Part shown: in pieces, positions 1 to 64,000 of the stretch | How the letters are laid out: every line of letters begins with the position of its first letter | How positions within the stretch are numbered: the first letter of the stretch is position 1 | Program-made: the position numbers and the translations under genes | Notes under the pieces: generated by a model | Seen by the model: the letters and a program-made list of their open reading frames with translations, nothing else | Told to the model about the DNA's origin: nothing | The model's database searches: none | Assembly (NCBI RefSeq): GCF_016765655.2 | Contig: NZ_CP086106.1 | Span: 1,300,501 to 1,364,500 of the forward strand | Origin: Skermanella mucosa | GTDB lineage: Bacteria > Pseudomonadota > Alphaproteobacteria > Azospirillales > Azospirillaceae | Direction of reading: 5' to 3' | DNA length: 64,000 nucleotides

Positions 1-690
1 GACCCAGTCGTGAGCCCGGAACCAGTCGTCGAAGATGTTCGGCGGCGTTTCCAAGCGCGGAACGAGCGCTGATTTCTCCTCCGCGACGTAGAAGCGGTTC
101 AGCCCGTCGAAATAGACGAAGCGATAGCCGCGGTCGGTCAGCAGCGGTTCCCAACCCTCGTGGTTCGGGATCTGGGTACGGGCTACCGTCGCCTCGACCA
201 GGATGATCCAGGGCCGTACCGATTTCAGCGAAAGGCCGCGCAGAACTGCGGCCTCCATCCCCTCGACATCGATCTTCAGGAAGTGGACGACCGATACCCC
301 GTGCGCCGCGAGGATATTGTCCAGCGTGTCCACGGGAACCTGACGCTCGACCCAGGGAAGGCCGGAGCATTGGTGCGTCCGTGCCAGATCGGCATCGGCG
401 GTCGACAGTTCGCTGCCGGGAATGTCGTAGAAGGTGATCGTTCCCACGGAATCGCCGGCCGCCACCGCCAGGTTGATGTCGTGGGGCCTCGCCGCCGCGA
501 GCTGCTTGTCGAAGCCCTGGGCCGGCTCGATGTTGATGCCGCGCCACCCGCGCTCGTAAAACGCCCGGGTGACCGACTGCTCGTCGGGACTGTTGGCGCC
601 GACATCTACATAGAATCCCTGGACGACATCGCGCAGCGCGCGGTAGAGGACGACATCTTCGAGGTTCTGGGCGAAGGAAATGAACGGCAT
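1..690 (-). CDS. FkbM-family methyltransferase (3' end beyond window)
   Basis: The ATG is at 690 and the frame stays open for 230 codons to the left edge, so the C-terminus is missing. Residues 26-33 read FYVDVGAN, the SAM-binding motif I of FkbM methyltransferases, followed by the family features FYERGWRGINIEP and, later, FLKIDVEGMEA. FkbM enzymes O-methylate sugars or other small acceptors. The start overlaps the stop of the upstream Wzt-like ATPase (TGATG), so the two are translationally coupled and the enzyme probably modifies the exported polysaccharide, for instance as a chain-terminating methylation. The substrate is inference; the family call is firm. Confidence 0.85.
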   Translation of the reverse strand, partial: MPFISFAQNLEDVVLYRALRDVVQGFYVDVGANSPDEQSVTRAFYERGWRGINIEPAQGFDKQLAAARPHDINLAVAAGDSVGTITFYDIPGSELSTADADLARTHQCSGLPWVERQVPVDTLDNILAAHGVSVVHFLKIDVEGMEAAVLRGLSLKSVRPWIILVEATVARTQIPNHEGWEPLLTDRGYRFVYFDGLNRFYVAEEKSALVPRLETPPNIFDDWFRAHDWV

Positions 691-1913
691 CAGCGCTCGA
701 TCCTGATGGTAGGCGGGATCCAGGCGGTTCCGATGAAATACGGCCTGTCGTGGTTGCTCACGGTGAATATCAGTGCCAAGTCCCGCCACTCATAGTTGTT
801 GACCAGGTGCGTGTCGGAACTGACCAGCGCGGTCGCGACCGAATAGCTGCCGGGACCCAGAGCCGCGTTGAAGGCGGCGGTGTAGGTGACGACGCTGCCC
901 GCCGGCACGTCCTCGAGGATCTGCCCGGTGTGGAAGGTGTTGGTTCCGAAGATCGTCTGTCCAAGCCGGTCCTTGATCATGTAGCCCATGACCAGCCGCG
1001 GCAGGGCCTGGTGTACCCGGACCTGGACGCGCAACATGACCGCTTCGCCGACACCCACGAACTCCACCGGTTCGCCCCTTTGGTTCAGCAGCGCGATGTC
1101 CTCGGCCGTCGCCTCGTAGCTGCCGGAAACGGTCTGGACCGCGCCGCCCTCGCTCCGCCGCACCTCGACGGTCTGGCCTTCTCGTTCCGCCAGAAGCGCG
1201 TTGTAATAGTCCATGACCTCCTCCGGGGCGCCGTCCTTGACCTGGGTGCCGCGCTCCAGGAGGATCGCGCGGTCGCACAATGTCTGGATGGCGGACCGGT
1301 CGTGGGAGACGATCAGCAGGGTCGTGCCGCTTTCCCGGAAGGCGCGGATGCGGTCGAAGCTCTTGTGCTGGAAATAAGCGTCGCCGACCGAGAGCGCCTC
1401 GTCCACGATCAGGATGTCAGGCTTCACGGCGGTCGCGACGCTGAACGCGACGCGCATCTGCATGCCGCTGGAATAGACCCTCAGCGGCTGGTCGAAATAC
1501 TCGCCGATCTCGGCGAAATCCTCGATCCCGGGCATCATGCCCTCGATCTGCCCGTGGCTGAAACCCATCAGGCCGGCGACATGGTGGACATTCTGGCGAC
1601 CGGTGAACTCCGGGTTCATCCCCATGCCCAGTTCCAGGATCGCCGCGATCCGGCCGTGCACCCGGACATTTCCCGTGGTCGGCCGCAGGGTCCCGGTGAT
1701 CAGCTTGAGCAGCGTGCTCTTCCCGGCGCCGTTCTGCCCGACCAGGCCGATCGCCTCGCCCGCGTGGACGCGGAACCCGACGTGGCGCAGGACCCAGTGC
1801 TCGGTCAGCGCCGCGGCCGGCAATCCGAACCAGGAAAGCACGCGCGACCACTCGCTGCCGTAAGTCCGGAAGGACTTGCCGAGGTTCTCGACTTCCAGCA
1901 CGGGGGCCGTCAT
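690..1913 (-). CDS. wzt: Wzt-like polysaccharide ABC exporter ATPase with C-terminal glycan-binding domain
   Basis: This 407-residue ABC ATPase starts at ATG 1913, which overlaps the permease stop by 4 bp (ATGA). An open frame continues upstream but only as a shadow of the permease. Walker A is GQNGAGKST, the signature is YSSGMQMR and Walker B is ILIVDEAL followed by D; the switch His is in IVSHD. After about residue 250 comes a second domain of roughly 150 residues, as in Wzt proteins, where it recognises the modified end of the O-polysaccharide. KpsT-type capsule ATPases are short and lack this tail, so a Wzt-type exporter is more likely. It would power export of an undecaprenyl-linked glycan through the Wzm partner. 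Confidence 0.9.
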   Translation of the reverse strand: MTAPVLEVENLGKSFRTYGSEWSRVLSWFGLPAAALTEHWVLRHVGFRVHAGEAIGLVGQNGAGKSTLLKLITGTLRPTTGNVRVHGRIAAILELGMGMNPEFTGRQNVHHVAGLMGFSHGQIEGMMPGIEDFAEIGEYFDQPLRVYSSGMQMRVAFSVATAVKPDILIVDEALSVGDAYFQHKSFDRIRAFRESGTTLLIVSHDRSAIQTLCDRAILLERGTQVKDGAPEEVMDYYNALLAEREGQTVEVRRSEGGAVQTVSGSYEATAEDIALLNQRGEPVEFVGVGEAVMLRVQVRVHQALPRLVMGYMIKDRLGQTIFGTNTFHTGQILEDVPAGSVVTYTAAFNAALGPGSYSVATALVSSDTHLVNNYEWRDLALIFTVSNHDRPYFIGTAWIPPTIRIER

Positions 1914-2710
1914 AGCACGTCGACCATTTCGGCCCCGGCGCGCCGGAACATGACCAGGGCGACGGCCAGCAGCGCCAGCGCGAGAACGGCCGTTCCCGCG
2001 AGAGCCGGCATGTCGGGCATCCTGCCGAACACCAGGACATCGTGAAAGGCCCCGACCAGCGGATACAGGGGATTGAAAGACAGGAGCGGCCTGATTTCCG
2101 ATGGCAGCACGTCCGGCACATAGACGATCGGCGTGAACCAGAAGCCCACCTGCAGCACCAGCGGCACCACGTGGCCGATATCCCGGATGAAGACGTTCAG
2201 GATACCGAGCACGAGGCCCAGGCCCAGGGCGAGGGCCAGCGTCAGCGCGATCAGGACGGGCAGCATCAAGAGCGAGGCGATCGGAAGGCCGTGGCCCAGC
2301 ACGGCGAAGACGACGAGGATCGCCAGCAGGAGCAGGGAATTCGTGACCAGGGCGCTGCCGGCCGTCACCAGGGGCAGGCAGATGCGCGGGAACACGACTT
2401 TCTTCAGCAGGTTGCCGTTGTCGATGAAAACTGTCAGGCAACGCGTTACGACATCGGTGAACAGCGACCAGCACAGGATCCCGGCGGTCAGGTAGATCGC
2501 ATAGGCATAGGGTCGGTCGGCCATGTCCGGTAAGCGGGCCGAGAGAAGGGAGGAGAGGATGAGCGCGTAGATGCAGACCTGGACCAGGGGATGCGCGATC
2601 ATCCAGAGCCCTCCGATCCGGCTGCGGATGAATCGGCCCATGAACTCGGTCCGGATCGATGACAGGATGAAGTACCGGTAAGCCCATGCGCCTTTGAGCA
2701 TTGACAACAT
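1910..2710 (-). CDS. wzm: ABC-2 type polysaccharide export permease (Wzm-like)
   Basis: The protein has 266 residues and about six predicted membrane helices. It opens with the family hallmark in which a short cytoplasmic stretch (YRYFILSSIRTEFMGRFIRS) precedes the first helix, and it carries GGLWMIAHPLVQ as in Wzm/KpsM/TagG permeases. It is the first visible gene of a minus-strand operon followed by the ATPase (4-bp overlap) and the FkbM methyltransferase. It should form the inner-membrane channel for a lipid-linked polysaccharide. The start at ATG 2710 is the first in frame with the family N-terminus. The call to Wzm rather than KpsM rests on the Wzt-like partner. Confidence 0.9.
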   Translation of the reverse strand: MLSMLKGAWAYRYFILSSIRTEFMGRFIRSRIGGLWMIAHPLVQVCIYALILSSLLSARLPDMADRPYAYAIYLTAGILCWSLFTDVVTRCLTVFIDNGNLLKKVVFPRICLPLVTAGSALVTNSLLLLAILVVFAVLGHGLPIASLLMLPVLIALTLALALGLGLVLGILNVFIRDIGHVVPLVLQVGFWFTPIVYVPDVLPSEIRPLLSFNPLYPLVGAFHDVLVFGRMPDMPALAGTAVLALALLAVALVMFRRAGAEMVDVL

Positions 2711-3097
2711 TCACCGATTCCCATTGCCACCGACGTATCTGATCCGTTTCGTCAACTTCGTGTTCCACGCCCGGGCCGGTTCGCCGAGGCCCTGGCGCAC
2801 TGCGGGCGAAGGCGCCCGAATGAGTTAATCCGAACGCCGGGCGTATAGCATGCCCCTCAATGTTTGACGAGCGCTTCCGTACGGTTTTTCTTCGGAACTG
2901 AACAGAATATTACGATATGCACGTTTTTGATGCGTTTGCGCCGGAAATCTCTCCCCGTTGACATGGATCATCCGCGGCTCCCTGTCTGCACGTTATGATC
3001 GAGGGCTGATCCGACGCCGCCGGTTGAAGCGGCGCGATGGGGGAAATGCGGATCCGGCGGGGGCGGTCTGTTGCCTTGCGGGGTCGGGGGGCGGTGC
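2711..3097. other. Divergent intergenic region, exporter operon / c-di-GMP gene
   Basis: This stretch of 387 bases separates the minus-strand export operon from the plus-strand diguanylate cyclase gene and must hold both promoters. The middle part (about 2870-2960) is visibly richer in A and T than the flanks. I see no convincing sigma-70 pair, RNA gene or small coding frame; short open frames here are edges of neighbouring shadows. Confidence 0.4.
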
Positions 3098-5728
3098 ATG
3101 GGCGACAGTGCTTGCAAAGAGATTCCGGCCGACGGGCGCGACGACATCGACGGAAGGCCGGCCAGGGGCGCCTCCGGGCGGCCGCCGCGTGCCGGCGATG
3201 TCCGCGCGGCGGAGGAAAACCGGCTGTCCCAGATCGTCGACGGGTGCCCGGTACCCGTCTTCGTGATCGATACCTCCCACCGGGTGACCCACTGGAACCG
3301 GGCCTGCGAAGTCGTGATCGGCGCCAGCGCCGCGGACATGGTCGGCACGCGAAACCAGCGGCGGATCTTCTACGGTATCGAGCGGCCGTGCATGGCGGAC
3401 CTGATCGTGGACGGCGCGCCCGACGATACCGTGCGCCTGTTCTACCAGGACAAGTTCCGGCGGTCGGCGACCGTCTCCGGGGCGTTCGAGGCCGAGGACT
3501 ATTTCCCGAACCTGGGCGGCGGGCCTTGCTGGCTGTCGTTCACCGCCGCCCCGCTGTTCGACGAGGACGGGGTGATCATCGGCGCGATCGAGACCCTGCA
3601 GGATGTCACCGGCCGCCGGAACGCGGAGGCGGCGCTACATGCCGGCGAACGGCGCTTCCGGGAGCTGTTCGCGAGCATGCGCGACGGCGTCGTGATCTTC
3701 GCCCCCCACGACGACGGCCGCGACTTCGTGCTGGCGGACATCAACCCGGCGGCCGAGGCGCTCTACCGCATGTCGCGCAGCCGCGCCCTGGGGCGCCGCC
3801 TGCCGGAAGTGCTGGCGTCCCCGGCCCAGCCGGAGACCACCGCCGAACAGGCGGCGGAGCTGGCCGAGGCGGTCCGGCGGGTCTGGCGCTCGGGCGTTCC
3901 GGAAAGCCTGATGACGGTCCACCTGGATTCAGGCGGCAAGCCCCTGGACTGCCGGCACAACCGCCTGGTCCGGCTGCCCACATCCGAGGTCGCCTGCCTC
4001 TCGGAGGACATCACCGACCGGCAGCGCAGCCAAGCCGAGCAGGAAATGGTGGCCAGCGTGTTCCGGCACACGGTCGAGGGCATCTTCGTCACCGACTCCG
4101 ACGGCGTCATCATATCGGTCAACCCTGCCTTCACCCAGATCACCGGTTACCAGGAGGGCGAGGTAATCGGGCGGTCGTCGCGGCTGCTGCGGTCCCCCCT
4201 CCAGGAGGAGGCCTTCTTCGACGAGCTGCGGTCCCGGCTGGAAGCCGAAGGGAGCTGGCAGGGCCAGATCTGGAACCGCCGCAAGAACGGCGAGAACTTC
4301 CTGGAGTGGGTGACGATCACCCAGGTGCTCGACGCGGCCGGGCGGCCCTACCGGTACGTCGCCATTTTCAACGACATCACGGACCTTCACCGCAAGGATG
4401 AGCAGATCAAGCACCAGGCCTACCACGACGCCCTGACCGGACTGCCCAACAGGCTGCTGCTGGCCGACCGGATCGAGCAGGCCATCGCGCTGGCCCGGCG
4501 CCAGGACCATGGCGTCGCCCTTCTGTTCATCGACCTGGACCATTTCAAGACGATCAACGACTGCCATGGCCACGACATGGGCGACCGGCTGCTGGTCGAG
4601 GTGGCGCGGCGGCTGAAATCGTGCGTGCGCGAAAGCGACACGGTCGCCCGGCTGGGCGGCGACGAGTTCATCGTCGTCGTGGGCGACGCCGACGTGGCCG
4701 AGGGCGCTCCCCAGGTCTGCCAGCGCATCCTGAAGGCCCTGCGGGCGCCGTTCTCCCAGCCCCCGGTGGAACTGGTGACCGCCAGCATCGGGATCAGCCT
4801 GTTCCCGGACGACGGGGGGGATGCCGATACCCTGCTGAAGCACGCCGACATCGCGATGTACGAGGCCAAGCGCCGAAGCCGCAACACGATCAGCTTCTTC
4901 ACCTCCGAAATGACTCGTACCATGATGCGGCGCCTGGAGATGGAGAGCGACCTGCGCCGGGCGATCGAGCACGACGAGCTGGCGGTCCATTACCAGCCCA
5001 AGGTGGACATCCAGAACGGCACCATCTACGGCATGGAGGCGCTGGTCCGCTGGTTCCACCCGACCCGGGGGATGGTGCCGCCCGACGAGTTCATTCCCCT
5101 GGCCGAAGAGATCGGCATGATCGTGCCGATCGGCGAGTGGGTGCTGCGTACCGCATGCAGGGACGCCATGGAACTGCGCCGCCAGGGCATCCCGATGCAG
5201 CTTTCGGTCAACCTGTCCATGCGGCAGTTCCGCGAGGCGGACCTGGTCGAGCGGATCGCCGCCACCATAAGCGAGATCGGCCTGGACCCGTCCTTCCTGG
5301 AACTGGAGCTGACCGAGTCGATCCTGATGACGGAGGCGACCCAGAGCATCGCGGCGCTCAACGAGATCAAGCGGCTCGGCGTCACGCTGTCCATCGACGA
5401 TTTCGGCACCGGCTATTCCAGCCTCAGCTACCTGACCAAGCTGCCGATCGACATCCTCAAGATCGACCGGAGCTTCATCCAGCATTGCGGCCACGACGGC
5501 AACAGCGCCACGGTCGTGTCCGCGATCATCAACCTGGCGGACCAGCTCGGCCATTCCGTGGTGGCCGAGGGGGTCGAGACGGTCGCCCAGCTGGCTTTCC
5601 TGAGGGAGCGCCGGTGCAGCAGGATACAGGGCTACCTGATCGGCAAGCCGGTCCCGCTGCACACCTTCGTGGCGCAGCTCGACCGCTGGCGCAAGATAGC
5701 GGTCGCGCTGGCGAACCCGATCATCTAA
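3098..5728 (+). CDS. PAS-PAS-PAS-GGDEF-EAL cyclic-di-GMP enzyme
   Basis: The protein has 876 residues from ATG 3098, which follows a G-rich stretch; a TTG nine codons earlier is less likely. Three PAS-like sensor segments (about 35-160, 170-300 and 310-430) precede a GGDEF domain with intact GGDEF at 520-524 and an upstream RESD that fits the inhibitory I-site. The EAL motif is at 647-649. The EAL domain also keeps ELTES, IDDFGTGYSSL, LKIDRSF and VAEGVET, all needed for phosphodiesterase activity. Both synthesis and hydrolysis of c-di-GMP therefore look possible, switched by the PAS input and feedback. No membrane segment is evident, so it is probably cytosolic. It could tune the neighbouring polysaccharide exporter, but that link is only positional. 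Confidence 0.93.
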   Translation: MGDSACKEIPADGRDDIDGRPARGASGRPPRAGDVRAAEENRLSQIVDGCPVPVFVIDTSHRVTHWNRACEVVIGASAADMVGTRNQRRIFYGIERPCMADLIVDGAPDDTVRLFYQDKFRRSATVSGAFEAEDYFPNLGGGPCWLSFTAAPLFDEDGVIIGAIETLQDVTGRRNAEAALHAGERRFRELFASMRDGVVIFAPHDDGRDFVLADINPAAEALYRMSRSRALGRRLPEVLASPAQPETTAEQAAELAEAVRRVWRSGVPESLMTVHLDSGGKPLDCRHNRLVRLPTSEVACLSEDITDRQRSQAEQEMVASVFRHTVEGIFVTDSDGVIISVNPAFTQITGYQEGEVIGRSSRLLRSPLQEEAFFDELRSRLEAEGSWQGQIWNRRKNGENFLEWVTITQVLDAAGRPYRYVAIFNDITDLHRKDEQIKHQAYHDALTGLPNRLLLADRIEQAIALARRQDHGVALLFIDLDHFKTINDCHGHDMGDRLLVEVARRLKSCVRESDTVARLGGDEFIVVVGDADVAEGAPQVCQRILKALRAPFSQPPVELVTASIGISLFPDDGGDADTLLKHADIAMYEAKRRSRNTISFFTSEMTRTMMRRLEMESDLRRAIEHDELAVHYQPKVDIQNGTIYGMEALVRWFHPTRGMVPPDEFIPLAEEIGMIVPIGEWVLRTACRDAMELRRQGIPMQLSVNLSMRQFREADLVERIAATISEIGLDPSFLELELTESILMTEATQSIAALNEIKRLGVTLSIDDFGTGYSSLSYLTKLPIDILKIDRSFIQHCGHDGNSATVVSAIINLADQLGHSVVAEGVETVAQLAFLRERRCSRIQGYLIGKPVPLHTFVAQLDRWRKIAVALANPII

Positions 5729-5767
5729 GAGGCTTGCCCTGTCAAGGCAATTTCCTCCGGAGCGACG

Positions 5768-6403
5768 ATGCCTCATTCACGGGCGAGACACCCTGCCGTA
5801 ACCACCCTGCCGGCCGTCTCGGAAGAGAATCCCTGGAAGACCCTGAGCGGCGAGGTCCGCTACGAGAACAAGTGGATCCGCGTCACCGAGCACCAGGTGG
5901 TCAATCCGTCGGGCAACCCCGGGATCTACGGCGTGGTCCATTTCAAGAGCGTCGCCATCGGCGTGCTGCCGGTCGACGCCGAAGGCTGCGTCCATCTGGT
6001 CGGGCAGTACCGCTACTCGCTGAACGCCTACAGCTGGGAAATGCCGGAGGGCGGCGGCGCGCCGGACATGCCGCCGATCGAGGAGGCGAAGCGCGAGCTG
6101 CGGGAGGAGACCGGGCTGGTGGCGCGCCAGTGGCTGGAACTGCTGCCGATCCATACCTCCAACAGCATCTGCGACGAGCACGGCGTGATCTATCTCGCCT
6201 GGGACATGGAGCTCACGGAGTCGGAACCGGAGGAGACGGAGCAGCTGACAATCGTCCGGATGCCGTTCGCCAGCGTCGTGGACCTGGTGATGGAGGGCGC
6301 CATCACCGATTCCATGACGGTTGCCGCTGTGCTGAAGGCTCAACTGCTGGCTGAGAGGGGCGCATTGCCGGAGGCCCTCTCCCGATTGATGCTCCGCCGC
6401 TGA
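5768..6403 (+). CDS. Nudix hydrolase, ADP-ribose pyrophosphatase-like
   Basis: This 211-residue protein starts at ATG 5768 behind a GGAG ribosome site. It carries the Nudix helix RELREETGL, and the core of the box (REUxEExGU) that binds the catalytic metal is complete. The upstream Glu of the classical G-x5-E-x7 part is Met here (GGGAPDM). The pattern GEVRYENKWIRVTEH near the start and the WEMPEGG region resemble ADP-ribose or GDP-mannose pyrophosphatases, which hydrolyse nucleoside diphosphate derivatives linked to another moiety. The gene lies 39 bp after the c-di-GMP enzyme and may share its transcript. The substrate cannot be read from the sequence. Confidence 0.88.
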   Translation: MPHSRARHPAVTTLPAVSEENPWKTLSGEVRYENKWIRVTEHQVVNPSGNPGIYGVVHFKSVAIGVLPVDAEGCVHLVGQYRYSLNAYSWEMPEGGGAPDMPPIEEAKRELREETGLVARQWLELLPIHTSNSICDEHGVIYLAWDMELTESEPEETEQLTIVRMPFASVVDLVMEGAITDSMTVAAVLKAQLLAERGALPEALSRLMLRR

Positions 6404-6562
6404 GCGAGACGGCCGGCCAGGGACAGGAGGCAATCGAATCAAGCCTGTCCGGCCCGCGCCGCCGCGCGCACTCAAGCCTGGACAAAAGAGGGTGGCGCCT
6501 ATATTCCGTGCCTCAATCGGGCACGGATGCACCGTCGCCCGTCGTCATGGCCGGGGGGAGCA

Positions 6563-8854
6563 ATGGCTGAAAATCTGCGGGACGCAGCACTCGATTACCA
6601 CCGTCAGCCGACGCCCGGAAAGATCGCGGTCACGCCGACCAAGCCGCTGGCGACCCAGCGCGACCTGGCGCTGGCCTATTCGCCCGGCGTCGCCGCCGCC
6701 TGCGAGGCGATCGTCGCGGATCCCGCAGAAGCCAGCACCGTGACCAGCCGGGCCAACCTGGTCGGCGTGATCACCAACGGCACCGCCGTGCTGGGCCTGG
6801 GATCGATCGGGCCGCTGGCCGCCAAGCCGGTGATGGAAGGCAAGGGCGTCCTGTTCAAGAAGTTCGCCGGCATCGACGTTTTCGACATCGAGCTGGACGA
6901 GAAGGACCCGGACAAGCTGGTCGAGATCATCGCGGCGATGGAGCCGACCTTCGGCGGCATCAATCTCGAGGACATCAAGGCGCCGGAATGCTTCTACATC
7001 GAGGAGAAGCTGCGCGCCCGCATGAAGATCCCGGTCTTCCACGATGACCAGCACGGCACCGCGATCATCGTCGGCGCCGCGATCCTGAACGGATTGCGGG
7101 TGGTCGGCAAGCGGATCGAGGACGTGCGGCTGGTCGCGTCCGGCGCCGGCGCCGCGGCGCTGGCCTGCCTTGACCTGCTGGTCGACATGGGCATGCCGGT
7201 CTCCAACATCACCGTGACCGACATCCTCGGCGTGGTCTACAAGGGCCGCACCGAGCTGATGGACCCGCGCAAGGAGCGCTACGCGCAGGAGACCGACGCG
7301 CGTACCCTGGGCGACGTCATCGCCGGCGCCGACATCTTCCTGGGCCTCTCCGCGCCCGGCGTGCTGAAGCCCGCCATGGTCGAGCATATGGCCCCCGACC
7401 CGCTGATCCTGGCGCTGGCCAACCCCGTGCCGGAGATCATGCCGGAGGAGGCCAAGGCGATCCGTCCCGACGCGATCCTGGCGACCGGGCGGTCGGACTA
7501 TCCGAACCAGGTCAACAACGTCCTGTGCTTCCCCTTCATCTTCCGCGGCGCCCTCGACGTCGGCGCCACCACCATCAACGAGGCGATGAAGATCGCCGCC
7601 GTCCGCGCCATTGCCGACTTGGCCATGGCCGAGGCGAGCGACGTTGTGGCCTCGGCCTATGGCGACCAGCTCTCCGGCTTCGGCCCGGAGCACCTGATCC
7701 CCAAGCCGTTCGATCCCCGCCTGATCCTGCAGATCGCGCCGGCGGTGGCCCGCGCCGCCATGGACAGCGGAGTCGCGACCCGGCCGATCGAGGATTTCGC
7801 GGCCTACGAGGACAAGCTGAACGAGTTCGTCTTCCGCTCCGGCCTGCTGATGCGGCCCGTCTTCGTCCGCGCCAAGGAGGACCCGCGCCGCGTGGTCTAT
7901 GCCGAGGGCGAGGAGGAGCGGGTGCTGCGCGCCGTCCAGGTGGTGGTGGACGACCGGCTGGCCAAGCCGATCCTGATCGGCCGCCGCGACGTGGTGATGC
8001 GCCGGATCGAGAAGGCGGGGCTGCGGATCAGGATCGGCGAGCATGTCGATCTGGTCGACCCGGAGAACGATCCCCGCTACGCCGACTACTGGAACCTCTA
8101 CCATCGCCTGATGGAGCGCAGCGGCATCTCGCCGGATGTCGCCCGCACGGTGGTCCGCACCAACACCACCGTGATCGCGGCCCTGATGGTCCGGCGGGGC
8201 GAGGCGGACGCGATGATCTGTGGCACCATCGGCAAGTACCGCAACCATCTGGGCGACATCCGCGACGTGATCGGGCTGCGTCCGGGGGTCCGCAACCCGG
8301 CGGCGCTCAGCGTGCTGATCCTGAGCAAGGGCACCTTCTTCATGTGCGACACCTATGTGTCGCCCGACCCGACCGTGCCGGAAATCTCGGAGATGACGGC
8401 GCTGGCGGCGGAGGAGGTCCGGCGGTTCGGCCTGGCACCCAAGGTGGCCCTGCTGTCCCACAGCAATTTCGGCAGCCATGACAGCCCGTCGGCCGTCAAG
8501 ATGCGCCAGGCGCTGGTCGAGATCACCAAGCGCTGCCCGGACCTGGAGGTCGAGGGCGAGATGCATGCCGACAGCGCCCTGTCCGAGGAGATCCGCGCCC
8601 GGATCTTCCCGAACTCGCGCCTGAAGGGCAAGGCCAACCTGCTGGTCATGCCCGACCTGGACGCCGCCAACATCGCCTTCAACATGACCAAGGTGATGGG
8701 CGACGGCCTGTCGGTCGGCCCGGTGCTGCTCGGCGTCGCCCAGCCGGCGCATATCCTGACGCCGTCGGTGACGGTCCGGGGCATCGTTAACATGTCGGCG
8801 CTCGCGACGGTCGATGCCCAGGTCTCGGCCGCGGAGGCGGCTCCGAAGCCGTAG
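6563..8854 (+). CDS. maeB: NADP-dependent malic enzyme fused to a phosphotransacetylase-like domain
   Basis: The 763-residue protein begins at ATG 6563, 2 bp after a GGGGGGAG site; an earlier in-frame ATG at 6527 lacks a site. The malic N-domain (about 15-160) contains the family stretch YSPGVAAAC and FHDDQHGTA; the NAD(P)-binding domain (about 165-400) has [12 protein letters not shown] and ANPVPEI. From about residue 430 a phosphate acetyl/butyryltransferase-like domain follows. This long two-domain form is typical of alphaproteobacterial MaeB, which decarboxylates malate to pyruvate and makes NADPH; the C-terminal part usually lacks transferase activity and is thought to be regulatory. A hairpin follows the stop. 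Confidence 0.96.
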
Positions 8855-8865
8855 GCCCGACCGAC

Positions 8866-8894
8866 CGGAGCCCGGGCGGAAGGGCCGGGCTCCG
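8866..8894 (+). terminator. Hairpin after maeB
   Basis: A perfect 10-bp stem, CGGAGCCCGG pairing with CCGGGCTCCG around a 9-nt loop, begins 11 bp after the maeB stop. The following bases (TCCGTTCG) are not a run of T, so intrinsic termination is uncertain and a processing or Rho-linked role is equally possible. Confidence 0.5.
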
Positions 8895-8942
8895 TCCGTT
8901 CGATATCTTATCGGCCGAACCGGCGGCGAGAATGAGGGCAGG

Positions 8943-10364
8943 ATGACCGAGGCGGCTCCGGAGATCGAGCGGCCCGAGCCGGTTCGGCCCGGGCCCGACC
9001 GCGACGACGAGGCAGAGCACGAGTTCGGGGTCTCCCACGAACTCGTCAACGGTGTTCGCGAGAAGCTGGAAGACGGCAGGCTCGGCGAGGTGGAGGCGGT
9101 GGTCTCCGACCTTCACGCCGCCGACCTGGCCGACCTGGTGGAGCAGATCGGCCCCGATCACCGGGGCGCGCTGATCGATATCCTGCGCCCGGGCTTCGAC
9201 GCGGAGATCTTCGCCTATCTGAGCCCGTCATTGCGCGACATCCTGGTCGACCAGCTGGAGCCGCGCGAACTGGCGGCCGCGGTCGCCGAACTGGAGAGCG
9301 ACGACGCGATCGACCTGATCCAGGACCTGGACGCCGACCAGCAGCGCGAGATCCTGGAGAACCTGCCGCCGGAGACCCGGGCGCTGGTCGAGGAAGGCCT
9401 GACCTTCCCGGAATACAGCGCCGGCCGCCTGATGTCGCGCGACCTGGTGTCGGTGCCGCAGTTCTGGACCGTCGGCAAGACGCTGGATTACCTGCGCACC
9501 GAGACCGACAATCTGCCCGAAGACTTCTACGACATCTTCATCGTCGACCCGATGCACCGGGTGGTCGGCGCGGTCCCGCTGAGCCGGATCATGCGGCAGA
9601 AGCGTTCGGTCAAGGTCGGCGACATCCTGACCGAGGACATCCGCACCGTTCCCGCCAACACCGACCAGGAGGAGGTCGCCTTCCTGTTCCGACAGTACGG
9701 GCTGGTCTCCGCCCCGGTGGTGGACGGCGCCGGCCGCCTGTTGGGCGTGATCACGGTGGACGACGTGGTCGACGTGATCGACGAGGAGGCGGAGGACGAC
9801 CTGCTCAAGCTGAGCGGCGTGCCGGACACCGACATCTACCGGGCGGTGCTGGACACCACGCGGTCGCGTTTCTCCTGGCTGTTCGTCAACCTGCTCACCG
9901 CGATCCTGGCATCGGCGGTGATCGCCGTGTTCGAGGGGACGATCGAGCAGATCGTGGCGCTGGCCGTGCTGATGCCGATCGTGGCGTCCATGGGCGGCAA
10001 TGCCGGCACCCAGACGCTGACGGTAACCGTCCGCGCGCTGGCGATGCGCGAACTGTCCGAGGCCAACGCCGCCCGCGTCGTCGCCAAGGAGGCGCTGGTC
10101 GGAACGATCAACGGCGCGCTGTTCGCCGTTATCATCGGGCTGGTGGCCGGGCTGTGGTTCGGGGACCAGCTGCTCGGGATCGTCATCGGATCGGCGATGA
10201 TCATCAACCTGTTCGTCGCCGGCCTGTGCGGGACGCTGATCCCCCTGGGGCTGGCGCGGCTGAAGATCGACCCCGCCGTCGCCAGCGCCGTGTTCCTGAC
10301 CACGGTCACCGACGTGATCGGCTTCTTCGCCTTCCTGGGGCTGGCGGCGCTGATCCTGCTGTAG
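8943..10364 (+). CDS. mgtE: Magnesium transporter MgtE
   Basis: ATG 8943 follows GAGGGCAGG; upstream in-frame starts lie inside the maeB tail. The 473-residue product has the MgtE plan: an N-terminal superhelical domain (about 30-150), a CBS pair (about 160-285, with SRDLVSVPQFWTVG and APVVDGAGRLLGVIT), a connecting helix, and about five membrane helices from residue 300 with the pore motif PIVASMGGNAGTQT. MgtE is a Mg2+-gated channel of the inner membrane, closed when cytosolic Mg2+ fills the CBS region. It is 88 bp from maeB; malic enzyme needs a divalent metal, but a shared function is not shown. Confidence 0.95.
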   Translation: MTEAAPEIERPEPVRPGPDRDDEAEHEFGVSHELVNGVREKLEDGRLGEVEAVVSDLHAADLADLVEQIGPDHRGALIDILRPGFDAEIFAYLSPSLRDILVDQLEPRELAAAVAELESDDAIDLIQDLDADQQREILENLPPETRALVEEGLTFPEYSAGRLMSRDLVSVPQFWTVGKTLDYLRTETDNLPEDFYDIFIVDPMHRVVGAVPLSRIMRQKRSVKVGDILTEDIRTVPANTDQEEVAFLFRQYGLVSAPVVDGAGRLLGVITVDDVVDVIDEEAEDDLLKLSGVPDTDIYRAVLDTTRSRFSWLFVNLLTAILASAVIAVFEGTIEQIVALAVLMPIVASMGGNAGTQTLTVTVRALAMRELSEANAARVVAKEALVGTINGALFAVIIGLVAGLWFGDQLLGIVIGSAMIINLFVAGLCGTLIPLGLARLKIDPAVASAVFLTTVTDVIGFFAFLGLAALILL

Positions 10365-10397
10365 AACCGGCTTCCCGGACGGGGATTTCGACGGGGA

Positions 10398-11288
10398 TCA
10401 CCAGTTCAGGGTCGGCAGGACGGCGCGCGGGCGCCTGCCCGCGGCGGCGCAGAGGGCCGCCAGCCGTCCGGGATCGGGCGCTTCGCCCCAGGCGGTGCCG
10501 AGGTCCCGGCAATGGAGCCCGCCGGTCACCAGCACCGTGTCCAGTCCGGCGGCCTCGGCCCCGGCCAGGTCGGTCGCCAGGTTGTCGCCGATCGCGAGGA
10601 TACGGCTGCGGTCGCCGATCCCGAGCAAGGAGAGGCAGCGGTCATAGAGATCGCCGAAGGGCAGGCCGCAATAGTCCACCTCGCCTCCCAGCTCGGCATA
10701 GCGCCGGGCGAGTGCGCCGCCGCCCGGACGGCGGTCGCCGCCGGCCAGGATCCAGCGCTCCGGATCGGCGCACAGCATCGGAAGTTCCGCCCGTGCGCAG
10801 ATCCTCAGCACTTCCTCGTAGTCGGCGAGGCCTTCCTCGACGTCGTTCAGGCCGGTGCACAGGACGAATTGGGCGAGATAGGGTTGATCGACCGCCTCCA
10901 TGTCCAGCCCGTGGATCAGTTCGGCGTCCCGGATCGGCCCGAAATGCAGGCAGGCCGTGCCGAGATCTTCGAGCCAGGGTTCCGGCCTGTGGCGCAGCCA
11001 CTGGTGCGCCAGTTCGCCCGAGGTGAGCAGGTGGTCGAACAGCCCGGACGGCAGCCCCATGGCGTCGAGCAGGCGCGCCGCCGATGCGGTGCGGCGGGCC
11101 TGGTTGGTCAGCAGGCAGATCCGCTTGCCGGCGGCCTTGAGATTCTCCAGCACCGTCACGGCCCCGGGATAGGCCGCCGAGCCGTCGTGGAGCACGCCTC
11201 CGGCGTCGATGACGAAGGCGTCGTAGCCGTCGGCCAGCCGGGCGAGCCCGCCCAGGAGCGGGATGTCTTCATGCGTGGTGTCGGCCAT
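10398..11288 (-). CDS. HAD-superfamily class IIA phosphatase (TIGR01459 type)
   Basis: The 296-residue protein starts at ATG 11288; an in-frame ATG 63 codons earlier would add an unrelated tail. Motif I is DAGGVLHDG, motif II is LTNQARR, and the last motif is AIGDNLATDLAGA. The usual second acidic residue of the DxD nucleophile loop is replaced (Gly here), as it is by Trp in many members of this subfamily. Class IIA members of this type resemble NagD and pyridoxal phosphate phosphatases, but no substrate is established. It is convergent with mgtE, with only 33 bp between the stops. Confidence 0.85.
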   Translation of the reverse strand: MADTTHEDIPLLGGLARLADGYDAFVIDAGGVLHDGSAAYPGAVTVLENLKAAGKRICLLTNQARRTASAARLLDAMGLPSGLFDHLLTSGELAHQWLRHRPEPWLEDLGTACLHFGPIRDAELIHGLDMEAVDQPYLAQFVLCTGLNDVEEGLADYEEVLRICARAELPMLCADPERWILAGGDRRPGGGALARRYAELGGEVDYCGLPFGDLYDRCLSLLGIGDRSRILAIGDNLATDLAGAEAAGLDTVLVTGGLHCRDLGTAWGEAPDPGRLAALCAAAGRRPRAVLPTLNW

Positions 11289-11573
11289 GGTCGCTGTTTC
11301 CGGCTGGACGAAGGGTCGGAGCAGTGTCCCATGCCGGCCGTTGCGGACGGGTAGCCTTGGTGTCGCACCCGGCTTGCCCGAAAGATGGGGTTGGTCCCGC
11401 AGCGCCTGTGGGACCATATCGTTATGGTGGTTCCGGAAGTTCGGATCGCGGGGCTTGCGCAACGAACGATCCGGCATCCTGTTAGGCGGTGGTTAGGGGC
11501 TTCTTCAGGATGACTGACTCAAACTGAGCCGGAGACGGTTGCAAACCCGCGCTGGGAGGGGACGGACAGCATT

Positions 11574-11822
11574 ATGGTATTCTTTTCCATCATGGCCCAT
11601 CAGGCCTACGCCTGTGCGGCCTTCTGGACGTACAGCGCCGAGATGACCCTGGCCATGTACAAGTGCGTCAACACCTCCATGGACGTCTATCTCTCGACCC
11701 TGGCGGGGACGGACATTCCCGTCCGCTTCACCGACAAGGAGGGGCGCCTGTCGGGCGAGGGCAGGAGCGCGGACGTGATCCCGTTTCCGTTCCACCGGCT
11801 GGGCTCGACCCGCGCCAAGTGA
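11574..11822 (+). CDS. Small protein of unknown function
   Basis: An 82-residue frame opens at ATG 11574 after a purine-rich GGGAGGGGACGG stretch; a second ATG lies at 11592. The first half is aromatic and weakly hydrophobic (QAYACAAFWTYSAEM), the second half charged with DKEGRLSGEG. I do not recognise a family. The gene lies in the gap between the divergent HAD gene and rpoH and is convergent with rpoH, 31 bp from its stop. Codon use is GC-rich at third positions, which supports coding, but it could be an open frame by chance. Confidence 0.5.
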   Translation: MVFFSIMAHQAYACAAFWTYSAEMTLAMYKCVNTSMDVYLSTLAGTDIPVRFTDKEGRLSGEGRSADVIPFPFHRLGSTRAK

Positions 11823-11853
11823 CGGCTCGACGGGATAAGCCCCGGGACGGCCG

Positions 11854-12729
11854 TCACGCCGCCGTCGCCAGCCGGTCGCGCGTGGCGGGGACTGCGGTCA
11901 ACATGGCCTTCTGAAGCTTTTCGAAGGCCCGCATCTCGATCTGCCGGACCCGCTCGCGGGAAACGGCGTATTCGCGGCTGAGTTCCTCGAGCGTCGTCGG
12001 CTCGTCCTTCATGCGCCGCTCGACCAGGATGCGGCGTTCGCGGTCGTTCAGCTTTTCCATGCCGAGGGCCAGCAGGCGCCGGCGCGATTCCAGTTCGTCC
12101 GCGTCGGCGACGATGCTTTCCTGGTCGGGCCGCTGATCGACCAGCAGGTCCTGCCATTCCATTTCGCCGTCGATCGACGTCACGGCATTCAGCGAGCTGT
12201 CCGCGGCGGCCAGACGGCGGTTCATGTCGACCACCTCGGCCTCCGGAACCTCAAGCTTCGTCGCGATCGAGGTGATCGTCTCCGCCGAAAGGTCGCCGGA
12301 CTCCAGTTCCTGCATTTCGCGCTTCAGGCGGCGCAAGTTGAAGAACAGCTTCTTCTGGGCGGCCGTGGTGCCCAGCTTGACCATGGACCAGTTGTGCAGG
12401 ACATAGCCCTGCATGGCGGCCCTGATCCACCACATGGCATAAGTGTTGAACCGGAACCCGCGTTCCGGATCGAACTTCTCGACCGCCTGCATCAGGCCCA
12501 CGTTGCCCTCCGCGATCAGGTCGGCGACCGGCAGGCCGTAGCCGGCGAAATTGCGGGCCATCTTGATGACCAGGCGCAGATGACTGCCGACCAGCAGACG
12601 CATGGCGCTCCGGTCGCCCTCGTCGCGCCACCGGCGGCCCAGATCGATCTCCTCCTCGGCCGTCAGCATCTTGAAGCGACGGGATTCCTCGATGAACGGG
12701 GTCAGGGTGTCGTCGGTATGAATGCTCAA
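11854..12729 (-). CDS. rpoH: RNA polymerase sigma-32 factor RpoH
   Basis: The best start is TTG 12729, because GGAGG lies 6 nt upstream; the longer open frame to 12777 adds residues without a ribosome site. The 291-residue product has sigma region 2 (DLIAEGNVGLMQAVEKFD, then the RFNTYAMWWIRAAMQ segment that binds the -10 element), the RpoH box QKKLFFNLRR that separates sigma-32 from other sigma factors, and region 4 with a helix-turn-helix (TLEELSREYAVSRERVRQIE). It directs RNA polymerase to heat-shock promoters. A promoter of the sigma-32 type lies 133 bp upstream of the start, so the gene is likely self-activated in heat shock. The upstream rhomboid gene is on the same strand. Confidence 0.95.
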   Translation of the reverse strand: MSIHTDDTLTPFIEESRRFKMLTAEEEIDLGRRWRDEGDRSAMRLLVGSHLRLVIKMARNFAGYGLPVADLIAEGNVGLMQAVEKFDPERGFRFNTYAMWWIRAAMQGYVLHNWSMVKLGTTAAQKKLFFNLRRLKREMQELESGDLSAETITSIATKLEVPEAEVVDMNRRLAAADSSLNAVTSIDGEMEWQDLLVDQRPDQESIVADADELESRRRLLALGMEKLNDRERRILVERRMKDEPTTLEELSREYAVSRERVRQIEMRAFEKLQKAMLTAVPATRDRLATAA

Positions 12730-12861
12730 AACGAACCTCCAAGACACGTAGTGTTCCCGCACACGAGGCCCTGACAACGAGACAGGACGGCCCGTCGCCT
12801 TTTCCGCCGCTTCTGGACGGCGAAGGCGCGACGAGGGTGCTTATGTCGGGAACGACATCTG

Positions 12862-12889
12862 ATATGGGGATTGCGGTCCCGGCTTCAAG
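12862..12889 (-). promoter_or_regulatory. Sigma-32-type promoter of rpoH
   Basis: On the minus strand CTTGAAG (12889-12883) and CCCCATAT (12869-12862) are separated by 13 bp. This matches the classical heat-shock consensus CTTGAA with CCCCAT-T at 11-15 bp. Transcription would start near 12855 and leave a leader of roughly 125 nt before the TTG start. It suggests positive autoregulation of rpoH, known for some alphaproteobacteria; use in this organism is inferred. Confidence 0.7.
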
Positions 12890-12951
12890 AAGCTGCATGG
12901 TAAATGCATCTTTAACCCGCGGCCCGGCTTCGGCCCGGCGCGCGGCGTGCG

Positions 12952-13746
12952 TCACCGCCCGGGCGGCCAGGACCGGTTGCCGGACGGCGGTACGCTGCCC
13001 CGGCGCCTGAACGTGCCGGGGGGCGCCATCTCGAACGGCCGGGTATGCGGCCCCTCGAACAGGCGCACCTCTCGGCGTTTGAACAAGGGGATCAGGGCCG
13101 CGCCGGCCACGAACCCGCCGACATGAGCCCAGAAGGCCACCCCGCCGTCGTCGCCGGTGGTCGGGGTCGTGGCGCCGCTGACGAACTGCAGGATGAACCA
13201 GAGGCCCAGCACGACCGCCGCCGGCACGCTGACGATCCGGATGAAGAAGAGGATGATGAACAGCATCCGAACGTTGGCGCGCGGGTGAAGGACGAGATAG
13301 GCGCCCAGCACCCCACCGATCGCGCCGCTGGCCCCGATCATCGGGATCTGCGACTGCGGCGCCGCGAACCCCTGGACCAGGGCCGCAGCGGTGCCGCACA
13401 GCAGGTAGAACACCAGGAATCGGCCCCGCCCCATGCTGTCCTCGACATTGTTTCCGAAGATCCAGAGATAGAGCATGTTGCCCAGCAGGTGCATCCAGCC
13501 CCCGTGCAGGAACATGGAGGTGGCCACGCTGGCCGGAGCAGGGACCAGCCGCAGCTCCGGCGGCAGCTGGGCGGAGCCGAACAGCACGGCGGGGATCAGG
13601 CCGAGGGAATAGACGATGGCCTGGCCGGCCCGCGGACCCAGCGACACCTGCCACAGGAACATCCCGACGCAGGCGGCGATGATCACATAGGTTACGACGG
13701 GCGTTCGCCGGACCGGGTTGTCATCGGAAAGGGGAAGCGTGAACAT
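12952..13746 (-). CDS. Rhomboid-family intramembrane serine protease
   Basis: The chosen ATG 13746 is preceded by GAGGA; an upstream in-frame start lacks support. The 264-residue protein has about six membrane helices. The rhomboid hallmarks are present: HGGWMHLLGNMLYLWIFG, the catalytic Ser140 in GASGAIGG and the catalytic His208 in WAHVGGFVAG. Rhomboids cleave substrates inside the inner membrane; alphaproteobacterial targets are largely unknown. A C-terminal cytoplasmic tail of about 40 residues is rich in Pro and Arg. The gene is transcribed toward rpoH, but rpoH has its own promoter in the gap. Confidence 0.92.
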   Translation of the reverse strand: MFTLPLSDDNPVRRTPVVTYVIIAACVGMFLWQVSLGPRAGQAIVYSLGLIPAVLFGSAQLPPELRLVPAPASVATSMFLHGGWMHLLGNMLYLWIFGNNVEDSMGRGRFLVFYLLCGTAAALVQGFAAPQSQIPMIGASGAIGGVLGAYLVLHPRANVRMLFIILFFIRIVSVPAAVVLGLWFILQFVSGATTPTTGDDGGVAFWAHVGGFVAGAALIPLFKRREVRLFEGPHTRPFEMAPPGTFRRRGSVPPSGNRSWPPGR

Positions 13747-13975
13747 CGTGTCCTCGACCAGCCAGGGAGTGTGCGGCACGCCCCGCCGCGGGACCGGCAC
13801 CCGGAACAAACCCGCCCGTGCCGGACGCGTTCCCTGCACCATGAGTTTCGGGCGGCAGGAGGGGAAGTTGCGGCGGACCGGGGTTCAGAAAAATTTCACG
13901 CAATAATACGACGTTTCCGGCGTGACCTGAACTAGCTTCGGCAACCTATCCAATCGATCGAAGGACTCCGGAGCC

Positions 13976-15589
13976 ATGGGTCTCGCGCAGACTGTCGTCA
14001 ATCACAGGGCATTCGTCAACGAACGAACCGTCCTCAGTCAGGGTGCCCAGACTGTTCTGGCCATAGCATTCATCCTGGGGGCCGTGGCCCTTCCGGCCCG
14101 CGCGGACGTGACCCTGAAGGAACTGGGGCGCTATTCCAACGGTGTGTTCGACAAGGGTGCCGCGGAAATCTCCGCGTATGACAAGGTTTCCAAGCGGCTT
14201 TTCGTGGTCAACGGCGCTTCGGGAGCGATCGACGTGCTCGACCTTGCCGATCCGGCCAAGCCGGCGCTGGTGACCCGGATCGACGTCAAGGCCTATGGCA
14301 AGGCCGTCAACAGCGTGGCCGTGCGCGACGGCGTGGTCGCCGCCGCGATCGAAGCCGATCCGAAGCAGGCCCCGGGCGTGATCGGCTTCTTCACGACCGA
14401 CGGAACGCTGATCAGGACCGTTCCGGCGGGGGCGCTGCCGGACATGGTCGGCTTCTCGCCGGACGGACGCCATGTGCTCACCGCCAACGAAGGCGAGCCG
14501 AACGCCGACTACACCGACGATCCCGAAGGTTCGATCACCATCGTCGACATCTCCAAAGGCGTCGCCAACCTGACCGACGCCGACGTCCGGACCGCCGATT
14601 TCAAGGCCTTCGACGGAAAGCCCCTGCCGGCCGGCATGCGCCTGGCCAAGCCGGGTGCCACGGTGGCGCAGGATGTCGAGCCCGAATACATCGCGTTCTC
14701 GCCCGACGGCAAGACCGCCTACGTGACGCTTCAGGAGAGCAACGGCCTCGCCGTGGTGGATATCGCAGGGGCCAAGGTGACCGGCCTGGTCGGGCTCGGC
14801 TACAAGGACCACCTGATCCACCCGCTGGACGCCAGCGATAAGGACGGCGGCATCAATATCAAGCCATGGCCGGTCAGGGGCCTGTACCAGCCGGACACGA
14901 TCGCGTCGGCCGTGGTGGGCGGCAAGACCTATCTGGTCACCGCCAACGAAGGAGACTCGCGCGACTACAAGGGGTTCAGCGAGGAGGCCCGCGTCGCGAA
15001 GCTGAAGCTCGACCCCGCGGCCTTCCCCAATGCCGCCGACCTTCAGAAGGACGAGGCGATCGGCCGCCTGAAAGTCACCAGGACGCTGGGCGACGCCAAC
15101 GGCGACGGCCTGTACGAGGAGATTTATGCGTACGGCGCGCGGTCCTTCTCGGTCTGGGATGCCGAAGGGAAGCTGGTCGCCGATACCGGCGCGGGAATGG
15201 AATCCACCCTGGCCGGCCTGATGCCCGGCCAGTTCAACAGCACCAGCGACAAGAACGGCAGCGCCGACGACCGCAGCGACGACAAGGGGCCGGAGCCCGA
15301 AGGGATCGCGGTCGGCACGGTGGACGGCAAGCCCCATGTGTTCGTCGGCCTGGAGCGCGTCGGCGGCATCATGATCTACGACCTGTCGGTTCCCGCCGAG
15401 CCGCGCTTCGTGGACTACGTCAACACCCGCGATTTCAAGGGTGACGCCGCAGCGGGCACGGCCGGGGACCTGGCTCCGGAAGGCCTGCTCTTCATTTCCG
15501 CCGAGGACAGTCCCAACGGCAAGCCGTTGCTGGTCGCCACCTTCGAGGTCAGCGGGACGACCACCGTGTTCGAGGTGGCCAAGCGCTGA
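13976..15589 (+). CDS. Secreted choice-of-anchor I beta-propeller protein
   Basis: The 537-residue product starts at ATG 13976 behind GGAG. Residues 25-44 form a hydrophobic segment ending in PARA, which fits a signal peptide after an unusually long n-region; a start further in cannot be excluded. The rest resembles the choice-of-anchor I family (often labelled alkaline phosphatase): propeller-like repeats with FSPDGRHVLTANEGEPN, FSPDGKTAYVTLQE, VTANEGDSRDYKG and LAPEGLLFI. Members are exported, Asp-rich and probably bind calcium; enzymatic activity is not established. No C-terminal anchor is visible. It is monocistronic and ends at a strong hairpin. Confidence 0.85.
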   Translation: MGLAQTVVNHRAFVNERTVLSQGAQTVLAIAFILGAVALPARADVTLKELGRYSNGVFDKGAAEISAYDKVSKRLFVVNGASGAIDVLDLADPAKPALVTRIDVKAYGKAVNSVAVRDGVVAAAIEADPKQAPGVIGFFTTDGTLIRTVPAGALPDMVGFSPDGRHVLTANEGEPNADYTDDPEGSITIVDISKGVANLTDADVRTADFKAFDGKPLPAGMRLAKPGATVAQDVEPEYIAFSPDGKTAYVTLQESNGLAVVDIAGAKVTGLVGLGYKDHLIHPLDASDKDGGINIKPWPVRGLYQPDTIASAVVGGKTYLVTANEGDSRDYKGFSEEARVAKLKLDPAAFPNAADLQKDEAIGRLKVTRTLGDANGDGLYEEIYAYGARSFSVWDAEGKLVADTGAGMESTLAGLMPGQFNSTSDKNGSADDRSDDKGPEPEGIAVGTVDGKPHVFVGLERVGGIMIYDLSVPAEPRFVDYVNTRDFKGDAAAGTAGDLAPEGLLFISAEDSPNGKPLLVATFEVSGTTTVFEVAKR

Positions 15590-15596
15590 CCCGGAG

Positions 15597-15630
15597 GCCC
15601 GCCGCTCCGCAGCATGGCGGAGCGGCGGGC
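15597..15630. terminator. Strong hairpin between convergent genes
   Basis: A perfect 14-bp GC-rich stem (GCCCGCCGCTCCGC and its complement) around a 6-nt loop lies 7 bp after the stop of the choice-of-anchor I gene and 14 bp before the end of the convergent receiver gene. It can serve both strands. There is no T-run on either side. Confidence 0.6.
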
Positions 15631-15644
15631 GCGGTCGGGCAACA

Positions 15645-16106
15645 TCAGGCCACGGCCGTGACCGTCAGGTCCCCGGACAGGCTCTCCGCCAATGCGCCGG
15701 CCTTGCAAACCGACATCATCGCCTCCGTCAGTGCGTCGATGCCGAAGGGCTTCATCAGGAAATGCCGGGCGCCCGCGGCATATGCGTCGCGGGGGCTGGC
15801 GTGGGCGCTGCAGACGATTACGGGCACGCCCAGCCGGCCCGATATCTCCCGGGTCGCCGCCAAGCCGTCGGTTCCGTCCGCCAGCGCCACGTCGACCAGC
15901 GCCAGGTCGGGACCGCTCGATTCGGCGAGATCGACGGCCTGCCCGGCGGTTTGCGCTGTCGCACAGACCAGGTGGCCCAGCTGCTCGATCACCATTGTCA
16001 ATCCCATGACGACGAGTTCATCGTCCTCTGCAATGAGAAGTCGCAGTTTGGCCGCCATCCTTGGATCTCGCACTTCATCTCTGGCCGCGCGCGGGCGGAC
16101 CGTCAT
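15645..16106 (-). CDS. Single-domain response regulator (receiver only)
   Basis: The product has 153 residues from ATG 16106, which has AGGGAAAG upstream; an inner ATG at 16058 would match the usual receiver start but has AAGG directly abutting it. The receiver fold is complete: acidic pair in LIAEDDELV, phospho-acceptor Asp in ALVDVALADG, conserved Ser/Thr position in VIVCSAHAS, and Lys in LMKPFG. There is no output domain, so it likely works as a phosphate relay or binds a partner. No kinase is adjacent; the hybrid kinases elsewhere in the window are possible donors, without evidence. Confidence 0.9.
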   Translation of the reverse strand: MTVRPRAARDEVRDPRMAAKLRLLIAEDDELVVMGLTMVIEQLGHLVCATAQTAGQAVDLAESSGPDLALVDVALADGTDGLAATREISGRLGVPVIVCSAHASPRDAYAAGARHFLMKPFGIDALTEAMMSVCKAGALAESLSGDLTVTAVA

Positions 16107-16307
16107 GATTTCTTTCCCTGATAATGTCCGAAGGACGGTTCACTCTGCCATCGTCATTACGGCATATTTCCGGACCTGTAAGAGGGTCGACCGCCGGGTA
16201 CGCACAGCCTGCGGGCATTACTCCCTATCCTGTCCGATCGCGGCACCCGGCCCGTGTCCCCGGTCGAAGGCTTGAAGCCCATGACCGCTTCCGGCAGCGC
16301 GGCGGCA

Positions 16308-16346
16308 GCCATCCGGCATGGCCATCCGGCATGGCCATCCGCCATA
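16308..16346 (+). repeat. 13-bp tandem repeat upstream of rpsL
   Basis: GCCATCCGGCATG occurs twice in tandem (16308-16320 and 16321-16333), followed by a degenerate third copy (GCCATCCGCCATA). It lies about 30 bp before the -35 element of the rpsL promoter. No function is known. The rest of the 514-bp gap between the receiver gene and rpsL shows no coding frame beyond shadows. Confidence 0.8.
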
Positions 16347-16378
16347 AGACCGCCGGGTAAAATATCTGTTACGAATGC

Positions 16379-16407
16379 TTGACGGTGGGGGGGTACATCC
16401 TTATTAT
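16379..16407 (+). promoter_or_regulatory. Sigma-70-type promoter of the str operon
   Basis: TTGACG (16379-16384) and TATTAT (16402-16407) are spaced by exactly 17 bp, close to the vegetative consensus. This should start transcription near 16414 and give a leader of about 200 nt before rpsL. The leader is GC-rich and could fold, but I do not see a defined regulatory element. Confidence 0.75.
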
Positions 16408-16620
16408 CCGCGGACCTTTCCGGGAGGCAGGTAGTAGGCCGTTCGCGGGCTAGACGCTGCCGCCCTAGAGGCTCCGACCTGACATAGCCGCACCCGAGCT
16501 TTTTCGGACGGCGTTTGATGATTTACCCGCACGAGGCGGAGGTTACGCTTCGACGGCGGGTTTTTGCATCGTCTGGCATCTGGTTTGCCGACGACGAGAT
16601 TGAATGGAAGAAGGGCTCTG

Positions 16621-16992
16621 ATGCCGACGATCAGTCAGTTGATCCGTAAGCCGCGCCAGCCTCTGGCGGCGCGCAACAAGGTGCCGGCACTGGAAGAGTG
16701 CCCGCAGAAGCGTGGTGTCTGCACCCGCGTGTACACGACCACCCCGAAGAAGCCGAACTCGGCGCTTCGTAAGGTCGCCCGCGTGCGCCTCACCAACGGC
16801 TTCGAAGTTACCAGCTATATCCCGGGTGAAGGCCACAATCTTCAGGAACACTCGGTGGTGATGATCCGCGGTGGCCGCGTGAAGGACCTTCCCGGCGTCC
16901 GCTATCACATCATCCGCGGTTCGCTCGATACCCAAGGCGTCAAGGACCGTCGGCAGCGCCGGTCGAAGTACGGCGCGAAGCGTCCGAAGTAA
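16621..16992 (+). CDS. rpsL: 30S ribosomal protein S12
   Basis: The 123-residue product begins [11 protein letters not shown] and carries [18 protein letters not shown] and [13 protein letters not shown], the segments lining the decoding centre. The lysines whose change gives streptomycin resistance in other bacteria (Lys43 and Lys88 in E. coli numbering) are present, so the allele looks wild type. It is the first gene of the str operon here, with its own promoter, rather than following rpoBC directly. rpsG starts 14 bp later. Confidence 0.98.
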
Positions 16993-17006
16993 GGAGATCC
17001 TGAAGA

Positions 17007-17477
17007 ATGTCTCGTCGTCGTCGCGCGGAGAAGCGCGAGGTTCTGCCGGATGCCAAGTATGGCGACCGCGTCCTCACCAAATTCATGAACTGCCTGATGC
17101 TGGACGGCAAGAAGTCGGTCGCGGAAGCGATCGTCTATGGCGCGCTGGAGCGCGTCGAAGGCCGCGCCAAGGCCGATCCGGTCCAGGTCTTCCACGATGC
17201 CTTGGGCAACGTGAAGCCGCACCTGGAAGTCCGGTCGCGCCGCGTCGGCGGTGCCACCTATCAGGTTCCGGTCGAGGTCCGTTCGGACCGCGCCCAGGCC
17301 CTGGCCATCCGGTGGCTGATCAACAGCGCGCGCGCCCGGTCGGAGAACACCATGACCGAGCGCCTGTCGGGCGAGCTGCTCGACGCCGCCAACCAGCGCG
17401 GTTCGGCGGTCAAGAAGCGCGAAGACACCCACCGCATGGCGGAGGCCAACAAGGCCTTCTCGCACTACCGCTGGTGA
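17007..17477 (+). CDS. rpsG: 30S ribosomal protein S7
   Basis: This 156-residue protein begins [19 protein letters not shown], and its end ([15 protein letters not shown]) is the usual S7 C-terminus. It nucleates assembly of the 30S head and in E. coli represses the str operon. A strong AAGGAG site precedes ATG 17007. It is followed by 43 bp before fusA. Confidence 0.98.
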
Positions 17478-17520
17478 TCGCCCTGGCGATCTGAACCAGA
17501 CAGCAGTCCGAGACCTCGAC

Positions 17521-19614
17521 ATGTCACGCTCCACGCAGCTCGACCGGTATCGCAACATCGGCATCATGGCTCACATCGATGCCGGTCGGACGACGACCAC
17601 CGAGCGGATCCTCTACTACACCGGCCGGCCCGGCAGGCCCGCGGAAGTTTCCGCGGCTTCCGGGGCCGATGCCGCGTGGGCGGACGAGGACGAGGAGCGG
17701 GGCATCACGATCACGTCGGCGGCGACCACCTGTTTCTGGAACGGCCACCGCATCAACATCATCGACACGCCGAGCCATGTCGACCTTCCGGTCGAGGTGG
17801 AGCGGACGCTGAAGGTGATCGACGGCGCGCTGGCGGTCTTCGACGCCGCGGTCGGGATCGAGCCGCAATCCGAAGCCGCATGGCGGCGGGCGGACCAGCA
17901 CCGCGTCCCGAGGCTGTGCTTCGTCAACAAGATGGACCGGCCGGGCGCGGACTTCTTCCGCACCATCGGCATGCTGGCCGAGCGGGTCGGCGCGACCCCG
18001 CTGCTCCTGCAGCTGCCCATCGGCGGCGGCGACGGGTTCAGCGGCGTCGTGGATCTGCTGGGTGAGCGGGCGCTGGTGTGGCGGGACGACGGGCTGGGCG
18101 CCTCGTTCCAGGAGACCGGGATCCCGGCCGACCTGGAAGGGCAGGCCGCCGAGTACCGCGCCAAGCTGGTCGAGGCCGCGGTCCAGGTCGATACCGAGGC
18201 GGCCGAGGCGTTCCTGGCCGGGACCGTCCCGGACGTCGCGACGCTGAAGGCGCTGATCCGCCGGGGCACCTGCGCGGCCGAGTTCGTGCCGGTGCTGTGC
18301 GGGTCGGCCTTCCGCAACAAGGGTGTGCAGCCGGTCCTGGACGCCATCGTCGATTACCTGCCGTCCCCGGCGGATATCGGCGGCATCCGGGGCATGGAAA
18401 GCCGGGGCACCGACGGCGAGTGGCGCGACGAGGCGGTCCGTCCGGCGGACGACGCCGCGCCGTTCTCCGCGCTGGTCTTCAAGGTCATGTCGGACCCGGT
18501 CGCAGGCTCCCTGGCCTTCGCCCGGATCTATTCCGGCACCCAGGCGATCGGCGGCACGGTGCTGAACCCGCTCAAGGGTGAGCGGGAGAAGATCAGCCGG
18601 ATGCTGCAGATGCAGGCCACCGCGCGCGAAGACGTGAAGCAGGCCTACGCCGGCGACATCATCGCCTTTGCCGGCCTGAAGCATACCGCGACGGGCGATA
18701 CCCTGTGCGACCCGTCGCATCCTATCGTGCTGGAGCGGACCGAGTTCCCCGAACCTCTGATCGAGGTGACGGTGGAGCCGCGGACCGGGGCCGACGCGGA
18801 GAAGATGGCCGCGGCCCTGCGGCGCATGGCCCAGGAGGATCCCTCCTTCGCCGTCGTCGCCGACAAGGAGCCGGGCCGGACCGTCCTCAGGGGCGTCGGC
18901 GAGTTCCAGCTGGAGATCCTGGCCGACCGCCTGAAGCGCGAGTTCAAGGTCGAGGCCAAGGTGGGTGGCCCGCGGGTAGCCTATCGCGAGACCGTCTCGC
19001 AACGGGCCGAGGTGGACCACACCCGCCGCAAGCAGGTCGGGGATGCCAGCCAGTTCGCCCGCGTGCGGCTGGCGGTCGAGCCGGCGGCGTTGGCGAGCGG
19101 CGTCCGTTTCGAGAGCAGGGTCGCCGCCGGCACCCTGCCGAAGGAATTCGTCCAGGCCGTCGAGAAGGGCGTCGAGGCGGCCGGGAGCGCGGGAGTCGTC
19201 GCCGGCTTCCCGGTGACCGACGTGGCGGTGAGCCTGCTGGACGGCGCGCGCCACGACATCGACAGCTCCGCGCTGGCGTTCGAACTGGCCGGCGCCGCGG
19301 CGTTCCGCGACGCGCTGGGCAAGGCGAAGCCGGTGCTGCTGGAGCCGGTCATGAGCGTCGATATCGTCACCCCGGCGGACTTCGCCGGCGGCGTCATCGG
19401 CGACTTGAGAAGCCGTCGCGGACGGATCGAGCAGGTGGACCAGCGCGGGGCCGCGGCGGCAGTGACCGCCCTGGTTCCGCTTGCAAACCTGTTCGGGTAC
19501 GCCAATATCCTGCGGTCCATCAGCCAGGGCCGCGCGCATCACACGATGCAATTCGATCACTATGAACCGGTGCCGCAGGCCATCGCCGATGAGGTCCGCG
19601 CCAGGGTGGCGTAA
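17521..19614 (+). CDS. fusA: Divergent elongation factor G with altered GTPase motifs
   Basis: The 697-residue protein aligns with EF-G over its whole length and keeps all domains: G domain (1-290), domain II, III, IV (about 480-600) and V. Several normally invariant features differ. The P-loop is AHIDAGRTT, with Arg23 instead of Lys; G3 is DTPSH, with Ser85 instead of Gly, while the next His is kept. Switch I RGITITSAAT, G4 NKMD and G5 GSAF are intact. The region between (ordinarily EVHDG...MDWM) is rewritten, and the Gly-rich QSGGRGQYG-type loop of domain IV reads KQVGDASQFARV. The tip motif HDIDSS remains. EF-G drives translocation and, with RRF, ribosome recycling. No strong Shine-Dalgarno precedes ATG 17521, unlike rpsG and tuf. 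It may be a specialised or decaying paralogue, with a canonical EF-G encoded elsewhere. Confidence 0.9.
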   Translation: MSRSTQLDRYRNIGIMAHIDAGRTTTTERILYYTGRPGRPAEVSAASGADAAWADEDEERGITITSAATTCFWNGHRINIIDTPSHVDLPVEVERTLKVIDGALAVFDAAVGIEPQSEAAWRRADQHRVPRLCFVNKMDRPGADFFRTIGMLAERVGATPLLLQLPIGGGDGFSGVVDLLGERALVWRDDGLGASFQETGIPADLEGQAAEYRAKLVEAAVQVDTEAAEAFLAGTVPDVATLKALIRRGTCAAEFVPVLCGSAFRNKGVQPVLDAIVDYLPSPADIGGIRGMESRGTDGEWRDEAVRPADDAAPFSALVFKVMSDPVAGSLAFARIYSGTQAIGGTVLNPLKGEREKISRMLQMQATAREDVKQAYAGDIIAFAGLKHTATGDTLCDPSHPIVLERTEFPEPLIEVTVEPRTGADAEKMAAALRRMAQEDPSFAVVADKEPGRTVLRGVGEFQLEILADRLKREFKVEAKVGGPRVAYRETVSQRAEVDHTRRKQVGDASQFARVRLAVEPAALASGVRFESRVAAGTLPKEFVQAVEKGVEAAGSAGVVAGFPVTDVAVSLLDGARHDIDSSALAFELAGAAAFRDALGKAKPVLLEPVMSVDIVTPADFAGGVIGDLRSRRGRIEQVDQRGAAAAVTALVPLANLFGYANILRSISQGRAHHTMQFDHYEPVPQAIADEVRARVA

Positions 19615-19666
19615 GGCTCTCGAGTGAACTGCCGGTGACTAAGATAGATTATGGAGACTGAGGACC

Positions 19667-20857
<1,191 letters not shown>

Positions 20858-20916
20858 ATCGGTTCGGGTTCGCTGTGGGGTTGGTCCCCACGGGCGCAAC
20901 AAGTTAGCCGGCGAAG

Positions 20917-20942
20917 AGGGGCCGCTCCCCGGAGCGGCCCCT
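20917..20942 (+). terminator. Hairpin between tuf and rpsJ
   Basis: A 12-bp perfect stem, AGGGGCCGCTCC with its complement around two C, ends 31 bp before the rpsJ start. The 3' side continues TTCAGCGG without a T-run, so it may attenuate, stall or protect the mRNA rather than terminate outright. Confidence 0.5.
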
Positions 20943-20972
20943 TCAGCGGCAGAGAAACGGGTTTTGAAGACG

Positions 20973-21281
<309 letters not shown>

Positions 21282-21354
21282 GCACGAGTGCTTCAAGAAT
21301 AGGGTTAAGGGACCTCTCCCCCTGAGGATGTCCCTGGTTAAGGAGAAGTAAACC

Positions 21355-22101
21355 ATGCGATCCGGTTTGATCGCGCAGAAACTGGGCATGACCCGCGTCT
21401 TCACGGACGAGGGCGAACATGTGCCGGTCACTGTGCTGAAGGTCGACAACTGCCAGGTTGTCGCCGTGCGCACCGAGGAGACCGACGGCTACACCGCCGT
21501 CCAGCTCGGCGCCGGTACCGCCAAGGTCAAGAACGTCACGAAGCCCCAGCGCGGCCACTTCGCTAAGGCGAAGGTGGAGCCCAAGCGCAAGGTGGTGGAG
21601 TTCCGCGTCGATGCCGACGCCCTGATCGAGGTCGGCGCCGAGATCTCGGCCGCCCACTTCATCCCGGGCCAGCTCGTGGACGTCACCGGGACGACCATCG
21701 GCAAGGGCTTCGCCGGCGGCATGAAGCGGTGGAACTTCGGCGGTCTGCGCGCGACCCACGGCGTGTCGGTGTCGCACCGCTCGCATGGTTCGACCGGTAA
21801 CCGCCAGGACCCCGGCAGGACCTTCAAGAACAAGAAGATGGCCGGTCACCTGGGCGCCGAGCGCGTGACCACCCAGAACCTGAAGATCGTCCAGGTCGAC
21901 GAGGACCGCGGGCTGATCCTGGTCAAGGGCGCCGTCCCGGGCTCCGAGGGCGGCTGGGTGCTCGTCCGCGATGCCGTCAAGCGCAAGGCTCCGGAAGGCC
22001 TGCCGTTCCCGGCCGCGATCCGCGCCCGGACCGATGGCGCCTCCGCTGCTCCCGCACCCGAGGCCCCTGCCGCCGAGACCGGCGCCGAGCCGACGGAGTG
22101 A
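21355..22101 (+). CDS. rplC: 50S ribosomal protein L3
   Basis: The start [16 protein letters not shown] and the glutamine-bearing [21 protein letters not shown] loop identify L3, which initiates 50S assembly. At 248 residues it is longer than E. coli L3 (209) owing to an Ala/Pro/Glu-rich tail of about 35 residues, a common alphaproteobacterial feature. AAGGAG precedes the start. Confidence 0.97.
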
Positions 22102-22106
22102 ATGAG

Positions 22107-22727
22107 ATGAAGACGACCGTCAAGAATCTGAATAACGAAGAGGTCGGCGAGATCGATCTCGACGAGGCGGTGTTCGGCGTTCCGCTGCGTACCGATCTCC
22201 TGTCCCGCATGGTCAATTACCAGCTCGCCAAGCGGCGGACCGGCAACCACAAGACCAAGGGCGTCTCGGAGATCAGCGGCACGACCAAGAAGCCGCATCG
22301 CCAGAAGGGCACCGGCCGCGCCCGCCAGGGCTCGCTGCGGTCTCCGCAGTTCCGCGGCGGCGCCGCGATCTTCGGTCCGGTCGTGCGCAGCCATGCCCAC
22401 GACCTGAACAAGAAGGTCCGCAAGCTGGCCCTGAAGACCGCGCTGTCGACCAAGCTGGCCGAAGGCAAGCTGGTGGTCCTGGAGACCGCCACGGCCGACA
22501 GCCACAAGACCAGGGAGATGGTCCAGCGCTTCAAGCAGCTCGGCCTGACCTCGGCGCTGATCATCGACGGCGCCAACCTGGATGAGAACTTCGTGCGCGC
22601 GTCGAGGAACGTCCCGTTGATCGACGTGCTGCCGGAGCAGGGTGCCAACGTCTACGACATCCTGCGCCGCGACACGCTGGTTCTGACGCGCAACGCTGTC
22701 GAGCAGCTGGAGGCTCGTCTGAAATGA
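22107..22727 (+). CDS. rplD: 50S ribosomal protein L4
   Basis: ATG 22107 with GGAG 8 nt before it gives [15 protein letters not shown] and a 206-residue product; a GTG at 22098 overlapping the rplC stop is less likely. The exit-tunnel loop [21 protein letters not shown] is intact. L4 lines the peptide tunnel and in enterobacteria represses its own operon; no such leader is obvious here. Confidence 0.97.
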
Positions 22728-23041
22728 GCAAGATCTCGAAACCTTCGGTGAGCCAGGAGCGGATGTACGATCTGATCACCGCCCCCGTCATCACCGAGAA
22801 GTCGACGATGGGTTCCGAACACCGTCAGGTCACGTTCAAGGTTCCGATGGACGCGACCAAGCCGGAAATCAAGGCGGCGGTGGAAGGGCTGTTCAAGGTC
22901 AAGGTGACGGCGGTCAACACGCTGATCACCAAGGGCAAGACCAAGCGCTTCAAGGGTATCTTGGGCCGTCGTTCGGACTTCAAGAAAGCGGTCGTGACCC
23001 TGGCCGAAGGCCACACGATCGACGTTACCACTGGCGTCTAA
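22724..23041 (+). CDS. rplW: 50S ribosomal protein L23
   Basis: The 105-residue protein overlaps rplD by 4 bp (ATGA). The motif [11 protein letters not shown] and the C-terminal half ([20 protein letters not shown]) are typical. L23 lies at the tunnel exit and docks trigger factor and SRP. An N-terminal extension of about 15 residues precedes the core. Confidence 0.97.
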
Positions 23042-23055
23042 GGCTGAACTGACCG

Positions 23056-23883
23056 ATGGCACTCAAGAACTTCCGGCCCATCACGCCGTCGCTCCGCCAG
23101 CTCGTGCTGGTGGACCGTTCGGAGCTGTGGAAGGGCAAGCCGGTCAAGTCCCTCACCGAGGGCCTGACCAAGAGCGGCGGCCGCAACAACACCGGCCGCA
23201 TCACCGCGCGCCGGATCGGCGGCGGCCACAAGCGCCGCTACCGCCTGGTCGACTTCAAGCGGCGCAAGTTCGACGCGCCGGCCGTCGTCGAGCGGCTGGA
23301 GTACGATCCGAACCGCACCGCGTTCATCGCGCTGGTCCGCTACGAGGACGGTGAGCTGGCCTACATCCTGGCGCCCCAGCGCTTGAAGGTGGGCGACAGC
23401 GTCGTCTCCGGCGAGCGCGTGGACGTGAAGCCGGGCAACGCGATGCCGCTCAGGAACATCCCGGTGGGCACGATCGTCCACAATGTGGAGCTGAAGGCGG
23501 GCAAGGGCGGCCAGCTGGCCCGTTCGGCCGGCACCTACGTCCAGCTCGTCGGCCGCGACCAGGGCTATGCCCAGTTGAAGCTGGCGTCGGGCGAGCTCCG
23601 CATCGTCCGCGGCGAGTGCCTCGCCACGATCGGCGCGGTGTCCAACCCGGACCAGTCCAACATCAACCTGGGCAAGGCCGGTCGCAATCGCTGGCTGGGC
23701 AAGCGCCCGTCAGTCCGTGGCGTCGCCATGAACCCGATCGACCACCCGCACGGCGGTGGCGAAGGCCGGACCTCCGGCGGTCGCCATCCGGTGACCCCGT
23801 GGGGCAAGCCGACCAAGGGCAAGAAGACGCGGAACAACAAGAAGACGGACGGGCAGATCCTGCGCCGCCGTCATTCGAAGTAA
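23056..23883 (+). CDS. rplB: 50S ribosomal protein L2
   Basis: The product has 275 residues, close to the family length. It includes the peptidyl-transferase-proximal segment [20 protein letters not shown] with the conserved His, and the RNA-binding [12 protein letters not shown] region. It is part of the S10 operon and starts 14 bp after rplW. Confidence 0.98.
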
Positions 23884-23895
23884 AGGAGTTACGTC

Positions 23896-24174
23896 GTGGC
23901 GCGCAGCGTCTGGAAGGGGCCGTTCATCGACGGCTACCTGCTGAAGAAGGCCGATAAGGCGCGGGCAAGCGGGCGTAACGAGATCATCAAGATCTGGTCG
24001 CGTCGCTCCACCATCCTGCCCCAGTTCGTCGGTTTGACCTTCGGCGTTCACAATGGTCAGAAGTTCCTCCCCGTCATCGTGACCGAGAACATGATCGGCC
24101 ACAAATTCGGCGAGTTCTCTCCGACCCGGACCTATTACGGCCATGCGGCCGATAAGAAGTCGAAGAGGAAGTAG
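23896..24174 (+). CDS. rpsS: 30S ribosomal protein S19
   Basis: Translation most likely begins at GTG 23896, 7 nt after AAGGAG. The 92-residue product reads [17 protein letters not shown] and contains [21 protein letters not shown] and [14 protein letters not shown]-like [16 protein letters not shown]19 contacts S13 in the 30S head. Confidence 0.97.
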
Positions 24175-24176
24175 CC

Positions 24177-24566
24177 ATGGGCAAGGCAGCGAATGCGCCT
24201 CGCATCGCCGAGAACGAGGCGATGGCGTTCGGCAAGATGATCCGTTCCTCGGCCCGCAAGCTCAACCTCGTCGCCGAGCTGATCCGCGGCAAGAGCGCGC
24301 AGGCGGCCGTCGCCGACCTGACCTTCTCCAAGCGGCGCGTCGCCGACGAGGTCAAGAAGGTCCTGCAGTCGGCGATCGCGAACGCGGAGAACAACCATCA
24401 GCTCGACGTGGACCGGCTTTACGTGGCCCAGGCCACCGTCGGCCGCGCCCTGGTGATGAAGCGGTTCCACGCCCGCGCCCGCGGTCGCGGCGCCCGGATC
24501 GAGAAGCCGTTCAGCAACCTGACCGTGGTCGTGCGCGAGCGCGAAGAAGCGGTGGAGGCCGAGTAA
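24177..24566 (+). CDS. rplV: 50S ribosomal protein L22
   Basis: The 129-residue protein starts 2 bp after rpsS. It has [20 protein letters not shown] and the extended beta-hairpin ([19 protein letters not shown]) that reaches the exit tunnel and is the site of macrolide-resistance changes. Length is slightly above E. coli (110) because of extra terminal residues. Confidence 0.97.
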
Positions 24567-24567
24567 C

Positions 24568-25323
24568 ATGGGTCAGAAGATCAATCCCGTCGGGCTTCGG
24601 CTCGGCATCAACCGCACTTGGGATAGCCGCTGGTATGCGGATCGGGACTACGCCGACCTGTTGCATAGCGACCTGAAGCTGCGTAGTTTCCTCCAGGGCC
24701 GGCTTCAGCAGGCCGGTGTGTCCCGCGTGGTGATCGAGCGGCCTGCGAAAAAGGCCCGCGTGACCATCCATTCGGCGCGCCCGGGGGTTGTTATCGGCAA
24801 GAAGGGTGCCGATATCGAGAAGCTTCGCGGCGAGCTGGCGAAGATGACCGGTTCGGACGTCAACTTGAACATCGTCGAGATCCGCAAGCCGGAGATCGAC
24901 GCCAAGCTGATTGCCGAGAACATCTCCAACCAGCTGGAGCGCCGCGTGGCTTTCCGCCGCGCCATGAAGCGTGCCGTGCAGTCCGCGATGCGCCTGGGAG
25001 CCCAGGGCATCCGGATCAACTGCTCCGGCCGCCTCGGTGGTGCGGAAATCGCGCGCATGGAGTGGTATCGCGAAGGTCGCGTGCCGCTGCACACGCTGCG
25101 TGCCGACGTGGATTACGGTGTCGCCACCGCGAAGACCACGTACGGTACCTGCGGCGTGAAGGTCTGGGTGTTCAAGGGCGAAATCCTTGCGCACGATCCG
25201 ATGGCGCAGGACAAGCGCGCCAATGAACAACAGGCCGGTCCCAGCGGACGGCCCGAGCGCGGCGAGCGCGGCGACCACCACCGGGGTGATCGCGGCGAGC
25301 GTGGCGATCGCGGCGATCGCTGA
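24568..25323 (+). CDS. rpsC: 30S ribosomal protein S3 with a long Arg-Gly/acidic tail
   Basis: The 251-residue S3 has its KH domain ([17 protein letters not shown]) and the C-terminal domain [23 protein letters not shown]. It exceeds E. coli S3 (233) by a tail from about residue 214 made of Arg, Gly, Asp, Glu and His in repeats such as RGERGD and RGDRGE. S3 lies at the mRNA entry channel with S4 and S5 and has helicase activity; the tail would project from that site. The S5 protein in this window carries a similar sequence at its N-terminus. Confidence 0.97.
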
Positions 25324-25353
25324 ACGGCAGGATACTAGTAGAGGGCACATGCC

Positions 25354-25779
25354 ATGCTAAGTCCTAAGCGTACGAAGTACCGCAAGGCACACAAGGGCCG
25401 TATCCACGGCACGGCAAAGGGCGGCACGCAGCTCAACTTCGGCGCCTATGGCCTGAAGGCCATCGAGCCGGCGCGCATCACCGCGCGCCAGATCGAGGCG
25501 GCCCGCCGCGCGATCACCCGTCACATGAAGCGTCAGGGCCGCGTCTGGATCCGGATCTTCCCGGACGTTCCGGTCTCGACCAAGCCGGCCGAAGTCCGCA
25601 TGGGCTCGGGCAAGGGCTCGCCCGAGTTCTGGGCGGCCCGCGTCCACCCCGGCCGCATCATGTTCGAACTGGACGGCGTCCCCGGCGACCTGGCCAAGCG
25701 GGCTTTCGAGCTTGCCGCCGCCAAGCTGCCGATCAAGACCCGGTTCATCACCCGCCTGGGCGAGGAGTTGGATCAATGA
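25354..25779 (+). CDS. rplP: 50S ribosomal protein L16
   Basis: The 141-residue protein opens [19 protein letters not shown] and contains [27 protein letters not shown] and [16 protein letters not shown]16 helps position tRNA in the A and P sites. It overlaps rpmC by 4 bp. Confidence 0.98.
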
Positions 25780-25979
25780 CGAAGCCGACCGATCTGCGCG
25801 CCAAGACCGCCGACGAGCTGAACGACCAACTCCTGACCCTGAAGAAGGAGCAGTTCAACCTGCGCTTCCGCCGGGCCTCGGGCCAGCTCGAGAACACCGC
25901 GCGCGTCGGCCAGGTGCGCCGCGACATCGCGCGCATCAAGACCATCCTGGGCGAGCGCGTGCGCTCGTCCGCGTCGTAG
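25776..25979 (+). CDS. rpmC: 50S ribosomal protein L29
   Basis: A 67-residue helical protein with the L29 pattern [19 protein letters not shown] and [12 protein letters not shown]. It starts at the ATGA overlap with rplP and sits near the tunnel exit beside L23. Confidence 0.97.
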
Positions 25980-25989
25980 GAGTTTACCC

Positions 25990-26256
25990 ATGCCCCGGCG
26001 TGTTTTGCAGGGCACGGTCGTCAGCGACAAGGGCGATAAGACGATTATCGTCCTCGTCGAGCGTCGCGTGATGCACCCCGTGTACAAGAAGTTCATTCGG
26101 CAGTCGAAGCGTTATGCTGCCCATGACGAGGCCAACCAGTTCAAGACGGGCGACCAGGTCTTCATCGAGGAATGCCGCCCGATCTCGAAGCGTAAGCGCT
26201 GGATGGTCCTTACCGACGCCGCAGCAGCGGCAGCCGCCGGCGCCTCCGCCGGCTGA
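25990..26256 (+). CDS. rpsQ: 30S ribosomal protein S17
   Basis: The 88-residue protein begins [18 protein letters not shown] and has the OB-fold pattern [20 protein letters not shown] and [15 protein letters not shown] short Ala/Gly tail ends it. S17 is a primary binder of 16S rRNA. Confidence 0.97.
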
Positions 26257-26273
26257 TTGAAGAGGTCTGACAT

Positions 26274-26642
26274 ATGATCCAGATGCAAACCAACCTGGAG
26301 GTCGCCGACAACAGCGGCGCGCGCCGGGTGCAGTGCATCAAGGTGCTTGGCGGGTCCAAGCGCAAGGTGGCCGCCGTGGGCGACGTGATCGTCGTCTCGG
26401 TCAAGGAGGCCATCCCGCGCGGACGCGTCAAGAAGGGTGATGTGCACCGTGCGGTCATCGTCCGCACGTCCAAGGAGATCCGGCGCACCGACGGCAGCTC
26501 CATCCGCTTCGACCGCAACGCCGCCGTCCTGATCAACAAGCAGGGCGAGCCCATCGGGACCCGTATCTTCGGGCCGGTGACCCGCGAGCTGCGCGGCAAG
26601 AAGTTCATGAAGATCATCTCGCTCGCGCCGGAGGTGCTGTGA
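26274..26642 (+). CDS. rplN: 50S ribosomal protein L14
   Basis: The 122-residue protein starts [19 protein letters not shown] and ends [12 protein letters not shown], both diagnostic. It binds at the subunit interface and is the target of RsfS. It begins the spc segment, running on from S17 without a promoter that I can see. Confidence 0.98.
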
Positions 26643-26962
26643 TGTCCGCAGCCAAGATCAGGAAGAAGGACAAGGTCGTCGTCATCGCCGGCAGGGACAA
26701 GGGTAAGACCGGCGAGGTGATCGAGGTCCTTCCCAAGGAAAACCGGGTCAAGGTGCGTGGCGTGAACATCGTCAAGAAGCACCAGCGCCAGACCCAGACC
26801 TCTGCCGGCGGCATCCTGGAGATCGAGGCGTTCATCCACGTCTCCAACGTCGCCCATGTCGACCCCAAAGACAACAAGCCGACCCGAGTGGGTTTCAAGA
26901 CCCTCGAGGATGGCCGCAAGGTGCGCGTCGCCAAGCGGTCCGGCGAAGTCATCGATCTGTGA
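26642..26962 (+). CDS. rplX: 50S ribosomal protein L24
   Basis: The ATG at 26642 overlaps the rplN stop (TGATG); a GTG one codon upstream is also in frame. The 106-residue protein has the KOW motif [20 protein letters not shown]24 is one of the two assembly initiators of 50S. Confidence 0.96.
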
Positions 26963-27513
26963 GCGCCACCATGACGACCAGGCTGAAGAAGCAATACGAC
27001 GACGTCGTACGCCCGAAGTTGAAGGCTGAGTTCAACTACGCCAACGACATGGAAGTGCCGCGGATCGAGAAGATCGTCATCAACATGGGTGTTGGCGAGG
27101 CGACTACCGACGGCAAGAAGGTCAATTCGGCCGTGGCCGAACTGACCGCTATCGCTGGCCAGCGGCCGGTGGTGACCAAGGCCCGCAAGTCGATCGCGCA
27201 GTTCAAGCTGCGTGAAGGCATGTCGATCGGCTGCAAGGTGACCCTGCGTCGCGAGCGCATGTACGAGTTCCTCGACCGTCTGGTGACGGTTGCCCTGCCG
27301 CGTGTCCGCGACTTCCGCGGCGTGCCGGGCAACAGCTTCGACGGCCGCGGCAACTACGCCATGGGCTTGAAAGAGCAGATCATCTTCCCGGAGATCGATT
27401 ACGACAAGATCGACGAGATCCGGGGTATGGACATCATCATCGTGACGACTGCGAAGACCGACAAGGAGGCCAAGGCGCTCCTCAAGGGCTTCGACATGCC
27501 GTTCGTCAGCTGA
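26959..27513 (+). CDS. rplE: 50S ribosomal protein L5
   Basis: The GTG at 26959 forms a GTGA overlap with the rplX stop and gives 184 residues; ATG 26971 is the alternative and neither has a clear ribosome site, which fits translational coupling. [15 protein letters not shown] and [17 protein letters not shown] mark L5, which carries 5S rRNA. Confidence 0.96.
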
Positions 27514-27532
27514 GCGGCAGGAGGTTACAGCC

Positions 27533-27838
27533 ATGGCCAAGACAAGTGCCATCCAGAAGAACAAGCGCCGCGAGCGCATGGTCAAGCAGTTCGCCAACAA
27601 GCGCGCAGCGCTGAAGGCGATCGCCAAGGACCCCTCGCTGACGCCCGAAGATCAGTTCGCCGCCCGTCTCAAGCTTGCCGAGATGCCGCGCAACTCGAGC
27701 CGGACCCGCGTCCGCAATCGCTGCGAGATGACTGGTCGTCCGCGCGCGTTCTATCGCAAGTTCAAGCTTTCGCGCATCACGCTCCGCGACCTGGCCTCCA
27801 ACGGCCAGATCCCGGGCATGACGAAGTCGAGCTGGTAA
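27533..27838 (+). CDS. rpsN: 30S ribosomal protein S14
   Basis: The 101-residue form without a zinc ribbon: [20 protein letters not shown] and [17 protein letters not shown] followed by the SSW end. Only one Cys is present, so this is the zinc-independent type usual in proteobacteria. It sits in the 30S head. Confidence 0.97.
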
Positions 27839-27853
27839 GGGGGGATCGGAAAG

Positions 27854-28252
27854 ATGTCTTTGAGCGATCCTTTGGGCGATATGCTGACCCGTATCCGCAA
27901 CGGTCAGCGGGCCCACATGACCAGCGTCGACAGCCCGGCATCCAAGCTGCGGGCGAGCGTGTTGGAAGTCCTGAAGCGCGAGGGTTACATCCGCGGCTAT
28001 TTCCAGGAGGAACTGCGCCCCGGTATCGCGCAGCTCCGGATCGAGCTGAAGTATCACGAGGGCGAACCGGTCATCAAGACCATCAGCCGCGTGTCCAAGC
28101 CCGGCCGTCGCGTCTACTCGAAGATCAAGGACCTGCCGCGCGTCTACAACGGTCTCGGGATCTCGATCCTGTCGACCCCGCGGGGCGTGATGTCCGACAA
28201 CGAAGCCCGCGCCGCCAATGTCGGCGGTGAAGTGCTTTGCCGCGTGTTCTAA
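27854..28252 (+). CDS. rpsH: 30S ribosomal protein S8
   Basis: The 132-residue protein starts [20 protein letters not shown] and ends with the RNA-binding [23 protein letters not shown] segment. In E. coli S8 represses the spc operon by binding mRNA near rplE; whether this occurs here cannot be seen. Confidence 0.98.
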
Positions 28253-28261
28253 GAGGCAGCC

Positions 28262-28798
28262 ATGTCACGAATTGGTAAACACCCCGTGCCGGTCCCGGCT
28301 GGCGTTGACTTCGCCGTCAACGGCCAGACCCTGACGGCCAAGGGCAAGCTGGGCCAGCTCAGCATGACCCTGATCGATGACATCGCGGCCTCGCTGGACG
28401 AAGGCAAGGTCGTCGTCAAACCGCGTCATGCGGACAGCAAGCGCGGCAAGATGATGTGGGCGACCTCGCGGACTCTCGTGGCCAACATGGTCAAGGGCGT
28501 CAGCGAGGGCTTCACGGTCAACCTCGAAATCAACGGCGTCGGCTATCGCGCCGCCGTGCAGGGCAGCGACCTGGTTCTCCAGCTCGGCTACTCGCACGAC
28601 GTCACGTATCCGATCCCCGCCGGGATCACGATCAAGACCGAGCGTCCGACCGCGATCTCCGTTTCCGGGGCCGACCGCCAGAAGGTCGGCCAAGTCGCCG
28701 CAGAAATCCGTCAGTTCCGCAAGCCGGAGCCCTACAAGGGCAAGGGCATCAAGTACGCGACGGAAACTCTGCTGCGCAAGGAAGGCAAGAAGAAGTAG
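28262..28798 (+). CDS. rplF: 50S ribosomal protein L6
   Basis: The 178-residue protein begins [15 protein letters not shown] and carries [25 protein letters not shown], the family's C-terminal hallmark. Both alpha/beta repeats are complete. It lies near the factor-binding site of 50S. Confidence 0.98.
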
Positions 28799-28809
28799 GG
28801 GTACGGCCG

Positions 28810-29172
28810 ATGAAAACGTCAAGGGAACTGAACGTACGCCGCAAGATGCGGGTGCGTACGCAGATCAGGAAGAAGGCGGGCGGCCGGCCCAGGCTGTCGG
28901 TTTTCCGGTCCAGCAAGCACATCTACGTCCAGGTGATCGACGACAGCGAGGGCAAGACCCTCGCGTCCGCGTCGACCATCGACAAGGATCTGCGCGAGTC
29001 GCTGAAGACCGGCGCCGACATCGAAGCCGCCAAGCTGGTCGGCAAGCTGATCGCCGAACGGGCGACGGCTGCCGGCGTCACGCAGGTGGTCTTCGACCGC
29101 GGCGGCTATCTCTTCCACGGGCGCGTCAAGGCGCTTGCCGACGCCGCGCGTGAAGCCGGCCTGTCGTTCTAA
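28810..29172 (+). CDS. rplR: 50S ribosomal protein L18
   Basis: ATG 28810 lies 11 bp after rplF; the longer frame open through rplF is a shadow. The 120-residue product has [20 protein letters not shown] and [27 protein letters not shown]18 binds 5S rRNA with L5. Confidence 0.97.
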
Positions 29173-29184
29173 GGGGACCCGAAT

Positions 29185-29787
29185 ATGGCACGCAATGAAA
29201 GAGGCGGCGAGCGCGACCAGCGCGGCGGCGACAACAGGGACCGTCAGAACCGGGGCGGCGATCGCGAAGAAAGCGATCTGGTAGAAAAGCTGGTCGGCAT
29301 CAACCGTGTCGCCAAGGTGGTGAAGGGTGGCCGTCGGTTCGGCTTCGCGGCCCTGGTGGTCGTGGGCGATGCCAAGGGCCGCGTCGGCGTCGGATCGGGC
29401 AAGGCCCGCGAGGTGCCGGAAGCGATCCGCAAGGCGACCGACCAGGCCAAGCGCACCATGATCCGCGTTCCGCTCCGCGAGGGCCGGACCCTGCACCACG
29501 ATGTGCACGGTCACTTCGGCGCCGGCCGCGTCGTCCTTCGGGCGGCTCCGACCGGTACCGGCATCATCGCCGGTGGTCCGATGCGCGCGATCTTCGAGGC
29601 GCTGGGCGTGCAGGACGTGGTGACGAAGTCAATCGGCACCTCGAACCCGCACAACATGATCAAGGCGACCTTCGACGCCCTGGCGCAGGTGGTCAGCCCC
29701 CGGGCCGTGGCCGCACGCCGCGGCCGCCGGGTCAGCGACATCCTGGGCCGTCGCGACGCGACCGGCACCGAGATCAAGGAGGCCTGA
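29185..29787 (+). CDS. rpsE: 30S ribosomal protein S5 with an RG-rich N-terminal extension
   Basis: The 200-residue protein is longer than E. coli S5 (167). The first 32 residues are almost only Arg, Gly, Asp, Glu, Asn and Gln, with RGG and GGDR units. The core follows: [21 protein letters not shown] and [23 protein letters not shown]5 lies with S3 and S4 at the mRNA entry site and influences decoding accuracy. The extension resembles the tail of S3 in composition. Confidence 0.97.
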
Positions 29788-29789
29788 TC

Positions 29790-29987
29790 ATGGCTGACGA
29801 GAGCAAGAGCACCGTCATCGTGACGCAGATCGGCAGCCCGATCGGTCGCAAGAAGGATCAGCGCGAGACCCTCGTCGGTCTCGGGCTGAACAAGCTGCAC
29901 CGCACGCGGGAGCTGGAGGACACCCCTTCCGTCCGCGGCATGATCGCCAAGGTTCAGCATCTGGTTCGCGTCGAGAGCCAGGGCTGA
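29790..29987 (+). CDS. rpmD: 50S ribosomal protein L30
   Basis: The 65-residue protein shows [34 protein letters not shown], the L30 pattern. It starts 2 bp after rpsE, in its usual place between rpsE and rplO. Confidence 0.96.
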
Positions 29988-30012
29988 GAACGGGCGAGGG
30001 GATAACAAGATC

Positions 30013-30504
30013 ATGAAACTCAACGAGATCCGGGACAATGCCGGCGCCCGCAAGAACCGCATCCGCGTCGGACGCGGTATCGGTTCGGGCAAGGGCAAGA
30101 CCGGCGGCCGCGGCGTGAAGGGTCAGACCTCGCGTACCGGCGTCGCGATCAAGGGCTTCGAAGGCGGTCAGATGCCCCTGCATCGCCGCCTGCCGAAGCG
30201 CGGCTTCACCAACATCTTCGCCAAGGACTACGCCGTGGCGAACCTGGGCAAGATCCAGCAGGCCATCGAGTCCGGCAAGCTGAACGCCTCGCAGCTCATC
30301 ACCGGAGAGATCCTGGTGGCGGCCGGCGTCGCCCAGAACAGCCGCGACGGGGTCCGCCTGCTGGCCAAGGGCGAGCTGACGACCAAGGCGAGCTTCAAGG
30401 TGGCGGGCGCCTCGGCGTCGGCCATCGCGGCGGTCGAGGCCCTGGGCGGCACCGTGGAAGTCACGGTGCCCAAGAAGACCGAAGAGGCTTCCGCGGCCGA
30501 GTGA
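30013..30504 (+). CDS. rplO: 50S ribosomal protein L15
   Basis: The 163-residue protein starts [22 protein letters not shown] and contains [20 protein letters not shown] and [13 protein letters not shown]15 stabilises the 50S core and precedes secY as in most bacteria. A GC-rich hairpin lies in the 91-bp gap to secY. Confidence 0.97.
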
Positions 30505-30520
30505 TCGACCGCGAACGTCA

Positions 30521-30549
30521 GGCCGGCGCCTCCCCAGGGGGCGCCGGCC
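30521..30549 (+). terminator. GC-rich hairpin between rplO and secY
   Basis: GGCCGGCGCC pairs perfectly with GGCGCCGGCC and three further pairs (one G-T) extend the stem inward to 13 bp around a 3-nt loop. It begins 17 bp after the rplO stop and lacks a T-run. It could lower or stabilise the secY part of the transcript. Confidence 0.5.
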
Positions 30550-30595
30550 ATGCCCGTTACGACATACTTCGCACGTGAGCGTCGAGGAATAGAAT

Positions 30596-31939
30596 ATGGC
30601 ATCAGCGGCCGAACAGCTCGCCGCCAATATCAACTTTGGCGCCTTTGCGAAGGCTACCGAGCTGAAGAAGCGGATCTGGTTCACCCTCGGGGCCCTGATC
30701 ATCTACCGGCTCGGCACCTACATCCCGCTGCCGGGCATCGATCCCAACATCCTGGCCGACATCTTCCGCCAGAACTCCGGCGGCATCCTGGACATGTTCA
30801 ACATGTTCTCGGGCGGCGCCCTGTCGCGGATGACCATCTTCGCCCTCAACATCATGCCGTACATCTCGGCATCGATCATCATCCAGCTCATGACGGCGGT
30901 GTCCCCGACGCTCGAGCAGATGAAGAAGGAGGGGGAGAGCGGCCGCAAGAAGCTCAACCAGTACACCCGCTACCTGACCGTCCTGCTGGCGACCGTGCAG
31001 GCGTACGGCATGGCGGTAGGCCTCCAGGGCATGACGGGGTCGACCGGCCCCGCGGTGGACAACCCCGGCGTCTTCTTCCTGGCGACGACCGTCATCACGC
31101 TGGTCGGCGGCACCATCTTCCTGATGTGGCTGGGCGAGCAGATCACGGCCCGAGGCGTCGGCAACGGCATCTCGCTGATCATCTTCGCCGGCATCGTCGC
31201 GGAGCTGCCGCGGGCGCTGGCCGGCACGCTGGAACTGGGGCGCACCGGCGCGCTGTCGACCTTCTTCATCATCTTCCTGCTGCTGATGGCGGTGGGCGTG
31301 ATCTTCTTCATCGTGTTCATGGAGCGGGCCCAGCGCCGGATCATCGTCCAGTATCCCAAGCGCCAGGTCGGCAACCGGATGTTCGGCGGCGAGAGCTCGC
31401 ACCTGCCGCTGAAGCTCAACACGTCGGGCGTCATCCCGCCGATCTTCGCCAGCTCGCTGCTGCTGCTGCCGCTGACCGTGGCGGGCTTCTCCGGCGGGCA
31501 GGGGCCGGAGTGGCTGACCGCGATCACGACCTACCTGGGCCACGGCCAGCCGCTGTACATCATCCTGTACGTGGCGCTGATCGTGTTCTTCTGCTTCTTC
31601 TATACGGCGATCGTCTTCAATCCGACGGAGACGGCCGACAATCTGAAGAAGTACGGCGGCTTCATTCCCGGCATCCGCCCGGGCAAGAACACGGCCGACT
31701 ATCTCGACTATGTCCTTACGCGACTGACCGTCGTGGGTGCGGCATATTTGTCCGTCGTCTGCCTATTGCCCGAAATCCTGATTTCGCAGTACGCCGTCCC
31801 GTTCTATTTTGGCGGCACCAGCCTCTTGATCGTCGTCACCGTCACGATGGATACCGTCGCGCAGATACACTCTCATCTGCTGGCGCATCAGTACGAAGGC
31901 CTGATCAAGAAGGCCAAGCTGCGGGGGAGGAGAGGATGA
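30596..31939 (+). CDS. secY: Protein translocase subunit SecY
   Basis: The 447-residue membrane protein has ten predicted helices. The plug and pore region ([11 protein letters not shown]-like [13 protein letters not shown]), the cytosolic loop [27 protein letters not shown] and the C5 loop region with [10 protein letters not shown] are in place. SecY forms the protein-conducting channel with SecE and SecG; neither partner is in the window. It overlaps adk by 4 bp. Confidence 0.98.
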
Positions 31940-32592
31940 ATTTGATACTGCTGGGACCGCCGGGAGCGGGCAAGGGGACCCAGGCGAAGCGTCTCGAGGA
32001 TCGGCACGGACTTGTCCAGCTTTCGACCGGGGACATGCTGCGGGCGGTCGTCGCCAGCGGTGCGCCGCTGGGCCAGCAGGCCAAGGAGATCATGGCCGCC
32101 GGCAAGCTGATGCCGGACGAGCTGATGATCGAGATGATCGCCGACCGCATCTCCCAGCCGGACTGCGCGGCCGGCTTCATCCTCGACGGCTTCCCGCGGA
32201 CGGTCCCCCAGGCCGAGGCCCTGGACCGGATGCTGGAAGAGAAGGGACTGAAGCTCGACCACGTGATCGAGATGAAAGTGGACGACGCCGCGCTGGTGGA
32301 GCGGATCACCGGGCGCTACACCTGCTCCAAGTGCGGGCGCGGCTATCACGACACGTTCCAAAAGCCGGCCGTCGAAGGCGTCTGCGATGCCTGCGGCTCG
32401 ACCGAGTTCACCCGGCGGGCCGACGACAACGCGGAGACCGTGACCACCCGGCTGGCCGCCTACCACAAACAGACCGCACCGATCCTGCCCTACTACGAGG
32501 CCCGCGGTGTACTGGAAGCGGTGGACGGTATGGCCGACATCGACGAGGTGACCGGGCAGATCGAGGCGCTGCTTAAGGACAAGGCAGCCTGA
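31936..32592 (+). CDS. adk: Adenylate kinase, zinc-lid form
   Basis: The ATG at 31936 overlaps the secY stop (ATGA) and follows GGGGGAGGAGAGG. The 218-residue enzyme has the P-loop [18 protein letters not shown] and the long LID carrying two CxxC pairs (CSKC and CDAC), which bind zinc in this subtype. It interconverts ATP, AMP and ADP. The secY-adk linkage is widely conserved. Confidence 0.98.
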
Positions 32593-32650
32593 GGACTTCG
32601 GCATCCTGCCGATGCTGCCTCCTCGATTACGGTTGTGAGACAGACACCGG

Positions 32651-32678
32651 TTGACTCAAGGGGCGCGGCGAGTATACT
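32651..32678 (+). promoter_or_regulatory. Sigma-70-type promoter of rpsM-rpsK-rpoA-rplQ
   Basis: TTGACT (32651-32656) and TATACT (32673-32678) are separated by 16 bp, an excellent match. It lies in the 213-bp gap after adk and gives a leader of about 120 nt before rpsM. It makes the alpha operon a separate transcription unit from the spc genes. Confidence 0.8.
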
Positions 32679-32805
32679 CCGCGCTCCTTGGTTCCTGAGG
32701 GAACCGAGACGTGAATACTCGTCCTGATTCGGCACGGCTGGTCAGGACCGTGACCGAGACGGACGGCCCCTTACGGGCCACAGATCAAATGTTAAGGAGA
32801 CGAGC

Positions 32806-33174
32806 GTGGCGCGTATTGCTGGCGTCAATATCCCGGCGCAGAAGCGCGTGGAGATCGGCCTGACCTATATCCATGGTATCGGACCTTCCAAAGCCAAGGA
32901 AATCTGCGGCAAGGTCGCCATCCCCGCTGAACGCCGTGTCAACGAACTGACCGACGACGAGATCCTGAAGATCCGCGAAGTGATCGACAGCGACTACCGT
33001 GTCGAGGGCGACCTGCGCCGTCAGGTGGCGATGAACATCAAGCGGCTGATGGACCTGGGCTGCTACCGTGGCCTGCGGCACCGCAAGGGCCTGCCGGTCC
33101 GTGGCCAGCGCACGCACACCAACGCGCGCACCCGCAAGGGGCCGGCCAAGCCGATCGCCGGCAAGAAGAAGTAA
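32806..33174 (+). CDS. rpsM: 30S ribosomal protein S13
   Basis: GTG 32806 follows AAGGAG by 8 nt. The 122-residue product begins [20 protein letters not shown] and ends with the basic tail [25 protein letters not shown]13 contacts the P-site tRNA and the 50S subunit. Confidence 0.97.
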
Positions 33175-33195
33175 GAGATAGGACGGACAGGATCC

Positions 33196-33594
33196 ATGGC
33201 CAAGCCTTCTGCCGCTTCCGCGCGCCTTCGTCGTCGCGAGCGCAAGAACATCACCTCGGGCGTCGCTCACGTCAACGCCTCGTTCAACAACACCATGATC
33301 ACGATCACCGACGCGCAGGGCAACACCATCGCCTGGTCGTCGTCGGGCTCCCAGGGCTTCAAGGGATCGCGGAAGTCGACCCCGTACGCGGCGCAGATCG
33401 CCGCCGAGGATGCCGGCCGCAAGGCGCAGGAGCACGGCATGAAGACCCTCGAGGTCGAGGTCAAGGGTCCTGGTTCGGGGCGTGAGTCCGCCCTGCGCGC
33501 GCTGCAGTCGGTGGGCTTCGCGATCACCTCGATCCGCGACGTCACGCCGATCCCGCACAACGGCGTCCGCCCGCCGAAGAAGCGCCGCGTCTGA
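33196..33594 (+). CDS. rpsK: 30S ribosomal protein S11
   Basis: The 132-residue protein shows [27 protein letters not shown] and ends [13 protein letters not shown]-like [14 protein letters not shown]. It lies on the 30S platform. rpsD is not next to it, as usual in alphaproteobacteria. A gap of 238 bp with an inverted repeat precedes rpoA. Confidence 0.98.
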
Positions 33595-33740
33595 TTTATC
33601 GGACGGCTCTCTGCCGGATCAGCCTTCGTCGAAGGAATCCGGGGAGGCGTTCACTACCGCGCCTCCAGTTGCCCGCCGTTCCGGGAAAGCCGGCCATAGA
33701 GCCATCATGGCCGGTCAAGCATGGGGATGGCGGCCGAGAT

Positions 33741-33776
33741 TGCCGAAACCCTTCCTGTTCAGGAAGGGTATCGGCA
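33741..33776 (+). promoter_or_regulatory. Long inverted repeat before rpoA
   Basis: Sixteen base pairs interrupted by one A-A mismatch pair TGCCGA-A-ACCCTTCCTG with CAGGAAGGGT-A-TCGGCA around TT. It starts 146 bp after rpsK and ends 56 bp before the rpoA start. A short T-run (TTTC) follows. A weaker 8-bp inverted repeat lies at 33690-33714. The gap contains no supported gene. The element could attenuate, be an RNase III site, or set the ratio of rpoA to ribosomal proteins. Confidence 0.6.
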
Positions 33777-33832
33777 TTTCTGCGTTGGCACACTGGATAT
33801 GGCGCGTCAACCCGATGGCATGAGGTCAAGAC

Positions 33833-34849
33833 GTGATCCAGAAGAATTGGCAGGAGCTGATCAAGCCGAACAAGCTCGACATCCAGCCGGGCGACGATCC
33901 GCAGAGGGTCGCGACCGTGGTTGCCGAACCGCTGGAGCGGGGCTTCGGCCTGACGCTCGGCAACGCGCTTCGTCGCGTCCTGCTGTCCTCCCTCCAGGGT
34001 GCTGCCGTCACTTCGATCCAGATCGAAGGCGTGCTGCATGAGTTCTCGTCGATCCCCGGCGTGCGCGAAGATGTCACGGACATCGTCCTGAACATCAAGA
34101 CCATGGGCCTGCGCCTGCACGGCGACGGACCCAAGCGGATGCGCCTGCGCGCCGACGGTCCCGGCGAAGTGACCGCCGGCATGATCGAGACCGGCGCCGA
34201 CATCGAAGTGATGGATCCCGACCTGGTGATCTGCACCCTCGACAACGGCGCCCGCCTGGTGATGGAACTGACGGTCGAGAGCGGCAAAGGCTATGTCCCG
34301 GCCAGCCAGAACCGCCCGGAAGACGCGCCGATCGGCCTGATTCCGGTGGACGCGCTGTTCGCGCCGATCCGCAAGGTTTCGTACAAGGTCGACAATACCC
34401 GCGTCGGCCAGGTGACCGACTACGACCGCCTGTCCATGCAGGTCGAGACCAACGGCGCCGTGTCGCCCGAGGACGCGGTGGCGCTCGCCGCCCGCATCCT
34501 CCAGGACCAGCTCCAGCTCTTCATCAATTTCGAGGAGCCGACCCACGCGGTCGCCGAGGAGCGGGGCGAGGAGCCGCCGTTCAACAAGAACCTGCTGCGC
34601 AAGGTGGACGAACTGGAACTGTCGGTCCGGTCGGCCAACTGCCTGAAGAACGACAACATCGTCTATATCGGCGACCTGGTGCAGAAGACCGAGGCGGAAA
34701 TGCTCCGCACGCCGAACTTCGGCCGCAAGTCGCTGAACGAGATCAAGGAAGTCCTCTCCCAGATGGGTCTCCACCTGGGCATGGAAATCCCGAACTGGCC
34801 GCCCGAGAACATCGAAGAGCTGGCCAAGCGTCTCGAAGAGCCGTACTAA
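33833..34849 (+). CDS. rpoA: RNA polymerase subunit alpha
   Basis: Translation begins at GTG 33833 behind GAGGTCAAG. The 338-residue protein has the assembly domain ([35 protein letters not shown] in its usual position) and the C-terminal DNA-binding domain with [23 protein letters not shown] and [18 protein letters not shown]. Alpha nucleates polymerase assembly and contacts UP elements and activators. Confidence 0.98.
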
Positions 34850-34967
34850 GCACGACCAAGCACCATCTCCGTCCGCCGTACCGGTACCCGCCTTCCAGCG
34901 GGCCGGGCGGCGGACTTCACCATCGGTCCCGTGAGCGGGGCCAAGCCAGAGGAAGGAGCACGCAACC

Positions 34968-35390
34968 ATGCGTCACGGTATGAGCGGCCGGAAATTCAAT
35001 CGCACGTCCAGCCACCGCAAGGCGATGTTCAGCAACATGGCCGCCGCGCTGATCAAGCACGAGCAGATCAAGACCACCCTTCCGAAGGCGAAGGACCTGC
35101 GTCCGATCGTCGAGAAGCTGATCACGCTCGGCAAGAAGGGCGGCCTTCACAACCGCCGCCTTGCCTATGCCCAGCTCCGGGACGACACCGTCGTCGCCAA
35201 GCTGTTCGGCCCGATCGCCGAGCGCTACACCGACCGGCCCGGCGGCTACACCCGCGTGCTGAAGGCCGGCTTCCGGTACGGCGACGCCGCTCCTCTGGCT
35301 TTCATCGAGCTGGTCGATCGCGACGTCGCGGCCAAGGGCCAGGACAGCGGTCCGGTCATGGTCGATGACGAGGACGAAGCCCAGGGTTGA
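34968..35390 (+). CDS. rplQ: 50S ribosomal protein L17
   Basis: The 140-residue protein begins [21 protein letters not shown] and contains [17 protein letters not shown]. It ends the alpha operon. An acidic C-terminal stretch ([11 protein letters not shown]) is slightly longer than in E. coli. A clear intrinsic terminator follows 29 bp later. Confidence 0.97.
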
Positions 35391-35418
35391 TCCGACGGAC
35401 CCAGCGGTTGAGAAAACG

Positions 35419-35443
35419 AAAGGCAGCCCTCGGGCTGCCTTTT
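35419..35443 (+). terminator. Intrinsic terminator after rplQ
   Basis: AAAGGCAGCCC and GGGCTGCCTTT form an 11-bp stem around TC, with the 3' arm ending in TTTT before GCG. It has the A-stem-T layout of a true rho-independent terminator and closes the ribosomal block. Confidence 0.85.
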
Positions 35444-35481
35444 GCGTTCAGGAGTCAGTCTCACCCTTCAGGGAGCAGGTC

Positions 35482-35823
35482 ATGGTGGCGAAGTCGAGTG
35501 GACTTGTGCGGGCGGCGTTGGCGCTCGGGTGCTTGGTTCTGGCCTCCTGCGCCGCCCCGGAGCGCGGACCCCGCAGCGGTACCGTCGTCGCTCCGTCCGA
35601 GGGTGGCGGCGCGCCTGCGCGCGCGCCGGCGGACGACCTGCGGCCCAACGCGACCCGGGACGACCGCTATTCCTGCCGCCGCGCCTGCGACCGGGATTAT
35701 TCCGTCTGCATGGATGCCGGGGCCACACGGCGCGGCGGTGTCCTGGGTAATTCCGGCTATGCGAGCGCCACCTGCGAGCGTCAGCTGAACATGTGCATGG
35801 TCCGCTGCAACTCGATCCAGTGA
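35482..35823 (+). CDS. Small cysteine-rich lipoprotein
   Basis: From ATG 35482 (GGGAGCAGG upstream) the product has 113 residues. A lipoprotein signal ends in LASC, so the mature protein should be lipid-anchored at Cys22. A Pro/Ala/Gly-rich linker follows. The C-terminal 55 residues hold six Cys arranged as CX3CX6C, a 21-residue spacer, then CX6CX3C, a mirror-symmetric pattern that suggests two helices clamped by disulfides. I do not recognise a named family. It lies between rplQ and a periplasmic protease gene 65 bp downstream, so a role in the envelope is plausible. The terminator after rplQ isolates it from the ribosomal block. Confidence 0.75.
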   Translation: MVAKSSGLVRAALALGCLVLASCAAPERGPRSGTVVAPSEGGGAPARAPADDLRPNATRDDRYSCRRACDRDYSVCMDAGATRRGGVLGNSGYASATCERQLNMCMVRCNSIQ

Positions 35824-35888
35824 CGCTTCGGCTTCCGGGTTTCCGGAACCTCTTCTTCTCCCCGTCGCGAATACCCAGATTTCGGTGC

Positions 35889-37306
<1,418 letters not shown>

Positions 37307-37310
<4 letters not shown>

Positions 37311-38608
37311 CGCTGTTCTCGGCATCGGCCCCGCGTCCCCTGGCGGATCGCCTGCGTCCCAGGACCCTGGAGGAGGTCGTCGGGCAAGACCACCTGCTCA
37401 AGCCCGCCGGCCCGATCGGGCGCATGGTGACGAGCCATCGCCTTGCCTCCATGATCCTGTGGGGTCCGCCCGGTTGCGGCAAGACGACGATCGCGCGGTT
37501 GCTGGCCGACCAGACCGAATTCCACTTCGAGCCGCTGTCCGCCGTCTTCTCCGGCGTCGCGGACCTCCGCAAGGTGTTCGAGGCGGCCAAGCAGCGGCGG
37601 GTCGCCGGTCGCGGGACCCTGCTGTTCATCGACGAGATCCACCGCTTCAACCGCAGCCAGCAGGACGGCTTCCTGCCCTATGTGGAGGACGGCACCGTCA
37701 CGCTGGTCGGCGCCACCACCGAGAACCCGTCGTTCGAGTTGAACGCCGCGCTGCTGTCGCGCGCCCAGGTCTTCGTACTCAACCGGCTCGACGACGCCGC
37801 CCTGGAACTGCTCCTGTCCCGCGCCGAGGCCGAAACCGGCAAGACGCTGCCGTTGGACGCGGACGCGCGGCAGGCGATCAAGGCGATGGCCGACGGCGAC
37901 GGCCGCTTCCTGCTCAACCTGTGCGAGGAGCTGTTCGCCCTGGCGCCCGACCGGCCGCTCGACACGACCGCGCTGGCCGGCACCATCCAGCGGCGCGCAC
38001 CCCTCTATGACAAGTCGCAGGAGGGCCACTACAACCTGATCAGCGCGCTGCACAAGTCGGTACGCGGGTCGGATACCGACGCGGCGCTCTATTGGCTGGC
38101 GCGGATGCTGGCCGGCGGGGAAGACCCCCGGTTCATCGCCCGGCGGCTGGTGCGGATGGCGGTCGAGGATATCGGCCTGGCCGATCCACAGGCGCTTCCC
38201 CAGGCGCTGGCCGCGTGGGAGACCTATGAGCGCCTGGGCAGCCCCGAGGGCGAGCTGGCGCTGACCCAATGCGTGATCTACATGGCGACCGCGCCCAAAT
38301 CCAACGCCGCCTATACCGCGTCCAAGGCGGCGATACGGTCGGCGCGGGAGACCGGTTCGCTGATGCCGCCCATGCATATCCTGAACGCGCCGACCAGGCT
38401 GATGAAGGGCCTCGGCTACGGCAAGGGATACGAGTACGACCACGACACGCCGGAAGGCTTCAGCGGCCAGAACTATTTCCCCGACGGCATGCCCCGGCAG
38501 CAGTTCTATCGTCCGCCCGAGCGGGGCTTCGAGCGCGAGATCCGCAAGCGGCTGGACTACTGGAGCAAGCTGAGGGCCCAGAAGGCCGCCGATCCGGACC
38601 CGGAATGA
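37307..38608 (+). CDS. rarA: RarA/MgsA replication-associated AAA+ ATPase
   Basis: The 433-residue protein starts at the ATGA overlap. Walker A is GPPGCGKTT, Walker B LLFIDEIHRFN, sensor 1 GATTENPSFE; the C-terminal MgsA tetramerisation part includes ARRLVRMAVEDIGLADP and the family end region GYEYDHDTPEGFSGQNYFPD. RarA acts at stalled replication forks with SSB and RecA. It is co-transcribed with the protease and the next gene. Confidence 0.96.
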
Positions 38609-39495
38609 CCGGCTCCTTCGACGGCCATTTCGACGGCTTCATCGGCATCGACTGGTCCGGCGCCGCGGGCAAGCGGTACCAGGGAATCGCGGTGGCCGAG
38701 TGCCCCGCCGGCAGCGCCGCCCCGGTCCTGGTCGATCCTCCCGGCGGCGGGCGCGCCTGGACACGCATCCAGGTGCTGGACTGGCTCGACGCCCGGATCG
38801 GCCAGGGCGGCCGGCTGCTGATCGGGATCGACTGCGCCTTCTCCCTGCCGTTCGACACGGCGGCGGGGTATTTCCCGGACGGGACCGGCGACGTGTTCGC
38901 CTTGTGGGACCTGGTCGAGCGGGCCTGCCATGCCGATGCCGACCTGTTCGGCGGGGCTTTCCCCCGCGATCCGGCCTATGCCGCCGGTTACTGGACCGCC
39001 GGTCCGCGGGCCGAGGGGATGGTTTTGGGGCGGCGGGCAACGGAGGACGCCTGCCGGGCCGACGGCTACGGCTCGCCGGAAAGCCCTTACAAGCTGATCG
39101 GCGCCAAGCAGGTGGGCAAGGGAGCGCTGGCCGGCATGCGCCTGCTGCGCGCCCTTCGCGCCCGGCGGGACGACGTGGCGGTCTGGCCCTTCCAGGAGCC
39201 CGGGAGCGGCGGAACGCTGGTGGAGATCTATCCCAGGCTGTTCCTGATGCGCGCCGGCTGGGGCCTGCGCAAGGTCCGGAGCTGGGCCGACCTGAACCGC
39301 TGCCTCACCCTGTTGGACAGCGACCCGGTGGAGGAGGACCGTCCGGAGCCCAGCGACCACGAGACCGACGCCCTGGTCTCCGCCGCGGGCCTGCGCGTGC
39401 TGTCCGGCCTGCCCGAGGTCTGGAATCCCGCCGCGCTGACCGAGCGCGCCCGCCGCCAGGAAGGCTGGATCTTCGGCGTCGGCCTGCGGCGCTGA
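38605..39495 (+). CDS. DUF429-like protein with RNase H-type fold
   Basis: The 296-residue protein overlaps rarA by 4 bp. It starts with FIGIDWSGAAGKRYQGIAVAEC, then GRLLIGIDCAFSLP and a late DHETDALVSA, giving acidic residues in the order expected for an RNase H-like or DUF429 fold. No activity has been assigned to such proteins that I can name with confidence. The tight coupling to rarA suggests a link with DNA metabolism, but it is only positional. Confidence 0.7.
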   Translation: MTGSFDGHFDGFIGIDWSGAAGKRYQGIAVAECPAGSAAPVLVDPPGGGRAWTRIQVLDWLDARIGQGGRLLIGIDCAFSLPFDTAAGYFPDGTGDVFALWDLVERACHADADLFGGAFPRDPAYAAGYWTAGPRAEGMVLGRRATEDACRADGYGSPESPYKLIGAKQVGKGALAGMRLLRALRARRDDVAVWPFQEPGSGGTLVEIYPRLFLMRAGWGLRKVRSWADLNRCLTLLDSDPVEEDRPEPSDHETDALVSAAGLRVLSGLPEVWNPAALTERARRQEGWIFGVGLRR

Positions 39496-39567
39496 ACGGG
39501 TCGCCATGCCTTGCCCCGACCGTCCCGCCCGGCTAGGCTGCGCGCTTCATCGAGGAAGCCCGACCGC

Positions 39568-39960
39568 ATGACGTTCTCTCCAACCCTTCTGCTCGCGGTC
39601 GCCGCCGGCGGCGCCGCCGGGTCGGCCGCCCGATTCGTGGTGATGTCGGCGATCGGCCATTGGCTGGGCACCGCGTTCCCCTTCGGCACCCTGGCGGTCA
39701 ACGTGGCCGGCTCGTTCGTCATGGGCGCGCTGGTGGAGCTGTCCGCGCTGGCCTGGAGCCCGTCGCCGGAACTGAAGGCGCTGCTCACCGTCGGGGTGCT
39801 CGGCGGGTTCACCACGTTCTCCACCTTCTCGCTCGATGTCGCTGTCCTCATGCAGCGGGGGGAATTGGCGGCCTCGGCCGCCTATATGGTGGTCTCGGTA
39901 CTGTTTTCGGTCGGCGGATTGTTCGCCGGCCTTTTCTTGATCAGGGGCATGCTCGGGTGA
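39568..39960 (+). CDS. crcB: Fluoride ion channel FluC/CrcB
   Basis: ATG 39568 with GAGGAAG upstream gives a 130-residue, four-helix protein. The family marks are GGAAGSAARFV, FPFGTLAVNVAGSFVMG and GVLGGFTTFSTFSLD, which includes the polar track and central Na+ site region. FluC dimers release cytosolic fluoride. No fluoride riboswitch is evident in the 72 bp before the gene. The stop overlaps the next start (GTGA). Confidence 0.94.
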   Translation: MTFSPTLLLAVAAGGAAGSAARFVVMSAIGHWLGTAFPFGTLAVNVAGSFVMGALVELSALAWSPSPELKALLTVGVLGGFTTFSTFSLDVAVLMQRGELAASAAYMVVSVLFSVGGLFAGLFLIRGMLG

Positions 39961-40943
39961 GCGAGGTCGAAACACGCACAGTCGCCGGCGAGGAGTCGGA
40001 GATCCGGCTGGACCGCTGGTTCAAGCGGCATTTCCCGCAGGTCAACCATGGCCACCTGGAGAAGCTGCTGCGGACCGGGCAGATCCGGGTCGACGGCAAG
40101 CGGGCCAAGGCCAATGTCCGGCTGGAAGCGGGCCAGACCGTGCGCATCCCGCCGCTCGGGGATCTCCTGGCCGAGCCGGCGCCGGGAGCGGCCAAGCCGA
40201 AGGTCAGCCGCAAGGACGCGGCGGAGATCCAGGGGCGGGTGCTCTACCGCGACGCCGACGTGCTGGTGATCGACAAGCCGCCAGGGCTGGCGGTCCAGGG
40301 CGGGACGGCGACGCCCCGGCACCTCGATGCCATGCTGGACGCCCTGCGGTTCGACGCGGACGAGCGGCCCAAGCTGGTCCACCGGCTGGACAAGGACACG
40401 TCGGGCGTGCTGGTCCTGGCCCGCAACGCTTTCGCCGCGACCAAACTGGCGGCGGCGTTCCGCGGCAAGGACGCCCGCAAATACTACTGGGCGGTGACGG
40501 TCGGCGTGCCCCGCCCGTTCCAGGGCAAGGTGGACGCTCCCCTGGCCAAGGAGCCGACAGGCCGGGGCGAGCGGGTCGCGATCGACGACGAGGAGGGCAA
40601 GCGCGCCGTCAGCCTCTATCAGGTGATCGAGCACGCCAACAAGAAGGTCGCCTGGGTGGCGCTGTGGCCCTTGACCGGCCGCACCCACCAGCTGCGCGTC
40701 CACATGGAGGCGATCGGCACGCCGATCCTGGGCGACGGCAAATATGGCGGCCCCGACGCCTTCCTGGCCGGCGCCGGCGTTTCCGGCAAGCTGCACCTGC
40801 ATGCCCGCCGCCTGATTCTGCCCCACCCCCGCGGCGGCCGGATCGACGTGACGGCGCCGCTGCCCGAGCACATGGTCAGGACCTGGGATTACTTCAGCTT
40901 CGATAAGGAGAATGACGGCGATCCCTTCGCGGCGCTCGATTGA
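39957..40943 (+). CDS. rluC: RluA/RluC-family 23S rRNA pseudouridine synthase
   Basis: Translation starts at GTG 39957 overlapping crcB by 4 bp; 328 residues. An S4 RNA-binding domain (RLDRWFKRHFPQVNHGHLEKLLRTGQIRVDG) is followed by the synthase domain with the catalytic Asp in HRLDKDTSG and the later LTGRTHQLRVHM and ILGDGKYGG motifs. RluC isomerises uridines in 23S rRNA; the precise target sites are assumed from the family. Confidence 0.92.
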   Translation: MSEVETRTVAGEESEIRLDRWFKRHFPQVNHGHLEKLLRTGQIRVDGKRAKANVRLEAGQTVRIPPLGDLLAEPAPGAAKPKVSRKDAAEIQGRVLYRDADVLVIDKPPGLAVQGGTATPRHLDAMLDALRFDADERPKLVHRLDKDTSGVLVLARNAFAATKLAAAFRGKDARKYYWAVTVGVPRPFQGKVDAPLAKEPTGRGERVAIDDEEGKRAVSLYQVIEHANKKVAWVALWPLTGRTHQLRVHMEAIGTPILGDGKYGGPDAFLAGAGVSGKLHLHARRLILPHPRGGRIDVTAPLPEHMVRTWDYFSFDKENDGDPFAALD

Positions 40944-41030
40944 CGCCGGGCGGGCTTAGCGCCGCCGCGTTTTCGTGCTATTGGGACGAAAAAGCAGGGT
41001 GCTAAGAATACAAGGAAAAACCCGACCATC

Positions 41031-41732
41031 ATGCCCTTCAGCGACACATCCCGGCCTGCTTCCAGGCCGCTGCGCCTTGCCCTGTTCGACTGCGACGGGA
41101 CCCTGGTGGACAGCCAGTTCGCGATCGTCGCCGCCATGAACGCCGCGTTCGTGGCGCTGGGGCTGCCGCTGCCCGACGCGGCCGCCGTCCGCCGCGTCGT
41201 CGGCCTGCCGCTGGTCCAGGCGATAGCCGTCCTGCTGCCGGACGGCCAGCCGAGGCTCCACATGGCTCTGGCCGACCGCTACAAGCTGGCCTTCTCCGAT
41301 GCGCGAAACCGGGGCGCCCACGAGGAACCGCTGTTCCCGGGCATCCGCGATGCGCTCGACGCGCTGGAGAATGCCGGCCTGCTGCTGGGCGTCGCGACCG
41401 GCAAGTCGCGCCGGGGGCTGGTCGCCACGCTGGACCAGCATGGGCTGCTGGACCGCTTCGCGACCCTCCAGACGTCCGATACCGGCCCCGGCAAGCCTCA
41501 TCCGGACATGGTATTCCGCGCGCTGGCGGAAACCGGGGTGGAAGCGGCCGACACCGTTGTCATCGGCGACACCACCTACGACATGTTGATGGCCGGCAGC
41601 GCCCGCGCCGGCGCGGTCGGCGTCGCCTGGGGCTATCACGAGGTGGCGGAACTGACGGGAGCCGGGGCGCAGCGGGTCTGCGAGACGGCCGACCAGGTGC
41701 CCGTGGCCGTCCTGTCGCTGCTCGACCGCTAG
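41031..41732 (+). CDS. HAD-family phosphatase, phosphoglycolate phosphatase-like
   Basis: The 233-residue protein has the complete HAD set: nucleophile loop FDCDGTLVDS (about residues 19-28), Ser/Thr region GVATGKSRRG, Lys in GPGKPHPDM and the final acidic motif VIGDTTYDMLMAGSA. The cap is helical (type C1). Such proteins next to rluC and ATP12 are usual in alphaproteobacteria. The substrate is unknown; phosphoglycolate or a nucleotide is a guess. Confidence 0.9.
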   Translation: MPFSDTSRPASRPLRLALFDCDGTLVDSQFAIVAAMNAAFVALGLPLPDAAAVRRVVGLPLVQAIAVLLPDGQPRLHMALADRYKLAFSDARNRGAHEEPLFPGIRDALDALENAGLLLGVATGKSRRGLVATLDQHGLLDRFATLQTSDTGPGKPHPDMVFRALAETGVEAADTVVIGDTTYDMLMAGSARAGAVGVAWGYHEVAELTGAGAQRVCETADQVPVAVLSLLDR

Positions 41733-41765
41733 AACGCCCATCGGGCGCAATGGATGAAGTGAGAG

Positions 41766-42461
41766 ATGAAGAGGTTCTACAAGGAAGTCACGGTGGCGCA
41801 GACCGACGCCGGCCATGAGGTCCGGCTCGACGGCCGGCCGCTTCGCACCCCGGCCAAGGCGCCCCTGGCGCTGCCCAAGCCCGACCTGATGCGCGCCATC
41901 GCCGACGAGTGGGATGCCCAGCGGGAAAACATCAAGCCGGCCGAAATGCCGGTGACCCAGCTGGCCAGCACCGCCATCGACCGCATCCCCGCCCAGCGGG
42001 CGGAGATCGTCCGGGCGGTCGCCGCCTATGCGGAAACCGACCTGCTGTGCTACAGGGCCGACCATCCGGCCGAATTGGCGGAGCGGCAGGAACGCATCTG
42101 GCAGCCGCTGCTGGACTGGGCCGCCGTCCGCTACGGCGCCCAACTTGAAGTCCATACCGGCATCATGCCCAAGCCCCAGCCGGCCGAAGCCTGCGCGCTG
42201 CTGGCCCGGGCGGTGGAGGACCTGGACGATATGGCCCTGGCCGGCCTTCAGAACGCGACCTCGGCGCTGGGTTCCCTGGTGCTGGCGCTGGCCCTGATGG
42301 AGGGCAGGATCTCCGCCGAGGAGGCCTATGCCGCGGCCCAGCTGGACGAGACCTTCCAGATCGAGCAGTGGGGCGAGGACGCGGAGGCCACGGCCCGCCG
42401 CGCCGCCCTGCGGGCGGACATCCTGGCGACGCGGCGGTATCTGGATCTGGTTAAGGCTTGA
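41766..42461 (+). CDS. ATP12-family chaperone for F1-ATPase assembly
   Basis: The 231-residue protein begins MKRFYKEVTVAQTDAGHEVRLDGRPLRTPAK, the ATP12 signature, and continues ADEWDAQRENIKPAEMPVTQLASTAIDR and DETFQIEQWGEDAEA. ATP12 proteins bind free alpha subunits of F1 and are shared by mitochondria and alphaproteobacteria, a useful taxonomic marker here. It starts 33 bp after the HAD gene. Confidence 0.94.
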   Translation: MKRFYKEVTVAQTDAGHEVRLDGRPLRTPAKAPLALPKPDLMRAIADEWDAQRENIKPAEMPVTQLASTAIDRIPAQRAEIVRAVAAYAETDLLCYRADHPAELAERQERIWQPLLDWAAVRYGAQLEVHTGIMPKPQPAEACALLARAVEDLDDMALAGLQNATSALGSLVLALALMEGRISAEEAYAAAQLDETFQIEQWGEDAEATARRAALRADILATRRYLDLVKA

Positions 42462-42508
42462 ATGGTATCAATGGGAACCGGTTACCTTCAGATCACACCA
42501 CGGCGGCC

Positions 42509-42811
42509 ATGACCCTCGACCAGATTGAAGCCAAGATGCGCAAGCGTCTGACGCAGTTCCGCGCCTTCAACGGCGCAGCCCGATTCGACTTCGGCAAGGA
42601 CGGCCTGCTGCGGCTGGACGCGACCAAGACCCCGGCGACCCTGCACCGGGAAGACGGCGATGCGGTCTGCACCATCCGCATGACGCTGGAGAATTTCGAC
42701 CGGATGCTCGACGGCGACCTGAACCCGACGCTGGCCTTCGCGACCGGCAAGCTGAAGGTCCAGGGTTCCATGGGCTCGGCGCTCAAGCTGGCGTCGCTGC
42801 TGGAGGAGTGA
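42509..42811 (+). CDS. SCP2 sterol-binding-domain protein
   Basis: ATG 42509 gives a 100-residue single-domain protein: EAKMRKRLTQFRAFNGAARFDF, CTIRMTLENFDRMLDGDLNPTLAFATGKLKVQGSMGSALKLASLL. SCP2 domains bind acyl chains or sterols in a hydrophobic tunnel. The gene follows ATP12 by 47 bp. Its 3' end overlaps the end of the broken lysR frame on the other strand by 29 bp. Confidence 0.9.
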   Translation: MTLDQIEAKMRKRLTQFRAFNGAARFDFGKDGLLRLDATKTPATLHREDGDAVCTIRMTLENFDRMLDGDLNPTLAFATGKLKVQGSMGSALKLASLLEE

Positions 42812-43445
42812 CCGCCAGCAGCTCCCGAAACGCTTCCGCGGCCGGCGGCAGCGAGCGGCCGGTCTTCAGGACCAGCGTGATGGAGCGGCGCAGGCGCGGT
42901 TCGGCGATCCGGAGCGACGGGATCGCCGGGTCCAGGCGCAGCTCGATCGCGGTGGAGGGTAGGATGGCGATGCCCAGGCCGGCCCGCACCAAGCCCAGCG
43001 CCGTGCTCATGTAGGTGACCTCGTAGGCCGGCGCGGCGAGGTGGCCCAGGTCGAAGGCCCGGTCGGTGAGGCGGCGCACGCTGCTCGACATGTCCATCAG
43101 GATCAGCGGCTCCCCGGCGAGCCGTTCGAGGCTGACCTCCCGCTCATGGCGCAACGGGTGCGTCGCCGGGACCACCGCCCGCATCTCGTCCTCGAACAAG
43201 GGAACGTCCGTCAGGCCGGCTTCCGGCTCCAGGTCGGCGCCGATGCCGAAATCGACGCTCTCGTCGCGGACCATCATGTTGATCCGCTCGACCACGGAAT
43301 CGCGGATCACGACCCGGATGAGCGGATGCCGTTCCTTGAACCGGGCGATCAGCGGCGGAAGCACCGTGGCGGCGACGGAGCCTACAACAGCCGGTATTTC
43401 GGCCCGGTGGCGACTGCCGTCGTAACCGGAACCGCCCGAGCACTG
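42783..43445 (-). pseudogene. LysR-type regulator lacking its DNA-binding domain
   Basis: The frame encodes the LysR effector-binding domain: VVGSVAATVLPPLIARFKERHP, then LFEDEMRAVVPATHPL, EPLILMD and GLGIAILPS. It can start at GTG 43364, but upstream homology continues only to about codon 43420 before a TAG at 43446-43448. The helix-turn-helix and linker (about 80 residues) are missing. It therefore cannot act as a normal regulator. The break faces a broken AtuA-like gene on the plus strand, which suggests a single deletion that removed the shared 5' region of a divergent regulator-target pair. Confidence 0.85.
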
Positions 43446-43475
43446 CTAATCAACCGATCCATATTCTCTTTCTAA

Positions 43476-44030
43476 ATCGGCAAGCTGTCCGGGACCGGAG
43501 GCCTGGTCACGGCGGCGACCGTGAAGGAGCAACTCCTGTACGAGGTCACCGACCCGTCCGGCTATGTCACCCTCGACGCGGTCGCCGACTTCCGCGGCGT
43601 GCGGATCAGGCCGGTCGGTCCCGACCAGATCGAGGTCACCGGCGGAACGGCGCGACCGCGTCCGGACACGCTGAAGGTCAGTGTCGGCTATCATGCCGGC
43701 TTCGTCGGGGAGGGGGAGATTTCCTACGCCGGGCCAACGCGCTCGGCCGTGCCCGGCTCGCCGGCCGGATCCTGGCCGAACGGCTGAGGCCGCTGGTCCA
43801 GGATCTGGCCGTCGAGTGCCTCGGCGGCGAGGCGGTCCGGCGGCACCTGTCGCGCACGGTCACGGGCGAGTTGGTCCGTTTCGAGATGCCCAACGTGCGG
43901 CGCTCCAGTTCGTCTGCCGCCAGGCGCTCCACAGCGGGGTCACGACCTCCCTGGCGATCGATCCCGATGGCAAATGCCTCAGTTCCGAACTGCTCGAACT
44001 GGAGATCGATGCCGGGGAATTATGTGCCTC
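43476..44030 (+). pseudogene. AtuA-like (DUF1446) acyl-CoA/terpene-use gene remnant
   Basis: Similarity to AtuA/DUF1446 proteins begins directly after a TAA at 43473. Frame 1 reads GTGGLVTAATVKEQLLYEV to GEGEISYAGP; a lost base near 43735 moves the match to a second frame (NALGRARLAGRILAERLRP to FEMPNVR); another lost base near 43899 moves it to a third (ALQFVCRQALHSGVTTSL to LLELEID). A large inner part between VECLG and GEAVRRH is absent relative to the family. The N-terminal half is also gone. AtuA proteins act in acyclic terpene or related catabolism. The gene is clearly dead. Confidence 0.8.
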
Positions 44031-44142
44031 AGGGTTGATTTCAATTTTGGGGTTGATTGCAATTAACTTTAATGTAATCCGGATGCGGAATGATCTCCTC
44101 CAGCCGGGACGGTTTGGTGCCGTCCGCATCCGGAGGGTGAGC

Positions 44143-44388
44143 ATGTCGGTTGGGGCTGGATCGGTTGCGGTTGGACAGTGCTTCGTCAAGGCGGGCGCCT
44201 CGTACCCCGATGTCTGGCAGGTCGTCAGCATCGACCGGCCGCCGGGCTCCATCGCCCACGCCCGCTTGGTCCGCCTGAGCAATCCCGACGACAGGAAGAC
44301 GCTGTCGCTGGTGGCCCTGGCCGATCGGCGGCAGTACGTGCCCCACGAAGGCAGCAAGATCCTGCGCCGCCGGCTGGGGGCGCTGTAG
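44143..44388 (+). CDS. Small conserved-looking protein of unknown function
   Basis: ATG 44143 follows GGAGGGTGAG closely. The 81-residue product (FVKAGASYPDVWQVVSIDRPPGSIAHARLVRLSNPDDRKTLSLVALAD) looks like a compact beta protein. I do not recognise a family name. The frame is open upstream through the AtuA remnant, but the ribosome site supports the short version. About 110 bp of A/T-rich DNA precede it. It is convergent with the kinase gene, 4 bp from its stop. Confidence 0.65.
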   Translation: MSVGAGSVAVGQCFVKAGASYPDVWQVVSIDRPPGSIAHARLVRLSNPDDRKTLSLVALADRRQYVPHEGSKILRRRLGAL

Positions 44389-44392
44389 GCGC

Positions 44393-47300
44393 TCAGGCCG
44401 CCGTCTCCGTCAGGCCCAGGGCTGCCAGGGTGTCCTCCAGCGCCGATTCGAGGCGGGCCAGCAGGCGGAATGCCTCTTCGGGGGGGTGGTCGGCATCCTC
44501 CAGCAGATGGGCGATCGCCTGCACCCGTGTCGCGCCGAAGCTGGCAGCCACTCCCTTCAGGCTGTGGGCGGCGCGCCGGGACGACCCGGCATCACCGGAG
44601 TCCAGTGCGGTGCGCAGGGCGGCCAGTTCCTCCCGCGCCGAGTCGGGGAACATCTCCATCATCATCGCGTAGCTCTCCCCGACGGCCGCGCGCAGCTCGT
44701 CGAGCCGGCCGGCATCGATCAGCGGCAACTCGACCAGCAGGTCCGTCCCTGGTTCCGGAGGGCAGTCGCCTGCGCCGTCCGGGGGCGTTCCGCCTTCCTC
44801 GGCCTCGCCGGCTTTTCCGGTGCCGTGGGTCAGGGCTGCGATGGCCGAGGCCAGCGCGCTCCAGTCGATCGGCTTGGTGAAATAGCCGTCCAGCCCTGCT
44901 TCCAGGTATCGCTCGCGGTTGCCGGAGACCACGTCGGCGGTCAGCGCCGCGATCGGAACGCGGCCGGCCGGGCCGGGCAGGGCACGGATCTCGCGGGTGG
45001 CGGAGGCGCCGTCGAGCACCGGCATCTGCATGTCCATCAGGATCAGGTCATAGCCACCGCGCCGCGCCGCTTCGACGGCCGCCCGGCCGTCCTCGACGGC
45101 ATCGACACGGTGGCCCAGCCGTTCCAGCATCCTGACCACCATCAGGCGGTTGACTTCGTTGTCCTCGGCCAGCAGGACGCGTGCCCTGCGTCCGGCCGCC
45201 GCGGGAGCGGCCGGGGCCGGCTCCGGCGGGGGAAGCTCGGCACGGCTTCGTCCCAGCCGCACCGTGAAATGGAAGACGGAACCCTTCACCAGGGCGCTGC
45301 GGACGCCGATCTCGCCGTCCATCGCCTCGACCAGCCGCTTGCAGATGGCCAAGCCGAGGCCGGTTCCGCCGAACCGGCGCGTGGTCGTGGTGTCCGCCTG
45401 GACGAATGCCTCGAACAGCCGGGATCGCTGCTCTTCGGTCATCCCCATGCCGGAGTCCGTCACCTCGAACCGCAGCAACACCCTGTCGCCTTCCTCGTCG
45501 CGGAATTCGGCGAGCCGGACCCGGACGGAACCCGCCGCGGTGAACTTGATCGCGTTGCCCACCAGGTTGAACAATACCTGACGCAGGCGGGTCGGATCGC
45601 CGGACACGACGGACGGAGCGCCGGCCGGGATGTCGGCGGTCAGCCGCAAGCGCTTCTCCGCCGCCCGTCCGGCGAACAGCTGGATCACGTCGGCGACGGT
45701 CCGGCGCAGGTCGAAGGGGATCGTCTCCATCTGGAGCTGGCCGGCTTCGATCTTCGAGAAGTCCAGGACGTCGTTGAGGATGGTAAGCAGGATCCCGGCC
45801 GAGGCGGCGAGCGTCTGCACGTAGCCTCGCTGCTCCCCCGACAGCGGTGTGCCCATCAGGAGGTCGACCATGCCCATCACGCCGGTCATGGGGGTGCGCA
45901 GCTCATGGCTCATCATGGCCAGGAACTGCGATTTCGCGTCGCTCGCCTGCTCCGCCACGCGGCGCGCCGCGTCCAGGTCGATCGCCAGCTTGCGAAGCTC
46001 CACCGCCTGGGCGGCCAGCCGATCGCTCGCCTCGCGAAGCTCCTGCTCGTAGCGGACCCGCTCGGAGACCTCGCGCATCGCGGTCAGCAGTCCACCATGA
46101 CCCTCGGGCGTTCCCTCCAGCCTGCCCGCCACGCTTTCGAACCAAAGCCAGCGTCCGTCGCTGTGCCGCAGGCGGAACACCGCCGGCCCGGGCAGGCCGT
46201 CCATCATCTCGGCGTGCTTGCGCTCGATCAGCGGCAGGTCACCGGCATGGATGAACTCACCCAGGCGGCGGCCCACCATGTCTGCCGGAGCGCGTCCGAG
46301 CTGCTTCTCGCAGGAAGGCGACACATAGAGGATCGTCGTGTCCGGAGCGTGCAGGCAGATGATGTCGGTGGCGCTGTCGGCCAGCAGGCGAAGCCGCCGC
46401 TCGCTCTCCCGGACCTTCGCCTCCTGCTCGCGCAGGGGGGTGATATCGGTCAGGATGCAGACGATGCCGCCGTCGCGGGTTCGCCTTTCAGAAACCCGGA
46501 AGTGCCGGCCGTCGGGCAGGCGCTGCTCGGTCGGCGTCTCCGGCGGGAAGCGGTGCGCTGCAACCCTTTCCGCCACCCAGGCTTCGCGGTCGGCACCCGC
46601 GTCCGGGATCTCGCGGCGGGCGATCCCGGCCCGCAGGATCTCCTCGAAGGTGACACCGGCGGGGGAGTCGAAGGCGGCGAGCTGGGGCGTGGCCGCGACG
46701 TAGTTGTCGTTGTACAGCACCAAGCGGTCGTCGGCGTCATAGAGGGCGAACCCTTCGGATATGCTGTCGATCACGTCCCGCAGGCTCTGCTGCGCCGTGC
46801 GCATGCCATCCTGGGCAAGCTTGCGGTCCGTGACGTCGGTGCCGACGCTCTGGTATCCCTCGATCCGGCCCGCCCGGTCAGCGAGGGCCACGTTGCGCCA
46901 GCGGATCCAGCGCTGCTCGCCCGACGCCGTGACCACGGCGTTCTCGTTGACCATGACCGGCGAGTCGCCATCCCCAAGCGCGGTGCGGCTGCCGAACAGC
47001 GTGACGACCCGCTCGCGGTCCGAGGCGGGCAGGGTATCGGCGAAGCGGCGGCCGACCAGGGAACCCGGTGTTCCGCCCAGCATCCTGGCATAGGCGTCGT
47101 TGAGATAGGTCAGCGTGGTGTCGGGCAGGAAGCGCGAGATCAGATCCTGCTGCTCGTCGAGCACGCCGCGGTAAAGCTCCGCCATCCGGGCCAGCTCCTG
47201 CCCGGCGGTCCGACGGGCGGTGACGTCGGTCGCGGTCCCCATCAGGCGGGCGGCCCTTCCGGCGCAGTCCAGCAAGGGGACCACCCCGATCCTCACCCAG

Positions 47301-47560
47301 TGCGCGTGGCCGTCCAGGACGAACTGGTGGTCGAAATCGACGGCGCCGGACACGTCCAGGCAGCCACGGAGCCCTGCGCCCGGGTCCCGCTCCACGAAGT
47401 CCCGGAAATCCTCCTCGGAGAACCCCGACATTGTTCGGAACCGCCGGTTCATGCAGAGGGGGCGGAGCCGGCCGTCCTCCGTCGCGTCCACGACGAAGGC
47501 CGGGGCGCCGACGGTCTCGATGATCCCCGACAGTTCGTTCTCGGCACAGGTCGCGAGCAT
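44393..47560 (-). CDS. Hybrid sensor histidine kinase with four PAS domains, receiver and HPt
   Basis: The start chosen is ATG 47560 (MLATCAENEL), which leads straight into the first PAS; the open frame extends 41 codons further. The 1055-residue protein has PAS domains at about 10-125, 130-250, 255-390 and 390-515, a HisKA with MSHELRTPMTG, HATPase boxes (LVGNAIKFT, VTDSGMGM, GTGLGLAICKRL), a receiver with LILMDMQMP and a C-terminal HPt with HSLKGVAASFGA. No transmembrane helix is apparent, so it senses a cytosolic signal. The arrangement resembles ArcB/BarA-type phosphorelays. No cognate regulator is adjacent. Confidence 0.93.
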   Translation of the reverse strand: MLATCAENELSGIIETVGAPAFVVDATEDGRLRPLCMNRRFRTMSGFSEEDFRDFVERDPGAGLRGCLDVSGAVDFDHQFVLDGHAHWVRIGVVPLLDCAGRAARLMGTATDVTARRTAGQELARMAELYRGVLDEQQDLISRFLPDTTLTYLNDAYARMLGGTPGSLVGRRFADTLPASDRERVVTLFGSRTALGDGDSPVMVNENAVVTASGEQRWIRWRNVALADRAGRIEGYQSVGTDVTDRKLAQDGMRTAQQSLRDVIDSISEGFALYDADDRLVLYNDNYVAATPQLAAFDSPAGVTFEEILRAGIARREIPDAGADREAWVAERVAAHRFPPETPTEQRLPDGRHFRVSERRTRDGGIVCILTDITPLREQEAKVRESERRLRLLADSATDIICLHAPDTTILYVSPSCEKQLGRAPADMVGRRLGEFIHAGDLPLIERKHAEMMDGLPGPAVFRLRHSDGRWLWFESVAGRLEGTPEGHGGLLTAMREVSERVRYEQELREASDRLAAQAVELRKLAIDLDAARRVAEQASDAKSQFLAMMSHELRTPMTGVMGMVDLLMGTPLSGEQRGYVQTLAASAGILLTILNDVLDFSKIEAGQLQMETIPFDLRRTVADVIQLFAGRAAEKRLRLTADIPAGAPSVVSGDPTRLRQVLFNLVGNAIKFTAAGSVRVRLAEFRDEEGDRVLLRFEVTDSGMGMTEEQRSRLFEAFVQADTTTTRRFGGTGLGLAICKRLVEAMDGEIGVRSALVKGSVFHFTVRLGRSRAELPPPEPAPAAPAAAGRRARVLLAEDNEVNRLMVVRMLERLGHRVDAVEDGRAAVEAARRGGYDLILMDMQMPVLDGASATREIRALPGPAGRVPIAALTADVVSGNRERYLEAGLDGYFTKPIDWSALASAIAALTHGTGKAGEAEEGGTPPDGAGDCPPEPGTDLLVELPLIDAGRLDELRAAVGESYAMMMEMFPDSAREELAALRTALDSGDAGSSRRAAHSLKGVAASFGATRVQAIAHLLEDADHPPEEAFRLLARLESALEDTLAALGLTETAA

Positions 47561-47835
47561 CGGTGCGTCTGTTCTTTCCCGGTTCGAACGAAGAGGAGCG
47601 GCACGTTCCCGGCATCCGGTACGAAACCCCCAGGCCGCCGGGCCGGACTGCACCATGTATAGAGAAGGGTTGCGTTTCGTCAATCCGGACGTGCGCCGGC
47701 TTCAAATCGGTCGCAGGCCGTGGCGACCGATTGGGAGAACGTCGCGCTTCGAACCATTGCCGTGACTTCGCTGCGCCATGCACGATACGCTCGTGTCCAG
47801 CCCGTCCGGGCTCAATCGATCGGATCGACCCGACC

Positions 47836-49743
47836 ATGAACGGCACGCCAAGCCAACCATCCCACGATCCGGACGGCCGGGAGCCGTCCACCCTGTTCGA
47901 CCGAGCCCGCGAATATCTGCTGGCCGGGAACACGGCGACGGCCGACACGATCCTGCAGCGCGGCCGGCTGCTGGCACCGGACGACGCCGCCATGGCCTAT
48001 CTCCATGGCCTTTGCCTGATGCAGGCGGACGATCCGCGGTCCGCGGCGGAAGCTTTCGCCGCTGTGCTCCGGCTCGATCCCGGCAACGGCAGGGCCGCCC
48101 TGTTGCTCAGCCGCGCGCTGTGCCGGGCCGGCGACCGGGCGGAGGCGTCGCGGTGGCGGACGGAGCTGGAGCGCCGCCACCCCGGCGATCCCGCGCTGTT
48201 GAACGAGCTTGCCGCCGACCTGCTGGAGGAGGGGGACGAACCCGCCGCCGCGCGCCTGCTCGACCAGGCGATCCAGGCGTCTCCGGACGATCCGGACGTG
48301 CTGCACAACCTGGGTGTCGCCTGTGCCCGGCTCGGCAGCCTGGAGCGTGCCGAGATGCTGCTGCGCCGGTCGCTGGAGCGCCGGCAGGGCATGCCGGCCC
48401 GGCGCGACGCGTCGGAAGCGGCGCTGGCCGGCGTCCTGGCGACGCGCGGATTCTTCGACGAGGCCGAGGCAATCGCGGGCGGGCTGCTCGACCGCGGCGC
48501 CGAGGAGGTCCATGCCTGGACGGTCCTCGGCACCGTGGCCGCGCGGCAGCGGCGGCCGGCGGCGGCGGTCGAGGCATTGCTGAAGGCCGAGGCGCTGGCT
48601 CCGGCCGATCCGGGCGTCCTGTCCAACCTGGCGGCCGCCCTGGACGAGGGAGGGCGGGTCGGGGAAGCCGAGGAGCGCTGGCGGCGCTTGGCGGCCTGCG
48701 GTCATGGAGAAGCGGAAGCACGGACACGGCTTGCGTCGCGCACCCCCGCGGCGGGTGAGGCGATCCGCCGGCTGCTTCCCCTGGATGCCCTGAAGCCCCC
48801 GGACGGCGGTCCGGTGGAACTGTCCGGGATAGACCTCTGCATCGACCAGTGGCATCTGGTCCAGGACGACCGTCTGGCGCTCGACCTCGTGTTCACGCCG
48901 CCGCTCGGCGCGAGCAGCTTCGTTGCCGCCGCCGACGGGACCGGCTTCGTGCTGGTGCGCGACGACCTGGACCGGCACCGGATCGACGAACCGGCGGTCT
49001 TCCTCGGCGGCACCGGCAATTACTATCACTGGATGCTCGACACCCTGCCTCGGCTGGCGGCGGTCCAGGGGCTGGACGGGCGGCTGCTGGTCAATTCAGC
49101 GCCGAACGGCTTCCAGATGCGGACGCTGGGGCTGATGGGCGTTCCGTCCTCCCGCCTGATGGTGCCCGACGCGCCGGCCCTGACGCGATTCGCCCGCCTG
49201 ACCGTTCCGGGCCTGGTGTCGCGGCCCCGGCGCGCCGACGGCCAGATGGACTGGATGGTGCCGTCGGTGGGGCGGGAGGCGGCGGCATGGGTGCGGGACC
49301 GGCTGATGGACGGGATCGCCGTCCGCCCCCGGAAGCCCGGGCGCATCCTGGTCTCGCGCGAGGGCTCGCTCTTCCGGCGGTGCGACAACGAGGGGGTGAT
49401 AAGCCAAGTCGCGGCGCGGCGCGGCTTCGTCACCGTGAGGCTGGAGGAACTGTCGTTCGACGAGCAGGTCTCGCTCTTCGCGGGGGCGGAGATCGTCATG
49501 GGCGTCCACGGCGCCGGCTTCACCAACATGCTCTTCGCGCCGCCCGGGGCGCTCCTGATCGAACTCCACCCCGCCGGCCATCTGCCGGAGTTCTACCGCC
49601 ACCTGACGCGGCTGATGGGGCAGGGGCACGCGGCGATCGGCGGTGCCCTCACCCAGGCGCTTCGCCCGGCCCGCGAGTACAATTGGAATTTCAGGATCGA
49701 TCCGGCCGAACTGGACCTGCGCCTCGCCGAGCTGGGAGCCTAG
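47836..49743 (+). CDS. TPR protein with GT61-family glycosyltransferase domain
   Basis: ATG 47836 gives 635 residues. The first 330 or so consist of tetratricopeptide-like repeats (for example DDPDVLHNLGVACARLGSLERAEMLL). The second half matches GT61/DUF563 enzymes: LGGTGNYYHWMLDTLPRLAAV, GRILVSREGSLFRRCDNE and EIVMGVHGAGFTNMLFAPPGALLIEL. GT61 members transfer xylose, GlcNAc or other sugars; bacterial TPR-GT61 fusions are common in alphaproteobacteria near surface polysaccharide loci. The acceptor is unknown. Confidence 0.9.
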   Translation: MNGTPSQPSHDPDGREPSTLFDRAREYLLAGNTATADTILQRGRLLAPDDAAMAYLHGLCLMQADDPRSAAEAFAAVLRLDPGNGRAALLLSRALCRAGDRAEASRWRTELERRHPGDPALLNELAADLLEEGDEPAAARLLDQAIQASPDDPDVLHNLGVACARLGSLERAEMLLRRSLERRQGMPARRDASEAALAGVLATRGFFDEAEAIAGGLLDRGAEEVHAWTVLGTVAARQRRPAAAVEALLKAEALAPADPGVLSNLAAALDEGGRVGEAEERWRRLAACGHGEAEARTRLASRTPAAGEAIRRLLPLDALKPPDGGPVELSGIDLCIDQWHLVQDDRLALDLVFTPPLGASSFVAAADGTGFVLVRDDLDRHRIDEPAVFLGGTGNYYHWMLDTLPRLAAVQGLDGRLLVNSAPNGFQMRTLGLMGVPSSRLMVPDAPALTRFARLTVPGLVSRPRRADGQMDWMVPSVGREAAAWVRDRLMDGIAVRPRKPGRILVSREGSLFRRCDNEGVISQVAARRGFVTVRLEELSFDEQVSLFAGAEIVMGVHGAGFTNMLFAPPGALLIELHPAGHLPEFYRHLTRLMGQGHAAIGGALTQALRPAREYNWNFRIDPAELDLRLAELGA

Positions 49744-49756
49744 GCCGGACCGCCGG

Positions 49757-49897
49757 TCAGCCCTGGGCGATCGAGGCGACCAGCAGGAACAGCACCACGG
49801 CGCCGAAGACCGCCCAGCCGACGCGGGTCAGGCGTCGGCGGACGGCGGGGAAGAGCGCCGCCAGGACGGCCAGGATGAGCAGGATCTTGAAAAGCAT
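49757..49897 (-). CDS. 46-residue two-helix membrane mini-protein
   Basis: The frame from ATG 49897 encodes MLFKILLILAVLAALFPAV, a basic turn RRRLTRV and a second helix (GWAVFGAVVLFLLVASIA). AAAGG lies just upstream. It is the last gene on the minus strand after yihY and may belong to the same transcript. The 13-bp gap to the convergent GT61 stop is free of other features. No family is known to me. Confidence 0.6.
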   Translation of the reverse strand: MLFKILLILAVLAALFPAVRRRLTRVGWAVFGAVVLFLLVASIAQG

Positions 49898-49984
49898 GGG
49901 CCTTTGTGCACGCCGCCCGCGATCCGCGCAAGCCTGCCCGCCTTGTCAGTCGCCGTTGTCAGCCGCCGTTGTCCACCACCGTTG

Positions 49985-50887
49985 TCAGCCTGCCCGGCCC
50001 TGGGCCGCCGGCTGCGCGTGGCCGCGTGCCCGGCTGCCGTGGGTCAGGGAGAAGGCCCAGGTGATCTCCGCCCCGAACAGGAAGATCTGGGCGGAGTAGT
50101 ATACCCACATCAGGACGATCACCAGGGCGCCGGCGGCGCCGTAGGCCGACGCGATGTTGCTGCTTCCCAGGTAGAGGCTGATCAGCAGCTTGCCGATCGA
50201 GAACATCACCGCCGTGATGAAGGAGCCGAACCAGACGTCGCGCCACGGGATCCGGGCGTCCGGCAGCATCTTGTAGATCATCGCGAACAGCGTCGTGACC
50301 ACGGCCAGCGAGATCACCAGGTTGGTCACCTGCATCATGAGGTCGAGGCCCGGCATGATGCCGGCGAGATAGTCGCTCAACGCCGTCAATCCCGCGCTCA
50401 CGACCAGCGAGACCAGCAGCAGGAAGCCGATGGCGCCGATCAGCGACAGGCTCAGCAGGCGTACCTTGACCAGCCACACGACGCTCGATCCCTGCGGCGG
50501 CTCGGCCTTCCAGATGACGTTGAGCGAGGACTGGAGTTCGGCGAACACGGTCGTGGCGCCGACGATCAGCGTGACCAGGGCGACAACGGTCGCGATCGTC
50601 CCGGAGACCGGCTTCCCGGCGCTGGCGATCATGGCCTGGAGCGCCGCGGCACCCTCGCGGCCCATCATGCCCTCCAACTGGCCCATCAGGGCCCCCTGCG
50701 CCGCCTCGGGCCCGAACACCAGCCCGGTGATCGCGATGATCAGCAGCAGCATCGGCGCCAGCGAGAACAAGGTATAGAACGCGATCGCCGCGCCCATGCT
50801 GGCTGCCCGGTCCTCAAGCCACCCGTTGAAAGCGGTTACCAGAATCCGCCAGGCTTTTCCGAACGGCACGTGATCCAACCCTTTCAT
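49985..50887 (-). CDS. YihY/BrkB-family inner-membrane protein
   Basis: The 300-residue protein has about six membrane helices and the family stretches RAASMGAAIAFYTLFSLAPMLLLIIAI and LGSSNIASAYGAAGALVIVLMWVYYSAQIFLFGAEITWAF. YihY proteins were once called RNase BN in error; their role is unknown, with suggestions of transport or envelope stress. ATG 50887 lacks a ribosome site and follows a hairpin; GTG 50869 behind AAAGGG is an alternative. It follows the DUF2382 genes on the same strand. Confidence 0.88.
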   Translation of the reverse strand: MKGLDHVPFGKAWRILVTAFNGWLEDRAASMGAAIAFYTLFSLAPMLLLIIAITGLVFGPEAAQGALMGQLEGMMGREGAAALQAMIASAGKPVSGTIATVVALVTLIVGATTVFAELQSSLNVIWKAEPPQGSSVVWLVKVRLLSLSLIGAIGFLLLVSLVVSAGLTALSDYLAGIMPGLDLMMQVTNLVISLAVVTTLFAMIYKMLPDARIPWRDVWFGSFITAVMFSIGKLLISLYLGSSNIASAYGAAGALVIVLMWVYYSAQIFLFGAEITWAFSLTHGSRARGHAQPAAQGRAG

Positions 50888-50892
50888 AGGAA

Positions 50893-50925
50893 ATCCCCGG
50901 CGGCGCCGGAAGCGCCGTCGGGGAT
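50893..50925 (-). terminator. Hairpin directly before yihY
   Basis: ATCCCCGGCGGCGC and GCGCCGTCGGGGAT form a 14-bp stem (one G-T pair) around a 5-nt loop. It ends only a few bases before the annotated yihY start, so it may separate yihY from the DUF2382 genes or control access to its start. Confidence 0.5.
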
Positions 50926-50973
50926 CGGTAGTCCCTGGAACTGCCGGGGACCCGAAGGCCCCGGGCTCCGTCC

Positions 50974-51945
50974 TCAGATGTCGCGGTCGCGATCGACCGC
51001 GCGGTCGGTAGCGGTCCGGTCGGTATCGACGGCCCGATCGACGTCCACCTCGGTTCGGCGCACCGTGTCCGAGACATGCTCGGTCCGCTCGGTGACATCC
51101 TTGCCGACCACGACCTCCTCGGTGATGCGGGCGGTCTTGGAAACGACGGCCTCCTCGGAGGTCTCCGTCAGGTTGACGGTCCGCTCCCGGAAGGCGTCAG
51201 CCCCGGCATCGACGGGACGATCGACCGCGCGGCGTTCCACATGGACCGATTCCTCGCGCAGCCGGACGCTTTCCTCGACCGGCGTCTCGACCACGTAGCT
51301 GCGGACCCGGACGCCGCCGCCCTGGACCTGCCGCTTGCCGACGGCGATCTCCTCCTCGGCGATCGGGATCACGGTCTCCTCGCCGGCGGCAGTCCGGTCG
51401 CCGGTCGTGGTGTTGGAGGTCCGCATGGACGACGCGGCCTCGGTCAGGCCGGTGCCGGTATAGGGGCCGGCATCCTCGTCGTAGCGGCTCCAGCCCTCGG
51501 AACGCCAGCGCGAGCCGCGCTCGTCGATGTCCACCGCGCCATGGTTGCTCATGATCTCCAGGCCGCGCTCGACATTGTCGTCGGCCAGGCGGGCGATCAC
51601 CAGCGCGCCGCCGCGGCGGACGCCCTCGGCATAGACATGGGAGTCGTCCTCGGGAACGCCGGCGCTGCGAAGACGGCTCAGGATGCCGCCCGACGCGGTG
51701 CCGGGCGTCGCCGCCGTCCCGGTCCCTGTGGTCATCCCGGCAGCGCCGGTAATGCCGGGCACGCCGGCGGCCATCGATCCGGCGCCCAGCGACGGGTCGG
51801 AGGCACCGGCGCCGGACAACCCGGCGGAGCCGATTGAGGAACTGTCGATGGTCTCGGTGCCGGTGAAGCCGGCGGCGGAAAGATCGCGGGTGACGCCTTC
51901 GGCTTCGGCGGCACTGTCGTAAAGGGCGACGACGGTCTTTGTCAT
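50974..51945 (-). CDS. Stress protein: 17M-like N-domain with DUF2382 (YsnF-type) domain
   Basis: The 323-residue protein begins MTKTVVALYDSAAEAEGVTRDL, the start of the general stress protein 17M-like fold, interrupted by a low-complexity Gly/Ala/Ser/Thr segment (about 38-88) and resumed with GILSRLRSAGVPEDDSHVYAEGVRRGGALV. From about residue 190 the DUF2382 domain follows (ETVIPIAEEEIAVGKRQVQGGGVRVRSYVVETPVEESV). The end is rich in Asp, Arg, Val and Thr. Such proteins are induced by general stress in several bacteria. The start overlaps the upstream DUF2382 gene by 4 bp. Confidence 0.88.
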   Translation of the reverse strand: MTKTVVALYDSAAEAEGVTRDLSAAGFTGTETIDSSSIGSAGLSGAGASDPSLGAGSMAAGVPGITGAAGMTTGTGTAATPGTASGGILSRLRSAGVPEDDSHVYAEGVRRGGALVIARLADDNVERGLEIMSNHGAVDIDERGSRWRSEGWSRYDEDAGPYTGTGLTEAASSMRTSNTTTGDRTAAGEETVIPIAEEEIAVGKRQVQGGGVRVRSYVVETPVEESVRLREESVHVERRAVDRPVDAGADAFRERTVNLTETSEEAVVSKTARITEEVVVGKDVTERTEHVSDTVRRTEVDVDRAVDTDRTATDRAVDRDRDI

Positions 51946-52379
51946 TGCTTGGCGCTTTCTTTTGCTGTGGATGATCCGGTCGGATCGCCGTCGGCGGTCT
52001 CGCGCTCGACGATTACGTCCTGCGACCGGAGCGTTACGTTTTCCTGATGGCGGCTTTCCGTCCTGCGGCGACGGATATGGATCTCCTCGCGCAGGAACAG
52101 CCGCTTTTCGACGACAAGGCGTTCTTCGACGACCGGTATCACCAGCGTTTCGCCGTCGTCGTAGACTTCCGGCGTCTCGTGGATTTCCCGGTCGATCGCG
52201 ACCCTTTCCACGTCGACGGCGACGGATGCCAATGCCTGGTCGATCGCCTGTTCGTGCTCGCGCGTCACGGTCCGTACCCGGACCCGGCCGGTCTCGACCT
52301 CGCGCGTGCCGATCCTCAGCTCTTCCTCGACAACCGGAATGGTCTGCGGCCGTGTCTGGTCGTCCGGTCGATCCGCCAT
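51942..52379 (-). CDS. DUF2382-domain protein
   Basis: ATG 52379 gives 145 residues; the 25-codon upstream extension is unlikely. The domain has the pattern TIPVVEEELRIGTREVETGRVRVRTVTREHEQ and a second half LVIPVVEERLVVEKRLFLREEIHI, so two copies of the repeat are present. Function is unknown. It overlaps the next gene by 4 bp and lies 14 bp after the small TM protein gene, which supports one operon. Confidence 0.88.
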   Translation of the reverse strand: MADRPDDQTRPQTIPVVEEELRIGTREVETGRVRVRTVTREHEQAIDQALASVAVDVERVAIDREIHETPEVYDDGETLVIPVVEERLVVEKRLFLREEIHIRRRRTESRHQENVTLRSQDVIVERETADGDPTGSSTAKESAKQ

Positions 52380-52393
52380 GTCTTGGGGCCTTA

Positions 52394-52663
52394 TCAGAAC
52401 AGGTAGAGCAGGGCGAGGATGATCAGGACCACCACGACGGCGGGAATGATCCATTTCGCGGGCGAAGCCGCCGTCGCCGCGCTGGCCTTGCGGTTCGCGT
52501 CACCCGCCGTGTCGGTCGAACCGGCTGCGGTCGACGCGGTCCCGAGGGAACTGGCGCCGGCCGTCCCGGCGGTGGTGGAGGCGGCGGTGTCGCTGCCGGT
52601 CGAATAGACGCCTATCTTGTCAGGATTTGCGCCGCGTGCCGATGTGTCGTCCGTGTTCGTCAT
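52394..52663 (-). CDS. Small tail-anchored membrane protein
   Basis: The 89-residue protein has a Ser/Thr/Ala/Gly-rich, weakly acidic front (about 65 residues) and one C-terminal helix (KWIIPAVVVVLIILALLYLF). It is the first gene of the DUF2382 operon. I do not recognise the family; similar Ala/Thr-rich tail-anchored proteins accompany DUF2382 genes in related bacteria, as far as I recall. Confidence 0.75.
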   Translation of the reverse strand: MTNTDDTSARGANPDKIGVYSTGSDTAASTTAGTAGASSLGTASTAAGSTDTAGDANRKASAATAASPAKWIIPAVVVVLIILALLYLF

Positions 52664-53035
52664 GGGGGGCGAACCTCTCGTGATTGTCGATCCAGATGTG
52701 CAACCACAACAGCGGCGACCGGCATTGATCGCGCGGACTAATTTGGGCCGTGTTTATCCCAAAAGAGCAATCGGGGGGGCACCTGCTCGGAGCGGGCGAC
52801 GCGAAGCATCCGCGCTTCCAATAGCGAACGCCCCGGAAGCTGGTGCTTCCGGGGCGCTTCACTGCGGCTTTCTGGTCCGCCGTTCCGTATGTCCGGAGCC
52901 GCCCTGAATGGACGGCCCGGTACCGGGGCGGCGGAATAATCAAGGACGATGCAGGGGGCGGCACCGTTCCGACGCCGGCGCTCCGGGATACCAGTCCTGG
53001 AGCGCGAATGGGTAATCCGCCGGCTTTCCGCTCGG
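52664..53035. other. Gap between the DUF2382 operon and HU
   Basis: This stretch of 372 bases should carry the promoter of the minus-strand DUF2382 operon. I searched by eye for the alphaproteobacterial general-stress motif GGAAC with GTT at 16-18 bp and did not find a good copy. The only clear structure is the hairpin at 52829-52856. No coding frame looks genuine. Confidence 0.4.
52829..52856. terminator. Perfect hairpin downstream of HU
   Basis: CGCCCCGGAAGC and GCTTCCGGGGCG pair over 12 bp around TGGT. It lies 180 bp after the HU stop on the minus strand. No T-run follows on either strand, so it is a possible bidirectional terminator. Confidence 0.5.
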
Positions 53036-53311
53036 TCAGCCGTTCAGGGCGTCCTTGAGGCCCTTGGCTGCCGAAAACTTCGCCTGCTTCGACGCAGCGA
53101 TGGTGATCTTCTCGCCGCTCTGGGGATTGCGCCCTTCGCGAGCGGCCCGTTCAGCCACGCTGAAGCTGCCGAAGTTCGGAACCTTGACCTCGTCGCCGGA
53201 CGCCAAAGCCTGGGCGATGACAGTGAACGCGGCGTCGACCGCCTTGCCGGCATCCGCTTTCGTCTGCCCCGTCTGGTCGGCCACGGCGGCCACGAGTTCG
53301 GCTCGATTCAT
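53036..53311 (-). CDS. hup: HU-family DNA-binding protein
   Basis: The 91-residue protein starts MNRAELVAAVADQTGQTKADAGKAVDA and has the arm region KVPNFGSFSVAERAAREGRNPQSGEKITIAASKQAKFSAAKGLKDAL. It dimerises and bends DNA without strong sequence preference. GAGGAG stands 4 nt before the ATG. A possible -10 TATAGA lies upstream on the minus strand, but the -35 is poor. It is monocistronic. Confidence 0.95.
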   Translation of the reverse strand: MNRAELVAAVADQTGQTKADAGKAVDAAFTVIAQALASGDEVKVPNFGSFSVAERAAREGRNPQSGEKITIAASKQAKFSAAKGLKDALNG

Positions 53312-53686
53312 GGTGCTCCTCGATAATCACTGGTTTCGGATCTTGCACAACGTCGGGCGTCTATAAGCCACGAACACTAAGAGGTAATGAAGAATGGCTT
53401 CTGTCCAGCGCTTTCCCGTTGGCCCTGTCTCTTGGGGCGGAGTTGTCACAACGCTGCATCACCAGAACCCCCCTTTCGGGTTGGGAATCGTGCAAAGCCT
53501 GCCTTGGCTGCACGTGGCCTGTCAGAAATCAAGCGGCAATTCTCAGTTCGGCGGCGGCGCGGCGGCGCTGGATGGAATCGCCGGACGGCACCTCCGCGAG
53601 TAGGATCTGTTGTATCCGGTGCCGCCGCGCGCTCACGTGCGGTCGCCGAAACACGGTTGGACAGCGCCAGCGCAAGAGGATCGACC
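53312..53686. other. Gap upstream of HU
   Basis: These 375 bases separate HU from a divergent small gene. An open frame reads through from 53387 into the small gene but has no ribosome site and atypical composition. Nothing else is supported. Confidence 0.35.
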
Positions 53687-53980
53687 ATGGCTGACGAAAA
53701 CTCGAAAGACAGCGAAGCGCCGCCGAGGACGGAGGCGGTGCCTCCCGCCGTGCCGGAAGCAAGTGACAGCGGCATCTCGGCGTGGCAGCCGGGAACGGCG
53801 GGCGGATCGCCGCCCGAAACGCCGATGCCGCCGTCCGATGCGCCGGGCGGCGAGACCGACATCGCGGCGGTTCGGGGCCGGATCGCCGAACTGCAGCGCG
53901 AGATCGACCGCCTTGGCGCGCTTGTCGACGGAGCTGTCGGCAAGCTTTCGCGGGACGACGGGAGAGGCGGCGGCCGTTAA
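53687..53980 (+). CDS. Small acidic protein with C-terminal coiled coil
   Basis: From ATG 53687 (AGAGGA upstream) a 97-residue protein is read. The first 60 residues are Pro, Glu, Ala and Ser-rich and probably disordered. Residues 62-88 (DIAAVRGRIAELQREIDRLGALVDGAVGKL) form a heptad helix. No family is recognised. It is divergent from HU. Confidence 0.6.
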   Translation: MADENSKDSEAPPRTEAVPPAVPEASDSGISAWQPGTAGGSPPETPMPPSDAPGGETDIAAVRGRIAELQREIDRLGALVDGAVGKLSRDDGRGGGR

Positions 53981-54140
53981 GGCGCCGCGATCCCGGTGCC
54001 AGCCAGGATTCTGTTCGCCGGATTTTAACTTAATAATAATGTGGAAACAAAAGATCCACATATAATTTGGGATATCCTGTTGACCTGATGGGATTTGGCC
54101 GCAAATATGACGGCGACCCTTCGGGGTCCGCGGGCATTTG

Positions 54141-54356
54141 ATGGACTCAGCTTGCGCCGCGTCACCAAACGCTAAAGCGCCACGAACAGGATCGTGGCTC
54201 GAATTCGAGGAGACCGATCATGTCCACGGCCCATCGCCCCGGACCTTCCGCGCGCGGCTTCAGGAAAATGCCGATCCGTTGTCGCTGATCGCGGCCACGT
54301 TCGCCCCTATCCCGTATCAGACCGGAGGCGGCACAGGAGTGCCGGCCTCCGCATAG
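54141..54356 (+). CDS. Doubtful small protein
   Basis: The 71-codon frame from ATG 54141 (MDSACAASPNAKAPRTGSWL) has no clear ribosome site and no recognisable feature. It follows a distinctly A/T-rich patch (about 54020-54080). It is listed because it sits in line with two small plus-strand genes; chance is as likely. Confidence 0.3.
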   Translation: MDSACAASPNAKAPRTGSWLEFEETDHVHGPSPRTFRARLQENADPLSLIAATFAPIPYQTGGGTGVPASA

Positions 54357-54372
54357 GCATCGGAGCCGTGCC

Positions 54373-54597
54373 ATGACCCCCGCGCGTGCATACGCCATCG
54401 AAGTTCAAGGAAACCAGGCCGGCGTCGTCGTCGCCGACGCCAACCGCTTCATCTTCTTCGCCGCCGACCGGGCTTTCGGGGCCCTTGACCGCAAATCCTT
54501 CCGCAGCCCCGCCGAGGCGGAACGGGCGGCCCGGGATGTGCTTCATCGCCGGCGGTCCATTCCGAGTCGAGGAGCGGCATATGTCCGACATCGGTGA
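54373..54597 (+). CDS. Small protein of unknown function
   Basis: The 74-residue frame reads TPARAYAIEVQGNQAGVVVADANRFIFFAADRAFGALDRKSF and then SPAEAERAARDVL, a beta hairpin-like start followed by an amphipathic helix, which resembles a real compact domain. The last 17 residues overlap the next mini-gene in another frame. No strong ribosome site precedes it. Family unknown. Confidence 0.5.
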   Translation: MTPARAYAIEVQGNQAGVVVADANRFIFFAADRAFGALDRKSFRSPAEAERAARDVLHRRRSIPSRGAAYVRHR

Positions 54598-54679
54598 ACT
54601 GGTCAGGAACCTGTCGCTCTATTCGGCCGGCATCGCCCTGCTGTGTCTCGCCTTCATGCTGATTGTCCAGGCGTTCTGA
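54581..54679 (+). CDS. 32-residue single-helix membrane mini-protein
   Basis: GAGGAGCGGC stands just before ATG 54581. The product is MSDIGELVRNLSLYSAGIA, then LLCLAFMLIVQAF, one predicted membrane helix. It overlaps the end of the previous small gene by 17 bp, which suggests coupling. Too short for homology by eye. Confidence 0.5.
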   Translation: MSDIGELVRNLSLYSAGIALLCLAFMLIVQAF

Positions 54680-54723
54680 CTTGTCCCAGCCCCGGCGAAT
54701 TACCGGGAAGGCCGGTCCGCTCC

Positions 54724-55743
54724 TCAGCGGACCGGCTGGTCGCCGGTTTCCGGTGCCAGTTCCATCCCGCGCCCGCCGATACCGGCCGCCTCGGCGATCC
54801 GGCGGCTGATGCCTCGCGCGACCCGTCCGCCGAATCGCTGCGACGTGGTGACGGGTTGAAGCGCCAATGCCACCGATGCGGTGCCAACGGCCTTGAACAG
54901 CCGCCGTTCCGCGAAATGGATGCTGGTATTGCGGTAGTATTGGCTGCCCACCCCGGCCACCGCCTCGCGCAACCGCACGATGGCCGGCCGTGCCGACCGT
55001 GCCGCGACGAAATCGTCCAGTTCCAGGTCGCAGCCGGCCAGGCGAGCCCTGTTCCTCGCCTCGATGAAGGAGAACAGCACGCGCTGCTTGGCGGACCGAT
55101 GGGCCGTCACGCTCTGGCCGTGGATCCGGTAATGGGTCAGGACCTTGGGCAGTGTCCGGACCTGGCCGCGGTCGGCCAGCCGGCTCAACAGTTCGATGTC
55201 CTCGGCGCCGTCGAAACGCGGATCGTACCCGCCGAGTTCCAGGGCGAGGTCGCGTCTGAACATGACGGTCGGGCCGAGCACATAGATCACCTTGCCGGTT
55301 CGGCGAGCCTCTTCGAATTCCGAGGCATTCACCGGCCCGAGCTGGGTTCCGCGCAGGCGGCGGCCGTGACGGCTGATAAGGCGGGCACCGCCACCCCAGC
55401 AGACCACGTCCGGATGACGTTCCGCTGCCCTGACCTGGGTTTCAAGCCGGTCCGGCACGGCGATGTCGTCGGCATCGAGCCGCGCGATCCAGGGAAACCG
55501 GGCCTCCCGCAGGCCGACATTGCAGTTCCTGCTGACGCCGCCATGCTGGTTGCGGATGAGCCTGATCCGCCCGTCCTTACCGGCCAGTTCCTCGACGATC
55601 CCGATGGTGTCGTCCGTGGAGCCATCGTCACAGACCAGAAGCTCGAAATGGGGAAAGGTCTGGGCGATGACGCTGTCGATGGCTTCACGGATGAAGGCCG
55701 AAGAATTGTACGATGGCATGACGATGCTGATCATGGTGCTCAC
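54724..55743 (-). CDS. GT2-family glycosyltransferase
   Basis: The frame starts at GTG 55743 or ATG 55734. The 339-residue product has the GT-A fold marks of family 2: ISIVMPSYNSSAFIREAIDSV, LLVCDDGSTDDT and the metal-binding DADD of WIARLDADDIAVPDR, plus GAEDIELLSRL further on. It probably adds a sugar to a surface glycan. No export or partner genes adjoin it, and the upstream region is A/T-rich, so it may have been gained with the neighbouring gap. Confidence 0.9.
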   Translation of the reverse strand: MSTMISIVMPSYNSSAFIREAIDSVIAQTFPHFELLVCDDGSTDDTIGIVEELAGKDGRIRLIRNQHGGVSRNCNVGLREARFPWIARLDADDIAVPDRLETQVRAAERHPDVVCWGGGARLISRHGRRLRGTQLGPVNASEFEEARRTGKVIYVLGPTVMFRRDLALELGGYDPRFDGAEDIELLSRLADRGQVRTLPKVLTHYRIHGQSVTAHRSAKQRVLFSFIEARNRARLAGCDLELDDFVAARSARPAIVRLREAVAGVGSQYYRNTSIHFAERRLFKAVGTASVALALQPVTTSQRFGGRVARGISRRIAEAAGIGGRGMELAPETGDQPVR

Positions 55744-56693
55744 ATGAGTTTGCCGTCACAGACGGAAGGTGGCGTTTGATCGATCGTGCCGCGAACGACC
55801 GGTTACGGGGTAGGGCGTGTATCGGCATCGACAAAGCCGTGGCAGTAATCAGGGTTGCTCGGCCTCGCCGCACCATTCAAAACTTCCAGGGCATCATTGA
55901 CAAAACTCTTGAATATCTTGGCATCCGAATACATGAAGCTTCAGGAGGTTTTTTTGATGCGAATTGAGTTGATCTTTCGCGAATCTCCATCGGTTCATGA
56001 TTTACTATCAGAGGGTTGTCGCCGAGGGTCAAATGCTAAGCTGTTTTAGGCCGATCGGGCACTCGAATGCGCAAATTTTAACCGGAAGAAGATAAAGTGC
56101 CCCATGCAATGGTAAGAAAATGGTGGCACGTTTCTCCAATAGCATGTCATCCGAAGTTCATTTGATCATGGCTTCAGTAAAATTACGGAATAATTATTTT
56201 AGAAGGCCGAGTTATATTTTCACATTACAGAATAAATACGTGATTCTGGTGTATGTCACGAAATGTGCGGTTCAAGCGGCTTGCAGGTCTCATGCTTCTG
56301 CGATGATCCCTCGCTGGAAACTTCGTTTCGCCGATCCTGCAAAAAGAGATGGCAGAATGTGTAGATAAATTAAAAATTTCTTTAAAAGAAATTGCATCCG
56401 GAATGCCCGCACCGCGAGGTCATGCCGAGTCAGAAGCGTTATTGCTCCGTCAGGCCCGCGGAATCGGGCCATTCTTACGTGGATGTCTCCAACCTGATTG
56501 ATAATTTGAATGGCATAATGAAGAGCTGTTCAATACTTGGTATTTATTATTTTAATCGCGTTATGGCGATTTCGATTAAGGAAAACTCCCAAGGTCTTAT
56601 CCAAAAGGGCGTATGGACATTCCCGGCTAGCCGGGAGCTATATAACTCATCTCTTGCGGAAACCAAATTTTGGTGAACTTGGTAAGTAATACG
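55744..56693. other. AT-rich 950-bp region without a supported gene
   Basis: Between the divergent GT2 and GMC genes lies the most A/T-rich stretch of the window (notably 55960-56260 and 56370-56700). Several short frames exist, but none has a ribosome site plus sensible composition. It may be a relic of transferred DNA, a large control region, or hold an unrecognised RNA. A perfect 16-bp palindrome occurs at 56621-56636. Confidence 0.55.
56621..56636. promoter_or_regulatory. Perfect 16-bp palindrome upstream of the GMC gene
   Basis: TCCCGGCTAGCCGGGA is an exact palindrome, GC-rich within A/T-rich surroundings, 57 bp before the GMC start. It has the form of an operator for a dimeric repressor; no regulator gene is adjacent. 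Confidence 0.5.
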
Positions 56694-58289
56694 ATGATCA
56701 CGGATCTTCGCAGCTTGACCAACGGAACATCAATTGAAACCGACGTCTGTATAGTTGGCGCCGGTGCTGCCGGCATTACGTTGGCAATGGAACTTCTAGG
56801 GCATGATTTTCGTGTCTGTCTTCTAGAAAGCGGCGGTCTGGACTTCGAGGACGATATCCAGGCCTTGAATGACGGCGACTGCGTCGGCGAACATCGGGTC
56901 GATCTGCTGTGGAGCCGCCTGCGTTATTTCGGCGGAACCACAGGCCACTGGGGTGGCAATTGCGCGCCGCTCGACGAGCATGATTTCGAGGAACGCGCCT
57001 GGGTGCCGGACAGCGGCTGGCCGTTCCCGAAAACGGAGCTGGATGACAGCTATCCCAAGGCCTACGAATATTGCGAGCTGCCGTCGGGCAATTTCTCGGC
57101 CGACTACTGGGCGGCGCAGTCCGCGTCCTTCCGGGAGCGGCGGATCGCCCTGGCGGGCGATCCGATCGGCGAGAAGATCATGCTGAAAAGCCCGCCGACC
57201 CGCTTCGGCGAGGTCTATCGGACAGCGCTGGCCAGGCCGGGGAATCGATGCGACGTCTATCTCCACGCCAATGTCGTGGAGATCGAAACCACCGAGGAGG
57301 CCAGCCGGGTCACCGCCCTGAGGACCCGGGGTATCGACGGGCAGACCTGCCGCTTCCGCGCGGGCATTTATATCCTGGCGTCGGGAATCGAGAACGCGCG
57401 CCTGCTGCTGCTGTCGAACCGCGTTCGCCCCCGGGGGCTGGGCAATGACCACGACCTGGTCGGCCGCTACTTCATGGCGCACACGACTCTCCGCACCGGG
57501 CGGGCGATGCTGTCGCTGCCGGAAGGAACCGCCAGCTATTACGCGACCCTCGGGTGGGAGCAGCGTTTCCTCAGCGAGATAAACCCCTTCATCGACGCGC
57601 TGCAGCCCAGCCGCGCCGCGCAGGAGCGCGAGGGTATCCTGAACAGCGTCGTGTTCTTCGAGGAAAGCTACGAAGGCGAAAAGACTCCCGGCTTCGTCGC
57701 CATGCGACGGATCGCCAAGCAGATCGTCCATGGCCGCATGCCACCCAACCTGTTGCGTGATCTCGGGATCGTGGTCGGCGACCTGGACGAGGTGGTGAAG
57801 GCCCTCTATGCCCGGAGTTTCGGCGACCGCAGCTACAAGATCCTCCAGACCCGGTTCTTCTGCGAGCAAGCGCCCGACCGGGACAGCCGGGTCATGCTCG
57901 GGGACGATCTCGACGCACTGGGGCAAAGGAAGCTGGTCCTGGATTGGCGGTTGAACGACCTGGACAAGCGCACGATCATCAGGACCCAGAAACTGCTGGC
58001 GGAGCAGTTCGGGGCACTCGGCGTCGGGCGTCTCCAGGTGGAGTTCGACTCCGAAGCCGACCCGTGGCCCAAGGGCGTCGACTCCTCGGCCCATTTCATG
58101 GGGACGACCCGGATGAGCACCGATCCCCGCCGCGGTGTCGTCGATGGCGACTGCCGGGTCCACGGCATCGACAATCTTTACGTGGCCGGCGGGTCGGTGA
58201 TGCCCACGTCGGGCGCCACCATGGTGACCGTGAACATCGTGGCGTTGGCCGTGCGCCTGGCGGGACACCTGCGGAGCCGGCTGAGTTGA
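56694..58289 (+). CDS. FAD-dependent GMC-family oxidoreductase
   Basis: ATG 56694 gives 531 residues; GTG and TTG a few codons upstream are alternatives and none has a good ribosome site. The FAD dinucleotide motif is VCIVGAGAAGITLAMEL, followed by GGTTGHWGGNCAPLD. The C-terminal GMC part has HFMGTTRMS and NLYVAGGSVMPTSGATMVTVNIVALAVRLA, in which an active-site His/Asn pair would lie. GMC enzymes oxidise alcohols or sugars. No own signal peptide is seen. The next gene encodes a Tat-exported small protein, so the enzyme may be carried out with it and act on a sugar or polyol in the periplasm. Confidence 0.9.
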   Translation: MITDLRSLTNGTSIETDVCIVGAGAAGITLAMELLGHDFRVCLLESGGLDFEDDIQALNDGDCVGEHRVDLLWSRLRYFGGTTGHWGGNCAPLDEHDFEERAWVPDSGWPFPKTELDDSYPKAYEYCELPSGNFSADYWAAQSASFRERRIALAGDPIGEKIMLKSPPTRFGEVYRTALARPGNRCDVYLHANVVEIETTEEASRVTALRTRGIDGQTCRFRAGIYILASGIENARLLLLSNRVRPRGLGNDHDLVGRYFMAHTTLRTGRAMLSLPEGTASYYATLGWEQRFLSEINPFIDALQPSRAAQEREGILNSVVFFEESYEGEKTPGFVAMRRIAKQIVHGRMPPNLLRDLGIVVGDLDEVVKALYARSFGDRSYKILQTRFFCEQAPDRDSRVMLGDDLDALGQRKLVLDWRLNDLDKRTIIRTQKLLAEQFGALGVGRLQVEFDSEADPWPKGVDSSAHFMGTTRMSTDPRRGVVDGDCRVHGIDNLYVAGGSVMPTSGATMVTVNIVALAVRLAGHLRSRLS

Positions 58290-58334
58290 GCCGGCTGAGT
58301 TAAATTGGGGGAACATCCCGAGCGGAGACCGAAG

Positions 58335-58712
58335 ATGAACCGACGTGAACTCCTCGCCACTGCCACTGCCACTGCCACTGCCGCGGCGGTCCTGCTGTGC
58401 GGCTCGCCGGGACCGGCCCGCGCCGCCGCCCTGCCGGAAGCCCGGCGGCTGCTCGCCCTGCTGCGCTCCCCGGCGGCGGCCCGCCGCATCGGCCGGGCAT
58501 ACCTGGAAACGGCGGCGGACGAAGCGGACCCGGCCAAGCTGGTCACGCTCATCGTGGGCGACGGCGCGGATGGCGGGACTGCGGACGGCGACCTGCTCCG
58601 GCACGTGGCCGAACGCCAGCGGGCCGACTTCGCCGCGGGCCGGACGGTCAAGCTCGACGGCTGGGTGCTGTCCCGCACCGAGGCCCGCCTGTACGCCCTT
58701 GCCGCGGTCTAG
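58335..58712 (+). CDS. Small Tat-signal protein, possible partner of the GMC oxidoreductase
   Basis: ATG 58335 gives 125 residues that start NRRELLATATATATAAAVLL, a twin-arginine signal ending near ARAAA. The mature part is helical with DFAAGRTVKLDGWVLSRTEARLYAL, a pattern seen in small proteins next to GMC enzymes. Membrane-bound sugar dehydrogenases such as fructose and sorbitol dehydrogenase use a Tat-exported small subunit to carry the flavoprotein across; that role is inferred. It lies 45 bp after the GMC stop. Confidence 0.75.
   Translation: MNRRELLATATATATAAAVLLCGSPGPARAAALPEARRLLALLRSPAAARRIGRAYLETAADEADPAKLVTLIVGDGADGGTADGDLLRHVAERQRADFAAGRTVKLDGWVLSRTEARLYALAAV
58356..58382 (+). 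repeat. Hexanucleotide microsatellite in the Tat signal
   Basis: GCCACT is repeated four times, followed by GCC. It encodes alternating Ala-Thr in the hydrophobic core of the signal peptide. Slippage would change length by two residues without shifting the frame. Confidence 0.85.
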
Positions 58713-58744
58713 AGTGGTTCCACGGCCTGCCGTTCCACTCGTCG

Positions 58745-58774
58745 CGATGCGTTGGGCCGTGGCCCAACGCATCG
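58745..58774. repeat. Perfect 14-bp inverted repeat
   Basis: CGATGCGTTGGGCC and GGCCCAACGCATCG are separated by GT. It lies 33 bp after the stop of the Tat protein gene and could be its terminator, or a member of a dispersed palindromic repeat family. No T-run follows. Confidence 0.7.
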
Positions 58775-58799
58775 GTTCGGCTGCCCCGGGCGGGTCAAG

Positions 58800-59011
58800 C
58801 TGATCGGGTACCGCGCTAACGGGGGCGACGCGAACGTAAATCAGGTTCTTGCCACAGATTACGGCGATGGACAAAGATACGGACCGGATCATCTGAGTAT
58901 ATCGCGGTCATCTGTGGCCAATTTTCTTCATCCCATGCCGGATGCTGGCCGGCCTGATAATGGAGTTTCCGACCGGGTCGACCCGATCCACACGACCTGA
59001 TCGGGTACCGC
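58800..59011. repeat. Direct-repeat-flanked block with inner inverted repeat
   Basis: CTGATCGGGTACCGC occurs at 58800-58814 and again at 58997-59011. Between them an imperfect 18-bp inverted repeat (GCCACAGATTACGGCGAT at 58851-58868 and its complement at 58901-58918, two mismatches) delimits a 68-bp unit. The block ends 15 bp from the 3' end of tRNA-Leu. It has the look of a small non-coding mobile remnant. The rest of the 314-bp gap shows nothing else. Confidence 0.55.
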
Positions 59012-59026
59012 TCTGGGTCTCCCGAC

Positions 59027-59112
59027 TGGTGCCCGCTGCCGGGATCGAACCGGCACGACCAAAGGTCGAGGGATTTTAAGTCCCTTGCGTCTACCAATTC
59101 CGCCAAGCGGGC
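59027..59112 (-). tRNA. tRNA-Leu (anticodon UAA)
   Basis: Read on the minus strand the sequence begins GCCCGCTTGGCGGAATTGG and ends with a T arm (GGTTCGATCC), an acceptor strand AGCGGGC, discriminator A and encoded CCA. The anticodon loop is CTTAAAA with UAA at its centre. A long variable arm (TCGACCTTTGGTCGT) confirms the class II leucine type. It reads UUA and UUG codons. Confidence 0.95.
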
Positions 59113-59199
59113 ACGGGGGAGCAGCGAGACACCCTAATCCGCCCACGCACGCCCCGCAAGCATCTTGCCGAAGGCGGTTGCAAAGCCATCTAGCGGGGC

Positions 59200-59370
59200 A
59201 TGGACAACATCAATTGGCTCGGTCTGACATCCCTGCTGCTGGTCGCCATCTTGGTTGGACCGGCGGCCTTCCGCATGAACCGCGGCGGCGGGTGGCTGCC
59301 AAAGGTGGCTGTGTGGCTCGCGATCCTGGTCGGACTGATGTTCGCGTACGAGACCTTCGGGCCGTTCTGA
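59200..59370 (+). CDS. 56-residue two-helix membrane protein
   Basis: The frame from ATG 59200 encodes MDNINWLGLTSLLLVAILVG, a short loop with RMNRGGGW, a second helix (VAVWLAILVGLMFAY) and ETFGPF. GCGGGG lies just before the start. The two-helix layout resembles small proteins often found near tRNA genes in alphaproteobacteria. Unknown function. Confidence 0.6.
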   Translation: MDNINWLGLTSLLLVAILVGPAAFRMNRGGGWLPKVAVWLAILVGLMFAYETFGPF

Positions 59371-59387
59371 CCCGAAACCCCGTCCCG

Positions 59388-59636
59388 TCAGTCGTGGTCG
59401 AACATGCCGTTCATCGTCATGACGCCTATGGCGATGGCGACGGTCCCGAACGTCGCCATCAGTCCGAAGAACAGCAGCAGGATGGCAAGGACGCCGCCGT
59501 CGCTCTGCCCCATCAGGGTGCGCAGGCTGGCGATGTCGAGCAGCAGCAGGCCCATTCCCAGCACGCCGCCGCCCGCCGCACCGCTCGTCAGGTGCTTCAG
59601 AAGGAACATCACCAGGCGCTTCTCGAATGACCTCAT
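59388..59636 (-). CDS. Small two-helix membrane protein
   Basis: The 82-residue product starts MRSFEKRLVMFLLKHLTSGA and has two hydrophobic segments (GGGVLGMGLLLLDIASL and VLAILLLFFGLMATFGTVAIAIGVM). No family is recognised. It precedes the cinA-like gene on the same strand by 82 bp in reverse order, that is, it lies downstream of it, and is convergent with the 56-residue protein. Confidence 0.65.
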   Translation of the reverse strand: MRSFEKRLVMFLLKHLTSGAAGGGVLGMGLLLLDIASLRTLMGQSDGGVLAILLLFFGLMATFGTVAIAIGVMTMNGMFDHD

Positions 59637-59718
59637 GGAGAGGTAGGTGGGATGCCCAAGCCCTGCGTCAAACTGTCGCTGGCGTGATTCGCCGGAACCA
59701 GCCGTCAGTCTTACTCCC

Positions 59719-60489
59719 TCAGGAATACCCCACCGTGACCGACGGCTCGCCGCCCAGATCGCGGACCAGGGCCGCCACCTCTCCGGTCGCTTCCTCCAGC
59801 ATGGCCTCGTCGGTGCCGTGCAGGACCAGGCTGACGCCGTATTCCTTGTTCCGAAGATAGGGATAGCTGCCGATCTCGATCTCGGGGAATCGCTTCTGCA
59901 CGGCTTCCAGGCCTTCGGCCAGCGTTCCCTCCGGCAGGCCGCAGCTCACCGTCCGGGCCAGCATGCGGGCGCCGCCGCGCAGCCGGGGGAGCAGGTTTTC
60001 CACCATGCCCTGCATGATCATCGGCACGCCGGCCAGCACGAAAACATTGCCGATCTGGAAGCCGGGAGCCTTGCTGACGGGGTTGTCGATCAGGATTCCC
60101 CCGGCCGGGACATTGGCCATGCGCAGGCGCGCCTCGTTGATCTGGTCCGTCTTGTAGTGGGCCTGCAGCCGCGCGACCGCCTCGGCGTTCCGTTCCAGCG
60201 CCACGCCGAACGCCTTCGCGATGCATTCCGACGTGATGTCGTCGTGGGTCGGGCCGATGCCGCCCGTGGTGAAGACATAGGTATAGCGGGCGCGCAGCGC
60301 GTTGACCGCGTCGATGATCTCGGCCTCCAGGTCGGGGACGACCCTGGCCTCGCGCAGGCGGATGCCGATGCCGTTCAGCTTCTCCGCCAGGAAGGGCAGG
60401 TTGGCATCCTTGGTCCGCCCCGACAGGATCTCGTTGCCGATGATGAGCAGGGCGGCGGTGACGTCCGCCTCCCGGGTTTGCTGGGTCAT
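59719..60489 (-). CDS. CinA-type molybdopterin-binding-fold protein
   Basis: The 256-residue protein starts at ATG 60489. It has the MoCF-binding fold marks LLIIGNEILSGRTKDAN and TTGGIGPTHDDIT, then a C-terminal half (AGVPMIMQGMVENLLPRL and later YPYLRNKEYGVSLVLHGTD). This is the short CinA form without the C-terminal nicotinamide-nucleotide deamidase domain. It may hydrolyse ADP-ribose-like nucleotides, as full CinA proteins do in their N-terminal domain. A longer open frame upstream is a shadow of the kinase gene. Confidence 0.9.
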   Translation of the reverse strand: MTQQTREADVTAALLIIGNEILSGRTKDANLPFLAEKLNGIGIRLREARVVPDLEAEIIDAVNALRARYTYVFTTGGIGPTHDDITSECIAKAFGVALERNAEAVARLQAHYKTDQINEARLRMANVPAGGILIDNPVSKAPGFQIGNVFVLAGVPMIMQGMVENLLPRLRGGARMLARTVSCGLPEGTLAEGLEAVQKRFPEIEIGSYPYLRNKEYGVSLVLHGTDEAMLEEATGEVAALVRDLGGEPSVTVGYS

Positions 60490-60596
60490 GGTCGCGCTTC
60501 TTCCCTGGTTCGCTGTGCCGGCTCGAACGTCGATCCCGGTGCAACAGGCCTCGGACTGGAAAGTCGGGGATATGCTCGCCGATGGCAAGCGTCCGG

Positions 60597-62741
60597 TCAG
60601 CGCTGGTCCAGCATGCGGCGCACCGTTTGTGCCAGTATCCCGGCTTCGACAGGCTTGATCAGGATCTGCCCGATCTCCGGGTCCAGGCCCAGCTCGGTGA
60701 CCGGATCGCCGTAGCCACTGCACAGGATCACCGGCAGCCGAGGGAAATCCTCCGCCAGCCGGGCCGCCAGCTCCTGGCCCGACATTCCCGGCATCATCTG
60801 GTCGGAAATCACGAGGTCCCAGGCGCCCGGCTCCTCGCGGATCACGGACAGCGCCTCCTCCGCGCTGATGCAGCAGCCGACCTCGTAGCCCAGCCGCTCC
60901 AGGCCCTGGGCGATCACGCTGGACACCATGTCCTCGTCGTCGACGATCAGGATGCGCTCGCTGCCGCGCGGCGCGTTGGCCGCCCAGTGGGCCTGCTCGA
61001 CCACGGCGCCCTCCAGGGTCGGCAGGTAGACCTGGAAGCGGGTTCCCTCGCCGGGCTTGCTCTCGACCATCATCGCGCCGCGATGGGCGCTGACGATGCC
61101 GTGCACGGCGGCCAGCCCGAGCCCGGTGCCCTTGCCGATGCCCTTGGTGGTGAAGAAGGGCTCCAGCATGCGCCCCATCACCTCGACCGGCATCCCGGAT
61201 CCGTTGTCGGACACGGTCAGCCGCACGTAGCGGACCGGATGGTCCCGGTTGATCGGCAGCACGCCGATCCACATGCAGGTCGAGCCGGGACGCTCGCCGG
61301 GACCCATCCGGGCCGGTATCAGGTCGCCCCGCAGGTCCAGCGCCTCGCGCAGCCCCTCCGCGCAGCCGCCGTCCAGGGTCGGCATGTCGATCTCCAGCGC
61401 CAGTTCCCCCGGCCCGGTGCCGATCGCGTCGGCCGCGTTGACGCACAGGTTCATCAGGACCTGGCTCATCTGGGTCGGGTTGGCGTGGACCAGCGCCGAA
61501 ACCGCGTCGACGCGGCAGGTCAGGTTGATCGACTTGGGCAGGGTCGCGCGCAGCAGGGCGACCGTCTCGTCCAGCACCGCGATCATGTTGACGGTCTCGC
61601 GCTCCACGCCCTCGGACCGGCTGAAGGCCAGGATCTGCTGGACCAGCCGCTTGGCGCGCTCGCCCGCGACCATCAGCTGCACGGCGAATTCGTGCTCCGG
61701 CGCGGCCGGGTCGAGATCCTCGACCAGGAACGAGGCGTAGCCCATCATGGCGGCCAGGATATTGTTGAAGTCGTGGGCGATGCCGCCGGCCAGCCGGCCG
61801 ATCGCCTCCAGCTTCTGGGCTTGGTGGAACTGCTCGGTCAGCCGGGCGCGTTCTTCCTCGGCGCGCCGGCGTTCGCTGATGTCGCGCACGATGTAGACCA
61901 TGCCGCCGTCGTCGAGCGCGGTCAGCGTCAGGTCCTGGGCGAAGGTGCTGCCGTCGCGGCGGCGGCCGGTCACCTCCCCGCGCCAGCGCCCCTCCTCGAT
62001 CAGGCGGGGCAGCGCGTCGGACTGCAGGTGGATCCGCTCGGCGGCGGCGTAGAGCGACAGCCAGCTCCGACCCAGCAGGTCGCGGGTGTCGTCGAAGCCG
62101 TGCATGCGGGCATGGCTGTCGTTCAGGTAGGTGAAGGTGCCCGCCTGGTCGAGGATCGCGACGCCGTCGGCCGACGCCTCCAGCGCCGTCAGCCGGTGCC
62201 GCAGCAGGTGTTCGGCCTGCTTCTGGGCCGTGATGTCGGTAAAGACGCTGACGGTGTCTCCCCCCGCCGTGCGGCGGCGATCGATCAGGAGCACCCGGCC
62301 GTCGCCCAGCGTCTCCTCCCACGGCGCATCGCGGGGGGCGGATGCGGGGGACGGCGCCGGCGCAAGCTCCCCGCGCGCGCCGAGATACTCCGCGTTGCCG
62401 AATACCACCGCGCCGGCGGCATCCAGCAGCATGAAGCCTCCCGGAACCGAGTCGATCGCTTCCCGCAGCCGCGTCAGGGAGGCCATGGCTGACGCCTCCG
62501 CCCGCCGACCGGCTTGGCCGCGGCGCTCGGCATCCCGTGCCCGTCGCCAGAGGGCGAGAGCCGCCGCCGCGCCGATGCCCAGGCCGATCGCCAGGCCTTC
62601 CATCGTCGGCCAGTCGGCGATGCCGGCCAGCGTCAGTCCCGCCATCGCCGATGCCAGGATCGCGCAGGCGACCGGGGCCGACCATGATGCCCGGGGCTGC
62701 CCCAGCCCCTCGTCTGGGTGATCCGCGCGCTGGGTCGTCAC
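60597..62741 (-). CDS. Membrane-anchored PAS hybrid histidine kinase
   Basis: The GTG at 62741 overlaps the upstream regulator by 4 bp. The 714-residue protein has two N-terminal membrane helices (about 20-40 and 47-65), two PAS domains (about 88-175 and 180-300), a HisKA with [15 protein letters not shown], an ATPase domain ([30 protein letters not shown]) and a C-terminal receiver with [13 protein letters not shown]. About 55 extra residues, including a Cys, lie between the N and G1 boxes. The IAHDFNN type usually phosphorylates its own or a nearby receiver. Confidence 0.93.
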
Positions 62742-63361
62742 TGCAGTCGGCGCGCCTCCTGCGCCCGCAGCGCGGCCTGGGTCCGGTTCTTGGCGCCCAG
62801 CTTGCGGCAGATGCCGCGGATATGCAGCTTGATGGTGACTTCCTGAAGCTCCAGGGCGCGGGCGATCTCCTTGTTGGACCAGCCTTTCTCGAGGTACTGG
62901 AGGACCTCCCGCTCGCGCTGGGTCAGCAGGGCGTGGCCGTCTGCCTCGGCGGCCTCATAGGCCGGGGCGTCCACCGCGCCGAAAGGGACGAACTTCTCCC
63001 CCGCCATGATCAGGCGGATCGCCGAGACCAGCGCCGGGCCGGTAAGCGTCTTCGGCAGGAAGCCCTGCGCGCCCAGGTCGATCGCGGTCCGCACGTCCTC
63101 GTGGCTGGCGCCGCCGGACATGATCACCACGGGAACGTCGGGAAGCCGTTCGCGCATCCTGCGCAGCCCGTCCAGCCCGTCCATCCCGGGCATCCTCAGG
63201 TCGAGGATGACCAGGGCGAAGTCGCCGGCTTCATCGACCGCCTTGTAAGCCGTGGTGAAGCTGTCGACCGACACGATCTCGGCGTCGGGCTCCAAGCGTT
63301 CGATATAGCTTTTCAGCGCATCCCGAACCATGTTGTGGTCGTCGGCGAGCAGAATACGCAT
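62738..63361 (-). CDS. NarL/FixJ-type response regulator
   Basis: ATG 63361 gives 207 residues; a TTG three codons earlier is also open. The receiver has MRILLADDHNMVRDAL, phospho-Asp in LVILDLRMPGMDG and LPKTLTGPAL. The LuxR-type helix-turn-helix is LTQREREVLQYLEKGWSNKEIARALELQEVTIKLHI. It lies first in a two-gene operon with the hybrid kinase (GTGA overlap), so it is probably the output of that kinase. Targets are unknown. Confidence 0.93.
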   Translation of the reverse strand: MRILLADDHNMVRDALKSYIERLEPDAEIVSVDSFTTAYKAVDEAGDFALVILDLRMPGMDGLDGLRRMRERLPDVPVVIMSGGASHEDVRTAIDLGAQGFLPKTLTGPALVSAIRLIMAGEKFVPFGAVDAPAYEAAEADGHALLTQREREVLQYLEKGWSNKEIARALELQEVTIKLHIRGICRKLGAKNRTQAALRAQEARRLQ

Positions 63362-63494
63362 GCTAAGCAATCCCGAGGTACGAGTTGCTTCAGCTATATC
63401 ATAAAAAGTTAGTCAAACCTTACTTGAGTCCCCGGAAACCTATACGAAAGTTTGAGGTGGTCCGAGGCCCGGCGGAAGGGCGGAAGCGGTTGCC

Positions 63495-64000
63495 ATGATC
63501 CTTCCGGACGTCCTTGCCCCCGGCCTCGACCTCGTGCTGTGCGGGACCGCGCCCAGCCGCGCCTCCAAGGAGGCGGCGGCCTATTACGCCATGCCGGGAA
63601 ACCGGTTCTGGCCGACGCTGCACCTCGTCGGCCTGACGCCCCGATTGCTGAAGCCCCATGAATACGGGGAGGTTATCCGGTACGGGCTGGGACTGACCGA
63701 CCTGTGCAAGACCGAATGGGGCAGCGACCAGGAGCTGACGAAACACTGTTTCGACGTCTCCGGCTTCGTCGCCAAGATCGACCGCTGCAGGCCGGCCGCG
63801 GTCGCCTTCGACAGCAAGAACGCCGGCAAGACCTTCTTCCGGCGTGCTTCCGTCCGGTACGGCCTCCAGGATGAGACCCTGTTCGGCGCCGCGATCTTCA
63901 TCGTGCCGTCGCCGTCGGGCCGCGCGCGCAGCCACTGGGACACGGCGCCCTGGCAGGAATTGGGCGAGTTCGTGGCCCGGCGCCGCGCCGCCCGCGGTTC
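63495..64000 (+). CDS. Mug/UDG-superfamily uracil/thymine DNA glycosylase (3' end beyond window)
   Basis: The frame opens at ATG 63495 and remains open to the right edge (168 codons). It reads LVLCGTAPSRASKEAAAYYAMPGNRFWPTL, then LTDLCKTEWGSDQEL, and IVPSPSGRARSHWDTAPW, which correspond to the two active-site motifs and the base-binding region of family 2 (Mug/TDG) glycosylases. They remove uracil or thymine opposite G. Motif 1 is GTAPS in place of the GINPG of E. coli Mug, where Asn is catalytic, a known type of variation in the superfamily. Confidence 0.88.
   Translation, partial: MILPDVLAPGLDLVLCGTAPSRASKEAAAYYAMPGNRFWPTLHLVGLTPRLLKPHEYGEVIRYGLGLTDLCKTEWGSDQELTKHCFDVSGFVAKIDRCRPAAVAFDSKNAGKTFFRRASVRYGLQDETLFGAAIFIVPSPSGRARSHWDTAPWQELGEFVARRRAARG

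Follow-up and report, generated by a model that had tools for sequence, protein, structure and literature searches.

The window analysed here (the whole stretch of 64,000 nucleotides from the Skermanella mucosa genome) carries a str operon on its forward strand, in which rpsL (S12, 16621–16992, with the start set by us at MPTIS) and rpsG (S7, 17007–17477, an open reading frame) are followed by fusA (17521–19614) and tuf (19667–20857). The fusA frame begins with ATG and runs without an internal stop to give a protein of 697 amino acids with five EF-G domains, as assigned from the open reading frame, the TIGR00484 score and the Pfam EF-G domains. An earlier sequence-only reading of this DNA had noted the intact frame of 697 codons as well as a canonical EF-Tu next to it; both are borne out, the usual motifs being present in the latter. 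The str-operon protein is hereafter termed EF-G A and the off-operon copy of the same genome (L001) EF-G B. The order S12-S7-EF-G recurs in all five Skermanella genomes, and tuf is out of view in two of them, whose contigs stop shortly after fusA. Scanning 17300–19700 for promoters and terminators gave no match, and the structure predicted for EF-G A from a three-row alignment has a mean pLDDT of 33.7.

In the P-loop of EF-G A, which reads AHIDAGRTTTTE in translation (AHIDAGRTT core, AHIDAG-R-TTTTE), the codon CGG (17587–17589) places Arg23 at the position of an invariant Lys, and in G3 the codon AGC (17773–17775) replaces Gly by Ser85 (DTPSH); the window sequence confirms both codons as first read. 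The loss of EVHDG and MDWM ahead of the switch I RGIT had likewise been claimed, and alignment with relatives agrees: the stretch at 17626–17697 is degraded and reads EVSAASGADAAWADEDE, the EVHDG..MDWMEQEQ of the relatives being gone. Retained are RGITI (G2, 17698–17712) within an intact RGITITSAATT, NKMD (G4, 17926–17937) and His86 adjoining Ser85. The latter is the counterpart of E. coli EF-G His91, a residue examined in work on hydrolysis and Pi release (PMC4532990). In domain IV, alignment gives KQVGDASQF for KQTGGSGQF in loop I (19030–19056; second Gly to Asp, third Gly to Ser) and VAAGTLP for VVGGxVP (19120–19140), and loop II of the window copy keeps HDIDSS (19252–19269).

The two substitutions were followed through 96 str-operon EF-G A proteins (76 from the window's family, Azospirillaceae, four from family f15 and 16 from others of the class). 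Arg23 is found in all five Skermanella genomes and Lys in the remaining 91 proteins, with a single origin of Arg23 on the tree by parsimony. Ser85 is shared by the window and three further Skermanella (DTPS); DTPG occurs in 92 of the 96, including all 91 outside the genus, and the exception within it is S. stibiiresistens (G004, L059) with DTPGHADFS. Conservation in related genomes, which had been proposed as a check, thus holds throughout Skermanella for Arg23 and in part for Ser85. Sequencing or assembly error, against which the sequence-only reading had cautioned, has practically no probability as the source of Arg23, because the residue is common to five genomes (three of them in 1–7 contigs) whose EF-G A proteins are 67–95% identical; the one point in its favour is a Lys-to-Gln case of similar look in an incomplete MAG (G211, 74% complete). 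The EF-G of this MAG (L173) also lies in a str operon, its open stretch of 567 codons is ended by the locus edge and its other motifs are usual in the part covered; the isolated Lys-to-Gln is probably a MAG base error.

A strict search for AH(I/V)DAG(R/S)TTT in an 84,980-species collection, from which records of the window's genome or its close kin may be absent, returned three stretches, two from Skermanella (S. aerolata and S. stibiiresistens) and one from Saccharopolyspora. A looser scan, which accepted any codon not starting with A at the Lys position and so misses A-starting codons and other flanks, found three of 385 genomes in a sample of the class (two Skermanella and G211) and one of 398 in a sample of the phylum, namely the window's own. 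The Saccharopolyspora stretch (S. rhizosphaerae, L057, from 3491 downwards on the minus strand) has the EF-G-like start AHIDAGRTTTTERVLHYTG, its frame stops after 46 codons and it looks like a fusA remnant.

By family, EF-G A belongs to EF-G I: it scores 848 bits against TIGR00484 (EF-G I, fusA; cut-off 659.4), is 59–64% identical to family orthologues outside Skermanella and 50% to its own EF-G B, and groups with alphaproteobacterial str-operon EF-G on trees (quick searches under one model, with L003 and L064 on long branches). The model for Bacteroides EF-G2 (NF058620) gives 397 bits against a curated 1000 and the long insertion is lacking, that for Tet(M)/(O)-type ribosomal protection proteins (NF012153) gives 338 against 775, and EFG II is defined by the absence of the RGITI that EF-G A has; these assignments were rejected. 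The altered loop-1 glycines of recycling-only EF-G are seen in the window and G001 (KQVGDASQ) and in G003 (KQVGSASQ); G002 and G004, also Skermanella, keep both glycines (KQVGGASQ) with the next two residues changed. EF-G A falls among str-operon EF-G I on trees that hold no spdEFG2 or mtEFG2 rows. The window's genome encodes an EFG II-like protein (L003; NF009379, 1048 bits; no RGITI) and four further proteins (L004–L007), all with the Lys and DTPGH, which are taken for RF3, BipA and LepA from their motifs.

The window EF-G A has lost more invariant positions than expected by chance, changing 17 of the 142 columns that stay constant across 51 further EF-G I proteins, among them the Lys found in 51/51 rows. 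Controls, each scored against its own 143–153 invariant columns, change 1–11 (L031, 1; E. coli, 2; S. meliloti, 3; Nocardia, 4; L054, 6; the off-operon EF-G of Catenovulum, 11), and the five Skermanella EF-G B together change 2/144. All five Skermanella EF-G A copies retain 114 of the 142 columns, namely 16/16 in domain II, 17/19 in domain V, 11/13 in domain IV, 13/21 in domain III and 57/73 in the G domain. When changes in any of the five are counted, the switch II stretch is enriched (9/17 vs 19/125 in the other columns; Fisher p=0.001), as are the residues ahead of RGIT (3/4, p=0.02) and, to a lesser degree, domain III (8/21, p=0.03), the stretches having been picked by us and the p values being without multiple-test correction. 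The P-loop and alpha1 show 1/15 changes (Lys23 alone), and RGITITSAA (0/8), the G4 region (0/6) and the G5 region (0/3) show none; the switch II His, the RGIT Thr and NKMD are all kept in the window copy.

This distribution is read as a nucleotide pocket that would remain constrained, with the parts serving hydrolysis and switching released. Binding of guanine nucleotide is predicted because EF-G A retains 14/15 P-loop/alpha1 invariants together with RGIT, NKMD and the Gly of G5, and binding to the ribosome because the domain II invariants (16/16) and the switch II His are kept and domain V is the best conserved of its domains. In other P-loop enzymes, replacement of the Walker A Lys by Arg often leaves binding in place and blocks hydrolysis. 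One P-loop review, searched on this point, gave no passage on Lys-to-Arg binding without hydrolysis.

A housekeeping-type EF-G had been expected elsewhere in the genome, and EF-G B (G000:C1:2726921-2729032) answers to this description, with AHVDAGKTT, DTPGH, RGIT, an intact domain IV tip and, at 985 bits, the top EF-G model score of the genome; the contrary scenario of a genome with no other EF-G is thereby removed. On a quick, one-model tree rooted on a long branch, EF-G B lies outside the clade uniting EF-G A with the E. coli, Shewanella and Nocardia EF-Gs (support 97), and is therefore unlike a recent copy of EF-G A. Within Skermanella, EF-G A is under purifying selection, with a constraint roughly three times less than that of EF-G B by dN/dS: NG86 gives 0.16–0.26 for EF-G A (ten pairs, amino acid identity 67–95%; YN00 gives 0.05–0.08 for six of the ten) and 0.03–0.09 for EF-G B (identity 96–99%). 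Furthermore, the EF-G A frame is unbroken by stops or frameshifts in all five genomes, and domain V is its most conserved domain (78–100% identical to the window copy in four pairs).

Codon adaptation was compared in 31 of the 96 genomes, those with at least 450 reference codons in their own tuf and rpsG (G012 was retained despite an over-long reference frame of 864 codons). EF-G B is the better adapted in 12/12 genomes measured, also where the EF-G A tip is intact (e.g. G006, G012, G016, G028), which makes EF-G B look the more highly expressed of the two. The adaptation of EF-G A averages 0.572 (0.503–0.782) in 22 genomes bearing EF-G B and 0.682 (0.565–0.786) in nine without it, a difference (p=0.0005) that is not corrected for relatedness and whose ranges overlap. 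Against a reference of 12 ribosomal protein genes and tuf from the Skermanella window, EF-G A scores 0.676 and EF-G B 0.795, and three nearby ordinary genes lie slightly below EF-G A at 0.55–0.65.

A full-length EF-G B occurs in 71 of the 82 family genomes searched, with one or more in each genus but g5, g6, g8 and g10. Loop I is altered in 47 of the 70 full-length EF-G A from genomes with EF-G B and in 0/26 from genomes without it; within the window's family alone it is intact in 10/10 without and 22/66 with EF-G B. Many g11 genomes have RQTGDRAQ where the window has KQVGDASQ. The tip motifs of EF-G B are intact in the 33 proteins read, out of 74 full-length copies found. In every B-bearing genome read beyond Skermanella, EF-G A has an unchanged Lys and DTPG, and the loop II His is retained in all five Skermanella copies. 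An exception is G061 (family f15, 65% complete, no EF-G B found), in which a 481-aa EF-G A fragment (L070), lying outside the 96-row counts, has an altered loop. G062 is counted here as B-bearing (N-terminus of EF-G B at a contig edge) and treated as B-less on the trees, and G067 and G084, B-less rows in B-bearing clades, possibly reflect assembly gaps. Excluded were G031, G069, G089, G099, G108 and G109 of the window's family (no full-length EF-G A) and, from the class, G053 and G054 (match only) and G036, G045, G047, G055 and G057 (no full-length match).

The Fisher p value for this association is 1.1e-10 (G062 as B-less, kinship uncorrected), which overstates the case because few independent origins and pairs exist on the tree. 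Seven changes of tip state are needed, interpreted as four origins with three reversals (more origins if reversals are absent); all four origins fall on branches bearing EF-G B. As such branches account for 55% of the tree length, chance alone would give this at about 0.1, and the three independent pairs do not reach significance. After phylogenetic correction, a link between tip change and the presence of EF-G B is thus suggestive only.

Loop II shows changes of its own in some relatives. Its His is lost, replaced or displaced in L031, L068 and L069 (family f15) and in L054 and L157 (window's family), where the forms are AAF-DANSS, GTYRDTASS, GACRDAASS, a deletion and a rearranged stretch; the P-loop Lys and DTPGH are intact in these five str-operon EF-Gs, and their predicted loss of translocation features is stronger than in Skermanella. 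One RRF gene above the family cut-off is present in each of the five Skermanella genomes. G007, whose EF-G A has among the most damaged domain IV tips, carries a second ribosome recycling factor homologue (G007:C11:635610-636122; 154.5 bits against a cut-off of 149.1).

Apparently, EF-G A lost its residues for GTP hydrolysis and translocation because EF-G B took over the job. The reading that we prefer, to which we attach an even chance, is that EF-G B would be the translocase and EF-G A a retained, non-translocating ribosome factor, most likely engaged in ribosome splitting and recycling or in clearing idle ribosomes, much as recycling-only EF-Gs act in mitochondria and Borrelia. EF-G B would perform elongation and would probably be highly expressed; EF-G A would stay in the str operon as a ribosome-binding factor with a changed tip, no longer the main translocase; and in Skermanella alone EF-G A would then have lost Lys23 and switch residues, leaving hydrolysis slow or absent. 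A narrower form of this proposal, tentative and less probable than not, holds that EF-G A would be a nucleotide-binding, hydrolysis-dead protein at the native fusA locus, splitting or holding ribosomes without GTP turnover after EF-G B took translocation, and that it would be the end point of an independent division of EF-G work in the window's family and f15.

The comparison with relatives bears on the preferred reading, since tip changes in B-bearing genomes that keep Lys and DTPGH make the loss of translocase features broader than that of GTPase residues, and a non-translocating role therefore fits EF-G A better. The intact Lys and DTPG outside Skermanella fit a recycling role, as proposed for EF-G1A of P. 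aeruginosa, in which the off-operon EF-G translocates and the str-operon one appears to act in recycling, a result described by its authors as preliminary (PMC3832671). Two loop-1 glycines help EF-G to enter the decoding centre, and the change of the second to Asp, which the window copy shares, is one reason why EF-G2mt does not translocate; Borrelia EF-G2 has one loop-1 Gly changed to Ala, T. thermophilus EF-G2 retains both, and loop-1 tip changes have a negligible effect on bacterial ribosome disassembly (PMC8203779). Also in its favour are the single origin and fixation of Arg23 in Skermanella, the purifying selection on EF-G A, the stronger conservation and codon adaptation of EF-G B, and the RRF gene of each Skermanella genome. 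Nevertheless, 23 of the 70 B-bearing genomes retain an intact loop I, the loop-1 Gly-to-Asp change is not in all Skermanella, the loop II His is retained throughout the genus, the tip association has few origins on the tree, the G061 fragment has an altered loop with no EF-G B found in that incomplete genome, the codon adaptation of the window EF-G A barely exceeds that of ordinary neighbouring genes, and domain III carries an excess of changes, all of which count against the preferred reading.

As to how EF-G A might act, it may split ribosomes by binding energy, as EF-G2mt does with mitoribosomes in the absence of GTP hydrolysis (PMC8203779), or EF-G B may have taken over recycling as well, so that EF-G A would now merely bind. 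Efficient 70S splitting requires GTP hydrolysis by EF-G (PMC8203779), so a hydrolysis-dead EF-G A may be a poor recycler, which weighs against the first option. Movement is driven by EF-G binding rather than hydrolysis and release needs hydrolysis (PMC12775393), and a non-hydrolysing EF-G A might thus remain ribosome-bound for longer, in keeping with a holding function.

The sequence-only reading had instead likened EF-G A to Bacteroides EF-G2, which supports translation without GTP hydrolysis. On a rival reading of this kind, EF-G A would be a GTP-independent translocase that would move tRNA slowly in starvation. The lost P-loop Lys and intact frame agree with this, and an EF-G paralogue translocating without hydrolysis has been reported (PMC12775393; PMC10294740); yet the domain IV tip is altered, the NF058620 score falls far short, the long insertion is missing, and EF-G A sits in the str operon, unlike Bacteroides fusA2 with its own carbon-limitation promoter (PMC6989115). 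The analogy is therefore not upheld and we regard this role as unlikely; the interpretation offered by that reading is, as a whole, partly supported. Just as doubtful is a working, slower GTPase, with Arg serving in place of Lys and elongation shared with EF-G B. Arg keeps the charge, the other pocket invariants and loop II are retained, and dN/dS is well below 1; against this, the Lys is invariant in the 51 EF-G I rows and the other 91 of the 96 str-operon copies, switch I and switch II are both changed, and EF-G B is better codon-adapted.

An equally improbable alternative is that EF-G A is a decaying relic without function, kept between rpsG and tuf by polarity or translational coupling. 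Its long stem (0.31 changes per column on the tree), its faster evolution relative to EF-G B and its relaxed codon bias would suit a relic, and EF-G B could do the work. Nevertheless, the five genomes are free of stops and frameshifts at 67–95% identity, dN/dS is 0.16–0.26, domain V is 78–100% identical and 14/15 P-loop/alpha1 invariants are kept; from these sequence data, pseudogene status is not favoured.

Several known systems share features with the preferred reading. The P. aeruginosa EF-G1A/EF-G1B pair is alike in that the str-operon copy appears non-translocating and the off-operon EF-G I elongates, but its members are 84% identical with G1–G5 strictly conserved, whereas the Skermanella pair is 50% identical and EF-G A is without the Lys and the G3 Gly (PMC3832671). 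The spdEFG1/spdEFG2 and mitochondrial EF-G1/EF-G2 pairs show a comparable split of translocation and recycling, with loop-1 Gly changed to Asp or Ala; EF-G2mt, however, retains its P-loop Lys (Lys83), where EF-G A has Arg23 (PMC8203779). Moreover, spdEFG and mtEFG are ancient separate subfamilies (PMC3150367), whereas EF-G A groups with alphaproteobacterial str-operon EF-G. EFG II resembles EF-G A in its divergent GTPase domain and differs in lacking the RGITI that EF-G A keeps (PMC3150367). Tsr1 likewise combines a translational GTPase architecture with missing active-site residues, but it is a eukaryotic ribosome assembly factor and no EF-G (PMC4895721). Carbon limitation induces Bacteroides fusA2, whose product shares 31% identity with the Bacteroides EF-G (PMC6989115), and EF-G A stays below the cut-off of the Bacteroides EF-G2 model. 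The likeness to Bacteroides EF-G2 lies in an EF-G paralogue without GTPase activity, reported there and predicted for EF-G A. In Bacteroides EF-G2, the loss of GTPase activity is reportedly due to an inserted region.

Among open-licence papers, none was found on Skermanella with elongation factor G, and the titles listed for Azospirillum fusA/EF-G paralogues include no report of such a case. The case is also absent from the EF-G paralogue families in the available portions of Margus 2011 (PMC3150367) and Atkinson 2015 (PMC4342817). The role of EF-G hydrolysis is disputed between movement, release and ribosome splitting, and an EF-G with a fixed replacement of the P-loop Lys would, together with its relatives, offer a natural series separating translocation, recycling and hydrolysis. 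The relatives look like earlier stages of such a series, which runs from an intact EF-G A through an altered tip with intact GTPase motifs to alteration of both. For annotation, the warning is that operon position may single out the wrong fusA as the housekeeping EF-G.

As for EF-G B, it may belong to gcEFG2, a second EF-G of unknown function described from nine alphaproteobacterial species among others (PMC4342817). A five-residue longer switch I (VHDTKDLKTS type) is present in 28/28 EF-G B outside Skermanella (L043–L053, L055, L056, L071, L072 and L158–L170) and in 0/5 Skermanella EF-G B. In Azospirillum thermophilum (L060, NZ_CP029358.1), EF-G B is annotated as fusA and is carried by a plasmid record of 405 kb, with a RidA-family gene close by.
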